64,000 bases of DNA from Rhizobium leguminosarum bv. trifolii WSM1325 (lineage in GTDB: Bacteria > Pseudomonadota > Alphaproteobacteria > Rhizobiales > Rhizobiaceae), in assembly GCA_000023185.1 (NCBI GenBank), contig CP001623.1, positions 682,001-746,000 of the forward strand, read 5' to 3'. The stretch's first letter is position 1, and every line of letters starts with the position of its first letter. A program made the translations under genes and the position numbers. The notes beneath the pieces are model-generated. The model did not search any database. It saw only the letters and a list, made by a program, of their open reading frames with translations, and was not told the DNA's origin. Shown here piece by piece: positions 1 to 64,000 of this stretch.

Positions 1-333
1 ATCCGTTGCCTTTGCGAGGATCTCGGCGAATTTCCACGCGCGGCCGCTCTGTTCCTGGCTGAGCGGCTTGGAAGGCGTGTCCTTCCGCCGCTGCCAGGTG
101 CGCAAGCTCATGCCCACCGCCTTTTCGAGGGACTCGTTCTTGCCGAGGACGACGAGAGTGCCGACAAGATGATCCAGTGCTGTTGCAGGCAGGCCGTGCA
201 GGAGCAGCTCATGGGCGTCGAGGGCATTGGTCAGGCTACGCGACAGAATGCGCGAACCGCCGAGCAATGCTTCGATTTTTTGCAGTTCACCACCGCCTGC
301 CGCTGAAGAGGGTGCTTTTGCTGCGACGGCCAT
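1..333 (-). CDS. Xre/ParS (MbcA-like) antitoxin, 3'-truncated by window edge
   Basis: The first 111 residues are present; the C-terminus lies outside the window. The protein reads like Xre/MbcA/ParS toxin-binding antitoxins: an N-terminal helical part, then a region with SLRTWQRRK and a following LSQEQSGRAWKFAEI helix, typical of the DUF2384-type toxin-binding domain. Such antitoxins neutralise RES-domain toxins (NAD-degrading in studied members) and repress their own operon. The ATG at 333-331 has AGGAGA upstream on the minus strand. The RES toxin gene would be expected downstream, beyond coordinate 1, so the pairing is inferred. Two direct repeats upstream look like the autoregulatory operator. 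Confidence 0.72.
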   Translation of the reverse strand, partial: MAVAAKAPSSAAGGGELQKIEALLGGSRILSRSLTNALDAHELLLHGLPATALDHLVGTLVVLGKNESLEKAVGMSLRTWQRRKDTPSKPLSQEQSGRAWKFAEILAKATD

Positions 334-347
334 GATCTTTCTCCTGC

Positions 348-384
348 GTCATCTGTCGCTTTTTATATGTCATGTGTCGCGACA
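348..384. promoter_or_regulatory. direct-repeat operator upstream of the Xre antitoxin gene
   Basis: Two copies of GTCATSTGTCGC (348-359 and 369-380) lie 21 bp apart, two helical turns, just upstream of the antitoxin start at 333. The second overlaps a perfect 10-bp palindrome TGTCGCGACA at 375-384. Position and spacing suit autorepression by the Xre-family antitoxin. Binding is inferred. Confidence 0.45.
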
Positions 385-603
385 AATTTCAAGATCTGAC
401 GGGCGTATCCGGCGTATCGGCCGCGGAACCGTGCCTTTCTCGCTGCCGGCGCCAAACAAGCGGGCAGGCGTCGATGGCACCGCCTGCCAAGGGCAGCTTG
501 CAGCGGATTGAAATGCCGCGATCCCCACAGAGGCTGGGTCGCGGCGCTCCAATTCCGTAAGCGCGCGCGGGAATGGCAGGCAGGGCTGCCGCTCCCGGGA
601 TTA

Positions 604-1338
604 TCAGTCTTTTTTGCTGGTCGGCGCTGGCAGCAAGATGGGCTCTACCGAATGTTTCGGTGCCATCAGCTGTGCAAGAATGTCATCGGCCGAGTGGCTC
701 GAACTGCCAATGCCGGCCTCGCGCAGTTGACGATCGAGGTCGCTGCCGTTTTCCAGCGCGGCCAGTTCAGCACCGGCTTCGATGCGGCCGGCAGTGATTT
801 CCTGGCGTTTCTTGATGCGTTCGAGACTCTCGACGGCGCTACCGAGGCGGGTATTGATGCCCGACTGGCTATGGGCGATCGCCGATTGAGCGCGCAGCAG
901 CGATTCATTGGCTTTGACATTCCCCACCTCGCGCTTCATCTGAGCAATGCGCGCTTCGGTCTCCTGGATCGTGCGCAGCATCTGCTGCTGGCGAGGCAGC
1001 AGCCGGTCGAGCTCTTCCTGGTCGCGCTGCACTTCGGCACGGATACTAGCAATGCGCTGAGCCAGACCTTGAGCGAGATCCGTGCGGTTCGCGGAGATCG
1101 CAGCGCGAGCGCTGTCGGTATCCTTGGTCTCCTTGGCGCGGTTTTCGTCAAGTCGGCGCATGACGCTCTTGTTGGACGCCATGATGCCGGCAAGATCGGA
1201 TCGCGCACTGCGCAGCGACTGTTCAGCGTCGCGGATTTCTTGATCAAGGACGCGCATGGACTGGCTGTCGGCGGCCGCTTCCGCTGCCTCGTTAATGCCG
1301 CCGCGAATGGCGGTGAAAATCTTGCCCCAAGTGCTCAC
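604..1338 (-). CDS. yjfJ: PspA/IM30-family protein (YjfJ-like)
   Basis: A 244-residue, almost wholly coiled-coil protein with the PspA/IM30 opening MSTWGKIFTAIRGG and long heptad-rich helices through about residue 200, as expected for ESCRT-III-like membrane-coating proteins that line the inner membrane under envelope stress. The chosen start is GTG at 1338-1336, with GGGGAGA upstream and a 4-base GTGA overlap with the stop of the preceding DUF2170 gene, so the two are translationally coupled. The pair matches E. coli yjfI-yjfJ. A longer in-frame start at 1362 would lie inside the upstream gene and lacks a comparable ribosome-binding site. The specific role of this paralogue is not known. Confidence 0.85.
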   Translation of the reverse strand: MSTWGKIFTAIRGGINEAAEAAADSQSMRVLDQEIRDAEQSLRSARSDLAGIMASNKSVMRRLDENRAKETKDTDSARAAISANRTDLAQGLAQRIASIRAEVQRDQEELDRLLPRQQQMLRTIQETEARIAQMKREVGNVKANESLLRAQSAIAHSQSGINTRLGSAVESLERIKKRQEITAGRIEAGAELAALENGSDLDRQLREAGIGSSSHSADDILAQLMAPKHSVEPILLPAPTSKKD

Positions 1339-1781
1339 GCTGCAATCTCCCCGCTTTTCCACTCTTCAATCATGTGTGCCGCATCGACGGCATTGGCAGC
1401 CAGAATCGCGACTTCCTCGACCACCGTCTCGGCCGGCGAGCGTGCTGACAGCGAGCCGAACAATTCATACCATTCCTCACCGTCGATTGTGGTGATGCCG
1501 AAGCTGGAGAGCGGCACGAACTTATGGGTCTTCAGCACCATCCGTTCGAAGGCTTCTCGATTGGACACGTCCTTGCACGGCACCAGAACAGCGCTGACGA
1601 GGATGTCGCGCTCCCCGCTCACCGCGACGAAGACGTCGAGATCGCCCTTTTCCTTAAGAGTCACGCATATGACGTCGCCCTGTTCGGGTACGGCTACATC
1701 CACATCGCCCAGTGCGTCGGGATCGGCGGCGAACAGGCGCGTTAAAGTGGTGAGGTTCCAGGTCTCCAAAAAGTCCTCCAT
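1335..1781 (-). CDS. yjfI: DUF2170 family protein (YjfI-like)
   Basis: A protein of about 148 residues recognised as DUF2170/YjfI from its conserved body (WNLTTLTRLF near the start, then VPEQGDVICVTL and VLVPCKDVSNREAFERMVL) and from its place directly before a pspA-like gene. It is soluble with no signal peptide; its biochemical function is unknown. The family is found next to PspA, DUF350 and GspS-like ligase genes. The ATG at 1781 is preferred; a TTG at 1820 in the same frame would add 13 residues. Neither has a good ribosome-binding site. The shorter form leaves room for divergent promoters between this gene and the potassium-channel operon. Confidence 0.75.
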   Translation of the reverse strand: MEDFLETWNLTTLTRLFAADPDALGDVDVAVPEQGDVICVTLKEKGDLDVFVAVSGERDILVSAVLVPCKDVSNREAFERMVLKTHKFVPLSSFGITTIDGEEWYELFGSLSARSPAETVVEEVAILAANAVDAAHMIEEWKSGEIAA

Positions 1782-1814
1782 CGGTTGGAACGTCAAAATA
1801 TTTGGGTAATCGGT

Positions 1815-1844
1815 TTGCAACTTAAAGATCTGGTGCGCTAAATA
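1815..1844 (+). promoter_or_regulatory. possible promoter of the channel-yjfKLMC operon
   Basis: TTGCAA (1815-1820) and TAAATA (1839-1844) are separated by 18 bp in the divergent gap between the DUF2170 gene and the channel gene. Spacing and sequence approximate a housekeeping sigma promoter. This is inference from motif resemblance only. Confidence 0.3.
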
Positions 1845-1905
1845 AATTTCGCTAGGGTACGCGTTGGGAACGGGGGCGAATCGCTTGCCATTTATCGCTT
1901 CATTG

Positions 1906-2940
1906 ATGCGGCGTGTATATCTCTCGCTCAGCGAATTGGCCTGGTCAGCCCTTTTTGTTATCCTCGTGATCCACCTGGTCGCTTCTTACCTGCTCTTCAT
2001 GCTGGCCGGCGAAGCCGATCTCGTCGGCAATCCGGTCGACTTTCTTTATTACTATATGGTGACGGCAACGACTGTCGGCTATGGCGATCTTTCTCCAAAA
2101 TCGGGGGCCGGCCGATTAATTGCCGTCCTGTTCGTTCTTCCCGGCGGCATTGCCATCTTCACCGCTGTTCTTGGCAAGTTGTTGACAAATATCGGTACGA
2201 TCTGGAGGAATCGCATGCGCGGATTGGGTGATTACAGCGAACGTGCCGGCCATATCATCGTCCTGGGCTGGCAAGAGGGGCAGACATACCAGACGCTGCG
2301 GCTGCTGCATGCCGAACGGCAGGCCAACGAGCCGATGAGTGTTCTGGTTGCCAAGGACCTGCCGGAAAATCCCGCCAGCAATTACGCCGACTATATCAGA
2401 ACCGAGCGGCTTGCCGATGCCGATGCTCTGGTGCGGGCCGGAGTGGCCCAGGCGCGCGCGATCATCGCGCGCGGTGCAAATGACGACGAGACGCTGGCCG
2501 CCGTGCTGATTGCCGAAGACCACGCGCCCAATGCCCATATCGTGGCCTATTTCGCCGACGACCGCACGGCACAGATGGTCAAACAACGCCGGCCGCGCGT
2601 CGAGGCGGTGGGCTCGCTCGCCGAGGAGCTGCTGTCGCGTTCCGCCCGTGATCCGGGCTCTTCGGAAATCGCCGCACGGCTGCTGTCGGCCGCTTCCACC
2701 GACACGGCTTTTTCCCTGCCGGTGCCGCCTTTGCAAACGCCGCTACTCTATGGGGACGTGTTTTTAAGGCTCAAGCGTCAGCATAATGTGACGCTGGTGG
2801 GCATGCTGAGCCAGGGCATGACCGACCTCAATTGCCAGGACGAGACGCTGATGCGGGGCGGCGAGACCCTTTACTACATCAGCGGAATGCGGCTAGATCC
2901 CGCTGCCATCGCTTGGGCTCGAATGGGAGAGGTATCATGA
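1906..2940 (+). CDS. two-TM potassium channel with cytoplasmic RCK domain
   Basis: The protein has an N-terminal hydrophobic helix (about residues 13-33), a pore loop with the canonical K+ selectivity filter TVGYGD (56-61), and a second hydrophobic helix (about 68-92). A long cytoplasmic part begins HIIVLGWQEG, a Rossmann/TrkA-N-like RCK segment. This is the KtrAB/Kch-type layout of ligand-gated K+ channels. The ATG at 1906 is used; upstream TTG codons at 1864 and 1885 are in frame and the latter has GGGGGCGA before it, so the N-terminus is uncertain. The stop overlaps the next start (ATGA), tying the channel to the DUF2491-DUF350-DUF1190-ligase operon. E. coli yjfI-C lacks this channel, which makes the cluster notable. 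Confidence 0.85.
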   Translation: MRRVYLSLSELAWSALFVILVIHLVASYLLFMLAGEADLVGNPVDFLYYYMVTATTVGYGDLSPKSGAGRLIAVLFVLPGGIAIFTAVLGKLLTNIGTIWRNRMRGLGDYSERAGHIIVLGWQEGQTYQTLRLLHAERQANEPMSVLVAKDLPENPASNYADYIRTERLADADALVRAGVAQARAIIARGANDDETLAAVLIAEDHAPNAHIVAYFADDRTAQMVKQRRPRVEAVGSLAEELLSRSARDPGSSEIAARLLSAASTDTAFSLPVPPLQTPLLYGDVFLRLKRQHNVTLVGMLSQGMTDLNCQDETLMRGGETLYYISGMRLDPAAIAWARMGEVS

Positions 2941-3593
2941 TCGGCTGGTTCGGCAGAGACAAGAACGAAAGGCCCTTACCCAAAGAACTTGGCCCGTTGA
3001 GCGCCGCCATCGGCGGGGCGTTGGAGATCGATTTCCTCTCCCTCGAAGCCGATGCTTTGGCCGGCCAGCCGGCCATGCCGCTGCCACGGAGCGGCCCGTT
3101 CATCATTGCCGCCTACGGTGAGGTTTCGCTCGATGCCGCGACGGTTCTGTCGCGCTATTACGATGAAGACCATCGGATGATTCAGGTGATGTCGACGTCG
3201 GGCCAGCCGGGTGATGTCGACGACATCAGCTTTTATCAGCCCTGGGACAGCGTCGTGCCTGCCGGGCAGGGCGAATGGAACCGCTGGACCGGGCCGGACG
3301 GCCTGATCGGTCAGCCAAGCTACGATGCCGATGGCATCCTCTATAGCCGCTTCTGGGGCGAGGGCCCGGAACGCACCCCATTGGCGGAGTTTGTCGAGAA
3401 GGTCGACGACGGTGAGGCGCAGCGCTCCATTCACCAGACCTGCATGCTATATTATCGCCCGCTTGGCTCGACGCGCGAGATGCTTTTGATCAATGTCGAG
3501 CGCGACCTCGATCTCGGACAGAGCCAGGCAGGCAGCTCGGTGGAATTTCTGATCGGCTATGGACTCGCTCCGGCCGATGTTCGCCGCGTCTGA
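2937..3593 (+). CDS. yjfK: DUF2491 family protein (YjfK-like)
   Basis: A soluble protein of 218 residues matching the YjfK/DUF2491 family in length, content and position. It opens MIGWFGRDKNERPLPKELG, followed by a conserved middle with DISFYQPWDSVVP and a final region YYRPLGSTREMLLINVE. It has no signal peptide or membrane segment. The function is unknown; the family occurs with PspA, DUF350 and glutathionylspermidine-synthase-like genes. Its ATG at 2937 sits within the stop of the channel gene (ATGA overlap), with GGAGAGG upstream. Confidence 0.8.
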   Translation: MIGWFGRDKNERPLPKELGPLSAAIGGALEIDFLSLEADALAGQPAMPLPRSGPFIIAAYGEVSLDAATVLSRYYDEDHRMIQVMSTSGQPGDVDDISFYQPWDSVVPAGQGEWNRWTGPDGLIGQPSYDADGILYSRFWGEGPERTPLAEFVEKVDDGEAQRSIHQTCMLYYRPLGSTREMLLINVERDLDLGQSQAGSSVEFLIGYGLAPADVRRV

Positions 3594-3628
3594 GGGGATC
3601 CTATCAATTTCAACGGAGGACTTTTTCA

Positions 3629-4030
3629 ATGCTCGATTACGTGGCGGGTCTGCCTGCCTTCCTCGGCTATTTCGCCGTTGGTCTTGCCGCTTACGGCGTT
3701 TTCGCGGTGATCTACACATTCCTGACGCCGCAGAAGGAAGTCCAACTCATTCGCGCAGGCAATCTTGCCGCCGTCACGGCATTCTTGGGCGCGCTTGTTG
3801 GTTTCAGCCTGCCGCTGGCTTCGGCCGCAGCCAATTCGGTCAGCATAGTCGATTACATCATATGGGCGGTGGTCGGCATTCTGGCGCAGATCCTGGCTTA
3901 CTATATTGCGAATTTCACCATGACGGATCTGCATGAAAAGATCACTGCCGGCGATATCGCCGCGGGCATATGGGGCGGCGGCATCGCGCTGGTCATCGGT
4001 ATTCTCAACGCCGCCTGCATGACCTATTGA
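3629..4030 (+). CDS. yjfL: DUF350 membrane protein (YjfL-like)
   Basis: A 133-residue integral membrane protein with four predicted helices (about residues 10-30, 44-64, 72-94 and 107-129) and the DUF350 signature pattern of small polar loops, including the TPQKEVQLIRAGN loop. DUF350 proteins are small inner-membrane proteins of unknown function that accompany PspA and ATP-grasp ligase genes. ATG at 3629 follows GGAGGA. It lies 35 bp after the DUF2491 gene and 12 bp before the DUF1190 lipoprotein gene, in the same operon. Confidence 0.85.
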   Translation: MLDYVAGLPAFLGYFAVGLAAYGVFAVIYTFLTPQKEVQLIRAGNLAAVTAFLGALVGFSLPLASAAANSVSIVDYIIWAVVGILAQILAYYIANFTMTDLHEKITAGDIAAGIWGGGIALVIGILNAACMTY

Positions 4031-4042
4031 GGGGAGGGAACG

Positions 4043-4639
4043 ATGCGCAGACGTAAGAGCGGGCACAAACGACCTTTCCTGGCCCTCGGCACCATCGCTG
4101 CCTCGACCCTGGCCCTGTCCGGTTGCGGCGATCAGACTCCCTCGGAGACAATGTTCACCTCCGTCGACCAATGCGTGACTTCCGGCATGGACCGGCAGGT
4201 CTGCCAGGCCGGCTATCAGGATGCCATGCGGGCCCATCTCGCCGCCGCGCCGCGCTTCAACGGCATGGCCGCCTGCGAGGCCGAATACGGCTCAGGCCAG
4301 TGCACGGAACAGTCGGCCAGTGCCGTCCCCAACAATACCGGCGGAGGCGGCAGCTTTTTCGTACCGTTCCTGACGGGCTACATGCTGTCTTCCGCACTGA
4401 ACAACATCGGCGGCTATTACGATTATCGCCGGCGCCAGGAGGAGAGTGGCTCCTACGGCTCGACGCCGATTTATCGCAATCGCTCGGGGCAAACGGTGAC
4501 AACGACTGTTCGCTCGGGCGGTCGCAACGACACCGTGACTGCGCCCTCACGTCAGAGTGTCAAGCCGGTCAACGTCAACACCCGCACCGTCGCCCGTCAA
4601 GGCTTCGGGGGCCGTTCGTCGTTCAGTTTCGGCGGCTGA
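4043..4639 (+). CDS. yjfM: DUF1190 lipoprotein (YjfM-like)
   Basis: The 198-residue product has a basic N-terminus, a hydrophobic stretch and a lipobox LSGC with the lipidated cysteine at residue 28, so it is an envelope lipoprotein. The mature part carries several conserved cysteines (CVTSGMDRQVCQAGY, ACEAEYGSGQC) and a Gly/Ser/Arg-rich low-complexity tail ending in GGRSSFSFGG, as in DUF1190 proteins. Function is unknown. Its place between DUF350 and the ligase follows the E. coli yjfL-M-C order. ATG 4043 has GGGGAGGGAACG upstream. Confidence 0.85.
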   Translation: MRRRKSGHKRPFLALGTIAASTLALSGCGDQTPSETMFTSVDQCVTSGMDRQVCQAGYQDAMRAHLAAAPRFNGMAACEAEYGSGQCTEQSASAVPNNTGGGGSFFVPFLTGYMLSSALNNIGGYYDYRRRQEESGSYGSTPIYRNRSGQTVTTTVRSGGRNDTVTAPSRQSVKPVNVNTRTVARQGFGGRSSFSFGG

Positions 4640-4640
4640 C

Positions 4641-5798
4641 ATGAAGCGCATCACCCTTCCGGCGCGTCCTGATTGGCTTGACAAGGCGCGCGCCGTCGGC
4701 TTCGGGTTTCACGTCATGTACGGCGAGCCTTACTGGCTCGACGATGCCGCCTATACATTCACGCTCGATGAGATCGAGACACGGATTGAAGAACCGAGCC
4801 AGGAACTGCACGACATGTGCATGGATCTGGTCGATGATATCGTCAGAAGCGAAGAGTCGCTCGACAAGCTGGCTATTCCGGAGGACCTGCGCGATGTGGT
4901 GCAGCGCTCCTGGCAGCGTCGCGACCGGCACCTCTACGGCCGGTTCGATCTTGCTTATGACGGCACTGGCCCGGTTAAGTTGCTCGAATATAACGCTGAT
5001 ACTCCCACTTCGGTGTTTGAGACAGCCTATTTCCAGTTCAACTGGCTGACCGACCAGGTGGCTTTGGGTATCCTGCCCAAGGATGCGGACCAGTACAATT
5101 CCTTGCAGGAAAGCCTCGTCGAGGCGTTCGAGCAATTTTCCAAGGAGCCGATCTTCCACTTCGCGGCGATGACCGACAATGAGGAGGATCGCGGCACGAC
5201 GGTCTATCTGATGGACTGTGCAGTGCAGGCCGGCCATCGCGTCGAGCTTCTGGACATCCGCGAAATCGGCATCGATGCACAGGGCCGTTACACCGATCTC
5301 AAGGATCGGGTGATCGACCGCTGCTTCAAGCTGTATCCGTGGGAATTCATGCTGCGCGAGCCGTTCGCCCGCGACCTCGTGCGCTCGGGCGATGTTTTCG
5401 TCGAGCCCGCCTGGAAGGCCGTGCTTTCCAACAAAGGGCTTCTGCCTCTGCTCTGGCAGCGCCACCCCAATCATCCCAACCTGCTCGCTAGCTATTTCGC
5501 AGACGACCCGGCGGCGTCCAGTTTGAGCGATTATGTGCGCAAACCACTGCTGTCGCGAGAAGGCGAGAACGTCACGATATTCCGAGATGGCCGGGAATTG
5601 ATTTCCGCCCCCGGCGATTATGGCGACGAAGGCTTTATCGTCCAGGCCTATGCTCCGCTTTTCGAAAGCGATGGTGGCTTCGCCGTGCTCGGCAGCTGGA
5701 TCGTCGGTGATCGCGCCTGCGGTCTTGCCGTCCGCGAGGATCGCTCGCGCATAACCGCCAACTTGTCGCGTTTCGTACCGCATGTCATCGTCGGATAA
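4641..5798 (+). CDS. yjfC: glutathionylspermidine-synthase-like ATP-grasp ligase (YjfC-like)
   Basis: The 385-residue protein matches the GspS synthetase-domain family (YjfC is of similar length). It has an ATP-grasp core with LLEYNADTPTSVFE and a late segment with EGFIVQAYAPLF. The N-terminal amidase domain of true GspS is absent. Relatives ligate glutathione-like peptides to polyamines; whether this clade does so is unknown. A peptide or polyamine modification linked to the membrane module is an inference from the neighbourhood. ATG 4641 lies 1 bp after the DUF1190 stop. It is the last gene of the operon and is followed by a terminator-like hairpin. Confidence 0.82.
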   Translation: MKRITLPARPDWLDKARAVGFGFHVMYGEPYWLDDAAYTFTLDEIETRIEEPSQELHDMCMDLVDDIVRSEESLDKLAIPEDLRDVVQRSWQRRDRHLYGRFDLAYDGTGPVKLLEYNADTPTSVFETAYFQFNWLTDQVALGILPKDADQYNSLQESLVEAFEQFSKEPIFHFAAMTDNEEDRGTTVYLMDCAVQAGHRVELLDIREIGIDAQGRYTDLKDRVIDRCFKLYPWEFMLREPFARDLVRSGDVFVEPAWKAVLSNKGLLPLLWQRHPNHPNLLASYFADDPAASSLSDYVRKPLLSREGENVTIFRDGRELISAPGDYGDEGFIVQAYAPLFESDGGFAVLGSWIVGDRACGLAVREDRSRITANLSRFVPHVIVG

Positions 5799-5799
5799 G

Positions 5800-5836
5800 A
5801 GAAGGTATATCGCGCCATGCGCGGCTATCTTCTTTT
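5800..5836 (+). terminator. intrinsic terminator of the channel-yjfKLMC operon
   Basis: A stem built from AGAAG/CTTCT at its base and CGCGC/GCGCG at its tip with a CAT loop, ending in TTCTTTT, directly after the ligase stop at 5798. The shape and T-rich tail fit a rho-independent terminator. Confidence 0.6.
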
Positions 5837-5910
5837 AATCGTCGAGCGACGCAGCCCCAGTTTCAGCGGCGATGTCGCACTTGGAAATAGAATGTACCCC
5901 CTACAGACCG

Positions 5911-6105
5911 TGTGGCGGCAGGGTTGGAATGTCCGTTTGTGTGCAAAGTAGAAGTGTCACTTTGGGCGCTTCTTCAGCCATTTGCAAATGCGTCACTCGG
6001 CATGTCCACTTGCGCTGAGGCAAGCCCCCGACCGGACCGGCTGGACCGGGTTGCAAGGGAAGGGAGGGGGCGGGTGAGATGCTCCCCATCGGCTTTAGCT
6101 TTCTC
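5911..6105. repeat. left-end block, copy 1 of a long direct repeat (copy 2 at 7273-7470)
   Basis: About 195 bp here closely match 7273-7470 in the same orientation, including TTGGAATGTCCGTTTGTGTG, GGCATGTCCACTTGCGCT, and the GC-rich run around GGTTGCAAGGGAAGGGAGGG. The second half, from the TTAGAAATGCGAC-like motif onward, also recurs at about 8960-9092 in element C. The early part carries transposon-end motifs; the GC-rich part is non-coding and of unknown role. Confidence 0.7.
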
Positions 6106-6177
6106 AGTGGCAATTGTTCCGTCGCCGGTTGTACTATTGGCAGCTGTCTGTTGCAGGGTAGGGATCAAAGCCGCACG

Positions 6178-6915
6178 ATGCTTCCAGAAATCAAGCTGCA
6201 GGGGCACGTCGATGTCGCCGCGCTGTCACCACTTCTTCGCGGCATGCTTCTTTCGGTTGCCTATGCTGACGGTGAGGGTGGCATAGGATTGACTGCGACC
6301 GGCGCCATGAACCGCAAGTTCGTGCATTGGGCCGCTGTGCACTTCCTCTGGCCAAGCTTCACAGCCGAAGACCTCTACAGCATGAACAAGGTGCTCAATG
6401 AAAGCGACATGCCGCCGCTTTGGGTCGTGCGCGACATGACCCGCCACCTGAAGCTTCTTCGCCGGAAAAAGGATGTGCTGCTGCCAACTAGACGAGGCCG
6501 GGAGTTTTTGGCAAAACCGCAAGCCTTCTTCGATCTGATCGCCACGGATTATCTCTACTCGTATGTCCACGAAACCGATCGTGAAGAGGAGGTGCGGGCG
6601 CGGTTACGCTGGTGGCGCCTATTCCTCAATCTTCTCAATATCGCGGCCAGAGAAGGTTGCACGTCAATGGAGGTTGTGGAGATCCTCTATCCAGACCTGG
6701 CGCCTCTGTCGGACACCGAAATAACCCTGGAAGCCTGGAAGTTGAAATCCGATCTCCAGCACGGCGTCTTTCGACGCTTATGCTGGCTCGGCTTGCTCTA
6801 TGAGGCACGAGAGGGGCTCACTCTTCTCCAGGACGGATCCTTCCACAAGACGCCACTTTGGGCAGCCTGCCTGCAGTTGGAATCGGATACGCAAAGCGAC
6901 ATCGGCGTGCACTGA
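6178..6915 (+). CDS. ISNCY passenger protein, copy 1 (unknown function)
   Basis: A 245-residue soluble protein beginning MLPEIKLQGHVDVAALSP, nearly identical (about nine residue differences) to the product at 9166-9903. I see no signal peptide or membrane segment. Basic helices (RHLKLLRRKKDVLLPTRRG, RARLRWWRLFLNLLN) give a winged-helix-like impression, but no family can be named with confidence. The ATG at 6178 is chosen because similarity between the copies starts just before it and the upstream sequences then diverge. The gene sits between the left end and the transposase tail of the element, facing the transposase, in both copies. It therefore moves with the transposon; its job there is unknown. 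Confidence 0.6.
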   Translation: MLPEIKLQGHVDVAALSPLLRGMLLSVAYADGEGGIGLTATGAMNRKFVHWAAVHFLWPSFTAEDLYSMNKVLNESDMPPLWVVRDMTRHLKLLRRKKDVLLPTRRGREFLAKPQAFFDLIATDYLYSYVHETDREEEVRARLRWWRLFLNLLNIAAREGCTSMEVVEILYPDLAPLSDTEITLEAWKLKSDLQHGVFRRLCWLGLLYEAREGLTLLQDGSFHKTPLWAACLQLESDTQSDIGVH

Positions 6916-6921
6916 CGAACT

Positions 6922-7150
6922 TCATTCCGCTGGCTGCCTCATCAACGCCTTCTGCCTTTTGGGAATCACCTCCGGATCATTCATGAAGTCCGTCCGCCGA
7001 CCAGGCTTGCGGCCGCGCTTGTGATAACCATTGCCCTGGCTGCCATCGGGAATGCCGAACATATGATCCGTCTGGCCGGCGGCGAGGGCCGCTCTTGCTG
7101 CGCTGCTGTTCCCGCCCAGCCTGCAGCTCGGCGACGATGGAAAGCATGTC
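6922..7150 (-). pseudogene. ISNCY transposase remnant (C-terminal tail only)
   Basis: The last 76 or so codons match the end of the transposase at 9910-11334 (GNGYHKRGRKPGRRTDFMND, then EVIPKRQKALMRQPAE). A 2-bp deletion relative to that copy shifts the frame before GQTDHMFG. Everything upstream, including the HTH and DDE core, is deleted at the junction at 7148-7150. It is non-functional. Confidence 0.8.
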
Positions 7151-7272
7151 TCGACCAGACTGGAGGTCGTCATCCTTGCTCCCAAGGTTGGCATTGACCA
7201 GCGCGTCGAGGCGAGACTGTCGCATCTCTAACTGGCCCAACTGTCGCATTACTAAATAGCCCTTACACAACT

Positions 7273-7470
7273 TGTGGCGGGGAAGTTGGAATGTCCGTTT
7301 GTGTGCAAAGTAGAAGTGTCACTTTGGGCGCGTCTTCAGCTATTTAGAAATGCGACACTCGGCATGTCCACTTGCGCTAAGGCAAGCCCCCGACCAGACC
7401 GGCTGGACCCGGTTGCAAGGGAAGGGAGGGGGCGGGTGAGATGCTCCCTTCGGCTTTAGCTTTGACAGTT
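7273..7470. repeat. left-end block, copy 2 of the long direct repeat
   Basis: Second copy of the block at 5911-6105, ending at GCTCCCTTCGGCTTTAGCTTT. After this point the two copies diverge completely: copy 1 runs into a passenger gene and copy 2 into the 3' end of a transposase gene. The last 130 bp or so recur at about 8960-9092. Confidence 0.7.
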
Positions 7471-7481
7471 GGAGCAGCCAG

Positions 7482-8855
7482 TCATTCCGCCGCATCGAGG
7501 TCAGAGAGTGCTTGTCGCCGTCGGGCAATGACGGCGGGATCGTTCATGAAATCCGTCTTCCGACCCGGCTTGCGGCCCCGCGGCGTGTAGCCATTCTTCT
7601 CGCTGTTGGTCCTGACCTTGGGCGCCGGCAGTTGCTCCTGACGCTCCTTGATATAGGCCAGGACATCGCCGAGCCGCTTGTTCTCGGTGATCGCCGCATG
7701 CGTCACCCGCTGGTCCTTGTCGAACGTCTTGTAGGGCAGGGAATGACCTTTCCAGCGCACGTCCAGCCGGCCATCGGCATAGGCATAGGTCTCGACATAG
7801 CGGCCAACCAGGCCACGCGTCACATCACTCTCTTCCAGCATGATCCGCTGGCGCTCGAACGAGAACGTCAACTGCGCCCCGACATAGCGCTGCTCGCGCT
7901 TGCACAGGATCTCGCTGAGCCGGTCCGGCGCCAGATTCAGTGGCCGATGCAGGTCTTCCGACCGGGCAGGGGCAATCGCAAAGCGTGCGTTGTAGTCTTC
8001 CATGAAGCCAGGCAAAAACGCATTGCCTGCCGCCATGCCGGAAATCCCCGCCAGCCGCAGTTCCTTGACCAGTCGATCCTGCAACGTCCGGTTCATCCGC
8101 TCGACACGACCCTTCGCCTGGCTCGAATTTGCGCAAAGAATCTCAATGTTTAGCTCACAAAGCGCCCGCCCGAACTGGGTCATGCCCTGGCCACCCTTGG
8201 CCTCCTTCTTCGCCACCCGGAACACCGAATGCTTGTCGGAGTAGAAAGCCACAGGCGCGCCGTGATCGCGCAGGTAAAGCGCCAGCGCCTCGAAATAGCT
8301 GAAGGCGCTTTCCGAGCGCACGAACCGCAACTGCATCAGCTTGCCCGTCGCATCGTCGACGAACACCAGCAGCGAGCATGGATCACCGCGGTCCTCGAAC
8401 CAGCGATGCTCGGACCCGTCAATCTGCACCAACTCGCCATAGGCTTCACGCCGCAAGCGCGGCTGATGAAACGTCCGCCGCTGCTTGCGCGAGAGCCACA
8501 GGCCCGCATCCACCATCCAGCTGCGCAACGTCTCACGCGACACCCGCAACCCATCGCGCTCGGCAAGCTTCTCGGCCGCCAAGGTTGGTCCGAAGTCTGC
8601 ATAGCGTTCGCGAACCAACGTCACGGCGTAATCCCGAACCCCGTCGCTGATCCGGTTGTTCGACGGTCGGCCGATCGCTTTGTGCCGGATCGACGCCGCA
8701 CCACCCGTGTTGATCCGCTCCAGCAGACGACGCACCTGGCGCGTACTCAGATCAAGCACATGTGCCGCCGACACCATCGTCATCCGGCCGGCGATCACAT
8801 TCGATAGAATCTCGATCCGCTGCAGATCACGCTCGCTCATCGCAATCAGTCCCAT
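7482..8855 (-). CDS. ISNCY family transposase (element B)
   Basis: The 457-residue protein has an N-terminal helix-turn-helix (DLQRIEILSNVIAGRMTMVS, then DLSTRQVRRLLERI) and a DDE integrase core. Visible core motifs are GELVQIDGSEHRWFEDRG (first D), LLVFVDDATGKLMQLRF (second D), AFYSDKHSVF, and KGRVERMNRTLQDRLVKELR (the E region). A basic C-tail ends RGRKPGRKTDFMNDPAV. This is the ISNCY/IS1202 arrangement. The ATG at 8855 follows GGGAGATTGCGG; an upstream TTG and an internal ATG at 8840 are alternatives. It looks intact. It shares only moderate similarity with the element C transposase, so B and C are distinct insertion sequences. Confidence 0.88.
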   Translation of the reverse strand: MGLIAMSERDLQRIEILSNVIAGRMTMVSAAHVLDLSTRQVRRLLERINTGGAASIRHKAIGRPSNNRISDGVRDYAVTLVRERYADFGPTLAAEKLAERDGLRVSRETLRSWMVDAGLWLSRKQRRTFHQPRLRREAYGELVQIDGSEHRWFEDRGDPCSLLVFVDDATGKLMQLRFVRSESAFSYFEALALYLRDHGAPVAFYSDKHSVFRVAKKEAKGGQGMTQFGRALCELNIEILCANSSQAKGRVERMNRTLQDRLVKELRLAGISGMAAGNAFLPGFMEDYNARFAIAPARSEDLHRPLNLAPDRLSEILCKREQRYVGAQLTFSFERQRIMLEESDVTRGLVGRYVETYAYADGRLDVRWKGHSLPYKTFDKDQRVTHAAITENKRLGDVLAYIKERQEQLPAPKVRTNSEKNGYTPRGRKPGRKTDFMNDPAVIARRRQALSDLDAAE

Positions 8856-9165
8856 CCGCAATCTCCCAGGTCATCAAACAAGGGGAGAGTGACATTCCAA
8901 CTTTGCAGAAACAGGACACTTTAACTTTGCGGCTACACATATTGTCAAAGCTGGTTAGATGGGCGACGCTTTCAGCCGGTTAGAAACGCGACACTTGCGC
9001 TTCGGATTAGCCGCCGATCCGACCGGCTGGGCCGGGTTGCAAGGGAGGAGCGGGGGCGGGTGATGACACTCCCTTCGGCTTTAGCTTTCTCACTGGCAAT
9101 TGTTCTTTTGTCGCTCGATACTCGCTGGCACTTGCATGGCGCAGGATGGGGATCAAAGCCGCACG

Positions 9166-9903
9166 ATGCTTCCGGAAATCAACCTGCAGGGGCACGTCGA
9201 TGTCGCCGCGCTGTCACCACTTCTTCGCGGCATGCTTCTTTCGGTTGCCTATGCTGACGGTGAGGGTGGCATAGGATTGACTGCGACCGGCGCCATGAAC
9301 CGCAAGTTCGTGCATTGGGCCGCTGTGCACTTCCTCTGGCCAAGCTTCACAGCCGAAGACCTCTACAGCATGAACAAGGTGCTCAATGAAAGCGACATGC
9401 CGCCGCTTTGGGTCGTGCGCGACATGGCCCGTCATCTGAAACTTCTTCGCCGAAAAAAGGACGTGCTGCTGCCAACCAAACGCGGCCGGGAGTTTTTGGT
9501 GAACCCGCAAGCCTTCTTTGATCTGGTCGCCACGGATTATCTCTATTCGTATGTCCACGCCACCGAGCGGGAAGAGGAGGTCCGAGCGCGGTTACGCTGG
9601 TGGCGCCTATTCCTCAATCTTCTCAATATCGCGGCCAGAGAAGGTTGCACGCCAATGGAGGTTGTGGAGATCCTCTATCCAGACCTGGCGCCTCTGTCGG
9701 ACACCGAAATAACCCTGGAAGCCTGGAAGTTGAAATCCGATCTCCAGCACGGCGTCTTTCGACGCTTATGCTGGCTCGGCTTGCTCTATGAGGCACGAGA
9801 GGGGCTCACTCTTCTCCAGGACGGATCCTTCCACAAGACGCCACTTTGGGCAGCCTGCCTGCAGTTGGAATCGGATACGCAAAGCGACATCGGCGTGCAC
9901 TGA
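9166..9903 (+). CDS. ISNCY passenger protein, copy 2 (unknown function)
   Basis: The 245-residue protein is about 96% identical to the copy at 6178-6915; differences cluster around residues 75-140 (for example DMARH for DMTRH and HATEREEEV for HETDREEEV). The reading frame is intact in both copies although one partner transposase is destroyed, which hints at selection on the passenger or a recent duplication. The ATG at 9166 matches the start of shared sequence; an in-frame ATG at 9136 would add 10 residues. No function is recognised. It converges on the transposase gene with a 6-bp gap. Confidence 0.62.
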   Translation: MLPEINLQGHVDVAALSPLLRGMLLSVAYADGEGGIGLTATGAMNRKFVHWAAVHFLWPSFTAEDLYSMNKVLNESDMPPLWVVRDMARHLKLLRRKKDVLLPTKRGREFLVNPQAFFDLVATDYLYSYVHATEREEEVRARLRWWRLFLNLLNIAAREGCTPMEVVEILYPDLAPLSDTEITLEAWKLKSDLQHGVFRRLCWLGLLYEAREGLTLLQDGSFHKTPLWAACLQLESDTQSDIGVH

Positions 9904-9909
9904 CGAACT

Positions 9910-11334
9910 TCATTCCGCTGGCTGCCTCATCAACGCCTTCTGCCTTTTGGCAATCACCTCCGGATCATTCATGAAGTCCGTCCGCCGGCCAGGCTTGCGG
10001 CCACGCTTCTGATAACCATTGCCCTGGCTGCCATCGGGAATACCGAACATATGATCCGTCTGGCCGGTGCGGCGAGGGCCGCTCTTGCTGCGCTGCTGTT
10101 CCCGCCCAGCCTGCAGCTCGGCGACGATGGAAAGCATGTCGTCGAGACGCTTGTTCTCGACAACCTCTGCCCGGTGGACCGACCGCAATGTATCGAAGGT
10201 TCTGTAGGGCAGGGTGAAGCTCTCGTGCATGATCTCGAGGCGGCCGTCCGGGTAGTCGCAGACAACGACCTTCTTACCCGCCAATGGCCTGGAAATCTCG
10301 GTCGGATCGAGAATGAACAAGACCTTGTCGTAACGGAGCGTCAGCGACTGCGACAGTGTGCGGACTTCCTTCCGGCACATGGCGCCATCGAGATTCTCAT
10401 GGTCGGCCAGCGGTCGGTGCATGTCCTTCGGATTGCGCGGTTGCTTGCCGAACCGCGAATTGAAATCCGCAATGAACTCAGGCGCATAGGCATTGGCAGC
10501 TTCGATCGTATCGATGCCGCGAAGCCGCATCTCCTTCACCAGCCGATCCTGCAATGTCTGGTTGGCGCGTTCCACACGGCCCTTGGCTTGCGGAGTGTTG
10601 GCACAGATAATGTCGATGTTCAGCTCATAAAGCGCACGACCAAACTGCGTCAGGCCGCTCGTCCGGTCTTTCTCTGACGCATGCGTGCTACGGAAAACCC
10701 CATGTTTGTCGCTGTAGAACGCGAGAGGTTTGCCCCATTGCTGCAAATACGCCTTAGTCGCATGCAGATAGTCGAACGTGTTCTCTGATCCGGCGAACCG
10801 CAGGTGCAGCAGCTTGCCGGTCGCATCGTCGATATAGACGAGCAGGGCGCATTTGGGGCCGCGGTTCTCGAACCACCAGTGATGCGAACCATCGATCTGC
10901 ACCAGTTCGCCAAAGCAGTCGCGCCGGCCGCGTGGCTGGAAAACCCGTTTCTTGCGTTCCCGGCGCGAGATCCAGATGCCGGCCTCGGTCATCCATTGCC
11001 GCAGCGTCTCCTTAGCAACAGAGATCCGGTGCAGCTCGATCAGCTTCTCGCGAGCCAGCGTCGGGCCGAAATCCAGATAGTGCTCGCGGATCAGATCCAG
11101 CGCTGCATTGCGAAACTCCTCGCTGTGGCGCCGGTTGCTCGGCTGCGATCGTTTCTTGGAAACGAGGCCGGCTGGACCATCCCGGTCATAGGCCTGCAGC
11201 AACCGATGGACCTGACTTCGACTGAGCCCGAGCAGTTCGGCAGCCTGGACAACGCTCAGGCGTAGGTCACGGATCTTCTGGATGACTTCAAGGCGATGCA
11301 ACTCTTTCTGCGACATGGTGATCATAAAGGACAT
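9910..11334 (-). CDS. ISNCY family transposase (element C)
   Basis: The 474-residue protein has an N-terminal HTH (LSVVQAAELLGLSRSQVHRL) and a DDE core. Core segments include FGELVQIDGSHHWWFENRG, ALLVYIDDATGKLLHLRF, AFYSDKHGVF and KGRVERANQTLQDRLVKEMR. The C-terminus is basic and ends GRKPGRRTDFMNDPEV. ATG at 11334 has GGAGTCGTC before it. The gene appears intact and could act on the ends of elements A and C. Its C-terminal 76 codons are what survives in element A. Confidence 0.88.
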   Translation of the reverse strand: MSFMITMSQKELHRLEVIQKIRDLRLSVVQAAELLGLSRSQVHRLLQAYDRDGPAGLVSKKRSQPSNRRHSEEFRNAALDLIREHYLDFGPTLAREKLIELHRISVAKETLRQWMTEAGIWISRRERKKRVFQPRGRRDCFGELVQIDGSHHWWFENRGPKCALLVYIDDATGKLLHLRFAGSENTFDYLHATKAYLQQWGKPLAFYSDKHGVFRSTHASEKDRTSGLTQFGRALYELNIDIICANTPQAKGRVERANQTLQDRLVKEMRLRGIDTIEAANAYAPEFIADFNSRFGKQPRNPKDMHRPLADHENLDGAMCRKEVRTLSQSLTLRYDKVLFILDPTEISRPLAGKKVVVCDYPDGRLEIMHESFTLPYRTFDTLRSVHRAEVVENKRLDDMLSIVAELQAGREQQRSKSGPRRTGQTDHMFGIPDGSQGNGYQKRGRKPGRRTDFMNDPEVIAKRQKALMRQPAE

Positions 11335-11608
11335 GACGACTCCGACCGCTCATGGTCTTGACCAGGCTGAAGATCGTCATCCTTGCTCCCAACGTTGGCT
11401 TTGACCAGTGCGTCGAGAGGCGAGACTGTCGCATCTCTAACTGGCCCAACTGTCGCATTACTAATTAGCCCTTACACAACTGTATGGCATAAGATAGCTT
11501 ATGGAACAAAGTGATTGCACTGGCCTACGCGTGATCAGCGAACCGAAGTTCGTTAGACTATGCTTTTCATCGCGATCACGCGACCGTCCCGGTCCCCGGA
11601 ACACGCGA

Positions 11609-12772
11609 CTATTCGGCGAGCTCTCGCATGACCTTGATAAGGTCAGACTTGCCTTCGAAGCCGATGCCCGGCAGCTCAGGCATCGTGATGTGCCCGTCGA
11701 TGACCTTTACGCCGTCCGGGAAGCCCCCGAAAGGCTGGAAGAGATCCGGATAGCTCTCATTGCCACCGAGGCCGAGGCCGGCCGCGATGTTGAGCGACAT
11801 CTGGTGACCGCCATGCGGGATGCAGCGGGACGGCGACCAACCGAACTGGCGCAGGACGTCGAGGGTCCGGAGGTATTCGACGAGACCGTAGGACAGGGCG
11901 CAGTCGAACTGCAGGAAGTCGCGGTCGGCGCGCATGCCGCCGTAACGAAGCAGGTTGCGGGCATCCTGGTGGGAGAAGAGGTTCTCGCCGGTTGCCATCG
12001 GAGCGTCGTAGAATTCGGAGATGGCCGCCTGCAAGGCGTAGTCGAGCGGATCGCCGATTTCCTCGTACCAGAAAAGCGGGTAGTCACGCAGCATCTTGGC
12101 GTAGGCGATGCCGGTCTCCAAATCGAAGCGGCCGTTCGCATCGACCGCGAGTTTCGCCTCGGAACCGATCTCTTCCAGCACGGATTCGATGCGGCCTCGG
12201 TCCTCGTCGATCGAGGCGCCACCGATCTTCATCTTCACGACATTGTACCCGCGGTCGAGATAGCCGCGCATCTCCTTGCGAAGCGCACTGTTGTCCTTGC
12301 CGGGATAGTAGTAGCCGCCGGCGGCGTAAACGAAGACCCTGGGGTCCGCCTCGCGGCCCTTCATGTCGGCCAGCATGCGGAAGAGAGGTTTACTTTCGAT
12401 CTTCGCAACCGCATCCCAGATGGCCATGTCGATGGTACCGACAGCCACGGAGCGCTCGCCGTGACCGCCGGGCTTTTCATTCATCATCATGGTCGACCAG
12501 ATCTTGTGCGGATCGAGGTTGGTGCCGGCGTCGTTGATCAGGCTGTCCGGGTCTGCCTGCAGGATGCGGTCCTTGAACCGTTCGCGGATCAGGCCGCCCT
12601 GGCCATAACGGCCGTTCGAGTTGAAGCCATAGCCAACGACGCGGCGGCCGTCCCTGACGACATCGGTCACGACGGCAACGAGACTGGCCGTCATCTTCGA
12701 AAAGTCGATATAGGCGTTGCGGATGGGCGACGCGATGGGCTTGGTAACTTCGCAGACGTTTACGATACGCAT
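11609..12772 (-). CDS. tarD: D(-)-tartrate dehydratase (enolase superfamily)
   Basis: The 387-residue protein is close in length and catalytic layout to the Bradyrhizobium D-tartrate dehydratase. It has a KMK acid-base pair (K180/K182), metal ligands at D211, E237 or E238 and E263, and a C-terminal histidine (H320 or H323) in CIPHGGHQ. The family dehydrates D-tartrate to oxaloacetate in the cytoplasm. The upstream dctA remnant and divergent LysR gene fit a dicarboxylate uptake and use cassette that has lost its transporter. The related L-tartrate/galactarate branches are less likely because of the VVKMKIGG and EEIGDPLDY surroundings. Assignment rests on motif recall, not a search. Confidence 0.78.
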
Positions 12773-12819
12773 TTTGATCTCCGGTTTCTGAACATTTGGA
12801 TGTCTGGCTAGTGCTGGGC

Positions 12820-13070
12820 TTCGTCAGCGACAACAGTGATCCGGTGGGGAACGTCCCCGCGTGTTCGGCGTCGACGGTGGCCCGGTCAAAAGCCCCTTCC
12901 CACTTGGCGATGGCTATTGTTGCAACCCCGTTGCCGATGAGGTTCATGAAGCGATCGACGCCGAGCAGGAGGATGAGACCTGCGATGGGAATGGCATGAA
13001 AGCTGGGCAGCGTGGCAGCAAGGGTAACGAAGCCTGCGAGGTGACCGAGATCGATGGTGACTTCATTTCT
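12820..13070 (-). pseudogene. dctA: dctA (C4-dicarboxylate transporter) C-terminal remnant
   Basis: A minus-strand reading frame spells a recognisable DctA C-terminus: [30 protein letters not shown], then [20 protein letters not shown]. The normal SEARALT segment between RFM and NLIGNG is missing. There is no start, and the 5' three-quarters of the gene is gone. It lies between tarD and the LysR gene, as a tartrate transporter would. Confidence 0.75.
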
Positions 13071-13188
13071 TCCTCCCATTGCCGTCGCGTCTCCAACAAC
13101 GGCGTTCCTCAACGCAACATTCGCGAACAAGCGATTGACCGTCCAATGCCGTTTCGGCTTCAATTGATGCCGTAAGTGAGAGGATGAG

Positions 13189-14106
13189 ATGGATACTGCC
13201 TGGCTTTTGGATTTGCGAGCTCTCGCCGACACCCTCAATTTTTCGAGGGCGGCGGAGTTGCGCAATATTACGCAGCCCGCCTTTGGTCGCCGGATAAAGG
13301 CCTTTGAAGATTGGAGCGGATCCGTTCTGGTCGACCGATCAACGCACCGCATCAGGATTACGCCTGCTGGCGAAATTATGCTTGATGCCGCAAATGACAT
13401 TCTTCAAAGGATCGAAAGGGCTACCCACGACTTGAACCAGGAACGATCCGCCACTGCGACCCTGACGTTTGCGGCGACGCACGCTTTATCCTTCACCTTT
13501 TTTCCGGGTTGGGTGCAAAGTCTGGGCTCGTCGGTAGCGACAGTGCCAATCCGGCTTCTTTCCGACAACATGAATGAGTGCGAAAAGATGATGGCGGAAG
13601 GCAGGGCGCAGTTTCTCCTGTGCCACTTCCATCCAGACAGCGAAATTCGTTTGCATGAAGCCGACTTCAAGTACATGGAACTTGCCAGCGACGTTCTTGT
13701 CCCCGTTGCTCGAAGAGGCAAGGAGGGCGCGCCAATCCATAAGTTGCCCGGTACACCGGAGATTCCCGTCCCTCATATATCGTTTGACGAGAAATCGGGA
13801 ATGGGCCGAATACTGGCGGCCAACCTTTCGCCGGTCGAGAGCGAATTGCATCTGGTGCGCGTCTTCACATCGCATTTGGCAATGGTCTTGAAAGCGCTGG
13901 CACTTGAGGGAAAAGGCGTGGCCTGGATACCGCGCAGCCTTGCCAGCTCTGAGCTGGAACCAGAAGGGAACCTGGCAGTCGCCGGCGACGAACGGTGGAT
14001 GGTGCCGGTCAAGATCGTACTGATCCGATCCAGGACCCGGATGACGGAGTTGGCAGAGAAATTCTGGATGACGGTCGAAAGTGCATCGAAGCGAACGCCA
14101 GTATGA
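13189..14106 (+). CDS. LysR family transcriptional regulator
   Basis: A 305-residue LysR-type regulator. The N-terminal winged HTH reads [20 protein letters not shown], followed by [18 protein letters not shown] and the usual helix, then a periplasmic-binding-like effector domain from about residue 90. ATG at 13189 follows GAGAGGATGAG. It is divergent from the dctA remnant and tarD, so it is probably the activator of the dicarboxylate/tartrate cassette and binds in 13070-13188. The effector domain shows features of the YjiE/HypT-like branch, but the ligand cannot be told from sequence. Confidence 0.85.
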
Positions 14107-14296
14107 ACAGTCTTTACTTGCGACCCGTGGCCCCTCATAGGGGGCAATTGAATTTGATTTGGCATTCTATTTTGCAAGCCAGGGGCAAAGGTGCGTGCTT
14201 CTTCCCGTACTCGCCGGAACCGTGAGAACGATTGACGAGAACCTACTGGCCGAGCCACTCGATAAATGGATCCGCGGACTTCAATCCTTCGCCGCT

Positions 14297-14665
14297 TCAG
14301 TCACCATTCATGCCAGCGCGTCGCAGTAGTGCCCAGTCGATCAACGCTTCCATCGCCGGACCCAGTGCAACACCAAGTTTGCTTAAGTTGTACTCTACCC
14401 GTGGGGGCACCTCCGGATAAACGGTTCGTACGATTATTCCGTCCTTCTCCAGCTCTTTCAGTTGTTGGATGAGCATTTTCTGGTTCACGCCGTCGACACG
14501 CCGTTCCAACTCAGAAAAGCGGAGGGGACCATGCGCTGCAAAGAGCTGGCAGATGATGACAGTCTTCCACTTGCCCTCGAGAACCCGCAGCGCCTCACTG
14601 GTCGCCGCAGCCCATACCTTCCGCCGCTCGGGATTCTGGCAGTTCCAGTCGTGCTCAGTCCGCAT
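14297..14665 (-). CDS. HxlR family transcriptional regulator
   Basis: A 122-residue HxlR-type winged-helix protein. It has an early cysteine (DWNCQNPERRK), the motif EALRVLEGKWKTVIICQL, the recognition segment RFSELERRVDGVNQKMLIQQ and the wing YPEVPPRVEYNLSKLG. The ATG at 14665 has GAGG six bases upstream. HxlR proteins are often redox or electrophile sensing through the early cysteine. It is divergent from an NAD(P)-binding oxidoreductase gene 100 bp away, the usual target arrangement, so local repression with induction by oxidative or electrophilic stress is inferred. Confidence 0.87.
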   Translation of the reverse strand: MRTEHDWNCQNPERRKVWAAATSEALRVLEGKWKTVIICQLFAAHGPLRFSELERRVDGVNQKMLIQQLKELEKDGIIVRTVYPEVPPRVEYNLSKLGVALGPAMEALIDWALLRRAGMNGD

Positions 14666-14765
14666 ACATACCTCAATCGGCAGTAACACACCAAAAGGTG
14701 GGTTCTTGCCTGCTTAGCTATCTACTCCTATTTTCATTAGTACAGAAATGCGGAAGGAATAGCTT

Positions 14766-15512
14766 ATGAAAATCGGCATCTTTGGCACCGGCAATATCGG
14801 CGGTACCCTCGCACGCAAGCTTGCCGCCGCAGGGCATGATGTCCGGATCACCAATTCAAAACCCTCCGAAAAGCTCAACGCATTCGCTGCTGACATCGGC
14901 GCGACCCCGGCTGATGCACAGGGCGTGGTGGATGGCGCTGATATAATCATCTTGTCGATCCCATTCCCGGCCGTTGCAGAGCTTCCGCAGGATCTATTCG
15001 CAAATCTTGCCGCCAACGTCCCGGTCGTCGATACGGGCAACTACTATCCTGGCATGCGCGATCCGCACATTGCCGAGATTGACGACGGATTGCCGGAAAG
15101 CGTCTGGGTTTCGAACCAGATTGGCCGCCGCGTTATCAAAGCCTTCAACAACATTCTGGCTGCGACCCTTGCCGATGGCGGGCGTCCGGTTGGTGCACCC
15201 GATCGCATTGCAGCGGCCGTTGCGGGCGACGACGAGGCTCAGAAAAGAATCGTCATGGGCATCGTGGACGAGGTCGGTTTTGATCCCATCGATTCAGGGT
15301 CTCTCGACGACTCCTGGCGCCAGCAGCCGTCGACGCCCGTCTATTGCTGCGACTGGAACGTCGAGGAGACGCGCAAGGCCCTTGCTCAGGCCGTGAAGGG
15401 AAAGGCCGCTGCAACGCGGGACAAATTGCCCGAACAATTCGCGGCACTCGGCCCCAACCCAAAGCACGCCGATGTCATCGCCTCCAATCGGGAGAACAAT
15501 GCCCCGGCGTAA
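14766..15512 (+). CDS. NADPH-dependent F420-reductase-like oxidoreductase
   Basis: The 248-residue protein has an N-terminal Rossmann motif MKIGIFGTGNIGGTLARKLA and the NADP-reductase-coenzyme-F420 family layout (IILSIPFPAVAELP, VVDTGNYYPGMRD, KAFNNILA). Rhizobia do not make F420 in quantity, so this branch probably uses NADPH with another acceptor; the substrate is unknown. ATG at 14766 follows GGAAGGAATAGCTT. It is divergent from the HxlR gene, which likely controls it. Confidence 0.8.
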   Translation: MKIGIFGTGNIGGTLARKLAAAGHDVRITNSKPSEKLNAFAADIGATPADAQGVVDGADIIILSIPFPAVAELPQDLFANLAANVPVVDTGNYYPGMRDPHIAEIDDGLPESVWVSNQIGRRVIKAFNNILAATLADGGRPVGAPDRIAAAVAGDDEAQKRIVMGIVDEVGFDPIDSGSLDDSWRQQPSTPVYCCDWNVEETRKALAQAVKGKAAATRDKLPEQFAALGPNPKHADVIASNRENNAPA

Positions 15513-15676
15513 GGAAATTAACCAACGACACCACTCATCAGATGCCCAGTGTCTCTAGTTTAGCAAGCTTACGCGTTAAAGCGCTCACTTGCTCGAGATA
15601 TTTGTTTGAACGATGTGGTTTTCCGCCTGGAGGATTTTGCCCAAATACGTTTTGGCCTATTCTATTGCTTGATCAA

Positions 15677-16669
15677 TCAGGCTGAATCTCTCACCACAAG
15701 CTTGCCTTGGAAATTAACTGTCTCCCTCGGCGCTCTTTCCAGAATCATGTCTATTGCCGCTTTGACCATCTGGTCGGTGGGTTGCTCGTAGGTTGTAAGG
15801 CTGTATGCGGGGGATGCCGCAGGGGCAGCGTTGTCGAAGCCCACAATGGCGAGATCATCCGGCACACGTAAGCCGAACTCGCTTCGGGCAACATCGATCG
15901 CTCCGAACGCGAGAGCATCGTTTTCGCACATGAGGACATCGATCCGGTCTTCCGACGCAACGTTAGACAAATAGTCCCGGGCGGCTTGCGCGCCTGCTTC
16001 TGCGCTGTAGCGCTCGGCAGACATTTCTACGAGTTCGACGCCGAGAGCGGTTCGCCAGAACGCCTTGAAGTTTCTCCGCCTGCCAAGCGCTGTAGACAAT
16101 GTAAGCGCCCCGGCCATAAATCCCGGTCTCCGATATCCCCGTTTTAATAGGTGCTCGCCGATCTCGGCAATCGCCACGACGGCATCGCAGGAGATGGCGG
16201 GAACACCTTCGATCTGGCTATCTCGAGCAAGAACAAACATCGGAGGCCCGCCGCGTCCCAGCTTATGATCCGTCAACATCTCGTCGCGAAACGCTGTGCC
16301 AAATAGCACGATCGCATCAACCTGCCGCTGGTCGGCATTCAATATGGCATGCACGTGGCTGTAGTGCTGATTGATATTGATCAACATGGTCACGAGCCCC
16401 TCCGCCTGCAGGCTGGCGGTTAGCTTTTCAAGAAACGGAAGCTTGTGCGGGTTTGCGAAGTCATCAACGAGAACCGCGACCTGATGTGTAGAATTGGTGG
16501 CAAGGCTCCTGGCCAACAGGTTAGGCCGATAATTGAGCCGCTCTGCCGCCTCCAGCACTTTGGCTTTGCTTGCTTCCGTGATCGAGGCACCCGGCGTAAA
16601 TGCGCGGATGACCGTCCACTTTGAAACGCCGGCCTCCATCGCCACGTTCTGCGCCGTCGCTCGCTTCAT
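15677..16669 (-). CDS. LacI family transcriptional regulator (CUT2 locus 1)
   Basis: The 330-residue protein has an N-terminal LacI headpiece (ATAQNVAMEAGVSKWTVIRA, then a hinge NYRPNLLARSLATN) and a type 1 periplasmic-binding-like effector domain (LPFLEKL through IVGFDNAAPAASPAYSLTTY). ATG at 16669 has GAGAGG seven bases upstream; the frame stays open 134 codons further upstream but that part overlaps the divergent operon's leader. It is divergent from the sugar importer at 16884-19886. Palindromes in the gap are its likely operators. Inducer is probably the transported sugar or a derivative. Confidence 0.87.
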   Translation of the reverse strand: MKRATAQNVAMEAGVSKWTVIRAFTPGASITEASKAKVLEAAERLNYRPNLLARSLATNSTHQVAVLVDDFANPHKLPFLEKLTASLQAEGLVTMLININQHYSHVHAILNADQRQVDAIVLFGTAFRDEMLTDHKLGRGGPPMFVLARDSQIEGVPAISCDAVVAIAEIGEHLLKRGYRRPGFMAGALTLSTALGRRRNFKAFWRTALGVELVEMSAERYSAEAGAQAARDYLSNVASEDRIDVLMCENDALAFGAIDVARSEFGLRVPDDLAIVGFDNAAPAASPAYSLTTYEQPTDQMVKAAIDMILERAPRETVNFQGKLVVRDSA

Positions 16670-16682
16670 AGTCGAACCTCTC

Positions 16683-16694
16683 CGTTTCGAAACG
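16683..16694. promoter_or_regulatory. LacI-type palindrome 1
   Basis: Perfect 12-bp palindrome CGTTTCGAAACG with a central CG, the usual LacI-family operator symmetry. It sits 14 bp upstream of the regulator start at 16669, so it suits autoregulation. Confidence 0.45.
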
Positions 16695-16768
16695 TTTATT
16701 CCATTTCTGCCGGAACGCGAAATGAATGGTTGATTTCTTTTAGCAAGAATCTTATAGCTATGCACGTT

Positions 16769-16803
16769 TGCTACCGGTAGCATAAAATGTGCGCCCGGTA
16801 GCA
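16769..16803. promoter_or_regulatory. LacI-type palindrome 2 plus half-site
   Basis: Perfect 14-bp palindrome TGCTACCGGTAGCA (16769-16782) with a repeated half-site CCGGTAGCA at 16795-16803. It lies between the divergent regulator and the binding-protein gene, about 80-115 bp upstream of the latter's ATG. Two different palindromes share this gap, and which one the adjacent LacI protein recognises cannot be decided here. Confidence 0.5.
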
Positions 16804-16883
16804 AATTGGAGGACGCGCCGTCTGAGGCGTTTTTGGTGGTTCTCGCGCTAGGAGGCGCGGGACACCCTTTGGGAGGAGTTTTT

Positions 16884-17830
16884 ATGAAATCGTTTCTTCG
16901 TAAAATTGTGCTGGGCGTTGCCGTGGTTAGCGCACTTGGCGCTGCATCTGGCGTTGCCATCGCACAGGATATCAACATCATCGCCGTAACGCACGGCCAG
17001 GCCAACGACCCCTTCTGGTCGGTTGTTAAGAACGGGGTAAGCGCCGGCGCCAAGGATGCCGGTGTCAGCATCGACTATCGTGCGCCGGAAACCTTCGACA
17101 TGGTGGCCATGAGCCAGCTGATCGACGCCGCCGTCAACCAGAAACCAGCCGGCTTGATCGTCTCGATCCCGGATTCGTCCGCATTAGGCCCGTCGATCCA
17201 GAAGGCCGTCGCCGCCGGCATTCCGGTCATTTCCATCAATTCCGGCTCCGACGTTTCGAAGTCACTGGGAGCGCTTCTCCATGTCGGCCAGGACGAATAC
17301 AGCGCCGGCAAGGCAGCAGGTGAAAAGCTCAAGGAGATGGGCGGCAAGGTTGCCATCTGCGTCAACCAGGAGGTCGGCAACGTCTCCCTCGATCAGCGTT
17401 GCCAGGGCTTCTCCGACGGCTTTGCAGGCAGCGTTACGGTCCTGCCCGTCTCCAACGATCCGGCGGACGTTCGGGCCAAGGTGAAGGCTGCACTGAGCTC
17501 GAACGCCGCAATCGACACGATCATGGCACTCGGCGCAAGCACTGCCGGCGAACCGTCTCTGGCTGCCGTCGCCGATGCAGGCATGACTGGCAAGATCAAA
17601 GTCGCCACTTTCGACCTTTCTGCAGACTTCCTGAAGGCTGTCGCTGCTGGCGATGCCGCTTTCGCCATCGATCAGCAGCAGTTCCTCCAGGGCTATCTGC
17701 CCGTGGTCTTCCTCGCAAACTATGCCAAGTACGCCTGATCCCCGGCGGCAACGTGCCTTCCGGTCCGAACCTGATCACCAAGGAAAAGGCCGCCCAGGTC
17801 GTCGAACTATCGGCAAAGGGCATCCGCTAA
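16884..17830 (+). pseudogene. CUT2 sugar-binding protein gene (FrcB-like) with a C-terminal frameshift
   Basis: ATG 16884 follows GGGAGGAG. A signal peptide (MKSFLRKIVLGVAVVSALG, cleavage near AIAQ) precedes a type 1 periplasmic sugar-binding fold (INIIAVTHGQANDPFW, GLIVSIPDSSALGPS, FAIDQQQFLQGYLPVVFL). The frame stops at 17736-17738 after NYAKYA. One base later in phase, the expected ending LIPGGNVPSGPNLITKEKAA continues to a stop at 17828. A single missing G near 17732-17734 (TACGCCTG for TACGGCCTG) explains this. As read, the product is 284 residues and lacks the last 31 or so. It may be a true lesion or a sequence error; the downstream operon looks intact. Confidence 0.8.
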
Positions 17831-17854
17831 TCCACGACTGCCGAAAGGCGTGAT

Positions 17855-17894
17855 TGTCGAACACCCTCTCCGCTTTCGAAGAGGGTGTTCGACA
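17855..17894 (+). terminator. perfect 15-bp intra-operon hairpin between binding-protein and permease genes
   Basis: Left arm 17855-17869 and right arm 17880-17894 are perfectly complementary over 15 bp with a 10-nt loop. No T-run follows. Such structures after the first gene of ABC operons typically stabilise the upstream mRNA or attenuate read-through, giving more binding protein than permease. Confidence 0.6.
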
Positions 17895-17961
17895 GACGAC
17901 GTGCGCCGTGAGGAATGCCCTCGGCGCTTCGGCGAATTGCATCCATTGGGAGGTAGGTATC

Positions 17962-19083
17962 ATGGCTCCGATCGAGCAAAAAATAGGAGATGCGTCAAAC
18001 TCCGACGAGCGCATCAAACAGGTGGGCTTTCTCACACATATGATGCGTCGGCCCGAGCTCGGCGCGGTTGCTGGCCTCGTCCTGGTGGTGACGTTCTTCT
18101 TTCTTACCGCAGACCGTTCGATGTTTTCGCTTTCAGGTGTGATGACGATCCTGGCCCCAGCCTCACAGCTGGGAATTCTCGCCATTGCGGCAGCTCTGCT
18201 GATGATTGGTGGCGAGTTCGATCTTTCGATCGGCTCGATGGTGGCCTTCGCCGGATTGATCTTCGGCGCGGCCCTGACCAATTTCGGTCAACCGCTCTGG
18301 ATTTCCATTATCATCACGATGCTGCTTGCAGCCGCCATGGGCGCGGTGAACGGACAGATTGTGATCAGGACACGGCTGCCGTCGTTCATCGTCACGCTTG
18401 CCTTCCTCTTTATTTTGCGGGGTCTAACCCTTGTTGGCCTGAAATGGGCGACAGGCGGCTCAACTCAGCTTCGCGGGATAGGTGAGGTTGTCGGCGACGG
18501 TCCCTTGAAGCGCCTGTTCTCAGGCGTCGCCTTCCAGGATCTTTTCAGCTGGCTTGCAGCCCATGGCCTGATCGAGAAGTTCGACAACGGCGTTCCGAAA
18601 GTCACGGGCGTGCCGGTGTCCGTGGTCTGGTTCATCGCCATTGCCGGGCTCGCCACCTGGGTTCTTCTGCGCACCCGGATCGGAAACTGGGTTTTTGCCG
18701 CCGGCGGCGATCCCAATGCGGCAAGAAACTCCGGGGTCCCGGTCGATCGCGTGAAGACGGGGCTCTTCGCGCTCACAGCCTGCGCCGCGGCGCTTGTGGC
18801 AATTATCACCGTGCTGGATGCCGGCTCGACGGACGCGCGCCGCGGTTTCCAGAAGGAGTTCGAGGCGATCATCGCTGCCGTGATTGGCGGATGTCTGCTG
18901 ACCGGCGGTTATGGATCGGCGATCGGCGCCTTCTTCGGCGCCATCATCTTCGGTCTCGTCTCGATCGGCCTGACCTACACGAAGTTCGACTCGGACTGGT
19001 TCCAAGTCTTCCTCGGCTCCATGCTGCTGCTGGCCGTTCTCTTCAACAATTTCATTCGCCGCAAAGTGACAGGGGAGCGCTGA
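17962..19083 (+). CDS. CUT2 sugar ABC transporter permease (FrcC-like)
   Basis: The 373-residue inner-membrane permease is of the BPD_transp_2 family. It has about 8-10 hydrophobic helices, the segment [20 protein letters not shown] characteristic of ribose/fructose permeases, and the cytoplasmic loop [18 protein letters not shown] that contacts the ATPase. ATG at 17962 follows GGGAGGTAGGTATC; earlier in-frame codons overlap the hairpin. It forms an importer with the frameshifted binding protein and the next ATPase. One permease implies a homodimer. Confidence 0.88.
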
Positions 19084-19085
19084 TC

Positions 19086-19886
19086 ATGACTGATAACCAA
19101 TCAGAAACCGCTCCGCCGGTCATTGAAGTCAAAAATATCGTCAAGCACTACGGCTCCGTCATCGCGCTCTCGGGCGTTTCGATGAAGGTATCACAGGGCG
19201 AAGTGCTCTGCCTGCTTGGAGACAATGGAGCTGGGAAATCCACACTCATCAAGACGCTGTCGGGTGTGGTCCGTCCCTCGGGCGGCGATTTCCTGGTCGA
19301 GGGCAAGCCGGTCGCATTCACCAGTCCGCGCGATGCACTCGATGCCGGCATCGCGACCGTCTATCAGGATCTGGCGATGATCCCTTTGATGTCGATCACT
19401 CGAAACTTCTTCATGGGACGCGAACCCGTGAAAGGCATTCCGCCGTTTCGCCATGTCGATTTCAAGTATTGCAGCGAGGTGACTCGCGAGGAGATGCACA
19501 AGATCGGCATCGATATCCGCGACCCGAACCAGGCGGTCGGCACCCTTTCCGGCGGCGAGCGGCAATGTGTGGCGATCGCGCGGGCCGTTTATTTCGGAGC
19601 AAAGGTGCTCATCCTCGATGAGCCGACGTCCGCATTGGGCGTTGCCCAAACCTCGATGGTGCTGAAGTACATCCATCAGGTTCAGCAGAAGGGCCTCGCT
19701 GTGATCTTCATCACCCACAATGTTCGCCATGCCTTTGCTGTCGGCAATCGTTTCACGGTTCTCAATCGCGGAAAGACGCTCGGCACTTTCGACAAGAGCG
19801 AGATTTCGCTTGAGGAACTGCAGAACCTCATGGCTGGCGGCAAGGAACTGCAGGTGCTCTCCGCCGAACTCGGCGGCACGATCTGA
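19086..19886 (+). CDS. CUT2 sugar ABC transporter ATP-binding protein (FrcA-like, single domain)
   Basis: A 266-residue single ATPase domain. It has Walker [11 protein letters not shown]-loop [12 protein letters not shown], signature LSGGERQ, Walker [12 protein letters not shown] and switch histidine FITHN. Most CUT2 ATPases are fused duplicates of about 500 residues; the short form is the FrcA type of rhizobial fructose importers, with which the binding protein and permease also agree. ATG 19086 lies 2 bp after the permease stop. Confidence 0.88.
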
Positions 19887-19907
19887 CATATTGCATGAGG
19901 AACAATC

Positions 19908-20705
19908 ATGAAAACGACTACAAAAACATCACCTTTCACGCTAGCGGTCTGCGCCGAAATGGTGTTTCGCTCCCTGCCCCTCCTCGATCGGTTGAAGCGC
20001 ATCACCGAACTCGGCTTCCAGGCGGAAATCTGGGATTGGACGAAACACGATATCGAGGCGATCGCAAAGTCTGGTGCCACTTTCTCGTCGATGACAGGAT
20101 ACGTGACCGGCACGCTGGCAGATGACGCCGGAGCCGATGAGCTGCTGCGCACTGCGCGCCAGTCGATCCCGATCGCCAAGGAACTCAATTGCCCGCGCCT
20201 CAACTTGCATGGCACGGGGCTCGACGGACAGGGCCTGCCCGTCGTCAAGTCCGAGGTCGTCACCGGCGCCATGTGGCTGAAGGCCGCCGATACGCTAAAC
20301 CGCATCGCTGATCTCGGCGAGGAGGAAGGCGTTACCTTCGTCCTCGAAAACCTGAACGAGGCTGTTGACCATCCAAAGACGCCGTTTGCCAAGGCCGCCG
20401 ACACGCTTGCATTGGTCGCGGCCGTCAACCGGCCGTCGCTGAAGCTCAACCTGGATCTCTACCATGCGCAGATCGGTGAAGGGAACTTGATCGAGCTTTG
20501 CCGCACCGCTCTTCCACATATCGGTGAAATTCAGGTCGCCGACGTTCCCGGCCGCAAGGAGCCGGGCACTGGTGAAATCAACTATCCGGCGATCGCACGC
20601 GCCCTGAACGAGATGGGCTACCGGGGCACGATCGGCATGGAAGCCTGGCCATCCGGCGATGACGAACTTGCTCTTTCCCGCTTCCGCGACGCGTTTTCCC
20701 TTTGA
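19908..20705 (+). CDS. hydroxypyruvate isomerase family sugar isomerase (TIM barrel)
   Basis: A 265-residue AP-endonuclease-2-type TIM-barrel isomerase. Family motifs are FVLENLNEAVDHPKTPFA, KLNLDLYHAQIGEGNLIEL and GTIGMEAWPSGDDELALSRF, which hold the metal-binding Glu/Asp/His residues. It resembles Hyi/OtnI proteins that interconvert hydroxypyruvate or related keto acids and tartronate semialdehyde-type compounds, but many members act on other keto-sugars. ATG 19908 follows GAGGAACAATC. It is in the operon after the importer and 29 bp before an IolG-like dehydrogenase gene, so it probably isomerises that enzyme's keto product. The real substrate is unknown. Confidence 0.75.
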   Translation: MKTTTKTSPFTLAVCAEMVFRSLPLLDRLKRITELGFQAEIWDWTKHDIEAIAKSGATFSSMTGYVTGTLADDAGADELLRTARQSIPIAKELNCPRLNLHGTGLDGQGLPVVKSEVVTGAMWLKAADTLNRIADLGEEEGVTFVLENLNEAVDHPKTPFAKAADTLALVAAVNRPSLKLNLDLYHAQIGEGNLIELCRTALPHIGEIQVADVPGRKEPGTGEINYPAIARALNEMGYRGTIGMEAWPSGDDELALSRFRDAFSL

Positions 20706-20734
20706 TCCGACAGCAGCATTTTCAGGAGCTTTCC

Positions 20735-21757
20735 ATGCCCGCCCACCGTCCCGTCAATCTCGCTCTCATCGGTGCCGGCCGCATCGGTTCGTTCCACGCC
20801 GAAAGCGTCGCCCGGCGCCTGGTTGATGCCAATTTGCTCGCCGTCGCCGATCCGGCGCCGGGCGCTGCCGAAAAACTGGCGGCAGCGCTCGATGCACCCA
20901 AAGCCTATACCAGCGTGTCGGAGCTTCTCGCCAATCCGGAGATCGATGGCGTCATCATCGCCACGCCGGCGCGTTTCCACACGAGCGTCGTCGTGGAAGC
21001 CGCGCGGGCCGGAAAAGCGGTCTTCTGCGAAAAGCCGATGGCGCTGACGCTCGGGGAAGCAGACGAGGCTATCGCTGTCACAAAGGCTGCGAAGGTGCCA
21101 CTCCAGGTTGGCTTCAATCGACGTTGGGACCAGGCTTTTTACGAGGGCCGCGCAGCGATCGACGCTGGCAAAGTTGGTTCCGTCCAACTTCTTCGCTCGT
21201 TGACGCGAGACCCGGGTCCCTACGACGGCAACCCGGAAAAGACGCCGCTATGGACGATCTTCTATGAGACACTGATCCATGACTTCGACACGCTGCTGTG
21301 GCTGAACCCGAAAGCAACCCCGATCGAGGTGACGGCGATTGCCGATGCGCTCGTGGTACCGGACTTTGCCAGAAAGGGTTTTCACGACACCGCCGTCGTC
21401 ACCATCCGCTTCGACAACGGTTCGATCGCCGTGGCGGAGGCGAATTTCTGCGCCATGTACGGCTACGACATCCGCGGCGAGGTCTTTGGCTCCGGCGGCA
21501 TGGTGACGATGGGCGATGTACGCCGTTCCTCGATGACGCTCTACGACAAGAACGGAGTTTCGAACGATACCTGGCGGCGTGACACGGATCACTTTGTCCA
21601 CGGCTACACCGCCCAGCTCGGCTCCTTCGTCGAGGCCATAAGGACAGGCACCGTCACTGGCCCGACCGGTGAAGATGCCCGCAATGCGCTTGCCATCGCG
21701 CTTGCCTGCATCACGTCGGTTACCGAGCGCAGGACGATCCAGCTTTCCGGTCTCTAG
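20735..21757 (+). CDS. Gfo/Idh/MocA oxidoreductase, inositol 2-dehydrogenase-like
   Basis: The 340-residue protein has an N-terminal Rossmann motif LIGAGRIGSFHAESVARR, the EKPMALT segment with the catalytic lysine, and the HDFDTLLWL histidine-aspartate motif of the IolG group (NAD-dependent inositol or sugar dehydrogenases). ATG at 20735 follows CAGGAGCTTTCC. It is the last catabolic gene of the LacI-controlled operon. Substrate could be an inositol, a pyranose or an open-chain polyol; the frc-type importer argues for a monosaccharide. Confidence 0.82.
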   Translation: MPAHRPVNLALIGAGRIGSFHAESVARRLVDANLLAVADPAPGAAEKLAAALDAPKAYTSVSELLANPEIDGVIIATPARFHTSVVVEAARAGKAVFCEKPMALTLGEADEAIAVTKAAKVPLQVGFNRRWDQAFYEGRAAIDAGKVGSVQLLRSLTRDPGPYDGNPEKTPLWTIFYETLIHDFDTLLWLNPKATPIEVTAIADALVVPDFARKGFHDTAVVTIRFDNGSIAVAEANFCAMYGYDIRGEVFGSGGMVTMGDVRRSSMTLYDKNGVSNDTWRRDTDHFVHGYTAQLGSFVEAIRTGTVTGPTGEDARNALAIALACITSVTERRTIQLSGL

Positions 21758-21789
21758 GCCGGATCGCAAAAGACGGAGTGTGCCACGAA

Positions 21790-22116
21790 ATGCCGCAGCA
21801 TATCCGCAGTCTGAGCAGCCCGCCGGCTAGTTTCGAAGAGCTGAAGTGCGCTATCGCCTGCCGCCAGGTCACCTTCCCTCTTCGTGTCGAGAATGTCGCG
21901 AAGAGGGTCCTGGCCAAACCGGAACTCATGGCCTTTGCTAGCACGACCTCAATCGCGAACGACTGCGGCGTCTCCGTCTCTACGGTCATGCGCTTTGTTG
22001 CGCATATCGGCTTCCACGAGATCGGGCAGGCACGCGCAATTTTCAGAAATGAGTTGCGCCGCCGCCTGGCTGTGTTGTTGCCCGGGCCGGGTATGAAAAA
22101 CGGGAGCGATGGGTAG
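21790..22116 (+). CDS. truncated RpiR/MurR-type regulator (HTH domain only)
   Basis: The 108-residue product holds the RpiR N-terminal HTH (RVLAKPELMAFASTTSIAND, CGVSVSTVMRFVAHIGFHE) but stops before the SIS sugar-phosphate-binding domain of normal 280-residue members. ATG at 21790 is used; a GTG at 21778 is also possible. It follows the dehydrogenase gene on the same strand. No SIS-like sequence is seen downstream, so it is either a decayed gene or a stand-alone DNA-binding protein. Confidence 0.55.
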   Translation: MPQHIRSLSSPPASFEELKCAIACRQVTFPLRVENVAKRVLAKPELMAFASTTSIANDCGVSVSTVMRFVAHIGFHEIGQARAIFRNELRRRLAVLLPGPGMKNGSDG

Positions 22117-22429
22117 ATGGCCGTCGCCACAGTCGGTACGCTCAAGCGCAGGTTCGTGCTTTACGCTTGATCTGAAGATTGGTCCGATGAAGGCCACTGG
22201 CGCGTTCATTGGTGGGTTCCTGTGCGTCACCACCCGCGGCCGCCCTACTCGCCATCACTATCGGTTTGAAAGCGAAGAGGCGCTCGCATTGAAGGAAACC
22301 GAGCGCGGACCCGTTGTCCTCGTCACGTGGGATAACAATGATTTATGGAAGCCAGCTCATTTGAGACGCGTTACATTCCTGGCTACATGAACCCGATGCA
22401 ACTGTGCTTATGCTCGCAATCGGCGAGGC
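22117..22429. other. gap without a convincing gene
   Basis: About 310 bp between the truncated RpiR gene and the ParE gene. A short open frame at 22187-22390 shows no familiar motif and no clear ribosome-binding site. The stretch could be decayed sequence from the RpiR 3' end, but no SIS-domain residues were recognised. Confidence 0.4.
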
Positions 22430-22723
22430 CTAACCAGGATCGCCGGCCCAGTCTTCATGTCCATGGCGTATTCGGATCACGAAAATGGCTCCGTTCTCTT
22501 CGATCCGGTAGACAACGAGATGCGCTTTGAACGGATGGATCCTAACGTGCGGCCATATCTCTTCTCGTTCACGCGCCATTTGCGGATTCGCGGCAATCAG
22601 GTCAAGCACCGCGAACAGCTCGTCATGATACCTTCTAGCCTGTGCAGATCCGAAAATTCGGACACTTTGCTCGGCGATTGCAATGATGTCCTCTTCCGCT
22701 TCGACAGAAAGGCTAAAACGCAT
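22430..22723 (-). CDS. parE: ParE/RelE-family toxin
   Basis: The 97-residue product has the ParE fold signature: MRFSLSVEAEEDIIAIAEQS at the start, a central AANPQMAREREEI and the final strand region VVYRIEENGAIFVIRIRHG. ParE toxins poison DNA gyrase, whereas RelE relatives cut mRNA. The ParD partner favours ParE. Its first base overlaps the last base of the antitoxin stop, giving tight translational coupling. Confidence 0.88.
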   Translation of the reverse strand: MRFSLSVEAEEDIIAIAEQSVRIFGSAQARRYHDELFAVLDLIAANPQMAREREEIWPHVRIHPFKAHLVVYRIEENGAIFVIRIRHGHEDWAGDPG

Positions 22724-22977
22724 TATCTGCTGCCGCGGGTCGTTTCCGCGCGCGCGACTGCCGCTGCAAAGAGTTCGTCCTTCGAGCGACCGCCAACACC
22801 ACTTTTGACACCGTCGTCGACAAAGCGTTGCATGGCAGCAATCTTATCACTGCGTGCTTGGTCCCTGCGAATCAGGTCGCGCACATAGTCACTGGCATTG
22901 GAATATCGCCCGGTCCTCGCTTGCGCCTCGACCCAATCTTTCATTGGATCTGGTAAAGATACGTTCATAGTAGCCAT
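22723..22977 (-). CDS. parD: ParD-family antitoxin
   Basis: The 84-residue product has an N-terminal ribbon-helix-helix region (MATMNVSLPDPMKDWVEAQA, then GRYSNASDYVRDLIRRDQ), the ParD/CopG DNA-binding form, and a C-terminal toxin-binding tail. It is the first gene of the pair, as usual for ParDE, and probably represses the operon from sites in 22978-23020. Confidence 0.88.
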   Translation of the reverse strand: MATMNVSLPDPMKDWVEAQARTGRYSNASDYVRDLIRRDQARSDKIAAMQRFVDDGVKSGVGGRSKDELFAAAVARAETTRGSR

Positions 22978-23159
22978 TCAAGCCTCCATACTGCGCATAG
23001 GTTAAGTGAAATTGGCAAAGTTTGTCAAACTGGCTCCTCATTCTCTATATAGGCGAAAAGCGACGCACCTGGTTTGGACCAAAGGAGATCGTTGGGAGGC
23101 TTGATGTGAGATAGCCCCACGAACCGCGCGCGGTTGCAACCGATCCTGCCCGAGGAAGG

Positions 23160-23330
23160 CAGCAAGTTCGGCTTGAAAACACGTTGCACGCAGGCCTCGT
23201 CCGGCACGAGCACATGGTTCTTGCTCTCAAGCGGTACGAAGCTCGCATTCGGAATCGCGGCGGCAAGCTTGCAACCTTGATCAAGCGGCACGCGCACGTT
23301 GCCGCGGCTCGGCAAATCGCGCCGGTCCCC
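23160..23330 (-). pseudogene. alpha/beta-hydrolase C-terminal fragment
   Basis: A minus-strand frame reads RGNVRVPLDQGCKLAAAIPN, then ASFVPLESKNHVLVPDEAC. This matches the Asp and His end of alpha/beta-hydrolases often fused to cyclase or LuxR regulators (typical form: RVPFEQGR...LIPGARFVPLESRNH). The N-terminal nucleophile region is absent and the sequence degrades after VQRVFKPN. It is a relic. Confidence 0.55.
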
Positions 23331-23452
23331 AATATCACATTCTCCGACGCATTCCCTCAGAAACCAGTTTCGATCTTGGGCTCTGTGAGATAGACATCCC
23401 AGGTCGATACGCGCGTGTTTTGCGTCGACGCGTCAATCCCCGGAGTTGCATC

Positions 23453-24637
23453 ATGAAAATCGCCCCGCAGCAGCGGATCTATGTCTGCTTCTTTCTCTTC
23501 GCTGTGTCGCTGGGGGCGCTGCTGTCGAGGATGCCGGATTTGCAGGTTGCACTTGGCGTCAATAAGTCCGAGCTTGGGTTGACCCTGATAGGGGCTGCGA
23601 TCGGCGCCTTGATTTCGTTGACTTTGTCTTCGCCCTTGATCGCCCGGCTCGGCGCGCGTACGACGGCATTCATTACTGTTCTCGGCACGTCTGCGCTGCT
23701 ATCTCTGGTGCCGTGGATTGGTGCGGCGCCGGTCGTGTTCTGTGTGCTTTTCGTCGAGGGGCTGCTCGCCGGGGCGCTGGAGATCAATCTCAATGTTGAG
23801 ATCGACCGTATCGAAGCGCAGCTAGGACGCGGTGTGATGAACAGGGCGCATGGTTTCTGGAGCCTCGGCTTCTTCGTCACGGCGCTTGTCTCCTCGGTCG
23901 TTCGCCAAGCCGGGATTTCGATGGAACTCCATCTCGCCGTGACCTTTGTCGCGGTTGTTGTCATCGGCATCTGGGCGATTTCCGGCATGCGGAATGCGCC
24001 GGCGCGGATCGCGTTGCATGAAGGCAAGGCACCGCTGGTGGCGCTTCCCACCTGGGGCCTCATGCCGCTGTGCGTGATCGGCATCGCGGCCTTTCTCGTC
24101 GAAGGCGCCGGGATCGACTGGTCGGCGATCTATATGCGCGATGTGTTTTCGGTCGAGCCCTTCATTGGCGGACTGGGATTGACGCTCTTTACCTTCTGCA
24201 TGGCGCTGGCGCGCCTGTTCGTCGATCCGCTGGTCGATCGGTTTGGCGCGCGGGCCGTCGCCACGATGTTGCTTGTTCTTTCGGCGATCGGCATCTGCGC
24301 CGTGTCGGGGGCGCCGCATCCCTATGTCGCGCTGGCGGGCTTTGCCTTGATGGGCGCCGGCTGCAGCGCGGTCTATCCTCTCGCTGTCTCGGCGGCGGCC
24401 CAACGCACCGACCGCGCGGCGTATCTCAACGTCGCCGCCCTCGGCCAAATGAGCTTTGTCGTCTTTTTCCTGGCGCCGCCGCTGCTCGGTTTCATTGCCG
24501 AACATGCTGGCATCCGGACATCCTATCTCGTTTGCCTTCCCCTTATCATTTACGCGCTCTTTTCGGCCAAGGCGCTTGCTACGCGCCGGGCTGCCGGCGG
24601 CGGTAGCGCTGCGACTGCTCGGAGCGTCAACGGGTAA
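23453..24637 (+). CDS. MFS transporter (YbjJ-like)
   Basis: The 394-residue protein has about 12 hydrophobic helices and MFS loop motifs (SRMPDLQVALGVNKSELGL and SPLIARLGARTTAF after helix 2). ATG 23453 follows CCGGAGTTGCATC. Overall it resembles the YbjJ/FucP-distant group; the substrate is unknown. No neighbouring catabolic gene suggests one. Confidence 0.8.
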   Translation: MKIAPQQRIYVCFFLFAVSLGALLSRMPDLQVALGVNKSELGLTLIGAAIGALISLTLSSPLIARLGARTTAFITVLGTSALLSLVPWIGAAPVVFCVLFVEGLLAGALEINLNVEIDRIEAQLGRGVMNRAHGFWSLGFFVTALVSSVVRQAGISMELHLAVTFVAVVVIGIWAISGMRNAPARIALHEGKAPLVALPTWGLMPLCVIGIAAFLVEGAGIDWSAIYMRDVFSVEPFIGGLGLTLFTFCMALARLFVDPLVDRFGARAVATMLLVLSAIGICAVSGAPHPYVALAGFALMGAGCSAVYPLAVSAAAQRTDRAAYLNVAALGQMSFVVFFLAPPLLGFIAEHAGIRTSYLVCLPLIIYALFSAKALATRRAAGGGSAATARSVNG

Positions 24638-24683
24638 CGGCCTGGGCTACCGGTTTTGGCCGCGCGATTGGTTCGGCGAAAAC

Positions 24684-24710
24684 CCGAGCACGTCGTTGCG
24701 GCGTGCTCGG
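24684..24710 (+). terminator. hairpin downstream of the MFS gene
   Basis: Perfect 9-bp arms CCGAGCACG / CGTGCTCGG with a 9-nt loop, 47 bp after the MFS stop. There is no T-run, so terminator function is tentative. Confidence 0.4.
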
Positions 24711-25080
24711 TGCTCTCCCTAAGCAATACGGCTGGCTCTGCTGGTCGAAGTAGATCGCCTTGCGAGTCGCGCGTCTGGTCGAGGGAAATGCGGGCGCAGG
24801 CGCGAGGCCACTTGCTTGCCGCCGAGTTTGTTGACGGCAAGGGTATCTTAGCCGACGGGCTCGACCACGTCGATTGGGCGATCGCCCCGCCATCATGCCC
24901 CATTGATCACCGGTAATACAGCCGGTGGCTCTTTGTCGAATTTGCAGACGAACGGTGGTCTGGACGGTATCGAACTGGCGTTGGCTAATCGTGAAGCACC
25001 TGATACGTCATAGACCGCTGAGTATGAGGTCTTGGCACCATCTTCAGAGACAACCCTCGGACCGGACAGGAGAGCTTTTG
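24711..25080. other. gap without a recognised gene
   Basis: About 370 bp between the hairpin and the small gene at 25081. Several open frames exist on both strands but none shows a known motif together with a ribosome-binding site. Nothing can be supported here beyond the leader of the next gene. Confidence 0.4.
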
Positions 25081-25257
25081 ATGGGCTGGAAAACACCGAA
25101 GATCGAATACGTGAACGGCTATAAGATCGTTGAAGTTGAGGGGCCTGCCTTCAAAGTCTACGATGGCGACCGTCAACTCGGGGACGATTTCCCCTACCCC
25201 GGCGAAGCTGCTGCTTACGCAACCTCGTTGCCAAAACGGGATCATCCACGCAGCTAG
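25081..25257 (+). CDS. small hypothetical protein (58 aa)
   Basis: ATG 25081 is preceded by ACAGGAGAGCTTTTG, a strong ribosome-binding site. The product reads MGWKTPKIEYVNGYKIVEVE, followed by a Gly/Asp-rich body and YPGEAAAYATSLPK, and looks like a compact beta-rich domain. No family is recognised. It lies 34 bp before rsgA on the same strand. Confidence 0.5.
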   Translation: MGWKTPKIEYVNGYKIVEVEGPAFKVYDGDRQLGDDFPYPGEAAAYATSLPKRDHPRS

Positions 25258-25291
25258 GCAAAAGGCCGCGGAAGATCATTGAAAACCCTTT

Positions 25292-26344
25292 ATGGCAGCC
25301 TTACCGAAAGTGGAACAAGATTTGACCAGCTCCCAACTTTCTTCACCGCTAGAACTGCTTGGGTGGTCTGAATTCTTCGCGGACCAGGTCCAGCCCAGCG
25401 AAGCGGACTTGATCCCCCGACGCATCGCTTCAGTTCACCGGGCACGCATCGAGGCAATCGATGTCACCGGGCCGGTCGGACTGGAATTTCCATCCAATAC
25501 CAGTACTGGTGACTACGCCGTGGGCGACTGGGTTCTTGCCGATGCATTGACTGACATGCTTGTCAGACGTCTCGATCGAAAAAGCGTCTTTCAACGACGC
25601 TTGGAAGGTGGGCGTGGCCAGCAACTTGTTGCCGCCAACATCGACACCCTGTTGATCGTGACCTCGTGCAATGCCGATTTTAATCTTGCTCGGCTGGAAC
25701 GTTACCTGGCCATGGCCAACCAGGCCGGGAGCAATCCGGTGATTGTGCTGACAAAGGCTGACACCGCGGAGGATGCCGGCATGTTCCAGGCCCAAGCCGA
25801 GGCCTTGCAACGCGATCTGCCTGTCATTGCCTTGAATGGGCGCTCCGCGGACGCCGTTTCCCTGTTAAGGCCCTGGTGCGGCGTTGGCCAGACGGTTGCG
25901 CTAGTGGGATCTTCTGGTGTCGGAAAATCAACGCTGGTGAACACCATGACCGGGCCTGAATCTGACACAAAGCAAAAGACAGGCACCATCCGCGAATATG
26001 ACGCGCAGGGCCGACACACCACCACGGCGCGATCCCTGCATGCAATTTCAGGGGGCGGCTGGGTCATCGATACGCCGGGAATAAGAACGCTTTACGTGAG
26101 TGATGTTGCCGACGGTATAGACACCCTCTTTGCTGAAATAACTGAACTGGCGCCGCTGTGCCGCTTTCGCGATTGCACCCATGCCCATGAACCTGGGTGC
26201 GCGGTCCAGGCAGCTGTCGCAAGCGGTGCCCTGGGCGTCGATCGCCTCGAACGCTGGCGGAGCCTGCTTGCCGAAAACAGCGACCGAACACCGGTCGTGA
26301 GCGGACCCCGCGGCAACAAGATCGTTCGCAAGAAGAAATATTGA
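25292..26344 (+). CDS. rsgA: ribosome small-subunit-dependent GTPase A
   Basis: The 350-residue protein has the circularly permuted GTPase order of RsgA: N-terminal OB-like part (to about 110), G4 TKAD (154-157), Walker A GSSGVGKST (206-214), G3 DTPG (260-263), then the zinc motif C290-x4-C295-x-H297-x5-C303 and a basic tail. RsgA matures the 30S subunit. Rhizobial chromosomes usually carry an rsgA, so in this accessory setting it may be an extra copy. Confidence 0.9.
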   Translation: MAALPKVEQDLTSSQLSSPLELLGWSEFFADQVQPSEADLIPRRIASVHRARIEAIDVTGPVGLEFPSNTSTGDYAVGDWVLADALTDMLVRRLDRKSVFQRRLEGGRGQQLVAANIDTLLIVTSCNADFNLARLERYLAMANQAGSNPVIVLTKADTAEDAGMFQAQAEALQRDLPVIALNGRSADAVSLLRPWCGVGQTVALVGSSGVGKSTLVNTMTGPESDTKQKTGTIREYDAQGRHTTTARSLHAISGGGWVIDTPGIRTLYVSDVADGIDTLFAEITELAPLCRFRDCTHAHEPGCAVQAAVASGALGVDRLERWRSLLAENSDRTPVVSGPRGNKIVRKKKY

Positions 26345-27049
26345 AAGTGTTGAACGTTTGCGACGGTGCTCATCGGCGTCAGCCACAATCCGCTACCTGA
26401 ATTGGCTGGGCTGGAGGATGGCGTGAGCGCTCAATGATTGGGATTGCGGTCAAGAAGAAGACCCTGCAAGCGGCCGCTCCCGCTTGTGAGGGATATGTCT
26501 TTGAACAATCGCGATATGAGACGCGGTCGCAATCCTTGCCTCTCATCGATGAGGAGGACTGACATCCTCTTTATCTCGATCGTGATCACGCCTGCATTGT
26601 CATGGCGACAAAAATTCCCGGAATCCATCGCATGGAATCCATTTTCCACCGCCCAGGCGGCTATCATATCCGCGTTCATCAAGGTCCTGCTTTAGGAGAT
26701 GCGGACGTGCTGTCTCTAGCCTGTCCCGCTCGCGCAAATCGCTTCGCAGTCCCACGGATACCGTAACTGAATCGCTCTAATCCAGCCAAATCCTTCCAAG
26801 ATTACAGTTCTCGCTCAGGTGTTGCGAGAAAGACTCGAAGCAATCGTTGTAAACCGGTACGACTCAGCCGGGGCCCCGCCCGTTAGTGCTCTTGAAATGA
26901 TGTGAACCGACGCCGCCGCCGCGGGGTCGAGGTGGAAGCAAAACCCTCGAAAATCTACAGACGGTAGCGCCTGCGCCGAAGGTTGGGGTGTTATCGCGGG
27001 TGCTGAACCGCCACAGCCGGCTTTAGAGTGCAGCGTCTAGGACGCAATC
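26345..27049. other. mostly gene-free 700-bp stretch
   Basis: It lies between rsgA and a LuxR pseudogene. Apart from a weak minus-strand frame at 26431-26682, no coding signal, RNA gene or repeat was recognised. The adjacent pseudogene suggests decayed sequence. Confidence 0.4.
26431..26682 (-). CDS. small hypothetical protein (83 aa)
   Basis: Reads MNADMIAAWAVENGFHAMDS after one extra residue, then VITIEIKRMSVLLIDERQG and RLISRLFKDISLTSGSGRLQ. The regular mixed alpha/beta pattern looks protein-like rather than random. No family or neighbour suggests a role. A sequence search for rhizobial homologues would settle it. Confidence 0.35.
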   Translation of the reverse strand: MMNADMIAAWAVENGFHAMDSGNFCRHDNAGVITIEIKRMSVLLIDERQGLRPRLISRLFKDISLTSGSGRLQGLLLDRNPNH

Positions 27050-27827
27050 GTGGTCACAGTCAACATTGGCGCGGGGGCCGAGCTACTCATCTCGGTTGAT
27101 TGGCAAACGTGCATCGATGTGACCAGGATGCAAACTTGGCTGACCGATCCCGAGAACGTACGCGGCTGGTCCTCCTTGCGCGATCCCGAACTCGGGCACT
27201 TCTGGACATGGCGCGAGGAAAGCGATTTCCTCGTCGCGCAAGCGCGCCTTCTCAAAGCTCAGGGACGACCGGGCGAAGGGCTCGCCAATCTGGAGTGATG
27301 GCGCGAAGCCGCGCGAACGGCAGCGGTTATCACCTGCTGGCGGCGGAAATTCTGGCAACGGTTGCCGCCTGGAACGACGACCGGCATGCCCAGGGGCTCG
27401 AATATTTCCAGTTTGCGATCGCGAGTGCTCGCTCGCACGAGGTAACTCAGCTTTTCGAGGACGAGGGGCTCGAATTCTCCACGGTCGTGCGGGCGATCGT
27501 GCGCCGTTTCGGCCTGAAGGTCTTCAGTGCCGATGCCGTCGACATCATCGGTCGCATAATTGGCCAGGGTGAAAAAAGCGTCTTCGGCAAACCCGCCGAT
27601 AGCGGCCGCCGGATCAAGGGTCCTCTTGCCGGCGGCAAAAGTCTTCTCAGTCAACGCGAGCAACAGGTCCTGCTCTGCCTGCACGAAGGCAAGAGCAACA
27701 AGGAAATCGCCCGCGCTCGGGCTTTCCGAGCCTACGGCGAAATTCCACCTCAAGAACGTGTTTTCCAAACTGGGGGTCGCCGGGCAATGGCCCTGGCAGT
27801 TTCGGCTAAATTGAACCTTAGATAGCA
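27050..27827 (+). pseudogene. LuxR (MalT-like) regulator remnant
   Basis: Fragments of a large LuxR protein appear in order across frames: RLLKAQGRPGEGLANLE (TPR-like), stop TGA at 27296-27298, GSGYHLLAAEILATVAAWND after a frame change near 27315, FEDEGLEFSTVVRAIVRRFG, then the HTH LLSQREQQVLLCLHEGKSNK EIARA. A second frame change near 27720 comes before LGLSEPTAKFHLKNVFSKLG. The N-terminal ATPase is missing. Multiple lesions make it non-functional. Confidence 0.8.
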
Positions 27828-27971
27828 CGACGAAATGCCGGTACTGTCAGCATAAACGATCTATAATTCACATAAGACAATCCGAACCGGGCAATCATGA
27901 AATTCTGCCAGCTGGTGATGGTCGGCCGGTGGTATCGGCGCGTTGAGGGTCACGAGATGCACCCTGCTATA

Positions 27972-29201
27972 TCATGAGCGTGTTAGAACAGCCGCAGCCT
28001 GGTCGGCGGCCCGCAATCCGCTTTCCCATGCGCCATGCGCGGTCGAAAAGTCGGACTGGTGCGTCGCTTCGCCGGCGAAAAACAGTCGGTCGCCGACCGG
28101 GAGCGCCAGGACTGCGCGTGCGTCCGCATGGCCGGGCAGCGCATGGCTGTAGGAGCCGCCTATCCAATCGGTGCGACACCAGGAAGAGGCCGCAAGGGGC
28201 CGCAGGTGGCGGCGGATGTTGCTGCCGAGCAGTGATGACAGCTGGTCGAGTGCGAAGGCAAATGCTTCCACCAAACCCGCGCGTTCGATGACGACTGCGC
28301 CGTTTCCGCCAAAGAAGCCTTCGATGATCGGCCGGCCGAGCGGCCGGATATAATAGCTGCCGGTCTCGGCATTTTGCGGGTCGCCGAGCAGATGGGTTTC
28401 CGGCTCTAGACCATGATTGCCATGGAGTTCCAAAAACAGCTTGTCTGCGAGGCCAAGCGGCAGCTGACTTGCGGCATGGAGGTGATCGGCGGCCTTCGGG
28501 TCGAAGATAATGGCTCCGCGGGCCAGGGCGGTGGTCGATGCCGTGATGATCGCGGCCCCTGCTGTGACAGGACCGCGGTCGGTCTCCAGTCGGATGCCGT
28601 TTGCGGTCAATGTCAGGCGTCGAACGGGCGTCGAAAGGCGCAAGGCCACGTTCGGAACGGCCGCGCTGATCAGACTTCCATAACCTTCATGCACCCGCCA
28701 ATTGGCGTCAGTCGCTGCATTGTCATAGGCCAGAAAATCGGCGACCGACAGCCGATCGAGCGGTGCCCCGTTCAGATATCCGCTGAGGGACTGGCAGTAG
28801 GCGTTCCATTTGCCATGTGGCTCCAGCGCGTCCGACGCGCTGTCGCTGGCGGGGGGACCGGTCCGCATCCGCTGCTTAAGTGCGTTCCATGCCGCCGCCG
28901 CCGCCGCGCGTTCCTCCTGCGTGAAGCCGAAATCGCGCCACTGGCTTTGCCACGCCGTCGGCCCGCGCTCGATATTGAACCCGGCTGCACGGCCAATGGC
29001 GACGAGAGGATTGCGCTCGGCGGAATGCAGCCAGCCGCAACCCATATCCAGCGGCATTCCGGCCAATTCGATTGTCCAGGCCCGTCCGCCAACGCGGCTG
29101 CTGGCCTCCAGGATAATGGCCGAGCGGCCGGCCTCGGCTAGGCTTTTTGCCGCTGCAATCCCGGCTGCGCCAGCGCCGACAATCGCAACCTCGTAGTCCA
29201 T
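27972..29201 (-). CDS. FAD-dependent amine oxidase (flavin monoamine oxidase family)
   Basis: The 409-residue protein has the FAD motif VAIVGAGAAGIAAAKSLAEA, the ELEASSRVGGR-type second motif (here ILEASSRVGGRAW), GYGSLISA in the middle, and the C-terminal FAD-binding segment RLFFAGEATHQSDFSTAHGA, WESG. These mark the MAO/polyamine-oxidase family. ATG at 29201 follows GGAGGGCGACG. Substrate unknown (amine, polyamine or amino acid). It is divergent from the antiporter gene. Confidence 0.82.
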   Translation of the reverse strand: MDYEVAIVGAGAAGIAAAKSLAEAGRSAIILEASSRVGGRAWTIELAGMPLDMGCGWLHSAERNPLVAIGRAAGFNIERGPTAWQSQWRDFGFTQEERAAAAAAWNALKQRMRTGPPASDSASDALEPHGKWNAYCQSLSGYLNGAPLDRLSVADFLAYDNAATDANWRVHEGYGSLISAAVPNVALRLSTPVRRLTLTANGIRLETDRGPVTAGAAIITASTTALARGAIIFDPKAADHLHAASQLPLGLADKLFLELHGNHGLEPETHLLGDPQNAETGSYYIRPLGRPIIEGFFGGNGAVVIERAGLVEAFAFALDQLSSLLGSNIRRHLRPLAASSWCRTDWIGGSYSHALPGHADARAVLALPVGDRLFFAGEATHQSDFSTAHGAWESGLRAADQAAAVLTRS

Positions 29202-29301
29202 CGTCGCCCTCCGCCGCTGCGTCAGCAGCTTGATACGACACAAGCTTTACATCGGGGTGACACCCGCTTCAATGTGCTCGAAAGCCTGCTAGTATGCTGA
29301 A

Positions 29302-30843
29302 ATGACGTTCTTCGAAACACTCGTTGCATTGCTGGCGGTTGCCATCCTGCTGCTGCAGGTGACGCGTCGCATGCGCCTGCCCTACCCCGGCATCCTGGCT
29401 GCCGCCGGCGTCGCCGTGGCGATGTTACCCGGCGCGCCGACGATCCCGATCGATCCGCCGACGGCGCTCGCTTTGTTCATCGCGCCCGTTCTTGTCGATT
29501 CGGCCTATGACTTCCCGGTGGGCGCGGCGCGGCGCATGCTGCTGCCGTTGTTCTTCTACGCTGTTGTTGCGGTTCTCGTCACGACAGGCGTGGTCGTGTC
29601 GATCAGCATGCTGACGGTCGGGCTTCCGATTGCGGTTGCGGTTACACTCGGCGCAATTGTTTCGCCGCCCGATGCCGCCGCCGCCACGGCAGTCCTTTCC
29701 AATTTGCCGGTCGCCCGCCGCGTGGATGCTTTGCTCAAGGGAGAAAGCCTGTTCAACGACGCGACTGCGCTGCTGCTTTTCGGCGCCGCGCTGACTGTCC
29801 AGGCGCGTGGCGGGCTGGATGCCGGGACGGCGCTTCAGGTGGGGTTTGCCGCACCTGGAGGGATCCTGTTCGGCATCGTCTTCGGCTTTTTTGTCTCGCG
29901 GCTTCGGCCGATAACCGAAAACACGGTCGGCGGGACCCTGCTTCAATTCGTCTACGCTTTTTCGACCTGGCTGATCGCCGAACATCTGCACCTGTCGGCT
30001 GTCCTTGCCACCGTGGCGAGCGCAATGACGCTTGCCACTCTCTCTTCGGTCAAGGATTCGCCACGGATGCGGGTGCATTCCTTCGCCGTCTGGACGACTG
30101 TCGTCTTCCTGTTGAACGTGGTGGCTTTCCTGCTGATGGGCCTGCAGGCGCGCCGCATCCTTGAGGCGATGTCGGCCGAAGAGCTTCAGCGGGCGATGGG
30201 ATTTGCCGCCATCGTAGTGGTGGGCGTCATCCTGGCGCGCATGGCAATGGCGTTCCTGCTTCACGCCGTCGTCGCGTCTCGCCACCGGCGCGGCGGTGAA
30301 CTGGCACCTTTCACATCCGGGGAGACCTTGCTGGTGGGTTGGGCCGGTATGCGCGGCCTCGTTACGCTGGCAACGGCATTCGCACTCCCCGCCGACTTTC
30401 CGGAACGAGACCTGGTCGGACTCACGGCCTTCGCGGTGGTGCTCGCAACGCTGGTCATTCAGGGGGCGACCCTGGCGCCGATGATCCATCTCCTGAAACT
30501 CGGTCGGCAGGCAGAAGTCCACGATGAACTCAAGGCGGCCCGAAGGTCGCTCGCCGAAGCGGCCTTTCAGCGCCTTGAGAAGGAAGACGGCACTGAGGCC
30601 GAAGCGATCCGGACGATCTGCAAGGATCATTGGACGGCATCAACCGATGCAAACAAGACCTCGCCGCCCGATCGCCGCCGCGACCTGACGATCGCCGCCG
30701 TTCTCGCCCAGCGCCAACGCCTTGAGGAATTGCGCGACACAGATCAGATCGGCGCGACGCAATATCTCGAGTTGCAGGAGGACCTGGACTGGAAGCAACT
30801 CTCCGTCGGTTCCGATGAGGATCGCCGCATCACGGAAAGCTAG
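29302..30843 (+). CDS. CPA1-family Na+/H+ antiporter
   Basis: The 513-residue protein has 12-13 hydrophobic helices over residues 1-400 and a hydrophilic C-terminal tail. CPA1 signatures are SPPDAAAATAVLSNLP and LLKGESLFNDATALLLF, containing the ion-binding ND/PD residues. It probably exchanges Na+ or K+ for H+ at the inner membrane. It stands alone, divergent from the amine oxidase gene. Confidence 0.86.
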   Translation: MTFFETLVALLAVAILLLQVTRRMRLPYPGILAAAGVAVAMLPGAPTIPIDPPTALALFIAPVLVDSAYDFPVGAARRMLLPLFFYAVVAVLVTTGVVVSISMLTVGLPIAVAVTLGAIVSPPDAAAATAVLSNLPVARRVDALLKGESLFNDATALLLFGAALTVQARGGLDAGTALQVGFAAPGGILFGIVFGFFVSRLRPITENTVGGTLLQFVYAFSTWLIAEHLHLSAVLATVASAMTLATLSSVKDSPRMRVHSFAVWTTVVFLLNVVAFLLMGLQARRILEAMSAEELQRAMGFAAIVVVGVILARMAMAFLLHAVVASRHRRGGELAPFTSGETLLVGWAGMRGLVTLATAFALPADFPERDLVGLTAFAVVLATLVIQGATLAPMIHLLKLGRQAEVHDELKAARRSLAEAAFQRLEKEDGTEAEAIRTICKDHWTASTDANKTSPPDRRRDLTIAAVLAQRQRLEELRDTDQIGATQYLELQEDLDWKQLSVGSDEDRRITES

Positions 30844-30921
30844 ATTCAGGCCGTTGTCGATGCCAACGCGATCGGGCGTCAAATCTCCGTCAGCCCAGCG
30901 GTTCCAACGAGGCGGTGCGCA

Positions 30922-31980
30922 TTACTCGATATCCTTCAGCGCATCGAGCGGGCCGGTCAGCGCCGTGCGGGGTGGGACGAGCGTCGGCCGTACCAGATGC
31001 GTGATTGGCGGGCCGCGGCCCGCATCGAGGATCGCAAACCCCTTGGTGATCATTGCCTCGCTGTCCTGCCGGATCATGAAGACGGGGAAAGGCAGGAAGG
31101 AGCCGAAGGGATCGTAGTCATAGCAGCCGACGACGATATCGGCGAAGGTCTCGTGCGGGTGCAGCGCGAGGAAGCGCATCAGCCCTTCGAGATTGATCGA
31201 GGAATTGACGAAGAATGCGCGCGGCAGCTTTCCGTGGCCTTCGTAGAAGGCTTCGAAGGCGCGGGCAGTCATGGCGGGTGAATAGCCGGTCGGCTGGATG
31301 CAGACGTCGGGATCCGCGCCCAGCAATACGCGCTTTACGTCCCGGAAACCGCGAATTCGCTCATGGCTGGCATGGTCGTTGCGGCCGCCGAACAGGTACA
31401 GATCGTCGGGTGAAAGCGGGCCATCCTCTTGCGAGCGCTCGATGATCGCCTGTGTCAGCATGCGCGCACCTTCATAATTGTCGCTGATGATCGACGGCGC
31501 CAGCGTGCCCGGCAGATCGATGTTGACGTGCTTCAGCCCGGCCTTTTCGCAAACCTTGTGCACGCCATCCGGATCGGTTGCGCCGGCGATGAAAAGCTCA
31601 TCGATCGAATAGGAGATCAGCGTCTCGACGACCTTGCGTTCCTCCTCCGGATCGCGACAGGCACTGACGACGAGGGGGCACTGGCCACGGCTTCTGACCT
31701 GCGCCTCGAAAGACTGCGCCATGGAGGAGAAATAGCGGTTGTCGTGCACCGGCAGCAGAAGACCGACGAGACCGGAGCGGGACGAACGCAGGCCACGGGC
31801 CTGCAGGTTTGCCGTATAGCCGTGCTCGTTCGCCAGGTTCTGAATGAGCTGCGCCGTCGCCTCCTTGATACGCCTCTTCCGCCAGCTCCCGTTCAGCACG
31901 GCGCTCACGGTCGAAGGCGACGCACCCGATAGCATCGAGAGATCGTAGATCGTCGCCTTCTTCTTGCCGATGTCGGTCAT
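30922..31980 (-). CDS. LacI family transcriptional regulator (CUT2 locus 2)
   Basis: The 352-residue protein has a LacI headpiece (KATIYDLSMLSGASPSTVSA, VLNGSWRKRRI, hinge HGYTANLQARGLRSS) and a sugar-binding-like effector domain. ATG 31980 has AAGGCGAG upstream; the frame stays open far upstream but there it overlaps the divergent binding-protein gene. It is divergent from the importer operon at 32227. Repeats in 32055-32098 are its likely operators. Because the headpiece carries an unusual KRR run, it belongs to the LacI branch often fused to CUT2 loci. Confidence 0.85.
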   Translation of the reverse strand: MTDIGKKKATIYDLSMLSGASPSTVSAVLNGSWRKRRIKEATAQLIQNLANEHGYTANLQARGLRSSRSGLVGLLLPVHDNRYFSSMAQSFEAQVRSRGQCPLVVSACRDPEEERKVVETLISYSIDELFIAGATDPDGVHKVCEKAGLKHVNIDLPGTLAPSIISDNYEGARMLTQAIIERSQEDGPLSPDDLYLFGGRNDHASHERIRGFRDVKRVLLGADPDVCIQPTGYSPAMTARAFEAFYEGHGKLPRAFFVNSSINLEGLMRFLALHPHETFADIVVGCYDYDPFGSFLPFPVFMIRQDSEAMITKGFAILDAGRGPPITHLVRPTLVPPRTALTGPLDALKDIE

Positions 31981-32054
31981 ATCTCGCCTTTCCTTTGTCG
32001 CTTCCCTTAGAAACAAACCCCTCTTGACGAAAGCTCTACCTTGATCGATAGTCA

Positions 32055-32098
32055 TTGCACCATCGATTGTGCAAAAAAGAAAGATCGATTGTGCAAAA
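32055..32098. promoter_or_regulatory. operator region: paired direct repeats and an inverted repeat
   Basis: ATCGATTGTGCAAAA occurs at 32062-32076 and 32084-32098, spaced 22 bp. TTGCAC (32055-32060) and GTGCAA (32069-32074) form an inverted repeat across an 8-bp spacer. The location between the divergent LacI gene and the importer operon suggests repressor binding at two same-face sites. Confidence 0.5.
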
Positions 32099-32226
32099 GA
32101 TGGTTCGCCGGAGGAGGCGGGATGGGAGGCAAGGGTATTCCCTCGCCAAGAAGCAACCAGGAAAAACCTGCCGCGAACCGGCCGGTGGTCGTCGTTCGTA
32201 TGAGCGACCTTTGAGGAGGAGTGAGG

Positions 32227-33210
32227 ATGAGGAGCCTTATCGTAGCGGCATTTGCCGCATCGCTGTCGCTTGCCGGGGCGGTGGTCGCGTTTGCGCAGGA
32301 CGCGCCGAAAGTCGGCGTTGTCGTCAAGATCGGCGGCATTCCCTGGTTCAACGCGATGGAAGCCGGCATCAAGGAACAGGGTAAGAAACTGGGCGTCGAT
32401 GCCTTCATGATCGGCCCGACCAGCGCCGACCCGGCGCTGCAGGTGCGCGCCATCGAAGACCTGATCGCCCAGGGCGTCAAGGTTATCGGCGTGGTCCCGA
32501 ACGATGCCAAGGTGCTCGAGCCCGTACTCACCAAGGCGCAAGCCGCCGGCATCAAGGTCATTACGCATGAATCGCCCTCGCAGAAGGGCGCCGACTGGAA
32601 TTTCGAACTCGCATCGGCCACCGGTTTTGGTGAAGCGCATGGCAAGCTGCTCGCTGAGAAAATGGGCGGCAAAGGCGAATATGCCGTCTTCGTCGGTTCG
32701 CTGACCGTGCCGCTCCACAATGCCTGGGCGGACGCTGCAATCGCCTATATCAAGGCAAACTACCCAGACATGAAACTCGTCGGCGAGCGCTACGGCGTGG
32801 CGGAAGACGTCGACAAGAGCCGCTCGACGGCGCTCGATCTCATCGCTGCGCATCCGGATCTGACCGGCTTCCTCGCCTTCGGTAGCCAGGGTCCGATCGG
32901 CGCCGGGCGCGCTATCGAGGAACGCCGCAAGACCGGCAAGATCTTCGTGCTCGGCCCGTTCTCGCCAGGCCAAGGCCTGAAGCTGATCAAATCAGGTGCG
33001 ATATCGGGCGGCTTCATGTGGAATCCGAAACAGGCCGGCGAAGTCTTCGTCACGCTCGCCGATCGCCTGATCAAGGGCGAGAGCGTCAAGGAAGGTGATG
33101 ACATTCCGGGTCTCGGCGTGATCAAGCCTGTTGGTAACGACATCATCGTCGATCAGCTGCTGCCGATCAACAAGGATACGGTCGACGACCTGGCCGCTAT
33201 GGGCCTCTGA
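32227..33210 (+). CDS. CUT2 substrate-binding protein (RhaS/LsrB-like)
   Basis: A 327-residue secreted binding protein: signal peptide to about AFAQ (residue 24), then a type 1 fold (VGVVVKIGGIPWFNAMEAGI, VIGVVPNDAKVLEPVLTKAQ, ITHESPSQKG). The ITHESP and GVVPNDA segments resemble rhamnose/AI-2 binding proteins (RhaS, LsrB) more than ribose ones. ATG at 32227 is preceded by GAGGAGGAGTGAGG. It leads a four-gene importer operon under the divergent LacI gene. Ligand unknown; a polyol or deoxysugar is plausible. Confidence 0.85.
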   Translation: MRSLIVAAFAASLSLAGAVVAFAQDAPKVGVVVKIGGIPWFNAMEAGIKEQGKKLGVDAFMIGPTSADPALQVRAIEDLIAQGVKVIGVVPNDAKVLEPVLTKAQAAGIKVITHESPSQKGADWNFELASATGFGEAHGKLLAEKMGGKGEYAVFVGSLTVPLHNAWADAAIAYIKANYPDMKLVGERYGVAEDVDKSRSTALDLIAAHPDLTGFLAFGSQGPIGAGRAIEERRKTGKIFVLGPFSPGQGLKLIKSGAISGGFMWNPKQAGEVFVTLADRLIKGESVKEGDDIPGLGVIKPVGNDIIVDQLLPINKDTVDDLAAMGL

Positions 33211-33337
33211 AGAGGCCCCCTCCCCGGATGTCGGGCCGGTCCATGTCGACCGGCCCGGCGTTCGGGAAAAGAGAGCGGTATTCGGCCATGGCCGGACCAT
33301 TGATCTTTCATGGCATTCGACTGGACAGGCAACCGGC

Positions 33338-34852
33338 ATGAGCACGGCAACGGATGATGGTGTGAAGGCCCAGCCGCTTCTTTCGCTTCGCGGCATCAAC
33401 ATGACATTCGGCGGTGTGAAAGCGCTGAAAAACGTTTCCTTCGAAGTCTTGCCCGGCGAAGTGCATTGCCTCGCCGGTGAAAATGGCTCCGGCAAGAGCA
33501 CGCTGATCAAGGTGATCTCCGGCGTCTATCGGCCTGCTGACGGCGCCGAGATCGTCTTCGATGGCGAGACGATATCCCACATGACGCCAGGCATGGCTCA
33601 GTCCCGCGGAATCCAGATCATCTGGCAGGACCTCGCGCTCTTTCCGGAGATGAGGGTGGCTGAGAATATCGCCTTCCAGACCCTTTCCGGTTCGCGCCCG
33701 CGCTTCGTCAATTATGCCGCGATCCGCAGGATAGCCGAGGACGCGCTCGCCCGGCTCGGCATCACCCTCGACGTCGACAGACCCCTCAAGGACTTCGCCA
33801 TCGCCCAGCGCCAGATCGTCGCAATCGCCCGCGCGCTGGTCGGAGAGGCCCGCATCGTCTTCATGGACGAGCCGACCGCCTCGCTCACCCAGTCCGAGAC
33901 CGATCATCTGCTGGCGATCGTGCGCACGCTGTCGGCTTCGGGCGTTGCCGTGGTCTTCGTCAGCCATCGTCTTGCGGAAGTGCTGGAAATCTCCTCGCGC
34001 ATTACGGTGCTGCGCGATGGCGCGCTGGTCGGGGTCTATCCGGTGGAGGGCATGACCCAGTCTAAGGTCACCGAGCTAATGACCGGGCGCACCTTCGACC
34101 AGAACGTTCGCGCCCGCGACCGATCGCAGAACCCGGTCCTGCTCTCCGTCAGCAAGCTTTCCCGGGCTGGCGAGTTCGAGGACATTTCCTTCGATCTGCG
34201 CCGTGGCGAAACGCTCGGGATCACCGGCCTGCTCGGCGCAGGGCGCACCGAACTTGCGCTGACGCTCTTCGGCATGCGCCGTCCCGCCGCCGGAACGATC
34301 GTGCTGGAGGGAAAGCCGATGCGCTTTGCCTCCAACCGCGAGGCGATCACATCAGGTGTCGCCTATCTCTCCGAAGACCGCCTTTCGCTTGGTCTCAACC
34401 AGCCGCAATCCATCGCCGACAATCTGGTCATGGCCTCGCTCAACCGTATCCTGGGCGGCCGGCTCATTTCGCCGGAAAAGAAGCGCGCGCTCGTCGCGCG
34501 CTGGATCGCCGATCTCGGCATCAGGATCGGCAAGCAGGACGATGCGATCTCGACGCTTTCGGGCGGCAACCAGCAGCGCGTCGCGATCGCCAAATGGCTC
34601 GCCACCGATCCAAAAGTGTTGATCCTCGATGCGCCCACGGTCGGCGTCGATGTCGGCGCGCGCGCCGGCATCTTCGAAATCGTTGCGCGTCTGGCCGAGA
34701 CGGGGCTTGCGATCATCCTCATCTCGGACGAGGTGCCGGAGGTCTATTTCAACGCCGATCGGATCGTCCATATGGAAAAGGGCCGGATCGCCGGCTGGCA
34801 CGATCCCCGCACGACCACACTGAAGGACCTGGAGGCGGCGGTCTATGCGTAA
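33338..34852 (+). CDS. CUT2 ABC transporter ATP-binding protein (double domain)
   Basis: A 504-residue duplicated ATPase. The first domain has GENGSGKST, the Walker B region IVFMDEPTASL and VSHRL; the second has a degenerate Walker A GLLGAGRTEL, signature LSGGNQQR and Walker B VLILDAPTVGVD. In the first domain the signature is shifted to DFAIAQRQ rather than LSGG. In the second Walker B the glutamate is replaced by alanine (LDAPT). This asymmetric pattern is common in RbsA-type proteins. ATG 33338. Its stop overlaps the next gene by 8 bp. Confidence 0.88.
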   Translation: MSTATDDGVKAQPLLSLRGINMTFGGVKALKNVSFEVLPGEVHCLAGENGSGKSTLIKVISGVYRPADGAEIVFDGETISHMTPGMAQSRGIQIIWQDLALFPEMRVAENIAFQTLSGSRPRFVNYAAIRRIAEDALARLGITLDVDRPLKDFAIAQRQIVAIARALVGEARIVFMDEPTASLTQSETDHLLAIVRTLSASGVAVVFVSHRLAEVLEISSRITVLRDGALVGVYPVEGMTQSKVTELMTGRTFDQNVRARDRSQNPVLLSVSKLSRAGEFEDISFDLRRGETLGITGLLGAGRTELALTLFGMRRPAAGTIVLEGKPMRFASNREAITSGVAYLSEDRLSLGLNQPQSIADNLVMASLNRILGGRLISPEKKRALVARWIADLGIRIGKQDDAISTLSGGNQQRVAIAKWLATDPKVLILDAPTVGVDVGARAGIFEIVARLAETGLAIILISDEVPEVYFNADRIVHMEKGRIAGWHDPRTTTLKDLEAAVYA

Positions 34853-35873
34853 GCTGTTTCTGGCCTATACGACTGAATTCGTGCTGTTTGCCGTCATCAT
34901 CGCAATGAGTGTTGTCCTCGCTTTTACGACCGACCGCTTCTTCACGCTCGGGAATGGGTTCGACCTGCTTAATATCAGCGCGGTCAACATCATCTTTGCC
35001 GTCGGCCTGCTCGTGGTGCTGATATCAGGCGGGATTGACATCTCCTTCGCCGTCGCCGCCTCGATCGTACAATATGTCACCGCACTTGCGCTCGAGAGGA
35101 TCGGCGGCGGTGGATGGCTATCCGGCTTCCTGATTGCGGCCGGCATCGGCATCGTGCTCGGCATGATCAACGCCTTCCTGATTCATCGCTTCCGCATCAT
35201 CTCGATCGTCGCGACGATTGCCACCTTCAACGTCTATTTCGGCCTGCTGATGTTCTTCACCAAGGGCGTGTCGATCTACAATCTGCCCGACTGGCTGACG
35301 AGCCGCGTCATTATCTACGAGCGCGAAATGGCCGATGGGAGCTGGGCTGAGATCACCTTGCCGGTTGTCGTCATGGCCGTCTGCACGCTCGCCACCTGGT
35401 TCTTCATTACCCGCACGACGACCGGACGGCAGCTCTATGCCTTCGGCGACAATCCGGAAGGCGCGCGCCGCTTCGGCATCAATATCGGCGCCATGCAGTT
35501 CATCGCCTTCGGCTGGCTTGGATTGATGGCAGGCATCGCCGGTCTCATGCAGGCGCATTATGCGCAGGAGGTCGTGCCGAACGCACTTTATGGCCGCGAG
35601 CTCGATGTCCTGGCCGCAGTGGTGCTCGGTGGGGCGCGGCTGGGCGGCGGCAAGGGCTCCGTGCTCGGTTGCGTGCTGGGCGTGCTGCTCGTCTCGATCA
35701 CCCAGAACGGCCTTAACCTAATGGGCGTCTCGCCCTTCGCCTTCAAGATGATCGTCGGCGCGATCATCCTCGTTGCGATCACCTTGTCGAGCGCCCGCAT
35801 CGGCAATCTGGTGCCGGTGTTTGCGACCCGCAAATCGACCGGTGACAGGACTGTAGACAGAGGAGAGAGCTGA
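34845..35873 (+). CDS. CUT2 ABC transporter permease 1
   Basis: A 342-residue BPD_transp_2 membrane protein with about 9-10 helices, the SGGIDISFAVAASIVQYV segment and the EAA-like loop FGDNPEGARRFGIN. It begins inside the end of the ATPase gene and ends by sharing one base with the next permease start (TGATG-type coupling), so the three are co-translated. Together with permease 2 it should form a heterodimer. Confidence 0.88.
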   Translation: MRKLFLAYTTEFVLFAVIIAMSVVLAFTTDRFFTLGNGFDLLNISAVNIIFAVGLLVVLISGGIDISFAVAASIVQYVTALALERIGGGGWLSGFLIAAGIGIVLGMINAFLIHRFRIISIVATIATFNVYFGLLMFFTKGVSIYNLPDWLTSRVIIYEREMADGSWAEITLPVVVMAVCTLATWFFITRTTTGRQLYAFGDNPEGARRFGINIGAMQFIAFGWLGLMAGIAGLMQAHYAQEVVPNALYGRELDVLAAVVLGGARLGGGKGSVLGCVLGVLLVSITQNGLNLMGVSPFAFKMIVGAIILVAITLSSARIGNLVPVFATRKSTGDRTVDRGES

Positions 35874-36859
35874 TGGACGCGCTCGCCGCCCGCTTCAACG
35901 CCGTCTTCGGGGCCGACATGGCCGGCCCCCTCGCCGCGCTGGCGGCGGTGCTTGTCGTCTTCGGCTTCGCCTCGCCGCATTTCCTGACGGGCGCGACCTT
36001 CGGATCGGTCGCCTTTCAGCTTCCCGAGCTTGGCGTCCTGACGCTCGCCATGCTGATGCCGATCCTCACCGGTGGCCTCAACCTTGCGATCACCTTCACC
36101 GCCAACATCGCCGGCCTGACGCTCGCCTGGACGCTGCAGGCCAATGGCGGCATCGATGCAGGCCCGGGCGCCTTTCTGCTCGGTTCGGCTCTGGCACTCG
36201 CCATCGGCGCGGCAAGCGGCCTGGTCATGGGCCTCGTCATCGCCTTTACCCGTGCCCATCCGATCCTCGTTTCGCTGTCGATGATGATCTTCCTGCGCGG
36301 CCTCGGCGAGTTTCTGACGCGCGGCGGCGATATCTCGGGCTTTCCCACCTTCGTCGCTCCGATCGGCCACGGCAGCATCCTCGGCATCCCCGTCCCGTTG
36401 TTGATCCTGATCGCCTGTGTGATCGCCAGCCACATCCTGCTCTCGCGCTCCAAGCTCGGCTTTTCCACCTATATGATCGGCTCCAATATCGAGTCTGCCC
36501 GCTATTCTGGCATCAACACCCGCAAGGTCCTGGTGCTGGTCTATATGCTTTCCGGCGTGATGGCTGCGGTTGCCGGCATTATTATGCTTGCGCGCTTCAA
36601 TTCGGTGCGCGTCGGCCACGGCGAGTCCTATCTGCTGATCACCGTGCTCGCCTGCTTTCTCGGCGGCATCAATCCCTTCGGCGGCTTCGGCCGCGTCCTG
36701 CCCGTCTTCGTGGCGCTCATCGTGCTGCAGCTCCTCTCTTCGGGGCTCAACCTGCTCGGCGCCAACCAGCATCTCACCACTGCCGTTTGGGGCATCCTGC
36801 TCATCGTCGTGATGGTGCTGCGCTGGCTCTCGGCCAAGTTCATCAAAATCGTCAAATAG
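35873..36859 (+). CDS. CUT2 ABC transporter permease 2
   Basis: A 328-residue permease with about 9 helices and the loops TGGLNLAITFTANIAGLTLA and GSNIESARYSGINTRKV. Its ATG at 35873 overlaps the preceding stop. It pairs with permease 1 in the importer. The epimerase gene starts 11 bp later. Confidence 0.88.
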   Translation: MDALAARFNAVFGADMAGPLAALAAVLVVFGFASPHFLTGATFGSVAFQLPELGVLTLAMLMPILTGGLNLAITFTANIAGLTLAWTLQANGGIDAGPGAFLLGSALALAIGAASGLVMGLVIAFTRAHPILVSLSMMIFLRGLGEFLTRGGDISGFPTFVAPIGHGSILGIPVPLLILIACVIASHILLSRSKLGFSTYMIGSNIESARYSGINTRKVLVLVYMLSGVMAAVAGIIMLARFNSVRVGHGESYLLITVLACFLGGINPFGGFGRVLPVFVALIVLQLLSSGLNLLGANQHLTTAVWGILLIVVMVLRWLSAKFIKIVK

Positions 36860-36870
36860 GAGATACGACA

Positions 36871-37719
36871 ATGGAAGGTTTCGGCGTTCACACCAGCATG
36901 TGGACCATGAACTGGGATCGCGCAGGCGCCGAAAAGGCAATCGCCGGAGCCGTGCACTACAAGATGGACTTCATCGAGATCGCGCTGCTCAACGCGCCGG
37001 CCGTCGATGCCAAACATACCCGCGACCTGCTTGAAAAGAACGAGCTGCGCGCCGTCTGCTCGCTCGGCCTGCCGGAGCACGCCTGGGCCTCCGTCCGCCC
37101 GGATGCGGCGATCGAGCACCTGAAGGTTGCTATCGAAAAGACTGCGGAAATGAACGCCGAGGCGCTCTCCGGAGTCATCTTCGGCGGCATCGGCGAGCGC
37201 ACCGGCCTGCCACCGACGCAAGGCGAATACGACAACATCGCCAAGGTGCTCGACGCAGCCGCAAAACACGCGAGGAAGTACGGCGTCCAGCTCGGCGTCG
37301 AGGCCGTGAACCGCTATGAGAACCACCTGATCAACTCGGCGCAGCAGGCCGTCGATATGGTGGAGCGTGTCGGCGCGGACAACGTCTTCGTTCACCTCGA
37401 CACCTACCATATGAATATCGAGGAGAAGGGTGCGGCAAACGGCATCCTGATCGCCCGCGACCACCTCAAGTATATCCATCTTTCCGAAAGCGACCGAGGC
37501 ACGCCGGGCTACGGCAATATTCCTTGGGATGCGATCTACGCCGCGCTCGCTGCGATCGGCTTCAAGGGCGGACTTGCGATGGAGAGCTTCATCAATATGC
37601 CGCCCGAGGTCGCCTATGGCCTGGCCGTCTGGCGCCCCGTCGCACGCGATATGGAAGAGGTCATGGACAAGGGCCTGCCATTCCTGCGCAACAAGGCGGA
37701 ACAATACGGTCTTATCTGA
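36871..37719 (+). CDS. ketose 3-epimerase (D-tagatose/D-psicose 3-epimerase family)
   Basis: A 282-residue TIM-barrel enzyme with the family's four metal ligands: E144 in GVEAVNRYE, D177 in VHLDTYHMN, H203 in YIHLSESDRG and E238 in AMESF. The set closely follows known D-tagatose/D-psicose 3-epimerases, which invert C3 of ketoses such as fructose, psicose or erythrulose-like sugars. ATG 36871 follows AGGAGATACGACA. Co-transcribed with the importer, it indicates that a ketose is an intermediate or substrate of this locus. Confidence 0.83.
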   Translation: MEGFGVHTSMWTMNWDRAGAEKAIAGAVHYKMDFIEIALLNAPAVDAKHTRDLLEKNELRAVCSLGLPEHAWASVRPDAAIEHLKVAIEKTAEMNAEALSGVIFGGIGERTGLPPTQGEYDNIAKVLDAAAKHARKYGVQLGVEAVNRYENHLINSAQQAVDMVERVGADNVFVHLDTYHMNIEEKGAANGILIARDHLKYIHLSESDRGTPGYGNIPWDAIYAALAAIGFKGGLAMESFINMPPEVAYGLAVWRPVARDMEEVMDKGLPFLRNKAEQYGLI

Positions 37720-38099
37720 CCCCAGTTGCCGGATGTCGCCCATTCGGTTGCATCAGCTTTAGATCGAGGCTGATGCTGGCCGTCTGCCATTGGTCACAAG
37801 CAGCAACCGTAGCGTCCACATGGGGCGTTTGGCTGAAGAGATCTCGCCATCGCTGGCAGAGGACCGTGTCGGCGGCCCGCCTCTTCAGCACATCCCCTGA
37901 ATATCACTTGGCCTCGGGCAGGCGAAATGACTGTCAAGAAATATCATACTGTTTGTGATATTGTTATTATTGCTTGTTACATTCTTTCTCCTATGCCATT
38001 TTGCCTATTAAAATAAGAGGCTTGAACGGCTCACGCCCGGGCTCTAGTTTCAAAGAGATGGCGGCGTTTCGATCGACCATCGATATGGGGGAATCTTGG
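37720..38099. other. intergenic region and probable promoter before the aldolase gene
   Basis: About 380 bp between the epimerase and aldolase genes. An inverted repeat AATATCA...TGATATT with an 8-bp spacer lies at about 37938-37960 in an AT-rich stretch that looks like a promoter/operator. No gene was recognised. The long gap suggests the aldolase has its own transcription start. Confidence 0.45.
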
Positions 38100-39164
38100 A
38101 TGGCACGCATTACGCTGAGGCAACTGCTCGACCATGCTGCGGAGGAAGGCTACGGCGTTCCCGCTTTCAACATCAACAACATGGAGCAGGCGCTCGCCAT
38201 CATGGAAGCCGCCGACGCGTGTCATGCGCCGGTTATCATGCAGGCGTCGCGCGGAGCCCGCGCCTACGCCCATGACATCATGCTGAAGCATATGATGGAT
38301 GCCGTCGTTGAAATCTATCCGCATATTCCGGTCTGCGTGCATCTCGATCACGGCAATGATCCCTCCAACTGCATGACGGCGATCCAGGCGGGCTTCACCT
38401 CGGTGATGATGGATGGTTCGCTGAAGGCCGACGCCAAGACGCCCGCCGACTGGGCCTATAATGTCGGCGTCACCAAGATGGTGACCGATATGGCGCATTT
38501 CGGCGGCATCTCGGTGGAAGGCGAACTCGGCGTTCTCGGTTCTCTCGAGACCGGCATGGGCGAGGCCGAGGACGGCCACGGCGCCGAGGGCAAGCTTTCG
38601 CACGACCAGCTGCTGACCGATCCAGACGAAGCCGTGAAGTTCGTGCGTGAAACCAAGGTTGATGCGCTTGCCATCGCGATGGGCACATCGCATGGCGCCT
38701 ACAAGTTCACCCGCAAGCCGGACGGTTCGGTGCTGGCGATGAACGTCATCGAAGAAATTCACCGTAAGCTCCCGAACACGCATCTTGTCATGCATGGCTC
38801 GTCCTCGGTCCCGATCGAGCTGCAGGAGATCATCAACAAGTATGGCGGCCAGATGAAGCCGACATGGGGAGTGCCGGTCGAGGAAATCCAGCGCGGCATC
38901 AAGAATGGCGTGCGCAAGGTCAATATCGACACCGATGGCAGAATGGCGATGACCGGTCAGATCCGCCGCGTGCTGCAGGAAGACCCAAGCGAGTTCGACC
39001 CGCGCAAATATCTGAAGCCGGCAATGACGGCGCTGACCAAGCTCTGCAAGGAGCGGTTCGAACAGTTCGGCACTGCCGGCATGGCGGGCCGCATCACGCC
39101 GCTTCCCGTTTCGGAAATGGCGAAGCGTTATAAATCCGGTTCCCTCGATCCGGCTTTCTCTTGA
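38100..39164 (+). CDS. fba: class II fructose-bisphosphate aldolase
   Basis: The 354-residue protein has zinc-site residues H81, D83 and H84 in [31 protein letters not shown] and HGSSSVP, plus the KVNIDTD substrate-phosphate segment. It matches the CbbA/FbaA Calvin-type class II aldolase of alphaproteobacteria, which splits ketose bisphosphates into DHAP and an aldehyde phosphate. ATG 38100 follows GGGGGA. In this locus it could be the aldolase of a polyol pathway or simply an extra Fba. It converges on the GlpD-like gene with 7 bp between. Confidence 0.88.
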
Positions 39165-39171
39165 AACTGGG

Positions 39172-40917
39172 TTAGCCTGAGGCCGGGCGGGGTGCCTTTT
39201 CCGGCTCGGCGGCCGCAGGCTTGCCCGTCAGCGTTTGGCCGTGGAAACGGCTCAGCTGGCTGACAACCTCCTGGATTTCGCTTGCCGTGCGTTCGCCGTC
39301 CCAGCCCAGCGCTGCCTCGACAACGCCGGCGATTTCCCGCAAGCCTTCCAGCGTCAACCGACCCTGGATCGCAAGCGTCGTGCGGCGCATCACGATGTCC
39401 GACAGGTGGATAACGAGTTCATTCCGGGCGATCCAGTCGATCTCGCGGAGGCTGTAATGCGGCGCACCCGTCAGGCGCTGTTCGTCGGAATAGCTTGAAG
39501 GGGAAGAAAGCAGGGCCGTTGCCGTCGTGCCGTAGCGGCCGAGCAGTTCGTCGGCTCGCTCGGCAACAACAGCGCCGCGCGCCGCGGCATCGTTGATCCA
39601 GGCGTGACGCTGCTCAGCATCCGCCGGAAAGGCCTTACCGCCGCCGATCGCCAGATAGCGTGTCGAATGGCTGCGGCGGCGCTGTAGCCGGGCGAGAACG
39701 GTGTCGGCGACCTCTTCCGCAAATCCGCGGAACGTCGTCCACTTGCCGCCGACCAGTGAAACGATCGGAAACGGTCTGCCGCTTTCTGGCTCCTTTACCG
39801 GCGCGGAGTGATCGCGGCTGATCAGCCCCGGTGCTGTCGCATCCGATGCCGGCAGCGGGCGGATGCCGCTATAGCTGTAAACGATCTGATCGCGATCGAA
39901 GCGAAGCGTCGGCAGCAGCGAGCGGATGCTTTCGAGGAAATACTCCGTTTCCGGCTCCTCGCAGGAGACATTGTCCGGATCACCGGCCGGAATGTCGGTC
40001 GACCCGACCAGTGCCAGCCCGAGATAGTCGTAGACCAGGCAAATGCGGCCGTCGTCGGCCTCGAAATAGATCATATGGCCGTTGAGGCTTCGCACCAATT
40101 CGGGATGGTTAAGCAGGATATGGGAACCCTTGGTGCCGCCGATCAGCCGCGATGGAGCGCCGAGCAAAGTGTTGACCTGATCGATCCAGGGACCTGCCGC
40201 ATTGACGACCAGCTTGGGAGCGACGCTGAACTCGCGACCATCGGGCTGACGGAAGGTCAAACGCCCTTCTGAAACGGCAGCCAGTGTCGCGAAATTTGCC
40301 GTGAGGCTTCTCGCGTTCGCGTCGAGACCATCACGCACGAGCTCATAGACGAGCCGCTCCGGCCTGCTGATTTTGGCGTCGTAATAGATGCCGCCGGCGA
40401 CGATGGCGGGGGTAATATGCGGCATTTCTCTGCGCGCCTGTTTCTTCAGGATCAGCCGGTGGCGCGGCATGACCTGATCGCGCGAACCGAAGAAGTCGTA
40501 GAGCCGAAGCCCGATCTTGATGAGAACCGCACCACGGCTGCGTGGCGCCGTCTTCGACCCAAAGAGCGTCCGGATCGCTGCCCAGATGCCGCGGGTCCAG
40601 GAAAAGACCGGAATGAAGGTCGGCAGCGGCTCGACGCAATGCGGCGCGTTCTTGAGCAGGAGGTTGCGCTCAAGCGTCGACTGCGCAACCAGTCCGAACT
40701 CACCCGTTTCCAGATATTTCAGGCCGCCGTGAATAAGCCGCGATGGTGTGGCGCTCGTGCCGGAGCCAAAGTCGGCCTTGTCGACGATCAGGCAATTGAC
40801 ACCCTGTAGTGAGAGGTCGCGGAACAGGCCGGCACCGTTGATGCCCGCCCCGATGATCAAAACGTCGATATCGTTCTCGCCGAGATTCGAGAAGCGCTGC
40901 TGCAAATCGGAGGTCAT
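39172..40917 (-). CDS. GlpD-family FAD-dependent polyol-phosphate dehydrogenase
   Basis: The 581-residue protein has the FAD motif VLIIGAGINGAGLFRDLSLQ and DKADFGSGTSATPSRLIHGG, then the GlpD sequence RLIHGGLKYLETGEF. Later come the C-terminal VGGKWTTFRGFAEEVADTVL and a DAO-C-like domain. GlpD-type enzymes oxidise sn-glycerol-3-phosphate or related polyol phosphates and pass electrons to quinone. ATG 40917 has AGGA eight bases before it; an ATG at 40923 is too close to that site. The gene follows an FGGY kinase and DeoR gene, implying polyol to polyol-phosphate to ketose-phosphate. It is clearly different from the EryB homologue at 50250. Confidence 0.85.
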   Translation of the reverse strand: MTSDLQQRFSNLGENDIDVLIIGAGINGAGLFRDLSLQGVNCLIVDKADFGSGTSATPSRLIHGGLKYLETGEFGLVAQSTLERNLLLKNAPHCVEPLPTFIPVFSWTRGIWAAIRTLFGSKTAPRSRGAVLIKIGLRLYDFFGSRDQVMPRHRLILKKQARREMPHITPAIVAGGIYYDAKISRPERLVYELVRDGLDANARSLTANFATLAAVSEGRLTFRQPDGREFSVAPKLVVNAAGPWIDQVNTLLGAPSRLIGGTKGSHILLNHPELVRSLNGHMIYFEADDGRICLVYDYLGLALVGSTDIPAGDPDNVSCEEPETEYFLESIRSLLPTLRFDRDQIVYSYSGIRPLPASDATAPGLISRDHSAPVKEPESGRPFPIVSLVGGKWTTFRGFAEEVADTVLARLQRRRSHSTRYLAIGGGKAFPADAEQRHAWINDAAARGAVVAERADELLGRYGTTATALLSSPSSYSDEQRLTGAPHYSLREIDWIARNELVIHLSDIVMRRTTLAIQGRLTLEGLREIAGVVEAALGWDGERTASEIQEVVSQLSRFHGQTLTGKPAAAEPEKAPRPASG

Positions 40918-40960
40918 GCTCATCGTCCTAAATCGCCCGCCGCAGCAGGCATCTATCTTT

Positions 40961-42490
40961 TCAGTTTGCCGATTGCTCCGGCGCAAGCGCGGCAATCCTA
41001 GGCCAAAGGGGGACCATCGCGTCGGCAATGTCGCGGAACACCTGATAACGCTTTTCATAATCCGCGCTGCGCACTGCATCCGGCCGGCAAGTCTTCGCGA
41101 TGGAGGCGGTGTCGCGCGGATCGCTCTGCGGATCGGCAAAGATACCCACGCCCGAGCCGGCACAAAGCGCAGCACCCCAGGCGGCCGCCTCATCCGTCTC
41201 GGTTACCGTCACTGGCATGCCAAGCACATCGGCAAACATCTGCACGACGGCAGGATTGCGCGAGACGCCCCCGGCGAGCCGCACCTGATCGAAGGCAAAG
41301 CCGTCGCGAAGCGCATCGACATGGATGCGATGATTGAAAGCGATGCCTTCAAGCACGGCGCGCAGCATGTCGCCGCGGTCGTGCCATCCACCGAGCCCGA
41401 AGAAACCGGCGCTGGCGGCTGCGCCATAAGGCGAGCCGAACAGATAGGGATGGAAGAGCGCCGTCGAGGGGCGCTCGAAGGCGGCGTCGATCTCGGGCGC
41501 CAGCAGGGCGTGGATCGAGTTGCCTTGGACCTCGCCATTCGTTCGCTCGGCAGCGCAGAGCGTATCCAGAAACCAGTCGTAATTGGCTGTCGATGCCGGG
41601 GAGATCGACATGCTGTTCCAGATCCCGGGCGCAATCCCGTTGCGGCAGAACCAGCGCCGATCGACACGCGGTTCCGACGAAAGCGTCTCGTTGATCGAAT
41701 AGGTCCCGGCAATGACCGCGACAACGCCCTTGGCATAGCCCCCTGCCCCGAGCGCCGAGGCGGTGACATCGTGCAGACCGGCAACGACAGGCGTCCCTTC
41801 GGCAAGGCCCGTCAGCTGCGCGGCTTCACGGGTCACGCGTCCGACCATCTGGTCGGAGCGCGAGGCTGGTGGCAGGGCGTGGACGAGATCCTGCAATCCA
41901 AACAGCCGCAGGGCGTCCTCACTGTAGTTCTGCGTTTTGACATTGGTGAAGGAGGTGCTGGCTTCGGTGCGGTCCGTACCGATGATCCCGGTCAGGCAGA
42001 ACCGCAGCCAGTCCTTGCAGCTGCAGAAATGGCCAATGCGCTTGTAGCGCTCAGGCTCCATGTCGCGGATCCAGGCAAGCAAGGCCGATGGAGCGGAGAC
42101 ATGCGGGATCTGCCCGGTCAGCTCAATCGCCAGGTCGGCGACATCGCTCTGCGTCCACCGGTCGACGATCGCCCCTGCCCGGCTGTCCAGCGAAAGAATG
42201 GCCCGGCCGAGCGGCTTTTGGGCGTGATCGAGCAGGTAGATGCCGTCTCCATGTGCGGTAGCGGCAATGCCCTCTATGTCGCTTGCCGGTCGCCCGCTGA
42301 GCGAAATCGCTTCGCGGATGGCATCGGCCGTCGCGTTCCACAATTCATCCATGTTACGCTCGATATGGCGGGCCTTCGGAATGAACTGCGTGACGCGGCG
42401 CCGGGCGGCTGCAAGCGGCGTGCCGTCGATATCGAAGATGACCGCCTTGGTGACTGTCAAACCACTATCGATCCCGAGCAGTGTCGGCAT
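40961..42490 (-). CDS. FGGY-family carbohydrate kinase
   Basis: A 509-residue two-domain kinase with phosphate-binding motifs LLGIDSGLTVTKAVIFDIDG and TAHGDGIYLLDHAQKPLGRA, the FGGY signature region around VRLAGGVSRNPAVVQMFADV and TETDEAAAWGAALCAG. It probably phosphorylates the sugar or polyol brought in by the nearby CUT2 importer. It is distinct from the EryA homologue at 48643. ATG 42490 has GAGGTAAATTTAA upstream; the GlpD-like gene begins 43 bp after its stop. Confidence 0.85.
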   Translation of the reverse strand: MPTLLGIDSGLTVTKAVIFDIDGTPLAAARRRVTQFIPKARHIERNMDELWNATADAIREAISLSGRPASDIEGIAATAHGDGIYLLDHAQKPLGRAILSLDSRAGAIVDRWTQSDVADLAIELTGQIPHVSAPSALLAWIRDMEPERYKRIGHFCSCKDWLRFCLTGIIGTDRTEASTSFTNVKTQNYSEDALRLFGLQDLVHALPPASRSDQMVGRVTREAAQLTGLAEGTPVVAGLHDVTASALGAGGYAKGVVAVIAGTYSINETLSSEPRVDRRWFCRNGIAPGIWNSMSISPASTANYDWFLDTLCAAERTNGEVQGNSIHALLAPEIDAAFERPSTALFHPYLFGSPYGAAASAGFFGLGGWHDRGDMLRAVLEGIAFNHRIHVDALRDGFAFDQVRLAGGVSRNPAVVQMFADVLGMPVTVTETDEAAAWGAALCAGSGVGIFADPQSDPRDTASIAKTCRPDAVRSADYEKRYQVFRDIADAMVPLWPRIAALAPEQSAN

Positions 42491-42527
42491 TTAAATTTAC
42501 CTCACGAGGAGCAACGGGCCGGCGCCG

Positions 42528-43370
42528 TCAGGAGCGCCCTCCGGCGCCCTTGGCGATGACCACGTTGATATCTCTGGACCGCATGCGGTCGATGTGCACC
42601 GGCTGGGTCTTGTCGTCGACGATAACGACGTCGAACTCATCCAGTGCTGCGAAACTGTGGAGCGCACGCCGTTCGAACTTGGTATGATCGGCAAGCAGGA
42701 TGCGCTTTACGGAGCAGTCGAACATGGCGCGCTTGGTATCGACTGTCTCGGGAGACTGGTGCAGCACCGTGCCATCGCTGATCGCCGACATCGAGATGAA
42801 TGCGACATCTGCCCTGAGAGCCTTGATCTCGTTGATGGTCATGCGACCCATGAAGGCATTGCACCAATTGTAATATTGGCCGCCGAGGGCGAGCAGCGTC
42901 ACGTCGTGCAGGCCCGTCAGCGCATTCATCAGGGTCAGGGAATTGGTAATTGCGGTGACCGGTACCTTCGAAGGCAAATGCGCCGCCATCTGAAGTACCG
43001 TGGTCGAGTCATCGAAAAAGATCGCCTGTCCCGGTTCGACGAATTGCATTGCCGCCTCGGCGATCAGCTTCTTTTCCGCCGACTGGCGGTTGGAGCGGTA
43101 GACGTCGCTGGATTCGATGAGATTGGTCGCCGCCGCAGTGACGATGCCGCGTGTCTTCCTGAAGAGGCCGCGGCTGACGAGTTCATCGACATCGCGGTGA
43201 GCCGTCATCAGGCTGATCCCAAAGCGGTCGGTCAGGTCTTCAATCCGCATCGAGCCTTCACCCATCACGGCTTCTGCAATCATGCGGCGGCGCGCAATCT
43301 GGCGCGTCTGCCGGCTGTCGCTGGTGAGCTGGTCCAACAGATCGTCGTCCCGGCTGGTCTTCTGTGTCAC
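42528..43370 (-). CDS. DeoR family transcriptional regulator
   Basis: A 280-residue DeoR-type repressor: N-terminal HTH (IARRRMIAEAVMGEGSMRIE, DLTDRFGISLMTAHRDVDEL), then the sugar-phosphate-sensing domain (IFFDDSTTVLQMAAHL, ITNSLTLMNAL, LALGGQYYNWCNAFMG). The GTG at 43370 follows AGGGGTGACCC. It precedes the kinase and GlpD-like genes on the same strand, so it is likely their repressor, responding to a phosphorylated intermediate. A terminator separates it from the ery importer operon upstream. Confidence 0.86.
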   Translation of the reverse strand: MTQKTSRDDDLLDQLTSDSRQTRQIARRRMIAEAVMGEGSMRIEDLTDRFGISLMTAHRDVDELVSRGLFRKTRGIVTAAATNLIESSDVYRSNRQSAEKKLIAEAAMQFVEPGQAIFFDDSTTVLQMAAHLPSKVPVTAITNSLTLMNALTGLHDVTLLALGGQYYNWCNAFMGRMTINEIKALRADVAFISMSAISDGTVLHQSPETVDTKRAMFDCSVKRILLADHTKFERRALHSFAALDEFDVVIVDDKTQPVHIDRMRSRDINVVIAKGAGGRS

Positions 43371-43492
43371 GGGTCACCCCTGTCGCTGAATAATGGATCC
43401 CAGCTTCGTACAGCGATTGCCGCGCCAAGGCAAAAAGGCGAAACACAACTGGCGGTTGGACCGCCGGCCATAGCTTCGAGCATGAAAATGAG

Positions 43493-43514
43493 GGCGCTCT
43501 TGCGAGCGCCCTTT
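43493..43514 (-). terminator. terminator after the eryG-type binding-protein gene
   Basis: Arms GGGCGCTC (43494-43501) and GAGCGCCC (43506-43513) with a 4-nt loop, extended by an A-T pair. In minus-strand direction a CATTTTCA tail follows. It sits 7 bp after the gene stop and should end the importer operon. Confidence 0.7.
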
Positions 43515-43520
43515 ACCGTT

Positions 43521-44468
43521 TTACTGCGACAGGACGAACGGGCCAGTGTATTTGTCGATGTTGTCCTTGGTGATCAACAGGCAATCGAAGAGCTGCTTCT
43601 CGCTCTTGGCACCCGTGTTACCCGTCTTGATCAGATTGTCGGCCTGCTTGACCGCTTCTTCGGAAAAGACGGCAACCGGTTGGAGGACGGTGTATTGGAG
43701 TTCGCCCGCCTTGATGGCAGCAACGGCATCCGGTGAACCGTCGAAGCCGCCGACCTTCACATTGGCGAGCTTGCCGGCTTCCTTGAGTGCGGCAATCGCA
43801 CCAAGCGCCATTTCGTCATTGCCCGAGATGACGCCGACGATATCCGGGTTGGCCTGCAGCATGGACTGCATCTTGTTGTGGCCCTGGGTGCGGTCCCAGT
43901 TGGCAACTTCCTTGGCGACCTTCTTCAGATCCGGATACTGCGAAAGGACAGTCTCGTAGCCATTCGACCGCGTTGCCGCGTTGTTGTCGGACGGAGCGCC
44001 GAAGAGTTCGGCATAGTTGCCCTTGTCGCCGATTGCTTCGACCCATTGCTGTGCGCCGAGGGCGGCGCCCTGTGCGTTGTTGGAAACAAGCTGCGCCTTG
44101 GCCAGGCCTTCCTGGTTGATTTCGGCGTTGACGAGGATGACCGGGATGCCGGCAGCAACGGCCTTCTTGACCGCACCGACAGAACCGTCGGCGTTTGCCG
44201 GGTCGAGGATAATCGCCACCGACTTGTTGGTGATCGCCGTATCGATCAGGTTGCTTTCGGTATTGGTGTCACCCTTGTGGGCGTTGACCGAGGCCGTATA
44301 GCCGAGCTTCTCGGCGGTTGCCTTGGCGACATTGCCTTCCGTCAGCCAATAGGGATTCGACGGATCGTTGACGATGATCGTCATCATGCCCGCTGCCCAA
44401 GCCGAGCTTGCCAGAAGCGGTGCTACGGCCGCGGCGGCCAGAAGTATGCGCATGCCTTTCTTAAACAT
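43521..44468 (-). CDS. eryG: erythritol ABC transporter substrate-binding protein
   Basis: A 315-residue secreted binding protein: signal peptide (MFKKGMRILLAAAAVAPLLA, cleavage near AWA), then the RbsB fold (IIVNDPSNPYWLTEGNVAKA, VAIILDPANADGSVGAVKKA). It is the last gene of the importer operon divergent from eryABCD, matching EryG of R. leguminosarum in order. It captures erythritol in the periplasm. Ribose or other polyols are alternatives only if the location is ignored. Confidence 0.85.
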   Translation of the reverse strand: MFKKGMRILLAAAAVAPLLASSAWAAGMMTIIVNDPSNPYWLTEGNVAKATAEKLGYTASVNAHKGDTNTESNLIDTAITNKSVAIILDPANADGSVGAVKKAVAAGIPVILVNAEINQEGLAKAQLVSNNAQGAALGAQQWVEAIGDKGNYAELFGAPSDNNAATRSNGYETVLSQYPDLKKVAKEVANWDRTQGHNKMQSMLQANPDIVGVISGNDEMALGAIAALKEAGKLANVKVGGFDGSPDAVAAIKAGELQYTVLQPVAVFSEEAVKQADNLIKTGNTGAKSEKQLFDCLLITKDNIDKYTGPFVLSQ

Positions 44469-44579
44469 AGTCTCTCTCCCATTCGTGAGCTCAGTTATTG
44501 CCGGTGATCCGGCGTTGCTTTCCCCAATCGGCTTTCTGGACTCCAGGCTGCCGTCGTGGATAAGTTTCGGTCGCAGCCG

Positions 44580-45632
44580 TCAGGACGATTTGACCCGGCG
44601 GCCGTATTGGATGCTGTTCATGAGGACGGCGAGAACGATCACAGCGCCGGTAAATACTGTCTGCCAGTAGGCCGAGACACCGATGATCACGAGGCCGTCC
44701 GAAAGGAAACCGATGACGAAGGCGCCGAGCATCGTGCCGCGAACCGTACCGCGGCCGCCGGTCAGCGCCGCGCCGCCGATGACCACGGCTGCGATCGCCG
44801 TCAGCTCGTAGGTTGTGCCTGCCGTCGGGCCGGCGGAGGTCAGCTGCGAGGAGAGGACCAGGCCGGCGATTGCGGCACAGACGCCCGAAAGCACATAGAC
44901 GATGATCTTCACGCGCTTCACCGGAACGCCGGAGAGATCGGCAGCACGCTCGTTCCCACCTGAGGCGTAGAGCCAGCGGCCGAAGGCGGTGCGGCTCAGC
45001 ACGATGCCGCAAATGATGGCGAGAACCGCAAGCACGATGACGCCGATCGGAATGCCTGCGAGGCGGTTGAAGCCGAGCCAGTCGAAGCCGGTATTGCCGA
45101 GTTCCGGACGGCCACCGAGATTGTTGTAGGTCAGGCCGTTTGTCATCAAGAGCGCGATACCGCGGGCGACGTAGAGCACGCCGAGCGAGGCGACGAAGGC
45201 CGGCACCTTGAGATAGGCGATCAGCACGCCGTTGACCGCACCGACCAGCGCGCCGAGCGCACATGTGATGACGACGACGGCCCAGACCGGCGGGTAGAGG
45301 ATGACGCCGAAATAGGTGAGCGTGACGCCGTGCATCAGGAAACCGGCAATGCAACCCGCAAGCCCCAGTGTCGAGCCGACCGACAGATCGATGCCGCCAT
45401 TGAGGATAACGAGCAGCATGCCGATCGCCAGAATGCCGAAGATCGCGACGTGCGACGCCATGATCAGGAAGTTGTTCAGCGTGAAGTAATAGGGCGACAG
45501 GAACGAGAAGACCGCGATGATGACGATCAGCGCGAAGAAGGCCCGGCCCTCCAGGATGAGACGCACGATATTGGTGTTGCGCTTCGGCCCGCTGGAAACT
45601 GATTTCTTTTCGGTGACGTTCGTGACTGACAT
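44580..45632 (-). CDS. eryF: erythritol ABC transporter permease
   Basis: A 350-residue BPD_transp_2 permease with about 9-10 helices. Motifs are NGGIDLSVGSTLGLAGCIAG after helix 3 and the coupling loop SGGNERAADLSGVPVKRVK. It is located 22 bp after the ATPase gene and 111 bp before the binding-protein gene, in the eryEFG order. Confidence 0.87.
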   Translation of the reverse strand: MSVTNVTEKKSVSSGPKRNTNIVRLILEGRAFFALIVIIAVFSFLSPYYFTLNNFLIMASHVAIFGILAIGMLLVILNGGIDLSVGSTLGLAGCIAGFLMHGVTLTYFGVILYPPVWAVVVITCALGALVGAVNGVLIAYLKVPAFVASLGVLYVARGIALLMTNGLTYNNLGGRPELGNTGFDWLGFNRLAGIPIGVIVLAVLAIICGIVLSRTAFGRWLYASGGNERAADLSGVPVKRVKIIVYVLSGVCAAIAGLVLSSQLTSAGPTAGTTYELTAIAAVVIGGAALTGGRGTVRGTMLGAFVIGFLSDGLVIIGVSAYWQTVFTGAVIVLAVLMNSIQYGRRVKSS

Positions 45633-45654
45633 AATCAGTGCTCCATAATCCAGG

Positions 45655-47199
45655 CTAGTGCGCGATCACGGCTTCGCCGGAGGCGGCCATGATCTTTTCC
45701 TTGGTGACATCCGAGCCGAACTCGGCCGATATCCTGCCGCGGTGCATGACGATGATGCGGTGTGCGATACTCAGGCATTCATTGACTTCGGACGTCGAAT
45801 AGATGACCGCCAATCCCTGCTTGGCGCGCTCCGCGAGCAATTTGAAAACTTCCGCCTTGGCGCCGATGTCGATGCCGCGGCTTGGCTCATCAAGCAGGAT
45901 GACCTTCGGCTGGGTTGCCAGCATCTTGCCGATGACGACCTTCTGCTGGTTGCCGCCGGAGAGCGAGCCGATCGAAGCCGCACCGCCATCGGTTTTCACA
46001 TGCACCCGCCGGATCGCGTCATTGACGAGATCGCGCTCCCGATGGCCGGAGGTGAAAAGCCCTTTGGTGAAGGCGCGGATACTCGCAAGCGACAGATTGG
46101 AGCCGACCGTCATCGTCTGGACGAGGCCGTCGCGCTGGCGATCTTCGGGCACGAGCACGAGACCGCTGGCAATGCGCCTGGCGATGCTGAGCGCACTGAC
46201 GTCCTGTCCTTCGAGCAGAACCTGTCCGCCACTTGCGCGCAGACGTCCGGCAATGCACTCGAGCAGTTCCGTGCGCCCCGCCCCCATCAGCCCGTAGATG
46301 CAGACGATTTCGCCGGCACGCACCTTGAGAGACAGACGATCGACTGCATTATAAGCAGCGCCGGAGGGACCGGGGACACTGAGGTTTTCGATGGAAAGCG
46401 AGACGTTTCCGAACGGGTGATCCTCCGGTGGGCTGCCAAGGTCGAAATTCTCGCCGACCATGTTGCGGACGATCCATTCGAGATCGATATCCTTGCGCTC
46501 GGCATAGGCCGTCATGTTTCCGTCGCGCAGAACGACGGCGTGATTGGTGATCTGCAGCGCCTCTTCCAGATGATGCGATATGTAGACGATCGACACGCCG
46601 CGGCTCGTCAGGTCGTGGATGACCTTGAAGAGCACTTCCACCTCCGTCGCGCTCAGCGCCGAGGTCGGCTCGTCCATGATCAGGATGCGCGAATTGACGG
46701 AGAGTGCCCGTGCAATCTCGACGATCTGCTGCTGGCCGAGGCGAAGATCCTCGACGCGCGTCAGCGGATCGATGTCTTCCTCGAGCTCTTCCATCAGCGC
46801 CCGGGTCTGACGCTCCTCTTCAGCGAAGTCGACGACACCGCCCTTGATGATCTCCCGGCCCATGAAAATATTGTCGCGGACACTCAGATTGGGGGCCAGG
46901 CTGAGCTCCTGGTGAATGATCGAGATCCCGCACTCGCGCGCATGGGTCGATGAGCTAAAGCTGATCGGTGAGCCGTCGAGAATGATCTCGCCGGAGCTTG
47001 GCTGCGCCACACCCGAAAGGATCTTCATCAAGGTTGACTTGCCGGCGCCGTTCTCTCCGAACAGCGTTGTGACCTGGCCGCGATGGATGTCGAAGTTCAC
47101 TCCCTTGAGGGCGTGAACGCTGCCGTAGGATTTTGCGATATTGCGGGCGGCGAGGACGACCTCGCCTTTCGGCCCGTTGTTGCGTTGCGGCTGGCTCAT
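45655..47199 (-). CDS. eryE: erythritol ABC transporter ATP-binding protein
   Basis: A 514-residue duplicated CUT2 ATPase. Domain 1 has Walker A FGENGAGKST, signature LRLGQQQIVE and Walker B ILIMDEPTSALS. Domain 2 has a degenerate Walker A GLMGAGRTEL, signature LSGGNQQK and VILLDEPSRGID. Its ATG overlaps the DUF2291 stop (ATGA). It powers erythritol uptake. Confidence 0.88.
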   Translation of the reverse strand: MSQPQRNNGPKGEVVLAARNIAKSYGSVHALKGVNFDIHRGQVTTLFGENGAGKSTLMKILSGVAQPSSGEIILDGSPISFSSSTHARECGISIIHQELSLAPNLSVRDNIFMGREIIKGGVVDFAEEERQTRALMEELEEDIDPLTRVEDLRLGQQQIVEIARALSVNSRILIMDEPTSALSATEVEVLFKVIHDLTSRGVSIVYISHHLEEALQITNHAVVLRDGNMTAYAERKDIDLEWIVRNMVGENFDLGSPPEDHPFGNVSLSIENLSVPGPSGAAYNAVDRLSLKVRAGEIVCIYGLMGAGRTELLECIAGRLRASGGQVLLEGQDVSALSIARRIASGLVLVPEDRQRDGLVQTMTVGSNLSLASIRAFTKGLFTSGHRERDLVNDAIRRVHVKTDGGAASIGSLSGGNQQKVVIGKMLATQPKVILLDEPSRGIDIGAKAEVFKLLAERAKQGLAVIYSTSEVNECLSIAHRIIVMHRGRISAEFGSDVTKEKIMAASGEAVIAH

Positions 47200-47852
47200 T
47201 TGAGCTCAACCTTCACCGGCGTGACCAGCCAGTTCTTCGGGTTGATGAGCTTGAAGACGCCGACCACGGTCGCCTGCTTTCCGTCCAGGGCGTCAGCATC
47301 CAGGCCCGCAAAAACCGCCTTCTTCATCTCGTTATTGATGGCCGAGCCGGCATCCTGATACTGGATCTGGTTGGTAAACTGGCCGAATTCGATGGTGCCG
47401 GTTGCATCGCGGAGGTCCGTGCCGTTGACCGCAGGGCCGGTCTGGACACGGACCACCGTCTCGGGAGGCAACCCATCGATCTTCATTTCGTTGGTGTTCG
47501 ACTTGCGGGCGCCGAAAACGCCGGTCAGCGTGACGGGAATGACCGGTCCGGTGCTCGTCGCAGTGCCGTATTTCTCGGCCGCCGCCTTCTTGTCGGCGGC
47601 AATGGCGGCCGCGAGATCGGCGGCTGCAATCGCCCGCTCCTCGACATTTGCCTTGATCTTCGGGAATTGCTCGGCGCCGAAGGTTTCCGGAGAGAATGCC
47701 TGCTGGCGCACATCGTTTTCGGAGCCGATCTTGACCACCGTCGTGTCGAAGGCGATCGCTGCAACGACGATGACCGCCAACGCCGCGCTGACAAGGAGCC
47801 CGCGATTGCCGCTGCTCGGCTTTGATGCTGCATGATCGGGCGAGGTACTCAT
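47196..47852 (-). CDS. DUF2291 family protein linked to the erythritol importer
   Basis: A 218-residue membrane-anchored protein: one N-terminal hydrophobic helix (GLLVSAALAVIVVAAIAF), then a periplasmic domain with FGAEQFPKIKANVEERAIAA and a conserved end KLINPKNWLVTPVKVELK. DUF2291 proteins occur as first genes of CUT2 importer operons and are of unknown role, possibly assembly or substrate delivery. The ATG at 47852 has only a weak ribosome-binding site. It is followed by eryE with a 4-bp overlap. A 33-codon open frame with a strong site lies just upstream. Confidence 0.8.
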   Translation of the reverse strand: MSTSPDHAASKPSSGNRGLLVSAALAVIVVAAIAFDTTVVKIGSENDVRQQAFSPETFGAEQFPKIKANVEERAIAAADLAAAIAADKKAAAEKYGTATSTGPVIPVTLTGVFGARKSNTNEMKIDGLPPETVVRVQTGPAVNGTDLRDATGTIEFGQFTNQIQYQDAGSAINNEMKKAVFAGLDADALDGKQATVVGVFKLINPKNWLVTPVKVELK

Positions 47853-47893
47853 GTCCGGACGGCCTTTGGCTTGGAATGGCAAGATGGAGAGGG

Positions 47894-47995
47894 CTAGCGA
47901 GATGATGATCGCAGGCGGCCTGGAGCATTGCGCCGCACCGGATCACAAACCGGCGGGCCACCCGCAAGAGCGCAACTCTGGACGAATATTCGCAT
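47894..47995 (-). other. 33-codon leader open frame upstream of the DUF2291-eryEFG operon
   Basis: A minus-strand ATG (47995-47993) follows GAGGAGG at an optimal 6-nt spacing and encodes a 33-residue peptide rich in Arg, Pro and Cys (MRIFVQSCALAGGPPVCDPV...). It stops 42 bp before the DUF2291 start, which itself has a poor site. It may be a translated leader or a chance frame. Confidence 0.35.
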
Positions 47996-48581
47996 TGGAA
48001 GCCTCCTCAACAAGACCGGCGGCTGTCTCCTCCAACCGCCTGGGCCTGCAAATTCTCCATCAGGAAGCGCACTTCCGTGATAGAAGTATGTTAGTTATGC
48101 CGTAAATCATGTTATATATTTTATCAGCTGTCAACGGCACTTTCGCGGCAACTCGACTGGAATGCACGACCTCACATCTTGTTCATCACGCTGCAGCGCA
48201 GCAAAAAGCGACGGAAAATGCAGACATTTTGACATTTGTCACTCAGCCGTAAAGTGGCGCCATCCATATGTTTTTAATGCAATATACGACAGATGAAACA
48301 TTGCGTGCACTGCCGCTTTTGATGCCGCCCCCCGCTGGCGCGACGGCGCGCAAGCAAACTCCTTGCTCTTCTATTTTAGATGAAAAAAATTACATCGCTA
48401 GAAAAATCTTACTGGCATTGTGGTATCTTTATGTTATCTTTTCGAGCGAGCTCAGGGAGGTTTCAGCTGCGCGCCGTCTGGAATTTGTCAAAAGCGGCGC
48501 GCTTGCCGTTGCCCATGGACGAGCCGACGTTGGCAGCCGGATGCATCATCCCAGAGAGTTTAGGGATCGGGAGGACTTCAG
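47996..48581. promoter_or_regulatory. divergent ery promoter region (eryEFG / eryABCD)
   Basis: About 590 bp with marked AT-rich stretches (48080-48130 and 48370-48440) unlike the flanking coding GC. Elements include ATGTTATATATTTTATC near 48110 and GTTATCTT at 48433-48440, the latter also upstream of eryR (53779-53786). EryD (SorC-type) and the DeoR-type EryR are the likely binders. No gene is seen. Confidence 0.45.
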
Positions 48582-48635
48582 ATGAATTTGATGCGCGTAT
48601 TGCCCGCCGCGGCGCTTGCTGTGGTGGCGAGATAG
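48582..48635 (+). other. 17-codon leader open frame directly before eryA
   Basis: ATG 48582 follows GGGAGGACTTCAG, a stronger site than that of eryA. The frame reads MNLMRVLPAAALAVVAR and stops at TAG 48633-48635, 7 bp before the eryA ATG. It looks like a signal-peptide start, so it is either a relic of a lost binding-protein gene or a leader giving translational coupling. Confidence 0.45.
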
Positions 48636-48642
48636 GCCTGCG

Positions 48643-50223
48643 ATGACATCGACCCAGAAGATCATCATTGGCATAGATGCCGGCACCTCGGTCATCAAGG
48701 CCGTCGCCTTCGATCTGTCCGGCCGCCAGATCGCCACGGCCTCCGTTCGCAACCGATACGCCACCGGAGACGATGGGTCGGCAACGCAGTCGCTGGATCA
48801 GACCTGGCTCGATTGCGCCAGCGCGTTGCTTGGTCTCGGCGAAAAAGTCGCCGATCTTGCGTCACGCACCGCAGCCATCGCCGTCACCGGACAGGGCGAC
48901 GGCACCTGGCTCGTCGGCCGCGCCAATAGGCCCGTTGCCGATGCCTGGCTATGGCTCGACGCGCGCGCCGCAACGACGGTTACGGCACTCGCCGGCGGAA
49001 CGCAGAATCGTGCCCGCTTCGAGGCGACCGGCACCGGCCTCAACACTTGCCAGCAGGGTGCGCAACTCGCCCATATGGACCGCTTCACGCCGGATCTTCT
49101 CGATCGGGCGGAGACGGCACTGCACTGCAAGGACTGGCTCTATCTCAACCTAACAGGCGTGCGGGCAACCGATCCATCGGAGGCAAGTTTCACCTTTGGC
49201 AATTTCAGGACGCGCCAGTATGATGCCGTCGTCATCGACGCGCTCGGCCTTGACCACAGGCGCGGGCTCCTGCCCGAAATCATCGACGGCAGCGAGATCA
49301 GTCACCCGCTGACATCGGAGGCGGCGAAGGCCTGCGGGCTTCTTGCCGGAACGCCGGTCTGCCTCGGCTATGTCGACATGGTGATGACGGCGCTTGGTGC
49401 AGGTGTGCGCAGCGGCGCTCGCAACGCTGCCTGCTCGACGATCGGCTCCACCGGCGTGCATTTGCGCGCCAAGTCCGTTGCCGACGTTCAGCTCAATCGC
49501 GAGGGCACCGGCTATGTGATCGCCCTGCCTATCCCCGGCATCGTCACTCAGGTCCAGACCAATATGGGCGCCACGATCAACATCGACTGGATCCTTAATG
49601 TCGCCGCCTATCTGATGGCCGAGGCAGGCAAGCCTGCTTTGCATGCAGACCTCATTGCACGCATTGACGGCTGGTTTGCAGAAAGCCGACCGGGGTCGGT
49701 ACTTTACCACCCCTACATTTCCGAGGCGGGCGAACGTGGGCCTTTCGTCAACGCCAATGCGCGCGCGGGCTTCACTGGGCTTTCGATGCGTCACGGCTTC
49801 CCTGACCTGCTGCGCAGCGTGGTCGAAGGGTTGGGTCTTGCCACCCGCGACTGCTACGCGGCGATGGGTGCGATGCCCGAAGAACTGCGGGTCACAGGCG
49901 GGGCAACACGCTCCGTCGCCCTTCGCCGTTCACTCTCGGCCGCCGTTAACGCACCGATCCGCCAGTCGCGCCGCGAGGAGACGGGGGCGGCCGGCGTGGC
50001 GATGATGGCCGCGGTGGCTGTCGGCGTCTATTCCAGCATGGACGATTGCATTGCCGACTGGGTGACGCCGCTGCTCGGCGATCCGGAGACACCGGATGCC
50101 AGCGAGGCCCACCGGTTCGACCGGCTCTTTTCTGCCTATACCGATGTGCGCCAGGCAATGGCGCCCGCCTGGGACAAGCTTGCCGCAGCCGCAACGACGT
50201 CGCCGGTGGGCGCGCAATTCTGA
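48643..50223 (+). CDS. eryA: erythritol kinase
   Basis: A 526-residue FGGY kinase with IIIGIDAGTSVIKAVAFDLS, TGQGDGTWLVGRANRPVADA and the C-terminal LRVTGGATRSVALRRSL. In Brucella and R. leguminosarum EryA phosphorylates erythritol to L-erythritol 4-phosphate. It is first gene of eryABCD; eryB follows after 26 bp, with a possible overlapping ATG at the stop codon. The weak ribosome-binding site and the leader frame upstream suggest coupled translation. Confidence 0.92.
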   Translation: MTSTQKIIIGIDAGTSVIKAVAFDLSGRQIATASVRNRYATGDDGSATQSLDQTWLDCASALLGLGEKVADLASRTAAIAVTGQGDGTWLVGRANRPVADAWLWLDARAATTVTALAGGTQNRARFEATGTGLNTCQQGAQLAHMDRFTPDLLDRAETALHCKDWLYLNLTGVRATDPSEASFTFGNFRTRQYDAVVIDALGLDHRRGLLPEIIDGSEISHPLTSEAAKACGLLAGTPVCLGYVDMVMTALGAGVRSGARNAACSTIGSTGVHLRAKSVADVQLNREGTGYVIALPIPGIVTQVQTNMGATINIDWILNVAAYLMAEAGKPALHADLIARIDGWFAESRPGSVLYHPYISEAGERGPFVNANARAGFTGLSMRHGFPDLLRSVVEGLGLATRDCYAAMGAMPEELRVTGGATRSVALRRSLSAAVNAPIRQSRREETGAAGVAMMAAVAVGVYSSMDDCIADWVTPLLGDPETPDASEAHRFDRLFSAYTDVRQAMAPAWDKLAAAATTSPVGAQF

Positions 50224-50249
50224 TGCAGCAGGCATCGAAGGAGCATGAC

Positions 50250-51761
50250 ATGACCGAACCCGAACTCCTGGATCTCTTCGTCATCGGCGGAGGCATCAAC
50301 GGCGCGGGGATAGCACGCGATGCTGCCGGCCGCGGCCTGAAGGTCGTGCTGTGCGAAAAGGACGATCTAGCCCAGGGAACCTCGTCGCGCTCGGGCAAGC
50401 TGGTGCATGGCGGCCTGCGTTACCTCGAATATTACGAATTCCGCCTGGTGCGTGAGGCGCTGATCGAGCGTGAAGTGCTGCTCAACGCCGCGCCGCATAT
50501 CATCTGGCCGATGCGCTTCGTCCTGCCGCACAGCCCGGAGGATCGCCCAGCATGGCTCGTGCGGCTCGGCCTCTTCCTCTATGATCATCTCGGCGGCCGC
50601 AAGAAGCTGCCCGGGACCCGCACGCTCAACCTGCTCCGCGACCCGGAAGGCACGCCGATCCTCGATCAATACACACGCGGCTTTGAATATTCCGATTGCT
50701 GGGTCGACGACGCCCGCCTCGTGACCTTGAACGCGGTCAGCGCAGCGGAAAACGGCGCTCTGGTTCTCACCCGCTCGCCGGCCGTGTCGGCCCGTCGCGA
50801 GAATGGCGGTTGGACCGTGGTCACGAAAAGCAACGCCACGGGCGAGATGCGAACCTTCCGTGCCAAATGTCTGGTGAACTGCGCCGGCCCCTGGGTGATG
50901 GACATCATCAATCGCGTCGCCGGTTCGAACTCCGGCCGCAATGTCCGCCTCGTCAAGGGCAGCCACATCATCGTGCCGAAGTTCTGGGCAGGCGCCAATG
51001 CCTATCTGGTGCAGAACCACGACAAACGCGTCATTTTCATCAATCCCTACGAGGGCGACAAGGCGCTGATCGGGACGACCGACATCGCCTACGAAGGCCG
51101 GGCCGAGGATGTCGCCGCCGACGAGACGGAGATCGAGTATCTGCTCAAGGCGGTCAATCGCTACTTCAAGGAAAAGCTGCGTCGCCACGACGTGCTGCAC
51201 AGCTTCTCCGGCGTGCGCCCGCTGTTTGACGATGGCAAGGGCAACCCGTCCGCCGTTACCCGCGACTATGTCTTCGATCTCGACGAGACAGGCGGCGCTC
51301 CGCTGCTCAACGTCTTCGGCGGCAAGATCACCACATTCCGCGAGCTTGCCGAACGCGGCATGCAGCGTCTCAAGCATATTTTCCCGAATATGGGAGGCGA
51401 CTGGACTGAGAAAGCGCCGCTGCCGGGCGGCGAGATTCCGAATGCCGATTACGAGAGCTTCGCCAACAGCCTGCGCGATATTTATCCCTGGATGCCGCGC
51501 AAGCTCGTGCATCACTACGGCCGTCTCTATGGCGCCCGCGCCAGGAATGTGGTTGCCGGTGCGACGGGCATAGAAGGGCTCGGACGGCATTTCGGCGGAC
51601 AGCTCTATGAGGCCGAGGCCCGCTATCTCGTCGCCACGGAATGGGCCGAAACGGCGGACGACATCCTCTATCGCCGCACCAAACACTACCTCCATCTGAA
51701 CGAAGCGGAGCGCGCGGCCTTTGGCGAGTGGTTTGCTTCAACCCGCCTTGCCGCCGCCTGA
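50250..51761 (+). CDS. eryB: erythritol-4-phosphate dehydrogenase
   Basis: The 503-residue GlpD-family flavoprotein has the FAD motif VIGGGINGAGIARDAAGRG, GTSSRSGKLVHGGLRYLEYY and the C-terminal FGGKITTFRELAERGMQRL. It oxidises L-erythritol 4-phosphate to L-3-tetrulose 4-phosphate and passes electrons to the respiratory chain. ATG 50250 follows AAGGAGCATGAC. Order eryA-B-C-D is exactly that of Brucella. Confidence 0.92.
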   Translation: MTEPELLDLFVIGGGINGAGIARDAAGRGLKVVLCEKDDLAQGTSSRSGKLVHGGLRYLEYYEFRLVREALIEREVLLNAAPHIIWPMRFVLPHSPEDRPAWLVRLGLFLYDHLGGRKKLPGTRTLNLLRDPEGTPILDQYTRGFEYSDCWVDDARLVTLNAVSAAENGALVLTRSPAVSARRENGGWTVVTKSNATGEMRTFRAKCLVNCAGPWVMDIINRVAGSNSGRNVRLVKGSHIIVPKFWAGANAYLVQNHDKRVIFINPYEGDKALIGTTDIAYEGRAEDVAADETEIEYLLKAVNRYFKEKLRRHDVLHSFSGVRPLFDDGKGNPSAVTRDYVFDLDETGGAPLLNVFGGKITTFRELAERGMQRLKHIFPNMGGDWTEKAPLPGGEIPNADYESFANSLRDIYPWMPRKLVHHYGRLYGARARNVVAGATGIEGLGRHFGGQLYEAEARYLVATEWAETADDILYRRTKHYLHLNEAERAAFGEWFASTRLAAA

Positions 51762-51772
51762 AGGATGCCGCC

Positions 51773-52705
51773 ATGCCGCTGACCCTTTCGCTCAATACCA
51801 ATCCGCTGGTGAACCGCTTCGCCGACCCAGACGATCTGATCGATACGGTTGCGCATGACCTGCGGATCCGCGACCTTCAACTGACCCACGAGTTCATCAA
51901 TCCGAGCTGGCAGGCGCCCGTGATCAGCCGCCTGACGCGCACGATGAGCGCTGCACTGAATCGCACCGGCGTGCGGGTCACCTCGGGCATGACCGGCCCC
52001 TATGGGCGCCTCAACCATTTCGGACATCCGGATGCCGATGTGCGCCGCTATTACGTCGACTGGTTCAAGACCTTTGCCGACATCACCGCCGATCTCGGCG
52101 GCCATTCGGTCGGCACGCAATTTGCGATCTTCACCTATGAGGACTTCGACGATCCGGCCAGACGCGAGGAACTGATCAAGATCGCCATCGATTGTTGGGC
52201 CGATGTCGCCGATCATGCGCGCGCCGCAGGCCTCTCCTACTTGTTCTGGGAGCCGATGAGCATCGGCCGCGAGTTCGGCGAGACGATCGGCGCTTGCCTG
52301 TCGCTGCAGGAGCGTCTGACAGGCGCCGGGATGGCTATCCCGATGTGGATGATGGCGGATATCGATCATGGCGACATCACCTCCGCCAATCCCGACGACT
52401 ACGACCCCTATGCCTGGGCACGCGCCGTCCCGCCGGTATCTCCGATCATCCACATTAAACAGAGCTTGATGGACAAGGGCGGGCACCGGCCCTTTATCGC
52501 CGAATTCAACGCCAAGGGCCGCATACAGCCGGCAGCTCTGCTCCAGGCGCTGGCCGAAGGTGGGGCGAAGGACAATGAAATCTGCCTGGAACTTTCCTTC
52601 AAGGAACGCGAGCCGAACGATCGCCAGGTCATCCCGCAGATTGCCGAAAGCGTCGCCTTCTGGGCGCCGCATATCGACACCGGCGTCGCTGACTTGAACA
52701 TCTGA
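51773..52705 (+). CDS. eryC: tetrulose-4-phosphate racemase/isomerase
   Basis: A 310-residue AP-endonuclease-2-type TIM barrel (LQLTHEFINPSWQAPVISRL; SYLFWEPMSIGREFGETIGA; MWMMADIDHGDITSANPDDY; HIKQSL). In Brucella EryC converts L-3-tetrulose 4-phosphate to D-3-tetrulose 4-phosphate. ATG 51773 follows AAGGATGCCGCC, 11 bp after eryB; a nearby ATG at 51765 is out of frame. Confidence 0.9.
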   Translation: MPLTLSLNTNPLVNRFADPDDLIDTVAHDLRIRDLQLTHEFINPSWQAPVISRLTRTMSAALNRTGVRVTSGMTGPYGRLNHFGHPDADVRRYYVDWFKTFADITADLGGHSVGTQFAIFTYEDFDDPARREELIKIAIDCWADVADHARAAGLSYLFWEPMSIGREFGETIGACLSLQERLTGAGMAIPMWMMADIDHGDITSANPDDYDPYAWARAVPPVSPIIHIKQSLMDKGGHRPFIAEFNAKGRIQPAALLQALAEGGAKDNEICLELSFKEREPNDRQVIPQIAESVAFWAPHIDTGVADLNI

Positions 52706-52775
52706 GGCGGAGATCTTTAAAAGGCAGCACTGCGATACGGCGGAATCGCCGCATGACCTTCGAAAAGGAGCCGTG

Positions 52776-53711
52776 ATGACGGACGCCGATGATACGCTTG
52801 CCGTGCGTGCTGCCTGGCTTCACTATGCCGGTGGTCTGACGCAGTCCGATGTTGCTCGCCGCCTCGGCGTGCCGTCGGTAAAGGCCCATCGCCTCATCGC
52901 CAGAGCGGTCGCCGATGGCGTCGTCAAAGTCACCATCGACGGGGATATCGTCGAGTGTGTCGAGCTGGAGATGCGGCTATCGGAACGGTTCGGGCTTCAA
53001 TATTGCGAGGTCGCACCCGATCTCGGCGAGGAAGGCTTGCCACTGCGCGCACTCGGCCATGCCGGCGCCGGCTATCTCAAGCGCGAGATCGAGCGCGGCG
53101 ACAATACGGTCATCGGCCTTGGTCATGGCCGCACGCTTTCCGCCGCCGTCCAATATATGCCGAGGGTGAGCGCGAAGAACCTGCGTTTCGTCTCATTGCT
53201 TGGCGGGCTGACACGAAATTACGGCGCCAATCCCTATGACGTGATGCATCGCATCGCCGAAAAGACCGGCGCCCATGCCTATGTCATGCCGGTTCCCTTT
53301 TTCGCCAATACCGGCGAGGACCGCGAAGTGCTGAAGGCGCAGCGGGCCGTCAAGGAGGTCTTCGACCTTGCCAATAATGCCGACCTGAAGCTCGTCGGCC
53401 TGGGCACTGTCGATGCCGAGGCGCAGCTGGTTTTGTCCGGGATGGTCGAACCCCGTGAAATCGACGACATTGCCACTGCCGGCGGCGTCGGCGAGATCCT
53501 CGGACATTTTTTCGACGCCGACGGCCATATCCTCGACACCGCGCTGACGGCACGCACGCTCTCTGCGTCTTTTCCCAAGACCAAGAAAGAGCGGCTCGTG
53601 GCGCTGGCGGGCGGACAGTCGAAGGTGCCGGCCATCCGGGCAATTTTGAATAGCCGCCGTCTTTTCGGGCTGATCACCGACGAACGAACCGCGCAGGCGC
53701 TGCTGAAGTAG
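52776..53711 (+). CDS. eryD: erythritol catabolism regulator, SorC family
   Basis: A 311-residue SorC/DeoR-like regulator with N-terminal HTH (WLHYAGGLTQSDVARRLGVP, VKAHRLIARAVADG) and a sugar-binding domain (DNTVIGLGHGRTLSAAVQYM). EryD represses the ery operon and is relieved by erythritol in Brucella. ATG 52776 has GGAG five bases upstream; a GTG at 52773 is an alternative. Confidence 0.9.
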   Translation: MTDADDTLAVRAAWLHYAGGLTQSDVARRLGVPSVKAHRLIARAVADGVVKVTIDGDIVECVELEMRLSERFGLQYCEVAPDLGEEGLPLRALGHAGAGYLKREIERGDNTVIGLGHGRTLSAAVQYMPRVSAKNLRFVSLLGGLTRNYGANPYDVMHRIAEKTGAHAYVMPVPFFANTGEDREVLKAQRAVKEVFDLANNADLKLVGLGTVDAEAQLVLSGMVEPREIDDIATAGGVGEILGHFFDADGHILDTALTARTLSASFPKTKKERLVALAGGQSKVPAIRAILNSRRLFGLITDERTAQALLK

Positions 53712-53812
53712 CTACGGAAACACAACAATATTTTGATCGCAAAATCACAGAATAAATGTTGATTATCACGCAAACTCCGTTATCTTAACATTAAGCGAGG
53801 GTGGAGACCGGG

Positions 53813-54589
53813 ATGAGGCGGGAAGAGCGGCACCAGTTGATCGTCAACCTGCTCGTCGAAAACAAGACCGTCGATCTCGACGACCTTGCTGATCGCTTCA
53901 CTGTGTCAAAGATGACGATCCATCGCGATCTCGACGATCTCGAGAAGGCCGGCGTCCTGCGCAAGGTTCGCGGCGGCGCGACCATTGACGCCGGAACGCA
54001 GTTCGAAAGCGACTTCCGCATTCGCGAACGCCAGGGTAACGAAGCCAAGCTGGCTATGGCTCAGACCGCGCTGGAACTGGTCGAACCGGGGATGACGGTG
54101 ATGGTAAATGACGGCTCGATGGCGGCCGTGCTCGGCGAAATGCTGCTGCAGAAGCGGCCGCTGACCTTGATCACCAACAACGCGGCGATCATGGAGCGGT
54201 TGAAAGGCGAAGCCGGCATCGCGCTGATCGCGCTCGGCGGTATCTATTCGGCGAAATTCAACGCCTATCTCGGCGTCGTCACCGAGGAGGCACTGTCGCG
54301 GCTGAGGGCCGACATCGCCTTCATTTCAACGCCCGCCGTCAGCGGCGGGCGCGCCTATCACATGGACGATAACGTCGTGCGCGCCAAACGGGCGATGATC
54401 GCGTCGTCGACCAGGACCTGCCTTCTGGTCAACCATCAGCGCATCGGCCACACTGCCCTGCATGTCATGGCGGACCTGGCCGACTTCGACGCGATTATTA
54501 CCGACAGCGCACCGGATGCTGCTGTCCTGGAAGAATTCGAGCAGGCGGGCATTACGCTCACCATCGCATCAACGCAGGATCCGACATGA
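53813..54589 (+). CDS. eryR: DeoR family regulator (EryR-like)
   Basis: A 258-residue DeoR-type repressor: HTH (VDLDDLADRFTVSKMTIHRD, LDDLEKAGVLRKVRGGA) and effector domain (MTVMVNDGSMAAVLGEMLLQ, ITNNAAIMERL, ALGGIYSAKFNAYLG). It precedes tpiB and rpiB with an ATGA overlap, the eryR-eryH-eryI order of Brucella. ATG 53813 follows GGAGACCGGG. The AT-rich 100 bp before it (GTTATCTT at 53779) should hold its promoter. Confidence 0.87.
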   Translation: MRREERHQLIVNLLVENKTVDLDDLADRFTVSKMTIHRDLDDLEKAGVLRKVRGGATIDAGTQFESDFRIRERQGNEAKLAMAQTALELVEPGMTVMVNDGSMAAVLGEMLLQKRPLTLITNNAAIMERLKGEAGIALIALGGIYSAKFNAYLGVVTEEALSRLRADIAFISTPAVSGGRAYHMDDNVVRAKRAMIASSTRTCLLVNHQRIGHTALHVMADLADFDAIITDSAPDAAVLEEFEQAGITLTIASTQDPT

Positions 54590-55356
54590 CCGAAAAGCCG
54601 CGCTTCTGGATTGGCACCAGCTGGAAGATGAACAAGACGCTTGCTGAAGCGGAGCATTTCGCCCGCGGTCTCGAAGCTGCCGATGCCGCGCGCGACCCGC
54701 GTATCCAGCGTTTCGTCATTCCGTCTTTCACCGCCGTGCGCGAGGTCAAGGCGATGCTTGCCACGACCTCGGTGAAGGTCGGCGCCCAGAACATGCATTG
54801 GGCCGACCAGGGCGCCTGGACCGGCGAAGTCTCGCCGGTAATGCTGAAGGACTGCAATCTCGATCTCGTCGAGCTCGGCCATTCGGAACGGCGCGAACAT
54901 TTTGGTGAGACCGACGAGACTGTGGGTCTGAAGACCGAAGCAGCCGTTCGCCACGGTCTCGTTCCGCTGATCTGCATTGGCGAGACGCTTTCCGACCGCG
55001 AAAGCGGAAAGGCTGCCGACATCCTCGCAACCCAGGTGCGCGGCGCGCTGTCGAAACTTTCGGGCGCCCAGAAAAGCGCCGAAATCCTGCTCGCCTACGA
55101 GCCGGTCTGGGCGATCGGCGAGAAGGGCATTCCGGCGACTGCGGATTATGCCGATGCCCGCCAGTCTGAAATCATCGCCGTTGCCGAAACGGTGCTGGGT
55201 CGGAAGATCCCCTGCCTTTATGGTGGGTCGGTCAACCCGCAGAACTGCGAAGAACTGATTTCGAGCCCGCATATCGGCGGGCTCTTCATCGGCCGTTCGG
55301 CCTGGAATGTCGAAGGTTACCTCGACATCCTGGCCAAATGCGCCGCCAAACTCTGA
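54586..55356 (+). CDS. tpiB: triose-phosphate isomerase-like enzyme of erythritol pathway
   Basis: A 256-residue TIM barrel with catalytic K14 (GTSWKMNKT), H99 (ELGHSERRE) and E172 ([12 protein letters not shown]). Equivalent to Brucella TpiA2/EryH, which interconverts tetrulose phosphates on the route to D-erythrose 4-phosphate, or assists as a TpiA. It overlaps the eryR stop and precedes rpiB by 11 bp. Confidence 0.9.
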
Positions 55357-55367
55357 GGAGAAAGACA

Positions 55368-55823
55368 ATGAAACTTGCCATTGCAGGAGACAGCGCCGGC
55401 GAAGGCCTCGCCAAGGTTCTGGCTGACCATCTGAAAGAGCGCTTCGACGTCTACGAAGTCTCGCGCACGAGCGCCGGTGCCGATCCTTTCTACGCCAACC
55501 TCTCGGACCGCGTTGCCTCGGGCGTCATCGACGGCACCTACGACAAGGCGATCCTCGTTTGCGGCACCGGCATCGGCGTCTGCATCTCGGCCAACAAGGT
55601 TCCGGGCATCCGCGCCGCCCTGACGCACGACACCTATTCTGCCGAGCGTGCCGCGCTTTCCAACAATGCGCAGATCATCACCATGGGAGCCCGCGTCATC
55701 GGAACGGAGCTTGCAAAGTCGATCGCTGACGCGTTTCTTGCCCAGACCTTCGACGAGAACGGCCGCTCTGCCGGTAACGTCAAGGCCATGGATGATCTCG
55801 ACGCGAAATACAGCGCCCGCTGA
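55368..55823 (+). CDS. rpiB: RpiB-type isomerase (D-erythrulose-4-phosphate isomerase)
   Basis: A 151-residue RpiB/LacAB-family isomerase with the base cysteine C65 in [15 protein letters not shown] and [20 protein letters not shown]. In Brucella the cognate EryI makes D-erythrose 4-phosphate, joining the pentose phosphate pathway. ATG 55368 follows GAGGAGAAAGACA. It is the last gene of the ery locus. Confidence 0.92.
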
Positions 55824-56175
55824 AGAATGACGATGCCGGGCAGGAGTGTGTTCGATGTCACTGAGGCCGCACGGGACGACTGCTCGACCCGATCCAGATC
55901 CGGCAGCGAATTCGGGACGCGGAATACGGGAGGCATCTCCGCGTTAAGTCGTTGAATTGAGATTCGTTTCGACTCGGAACAATCCGCCGTGTGATTCGGT
56001 TGAGTCGCGTTGTTGCCATCGAAGCGAAGAAGAAGCAGATGAAAAAGCCGAGCAGGACAAAGTCCAAGGCTGGGGAAAAGCAAGGGCCGGCACCGGGCAA
56101 TGTCATCAGAATCATGAGTGCTCGGCGCAAGCCGGTCGAAGTGGAAAACCGCTCGGGGAGGCGTCAGACTTAATC
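55824..56175. other. gap between the ery locus and the DNA ligase gene
   Basis: About 350 bp. A short basic open frame (56039-56173) ends just before the ligase start. No terminator with a clear T-run or other gene was recognised. Confidence 0.4.
56039..56173 (+). CDS. small basic hypothetical protein (44 aa)
   Basis: ATG 56039 after a purine run (GAAGAAGAAGCAG) opens a frame reading MKKPSRTKSKAGEKQGPAPG and ending VENRSGRRQT, 2 bp before the ligase ATG. It could be a real small coupled protein or merely leader sequence; no family is recognised. Confidence 0.25.
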   Translation: MKKPSRTKSKAGEKQGPAPGNVIRIMSARRKPVEVENRSGRRQT

Positions 56176-57216
56176 ATGAAGCGCACGCGCCGCCCACTGC
56201 CCTTGCTCGACGAGTCTCACTCAACGCTGCATTCTCGTCCGATCCGCAAACGCGATCCTGACCAGCCCGGCCTGCCCTTCGATCCAATGCCGTCGCGCGT
56301 CGAGCCCTGCCTCGCGCTGCTGAAGCCGACTGTGCCCATTGGGCCGGATTGGCTCTATGAGGTGAAGCTGGATGGCTATCGATTGGCAATCCACGTTGAA
56401 CCGAAGGGCGTGCGGGTCATCACCCGTGGCGGCCATGACTGGACCCATCGCTTCCCCACCATCGCCGCGGCAGCGAAAGAGCTTGGCGTAACGACCGCCA
56501 TTCTCGATGGCGAGGCCGTTGTACTCGATGATAACGGCCGATCGGATTTTGGCGCCCTGCAGCGTTCGCTCGGCGGGCGGGGAGGCAAGCGAGTATCGAC
56601 CGAGTCGGTCCTCGTCGCCTTCGACCTTCTCTATCTCGATGGACACGATCTGACCGGCACCGAGCTTGACGTACGCCGACACCTGCTCGAAGACCTGATA
56701 CCGGGCGGCGACGATCAGACGATCCGCCTCTCCGAGCAGATAGAGCTGCCGGCCGAAGAACTCCTCGAGCACGCCTGCCATCATCATCTGGAAGGTATCA
56801 TCGCCAAGCATCGCGACCGGCCCTACGGCAGTGGCCGTACGGGCGACTGGCTGAAGATCAAATGCGTCCAGAGCGAGAGCTTCATGATCGTCGGTTATGA
56901 GCAGTCCGCATCCGCCCGCGGCGGCATCGGCAGGCTATTGCTGGCCGGCAGACGAGGGCTCGACTGGATTTACGTTGGCTCCGTCGGAACTGGTTTCGGT
57001 GCCAGGGATGCTGAATACCTGAAAAAGACGCTGGACCGGTTAAAGACGAACCGGCCGGTCGTTCCGCTGAATGGCAAGCGCCTCGTCCTCGTCCAGCCGA
57101 CGCTGATCGCTGAGATCGAGTTTCGCGGCTGGACGGATGACGGCAATCTCCGCCATGCTTCGTACAAGGGGCTGCGCGAGGTCCAGGATAATGCCGCAGT
57201 CTTCGATATGACCTAA
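56176..57216 (+). CDS. stand-alone ATP-dependent DNA ligase (LigD ligase domain type)
   Basis: A 346-residue protein. A short basic N-terminus is followed by the nucleotidyltransferase domain with the AMP-accepting lysine K64 in YEVKLDGYR, ILDGEAVVLDDNG, VLVAFDLLYLDG, HLEGIIAKHRDRPY and DWLKIKC, then an OB domain (FMIVGYEQSASARGGIGRLL). It equals the ligase part of LigD without polymerase and phosphoesterase domains. Such proteins can act in non-homologous end joining with Ku; no ku gene is seen in the window. ATG 56176. Confidence 0.85.
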   Translation: MKRTRRPLPLLDESHSTLHSRPIRKRDPDQPGLPFDPMPSRVEPCLALLKPTVPIGPDWLYEVKLDGYRLAIHVEPKGVRVITRGGHDWTHRFPTIAAAAKELGVTTAILDGEAVVLDDNGRSDFGALQRSLGGRGGKRVSTESVLVAFDLLYLDGHDLTGTELDVRRHLLEDLIPGGDDQTIRLSEQIELPAEELLEHACHHHLEGIIAKHRDRPYGSGRTGDWLKIKCVQSESFMIVGYEQSASARGGIGRLLLAGRRGLDWIYVGSVGTGFGARDAEYLKKTLDRLKTNRPVVPLNGKRLVLVQPTLIAEIEFRGWTDDGNLRHASYKGLREVQDNAAVFDMT

Positions 57217-57584
57217 CCGCTCATACTTTTCGGCTTCATGCTCTAGATTTGAGCGCTTGCAGCAGGTCAAAACGTCGATCAGAGCCTCTTCAGAAGAAGC
57301 CCAAAACTGTGCCGTCCATTGGAATATATCGACGCTCACGTAAACACCGGAGCGGACGAAGGGCTCTCCTGCGCTCATGAGTTGCTGTATCGCAAAAAAG
57401 CTGATTGATGGTCAGATTCTCGGCAGGTCTGGCATCCAGAACCTGCCGGAAAGGCTCTAGCAGACCGGCGGTCGAGCAGGTCGGCTAAATCGTCCTGATA
57501 AAACAAGCTAAATAGTCGACGAAGCAGCCGAGATCCCGTATGCCGCTCATATGTCGATCCGACAGGCAATAGAAAGTCATACCG
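57217..57584. other. gap without a recognised gene
   Basis: About 370 bp between the ligase and the BrnA-like gene. A BrnT toxin gene would be expected here if the BrnA-like protein were part of a pair; none is seen on either strand. Confidence 0.45.
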
Positions 57585-57818
57585 ATGGCAAACTCGCCCC
57601 GCAGACCTGTCAATCCAATGGATGCTGCCGAAGCGTTGTTCAAACCCGCGAAGAAGAAGCCCGAACAAGCTGTTGAGCGGCCAGCGCTGCCGAATATCAA
57701 GGAGCTCGTTTCGCTCAAGATCGACAGTGATGTGCTTGCCCTTTTCCAGGAAGATGGCCCCGGTTGGCAGGATCGGATCAACGATACATTGCGCGCCGCG
57801 ATGAAGAACAGGCTCTGA
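57585..57818 (+). CDS. orphan BrnA antitoxin-like protein
   Basis: A 77-residue product with an N-terminal disordered part (AAEALFKPAKKKPEQAVERP) and a C-terminal ribbon-helix-helix-like module KELVSLKIDSDVLALFQEDG, PGWQDRINDTLRAAM. That is the BrnA_antitoxin pattern. No BrnT partner flanks it, so it may act as an orphan DNA-binding regulator. Confidence 0.65.
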   Translation: MANSPRRPVNPMDAAEALFKPAKKKPEQAVERPALPNIKELVSLKIDSDVLALFQEDGPGWQDRINDTLRAAMKNRL

Positions 57819-57858
57819 CCCTGTTGCGCCATCTTGTCCGCCACGGGTGGTCGCTGTG

Positions 57859-58254
57859 ATGCCGAATGCGCTGCACCGGCTTCTCCGCAGTGGCGTTGTC
57901 CATGTTCTCTTCGCCTTTTTGGCAATGGGCAGCTGGGCGGTTTTCGCCAATCTCGCGCACGCCATGCCATTGCCGCTCTATGCCGGCCTTGTGCAGGGGA
58001 CGATATCCGCCTGCCTGACGCTGTTCCTGAAATCTGTGATCGACTGGCTTTCGAAGCGCTTCGTCGGATCTGCGCGATTTTGGGCGCCGCCTCTCATTGC
58101 TTGTCTCGGCTCCGCCAGCATTCTCGTGGCAATCCATGCGGCGACCGGTACACCGGAAATACTCAAGACCATCGCACTTCCGCTGCTCGTATCGACGAGC
58201 TACGCGGCGATTTACAACTATTCGATCTCGCCAAGACGAGGTTTCGATACATAA
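57859..58254 (+). CDS. small inner-membrane protein (131 aa)
   Basis: The protein has four hydrophobic helices (about residues 10-30, 37-58, 72-92 and 101-120) separated by short basic loops (KSVIDWLSKRF). It ends in ISPRRGFDT. No recognised family. ATG 57859 or GTG 57847 could start it. It converges on the malG-type gene. Confidence 0.55.
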   Translation: MPNALHRLLRSGVVHVLFAFLAMGSWAVFANLAHAMPLPLYAGLVQGTISACLTLFLKSVIDWLSKRFVGSARFWAPPLIACLGSASILVAIHAATGTPEILKTIALPLLVSTSYAAIYNYSISPRRGFDT

Positions 58255-58277
58255 CGGGCAGGCAACTGATCCCATTG

Positions 58278-58337
58278 GCGGACACGCCTCCTGCGATAAC
58301 AAGCAGTCGCATGCTGGAGGAAGCAAGGCGTGTCCGC
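58278..58337. terminator. long hairpin between convergent genes
   Basis: Arms of 12 bp (58278-58289 and 58326-58337, GCGGACACGCCT and its complement) enclose a 36-nt loop with a nested CCTCC/GGAGG pairing. It lies between two convergent stops and may terminate both. Confidence 0.5.
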
Positions 58338-58345
58338 GGTACATG

Positions 58346-59245
58346 TCACTCCTTCACTGCCCCGGTCATCGATGAGACGTAGTAGTCCACGAAGAACGAG
58401 TAGAGGATGACCACCGGGAGCGAGCCGAACAATGCGCCCGCCATCAGTGCCCCCCATTCGAAGACGTCGCCGCGCACCAGTTCGGTCAGCACGCCGACCG
58501 GGATGGTTTTGTTTTCCGACGACTGGATGAAGGTTAGCGCATAGATGAATTCGTTCCAGGACAGCGTGAAGGCGAAGATGCCAGCCGAAATCAGTCCGGG
58601 TACGGCGAGCGGCAGGATGATCTTGGTGAGAATCTGCCATCTGTTGGCGCCGTCCACCAGCGCGCTTTCCTCCAGCTCGAATGGGATCGAGCGGAAATAG
58701 CCCATCAGCAGCCAGGTGCAGAAGGGAATGAGGAAGGTCGGATAGGTGAAGATCAGCGCCAGCCGCGAGTCATAGATCCCGAGCTTGAAGACGATGAAGG
58801 CAAGCGGGATGAAGAGGATCGACGGCGGCACGAGATAGGCGAGGAAGATGACGAGGCCAACCGAACGGGAGCCTGTAAAGCGGACGCGCTCGATCGCATA
58901 GGCGCCGAAGACTGAGGCCACCAGCGAGAGGAAGGTGGAGCAGACCGCGACCAGCATCGTGTTCCACAGCCAGCCCGGATAGGATGTCTCAAAGAACAGG
59001 TATTTGACGTGATCGAGCGTCGCGCCTACCACCCAGAAGGGGCTGTAGTTGCTGTAGTCGGTCAGCTGGTCGTTCGGCTTCACCGCGGTGATCGCCATCC
59101 AGTAGAACGGGAAGAGCAGCACGACGACGAAGACGGCCATCGGCAGGTAGAGCATCACGATCCGCCGCGGCAGGCGGTTCAGATAGCTCATGCCTTCGGC
59201 ATTGTCGGTCACGACCTGATCGGCGGCGTTTGAATTTATCGACAT
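58346..59245 (-). CDS. CUT1 ABC transporter permease (MalG type)
   Basis: A 299-residue permease with six hydrophobic helices and the MalG-type EAA loop (ELEESALVDGANRWQILTKI). ATG 59245 follows GGGGAGAGTGACG. It is the last gene of the denD-ATPase-binding protein-permease operon and forms a heterodimer with the MalF-type protein. Confidence 0.88.
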   Translation of the reverse strand: MSINSNAADQVVTDNAEGMSYLNRLPRRIVMLYLPMAVFVVVLLFPFYWMAITAVKPNDQLTDYSNYSPFWVVGATLDHVKYLFFETSYPGWLWNTMLVAVCSTFLSLVASVFGAYAIERVRFTGSRSVGLVIFLAYLVPPSILFIPLAFIVFKLGIYDSRLALIFTYPTFLIPFCTWLLMGYFRSIPFELEESALVDGANRWQILTKIILPLAVPGLISAGIFAFTLSWNEFIYALTFIQSSENKTIPVGVLTELVRGDVFEWGALMAGALFGSLPVVILYSFFVDYYVSSMTGAVKE

Positions 59246-59257
59246 CGTCACTCTCCC

Positions 59258-60190
59258 CTAATCCTGGCCGCCCTGTTGCCATTTGCGCCGTTGCAAGCCG
59301 AAGAAGCTAAACATGATGGCGCCGAGCAGGAAGGGCACCATGGCGACTGCGATGGCCGCACCTTCTCCGAGCTGACCGCCCGGAATGCCGCGCTGGAACG
59401 ATAGCGTCGCCATCAGATGCGTCGCGTTGACCGGTCCCCCCTTGGTCAGCACGTAGATGAGCTGGAAATCCGTAAAGGTGAAGAGAACCGAGAAGGTCAT
59501 CACAACGGCAATGATCGGCGTCAACATCGGCAGCGTCACATAGCGGAACCGTTGCCAGCTCGTGGCGCCGTCGAGAGAGGCGGCCTCCTGCAGCGACGCC
59601 GGAATCGTCTGCAGCCCCGCAAGCAGCGAGATCGCCACGAAGGGAATGCCGCGCCAGACATTGGCGACGATGACGGATATGCGCGCATTGATGGGGTCGC
59701 CGAGAAAATTGATCGGTCCGTTGATCAACCCCAGCTGCATCAGCGACCAGGAGATGATCGAAAACTGGGAATCGTAGATCCACCAGAAGGCCAGCGCCGA
59801 AAGCACCGTCGGCACGACCCAGGGAAGCAGCACGATCGCCCGGAAGAAGGACTTGAACGGTAGGTGCTGATTGAGCAGCATCGCCAGCCAGAGGCCGAGC
59901 GCGAATTTCAGCACCGAGGCAACGGAGGTATAGAGAATGGTGTTGAAGACCGACAGCCAGAAGACGCTGTCGTCCATCAGGAACTGGTAGTTCTCCAGGC
60001 CGATGAAGACGCCGTCGCGGCCGATCCTCGTATCGGTGAAGCCGAGCCAGACACCGAGCCCCAGCGGATAGGTCAGAAAGCAGACGAGGAACACTGCCGC
60101 TGGCAGCATGAACAGGAAGCCGAGAACATTGTTGTTCTGCAGGAGCGAGGAGATCGGCCCGCGTCTATCCTCCGGATTCACCATCGACAT
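59258..60190 (-). CDS. CUT1 ABC transporter permease (MalF type)
   Basis: A 310-residue permease with six hydrophobic helices and the EAA loop ASLQEAASLDGATSWQRFRY. ATG 60190 follows GGGAGATAAGCA. It partners the MalG-type protein in import of the substrate of the erythronate-linked operon. Confidence 0.88.
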   Translation of the reverse strand: MSMVNPEDRRGPISSLLQNNNVLGFLFMLPAAVFLVCFLTYPLGLGVWLGFTDTRIGRDGVFIGLENYQFLMDDSVFWLSVFNTILYTSVASVLKFALGLWLAMLLNQHLPFKSFFRAIVLLPWVVPTVLSALAFWWIYDSQFSIISWSLMQLGLINGPINFLGDPINARISVIVANVWRGIPFVAISLLAGLQTIPASLQEAASLDGATSWQRFRYVTLPMLTPIIAVVMTFSVLFTFTDFQLIYVLTKGGPVNATHLMATLSFQRGIPGGQLGEGAAIAVAMVPFLLGAIMFSFFGLQRRKWQQGGQD

Positions 60191-60231
60191 TGCTTATCTC
60201 CCAGATTGCACTTGAACTCTCAGAGGACGTT

Positions 60232-60257
60232 GCGGCATGCCGCAGCCGGCATGCCGC
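60232..60257 (-). terminator. intra-operon hairpin between binding protein and permease
   Basis: Perfect 10-bp arms GCGGCATGCC / GGCATGCCGC with a 6-nt loop, immediately after the binding-protein gene. No T-run; likely mRNA stabiliser or attenuator. Confidence 0.5.
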
Positions 60258-60274
60258 TTGCTTTGAAGCGCGGC

Positions 60275-61579
60275 TCAGACGCGGTAGTAGCGGTTGGCCC
60301 GCCGTTCAGCTTCCTTCATCGCATCCTCGGGCGACATCTGGCCGGTGACGGCGGCGGCATACATGTCGACCAGAACGTAATCGGCCATGGTCGCTGCCGA
60401 GGCATAACCGAGTGGGCCGGCATAGCCGTTCGGACGCAGCTTTTCCGAGGCACGTGCATAAGGCGCGTGGATCGGATCGGATGTCCAGATCGGGTTCTTG
60501 GCGAAAGCCTTGAGCGGCTGGCAGCAATAGGCGCTTGAGCCCTGGATCCAGGCATTCATCTGGTCGGCTTCCATCATGAACTTGATGTAGGCCTTCGCCG
60601 CTTCCGGATATTTCGTATGCTTGAAGAGAAGCAGCGAGCTCGTCTGGAAAAGCTCGACGCTCTGGCCAACCGGGCCGATCGGGAAATTCGTCGTGCGGAT
60701 GTCCTTGGCGATCTCGGCGAGCTTCGGGTCGTTCTTGGCCGTGTAATAGACCGAGACGCCGTTGGCGATCAGCGACACCTGGCCGGCGAGGAAGGCGCGG
60801 TTGTTGTTGACGTCCTGCCAGCTTTCCGTGCCCGGAATGAAGGTCGCATAGAGTTCCTTGGCATAGTTGATCGACGCCAGCGTTTCCGGGCTGTTGATCG
60901 TCACCTTGCCGCCTTCGTCGACCATCTTGCCGCCATGGCTCCAAAGCAGCCAGTGGGCGTAGTTGTTGCCGTCGCCGACGGCCTTGCCGTGCGGGAAGCC
61001 GGCCGGCGTGCCCTTGGCTTTCATCGCCTTGCAAAGCTCGAGGAAGCCTGCCGTGTCCTTCGGGAACTCGCTGAAGCCAGCTGCTTTCACGTGAGTGTCG
61101 CGATAGACCACCGCATTGCCGATTGCCGCCAGCGGCATGGCGATGAAGGTATCGCCGCGCGCGGCATAGCCCTTCACACCGTCGTACCAGCCGCCATATT
61201 TGTTGCCGAGATAGTTGGCGAGTTCGGTCAGGTCGACCAGCTTGTCGGGATACTGGTGAGCGTCGTCGAACCAGCACATGATGAGGTCCGGGCCGGAGCC
61301 GACATTGGCCGCGACGGCAGCCTTCGGGCGTATATCTTCCCAGCTTTCCTTGTCGATGCGCACCTCGACGCCGGTCGCTTCGGTGAATTTCTTGGTGTTG
61401 GCAAGCCATGCCTCCTCGTCGCCCTTGACGAAAGGTGTCCAGCGCAGCAGCCGCAGGCTGGCGCCGCTTTCCGGCGTGTAGGTCGGTTCAGCCTGCGCGA
61501 AGGTCGGCCGAATGCCGAGGCCGGCGGCGCCGGCGACGGCAGCCGAGGCGGCAAGAAAGTCACGTCTTCTGATCCTCAT
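60275..61579 (-). CDS. CUT1 substrate-binding protein with Tat signal
   Basis: The 434-residue protein has a twin-arginine signal (RIRRRDFLAASAAVAGAAGL), so it is exported folded. The body is a type 2 extracellular solute-binding fold (LLRWTPFVKGDEEAWLANTK, NNRAFLAGQVSLIANGVSVY). ATG 61579 follows AGGAGGAATCTC. It likely binds a sugar acid or sugar consumed with DenD; ligand unproven. Confidence 0.85.
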   Translation of the reverse strand: MRIRRRDFLAASAAVAGAAGLGIRPTFAQAEPTYTPESGASLRLLRWTPFVKGDEEAWLANTKKFTEATGVEVRIDKESWEDIRPKAAVAANVGSGPDLIMCWFDDAHQYPDKLVDLTELANYLGNKYGGWYDGVKGYAARGDTFIAMPLAAIGNAVVYRDTHVKAAGFSEFPKDTAGFLELCKAMKAKGTPAGFPHGKAVGDGNNYAHWLLWSHGGKMVDEGGKVTINSPETLASINYAKELYATFIPGTESWQDVNNNRAFLAGQVSLIANGVSVYYTAKNDPKLAEIAKDIRTTNFPIGPVGQSVELFQTSSLLLFKHTKYPEAAKAYIKFMMEADQMNAWIQGSSAYCCQPLKAFAKNPIWTSDPIHAPYARASEKLRPNGYAGPLGYASAATMADYVLVDMYAAAVTGQMSPEDAMKEAERRANRYYRV

Positions 61580-61616
61580 GAGATTCCTCCTCATTAAAAA
61601 GCGGGTGCGAACTCCC

Positions 61617-61672
61617 CGTCGTTCACTTCCCGCTTGGTGAACGACGGTCCTTGCATCCCTGACAGGGGATGC
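61617..61672 (-). terminator. tandem intra-operon hairpins between ATPase and binding-protein genes
   Basis: Two perfect stems: 10 bp (61617-61626 with 61637-61646, loop 10 nt) and 7 bp (61653-61659 with 61666-61672, loop 6 nt). Without T-runs they are more likely processing or stabilising structures than terminators. Confidence 0.5.
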
Positions 61673-61729
61673 GTGCCTGTCTGCGGGTGACGAGAGGGCT
61701 CCTCCGCCCCGCGCCGCCGCCGGCCGGCC

Positions 61730-62797
<1,068 letters not shown>

Positions 62798-62885
62798 ACC
62801 CACTCCTCCCAGAAATCGAGCGCTACATGCTATGTATTCGTATTTTCGTATCTCTTGCCGGCGGCCTTATGTTCTCAAGTCCTTT

Positions 62886-62921
62886 GCCAGGGCAATCCCG
62901 AATATGCGGGTGTGCCCTGGC
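62886..62921 (-). terminator. hairpin between denD and the ATPase gene
   Basis: Outer arms GCCAGGGCA (62886-62894) and TGCCCTGGC (62913-62921) with an inner CCCG/CGGG pairing. No T-run follows in the minus direction, so partial read-through into the importer genes is likely. Confidence 0.5.
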
Positions 62922-62951
62922 GGCACTCTCCTCCTATGGGGCGGCTCAACC

Positions 62952-63938
62952 TCATTTGGACGCACCCGGAGCGTCTTCGGCGAGGTAGACCTCGATCAGC
63001 TCGTCCACCGTGGTTTCGGCGACGAAACCCAGTTGCGTCGCCCGTTCGGGCGTAAAGGACTTCGGCCATCCGGCGACGATCCCTTCAATGACCTCGTCGC
63101 GGCGACGATCGATCAACTCCGCCGCCTCGGGACCGGCAGCACGGCGTAAGGCGGCAATCTGGTCGGCAACGGTGGCGGCGACGCCCGGCATGGTGAGCGT
63201 GCGCCGGACACCCAGCGCCGCGGTGTCGAGCGTCGCCGCATGGATCAGGAACTTGATGGCGGAACGCGGGCTTGCCAGCCAGTGCTTGACCGTTTCCTCG
63301 ACCGGAAGAACAGCCCGCTGGCCTGCAAGCGGTTCACGCAGGATTCCGGAAAAGAAGCCCGATGCGGCGGCATTCGGCGCACCCGGCCGGATCACGATGG
63401 TCGGCAACCGGATTCCGACGCCGTCGATAAAGCCGCGCCGCGAATAGTCAGCAAGCAGAAGCTCGGAAATCGCCTTCTGGACTCCGTAGCTGGTCAGAGG
63501 TGCGAGCACGTAATCATCGGGAATGGGATCGGGAAACGGCGAGCCATAGACCGCGATCGACGAGGAGAATACGAACCGGGGAACATAGGCTTGGCGGCTT
63601 CCTTCCCGGCGGATCGCTTCCAACAGCAATCGCGTGCCGTCGAGATTGACCTTGTAGCCGAGGTCGAAATTGCGCTCGGCTTCGCCGGAAACGATCGCGG
63701 CGAGATGGAAGATCACGTCGGCCCGGCGAGCCGCCAGGGCTTCCGCTGCGCCGCTTTCGGAAATATCGGCAGCCAGCGCTTCCACCGGCGCAACGACACC
63801 GGCGGGTATCGGCGGAGGCGCGATATCAACGAGCGTCATGCGCGTGATTGTATCGCCGCCGAGTGACCCGCTGCGCCCCAGCGTGGCTGCGAGCTTCCGG
63901 CCGATCATTCCTCCCGCCCCGATAATGAGAATATGCAT
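62952..63938 (-). CDS. denD: D-erythronate dehydrogenase-like SDR
   Basis: A 328-residue extended SDR with the NAD motif LIIGAGGMIGRKLA, VFSSSIAVYG (catalytic Ser) and the YxxxK pair at Y151/K155 (TSYGVQKAISE). Sequence and length match DenD, which oxidises D-erythronate to 2-dehydro-erythronate. ATG 63938 follows AGGAGGCGAAACACG. It heads the operon with the CUT1 importer. OtnK/OtnC/OtnI partners are not adjacent within the window, so the next steps must be encoded elsewhere. Confidence 0.8.
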   Translation of the reverse strand: MHILIIGAGGMIGRKLAATLGRSGSLGGDTITRMTLVDIAPPPIPAGVVAPVEALAADISESGAAEALAARRADVIFHLAAIVSGEAERNFDLGYKVNLDGTRLLLEAIRREGSRQAYVPRFVFSSSIAVYGSPFPDPIPDDYVLAPLTSYGVQKAISELLLADYSRRGFIDGVGIRLPTIVIRPGAPNAAASGFFSGILREPLAGQRAVLPVEETVKHWLASPRSAIKFLIHAATLDTAALGVRRTLTMPGVAATVADQIAALRRAAGPEAAELIDRRRDEVIEGIVAGWPKSFTPERATQLGFVAETTVDELIEVYLAEDAPGASK

Positions 63939-64000
63939 CGTGTTTCGCCTCCTTGCGAACTACGAGAAGAGTAACTTGGTCGTCGTATAAATACGGGTTT

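Follow-up and report, generated by a model that had tools for sequence, protein, structure and literature searches.

A YjfIJKLMC-type envelope module of Rhizobium leguminosarum in which a YgiC/YjfC-family ligase is paired with a DUF1190 lipoprotein, its candidate substrate

Ravi et al. (2024; PMC11237479) described a third group of CesT/Tir-PspA operons with a K+ channel included; the section of that paper on the operon treats DUF1190 as a metal-chelating lipoprotein and mentions neither a tail nor an enzyme-substrate pairing. Related genes occur in E. coli as yjfIJKLMC and tolC-ygiBC. For the ligases of these two operons, YjfC and YgiC, crystal structures exist (PDB 7uk6 and 7uk8) and peptide-spermidine ligase activity has been reported (Pederick 2023), and heat-evolved E. 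coli is reported to upregulate yjfIJKL strongly (PMC12492005). The six-gene bac operon of P. aeruginosa (bacA–bacF), a related DUF2170-PspA operon, is reported to affect Pseudomonas biofilms, and the structure of BacA is CesT/Tir-like (PMC10948618). A sequence-only reading of the locus described here had stated that little experimental work exists on such genes, which these reports contradict.

Our window, the whole stretch of 64,000 nucleotides that was analysed, lies on plasmid pR132501 of the clover-nodule bacterium Rhizobium leguminosarum WSM1325 and carries the following features.

604-1338, minus strand: PspA/IM30 family protein (YjfJ type), 244 aa; Pfam PF04012 PspA_IM30, 7.6e-37; extent per RefSeq
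1335-1781, minus strand: DUF2170 protein (YjfI type); Pfam PF09938, 2e-43; start per RefSeq
1782-1884, no strand: divergent intergenic region of 103 bases, the gap between two transcription units
1885-2940, plus strand: K+ channel with TVGYGD filter and RCK-like cytoplasmic domain; Pfam PF07885 Ion_trans_2, 2.2e-14, and PF02254 TrkA_N, 7.2e-6
2937-3593, plus strand: DUF2491 protein (YjfK type); Pfam PF10679, 2.6e-52
3629-4030, plus strand: DUF350 membrane protein (YjfL type); Pfam PF03994, 2.6e-34
4043-4639, plus strand: DUF1190 lipoprotein (YjfM/YgiB type), 198 aa; Pfam PF06693, 6.9e-35
4595-4636, plus strand: C-terminal tail of the DUF1190 protein, residues 185-198, from the alignment of 23 DUF1190 proteins
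4641-5798, plus strand: ATP-grasp ligase of the YgiC/YjfC family, 385 aa; Pfam PF03738 GSP_synth, 2.4e-146

The divergent cluster of seven families named in the sequence-only reading is borne out, since all seven proteins score above the curated Pfam cut-offs and RefSeq annotates the identical seven genes; the end given for it there, 5836, lies 38 bases beyond that of the ligase. The GTGA and ATGA overlaps that were thought to tie the genes together occur at just two of the junctions, DUF2170/PspA and channel/DUF2491; at the remaining three the genes are separated by 35, 12 and 1 bases. Alignment of six loci shows the 103-base intergenic region to be partly conserved. The DUF2170 fold is CesT/Tir-like (Ravi 2024; Wallart 2024). 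DUF2491 is modelled by AlphaFold2 as a mostly beta protein (mean pLDDT 87.1), for which fold comparison gave no confident match.

As in the third-group operon of Ravi et al., a DUF2170 gene adjoins a pspA-family gene, a GspS-related ATP-grasp ligase lies within the cluster, and a K+ channel with an intracellular sensing domain, DUF350, DUF1190 and DUF2491 are all present; unlike that operon, the two halves in the window are divergently transcribed. E. coli yjfIJKLMC has the six other families and lacks the channel, just as the sequence-only reading held. The tolC-ygiBC operon has the DUF1190-ligase pair of the window, and no channel, PspA, DUF350 or DUF2491 is annotated beside ygiBC. The bac operon shares the DUF2170-PspA pair, but according to the paper describing it (PMC10948618) no homologue of a spermidine synthase lies within the operon or near it. 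The genes are conserved as a set in other genomes: in 200 evenly sampled Pseudomonadota genomes, the window's own among them, scored from gene coordinates with PspA taken from the map, the full set occurs in nine, seven with the channel and two without. The cluster is a YjfIJKLMC-type envelope module of a published kind, and what is new here is the proposed enzyme-substrate pairing developed below, although part of the ligase-tail idea may already be present in Iyer 2009, Pederick 2023 and Sui 2012. Among the literature matches listed, we found no paper naming YgiB, YjfM or DUF1190 as a ligase substrate.

The synthetase part of E. coli GspSA (gss) and trypanothione synthetase are related to the window ligase, in which GSP_synth is the only domain detected by Pfam; the N-terminal amidase domain of GspSA is absent. 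Against solved structures the window ligase matches YgiC (7uk8, 4.3e-127, 50% identity) and YjfC (7uk6, 1.9e-122, 51% identity) over 383-384 of its 385 residues. We compared 116 single-domain ligase loci, comprising the window, two from E. coli K-12, 33 from the 200-genome sample and 80 from a scan of relatives, the last being the nearest 80 only and redundant. The gss catalytic residues are conserved: positions matching R316, E330, N332, D334, K498, K533 and R598 are the same in all 116. In contrast, the equivalents of S335, S337 and T441, which we take to be glutathione-pocket residues, are Thr, Thr and Leu in every one, and the window ligase thus lacks these residues of GspSA. In 111 of the 116, Arg stands at the position of D610, which presumably contacts spermidine, so the amine used could differ from spermidine. 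By full-length relationship and catalytic residues the window enzyme is a member of the YgiC/YjfC peptide-spermidine ligase family, with that activity predicted.

The DUF1190 protein encoded directly upstream has a lipobox (LSGC, with Cys28) and four Cys that are conserved among the 23 aligned DUF1190 proteins. A structure model of moderate confidence (mean pLDDT 63.8) has a folded domain at about residues 35-154, and residues 155-198, with pLDDT below 50, are predicted to be disordered. This tail, rich in Ser, Gly and Arg, contains RQGFG followed by nine residues of which the final two are Gly-Gly; R185, G187, F188 and G189 are invariant in the alignment, and G197 and G198 are at least 90% conserved. 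Both E. coli DUF1190 proteins, YgiB and YjfM, carry a corresponding tail, R-G-G-[FY]-G...GG. The sequence-only reading had missed the tail that ties this lipoprotein to the ligase. From the lipobox, and because YgiB has been found in vesicle proteomes of E. coli (PMC7973035), the tail is expected to lie outside the cytoplasm. An alternative topology, in which a hydrophobic stretch at 103-119 would form a second transmembrane segment and leave the tail cytoplasmic, was dropped because the model places strands there that belong to the folded domain. With the tail expected outside the cytoplasm and a ligase that needs ATP, the substrate reading proposed below has to assume modification before export.

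Searching each ligase locus for the strict motif R.G[FY]G in the last 45 residues of any ORF within 4.5 kb of the ligase, we found such an ORF at 109 of the 116 single-domain loci, against a background of 3 in 3,996 ORFs; at 102 of the 109 the carrier lies on the same strand no more than 300 bases from the ligase. The other seven loci have looser GGF-type tails, and in the even sample alone the strict motif is found at just 26 of 33 loci. (A broken GSP_synth fragment in genome G110 and a duplicate of the window, L105, were left out of these counts.) Eight loci encoding two-domain GspSA (defined as > 560 residues and < 400 bits) served as a control; they yielded one short motif ORF, 2.2 kb distant, and none has an adjacent tailed neighbour. 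The carriers are not all of one family, as DUF1190 scoring above 60 bits is absent at 21 of the 116 loci. Two of the other carrier types, with their tails removed, have HHalign probabilities to DUF1190 of 2.5% and 1.4%; a third, from a Pseudomonas group, may be a DUF1190 relative since its probability is 38%. In a held-out family of 119 genomes, the motif and a GG end are present in 10 of 10 DUF1190 proteins of ligase genomes; among the 13 ligase genomes there, one has only RGGLG with a Ser end and another has a Glu end. A hunt for further tagged proteins in the host genome was abandoned as too unspecific (368 matches to the DNA pattern, 282 in the reversed control). Ligase-tail pairing is near-universal in the loci examined, and the constant core of the module is a GspS-like ligase with a small anchored, tailed protein, here DUF1190.

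Our preferred reading, which is drawn from comparative evidence and to which we assign a probability of about 0.58, is that this core comprises a predicted peptide-spermidine ligase and one dedicated protein substrate, DUF1190 with its RxGFG...GG tail. The substrate would consist of a lipidated anchor, a small four-Cys folded domain and the disordered RxGFG/Gly-Gly tail. The ligase would recognise the RxGFG tail in the cytoplasm, prior to export. ATP-dependent activation of the C-terminal carboxylate, analogous to the action of GspS on the glycine of glutathione, would then allow its coupling to spermidine or a similar amine. This would, we infer, give an envelope lipoprotein whose end is strongly cationic and suited to bind anionic lipid, LPS or peptidoglycan; PspA/DUF2170, DUF350 and DUF2491 are its proposed inner-membrane partners.

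The same tail might instead be a docking or regulatory peptide only, the true product being a small peptide-spermidine conjugate made from another peptide. Docking, too, would explain the co-occurrence of ligase and tail, RxGFG is more conserved than the final residue, and YgiC and YjfC are reportedly active on short peptides. A pure dock, however, requires no specific C-terminal residue, and the terminal residues are constrained. Terminal Gly is frequent, though not universal, with 96 of the 109 strict carriers ending in GG, 12 in Ser and one in Glu. Among the 20 representatives left by clustering at 60% identity, 13 have GG ends, where 10,000 shuffles of the last 12 residues give 2.4 on average and nine at most. 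The GG is unlikely to be a by-product of a Shine-Dalgarno sequence for the ligase start because it persists where no ligase lies directly downstream, namely in seven of eight such strict carriers and in all 12 held-out carriers on the opposite strand. The terminal residues are also altered in one natural loss of the ligase. In genome G087, the one lineage of this kind, the ligase gene alone is absent between collinear flanks and the tail reads GGVG...EGS, with both the Phe and the Gly-Gly lost, whereas five ligase-bearing congeners keep GF and end in SKGG. (In this genus Lys or Ala replaces the motif Arg, and none of the five congeners therefore matches the strict motif.) We consider docking as the sole function unlikely.

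The sequence-only reading had proposed an integrated membrane-stress system that combines the action of a ligase product, K+ flux and a PspA coat, the channel being a functional partner. The closest solved relative of the channel is MthK (1.7e-14), and the TVGYGD filter and RCK-like domain are shared with MthK and Kch-type K+ channels; the top NCBIfam model, PRK10537, matches at 7.5e-20, under its cut-off. Using what we take to be the correct numbering of the acidic Ca2+-site residues of MthK, the aligned residues in the window channel are Arg, Tyr and Ala, which does not point to Ca2+ gating of the MthK type. In favour of the integrated system, Ravi et al. 2024 (PMC11237479) count the channel as part of the operon, its gene in the window shares four bases with DUF2491, and 20 of 32 complete modules contain it. 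Against its being integral, the other 12 have no detected channel (no profile match with E ≤ 0.001 within the stretch retrieved), and its presence requires at least seven changes on a quick ligase tree. At the A. vitis and Devosia loci DUF2170 and DUF2491 lie too close together for a channel to fit between them, and around four of the 11 strongest channel matches no further gene of the module occurs in about 15 kb. DUF350 and DUF2491 were both not found near the ligase at 55 of the 116 loci, and we found no link between the channel and a ligase product. Of the sequence-only reading, the envelope module that combines a peptide/polyamine ligase with a PspA-type protein stands; K+ flux as an integral partner is not supported, and the integrated system is improbable. 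We propose that the channel is an optional addition to the module.

Slightly less probable still is a ligase-independent role of the tail in the envelope, directed at LPS, peptidoglycan or a partner such as DUF350, with the pairing reflecting only co-inheritance within one operon. The Ser/Gly/Arg-rich, predicted disordered tail does resemble possible surface-binding tails, and the ligase is also encoded in 22 of 23 genomes with DUF1190. Against this, the tail is common to carriers with different N-terminal parts, DUF350 is not found near many tailed carriers, and the tail is altered in G087, where only the ligase is missing and the flanks are collinear.

Returning to the tail as the probable substrate, its C-terminal carboxylate as the probable site, and a presumed modification before export with an envelope role, we suggest, at odds that seem evenly balanced, that enzymes of the YgiC/YjfC type are polyamine ligases dedicated to protein C termini. 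The tag on which they would act is portable: RxGFG is followed by a Ser/Gly/Arg linker and usually a Gly-Gly or Gly-Ser end, and several otherwise different anchored envelope proteins bear it. It would be capped with spermidine before export. The literature we found names no natural substrate for YgiC or YjfC, and the tail of the neighbouring lipoprotein is a candidate answer. If this is true, a concrete chemistry would be available for tolC-ygiBC and yjfIJKLMC, both unexplained operons of E. coli, and for many other operons, and C-terminal polyamine amidation would be a bacterial post-translational modification yielding cationic envelope proteins, in E. coli as YgiB and YjfM. It would also help to explain why polyamine enzymes recur beside PspA-type genes, as noted by Ravi et al.

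The module lies on plasmid pR132501 of Rhizobium leguminosarum bv. trifolii WSM1325, with the PspA and DUF2170 genes transcribed leftward and those for the channel, DUF2491, DUF350, the DUF1190 lipoprotein and the GspS-like ligase transcribed rightward, starting from a 103-base gap. All seven proteins pass their Pfam cut-offs and RefSeq annotates the same seven genes, in agreement with the sequence-only reading that had placed these families here; its statement that E. coli yjfIJKLMC is the same set but without the channel is likewise borne out by comparison. The gene set is already known, being described in section 19 of Ravi et al. 2024 (PMC11237479), and another report (PMC12492005) records upregulation of yjfIJKL in heat-evolved E. 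coli strains. The flanking DNA holds the following:

Window 1-333, minus strand, and pR132501 681345-682333: DUF2384/Xre-like antitoxin, with an Xre-like HTH detected by Pfam, adjoining a RES-family NAD+ phosphorylase gene; apparently a toxin-antitoxin pair, with RelE/ParE-family and VapC-family toxin genes farther upstream.
Window 5895-11481: insertion-sequence debris with two ISNCY-family transposase genes and repeats, among them a block of 300 bases present at both 6138 and 9126 (97%) and one of 192 bases at 5895 and 7257 (91%).
Window 6079-6915, plus strand: open frame of 278 residues without a Pfam match, part of which recurs about 3 kb downstream.

We surveyed an even sample of Pseudomonadota, 200 genomes with the window's among them: DUF1190 was found in 23, GSP_synth (the ligase family) in 38, DUF2491 in 12, DUF2170 in 22 and DUF350 in 54 (51 above cut-off), and 25 have a channel-like match at E <= 1e-10. 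Judged from coordinates and the gene map, nine genomes hold the complete set, PspA among its members, which supports its conservation as a set; the channel accompanies it in seven of them (G000, G043, G015, G122, G130, G154 and G199) and is missing from two (G050 and G119). The 11 strongest channel matches include four (G066, G098, G162, G182) that have no other module gene in the 15-kb stretch examined. We also compared 116 loci with a single-domain ligase, lacking the amidase domain as in the window: one is the window itself, two are in E. coli K-12, 33 come from the 200-genome sample, and 80 are the nearest of at least 593 matching stretches in a genome-contig scan. Complete modules occur with the channel at 20 loci and without it at 12, and one further locus is partial; DUF350 occurs with the channel and no DUF2491 at two loci and without either of them at 26, and at the remaining 55 no DUF350 or DUF2491 turned up in the neighbourhood. 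In a quick tree built from 83 representative ligases, parts of which long branches make unsure, channel presence among modules changes at least seven times; among the window's close relatives, Rhizobium loci have the channel and Agrobacterium vitis and Devosia loci do not. The channel is an optional part of the module, and the integral role earlier proposed for K+ flux is not supported. Three DUF2491 genes (L098, L099, L100) have neither a ligase nor a DUF1190 gene nor a channel in the examined stretch, and one of the three has DUF350; DUF2491 thus also exists outside the module.

The tail follows the ligase. The window DUF1190, YjfM and YgiB of E. coli share an R[GQ]G[FY]G tail closing with Gly-Gly. 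In an alignment of 23 DUF1190 proteins, neither the four cysteines nor the R, G, F and G of RxGFG vary, and the two closing glycines are kept in 90% or more. A protein-database search found 1,062 homologues among 8,000 scored candidates; in the best 120, mostly close relatives, the motif is present in 120 and the GG end in 118. An AlphaFold2 model of the window protein is folded in the middle, and its tail, from residue 155 onward, has pLDDT values under 50. An ORF no more than 4.5 kb away that carries the strict motif, R.G[FY]G, among its final 45 residues accompanies the ligase at 109 of the 116 loci; 102 of these ORFs are at most 300 bases away and on the same strand as the ligase (the other seven are 365-3,679 bases away, four on the opposite strand). 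The seven failing loci (L078, L085, L086, L089, L090, L092, L093) have looser tails such as SGGFG, FGGFG, RGGFT or RGGFK and all belong to the even sample, so that 26 of its 33 loci show the strict motif. By clusters at 60% ligase identity, 20 of 23 have a strict carrier, and 17 of the 20 free of window and E. coli sequences. As background, by a mechanical count over all frames of the same stretches, the motif occurs in 3 of 3,996 ORFs of at least 100 residues; eight two-domain GspSA loci gave a single hit, a 56-residue ORF 2.2 kb away. Some loci hold additional proteins: at L081 the ligase has a tailed carrier of its own and, downstream (8669-10003), two extra DUF1190-like genes that are untailed, and genome G187 has three scattered untailed ones (L095, L096, L097), its ligase (L078) adjoining a different small protein with a loose tail. 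At about 5.4-6.0 kb of L169 two distinct small tailed proteins, ending ...HAHGGG and ...FGFGGG, lie near one ligase, which may therefore serve two carriers.

The pairing recurs in a held-out set, 119 genomes of the family containing G087, of which 11 have DUF1190, 13 the ligase and 10 both, all ten DUF1190 proteins of the ligase-bearing genomes having the strict motif and GG end. Three of the 13 ligase genomes have no Pfam DUF1190; the ligase's small neighbours there end RGGFG...FGE, RGGFG...SGG and RGGLG...VGS, the last failing the strict motif. Co-occurrence is far beyond chance when genome relatedness is left uncorrected (ligase in 22 of 23 DUF1190 genomes of the 200, Fisher p 4e-18; in 10 of 11 held-out ones, p 3e-11). 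G087, the sole DUF1190 genome without a ligase in both sets, is listed as 100% complete and has no GSP_synth match anywhere; within its genus (61 genomes) five others have DUF1190, and exactly those five have the ligase. Its locus is collinear with that of its congener G322 on both flanks (72% and 78% DNA identity), just the ligase-holding stretch being missing, and tblastn at E <= 1 found no ligase remnant in 15 kb. The five congeners' tails keep GF and end SKGG; that of G087 has Phe changed to Val and an EGS end. We read G087 as a natural loss of the ligase, and three points weigh against the use made of it here: the motif Arg is Lys or Ala throughout this genus, whose tails therefore do not match the strict motif; further residues of the G087 tail have changed as well; and a single lineage is involved.

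A DUF1190 match above 60 bits is lacking at 21 of the 116 loci, where the tail is borne by small ligase-adjoining proteins with a hydrophobic N-terminal segment. With tails removed, HHalign probabilities to DUF1190 are 2.5% for Bradyrhizobium-type and 1.4% for Hyphomicrobium-type carriers, and 38% for a Pseudomonas-group type, which may be a relative. These carriers may be unrelated to DUF1190, or may be descendants that lost the domain; under both origins the tail is what persists. The 109 strict carriers end in GG (96), Ser (12) or Glu (1), and GG closes 13 of 20 cluster representatives against a mean of 2.4 after shuffling the last 12 residues (maximum 9 in 10,000). The retention of GG in 7 of 8 and 12 of 12 carriers that have no ligase directly downstream speaks against its being a mere coding by-product of the ribosome site for the ligase. 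GspS itself acts on the terminal Gly of glutathione.

The window ligase is 51% identical to YjfC and 50% to YgiC, both of which have crystal structures and the RefSeq product name 'peptide--spermidine ligase', an activity reportedly assigned to them by Pederick et al. 2023, as cited in three papers. Ten residues of E. coli gss (R316, D318, E330, N332, D334, E391, K498, K533, Q568, R598) are matched identically in all 116 single-domain ligases and in nine of nine two-domain enzymes (the eight loci and gss). At the positions of gss S335, S337 and T441, which contact glutathione in gss, all 116 have T, T and L, and the D610 position is Arg in 111. From the shared residues and the altered contacts, the window enzyme should be an active ligase with a peptide partner other than glutathione. 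That the ligase recognizes the tail in some way seems to us quite probable; the amine joined is less certain. In the full model, to which we give a probability of roughly 0.6, the ligase would act before export and attach spermidine, or an amine like it, to the C-terminal end of the DUF1190 tail. The resulting envelope lipoprotein would be cationic, its membrane partners would be PspA/DUF2170, DUF350 and DUF2491, and the channel would be optional.
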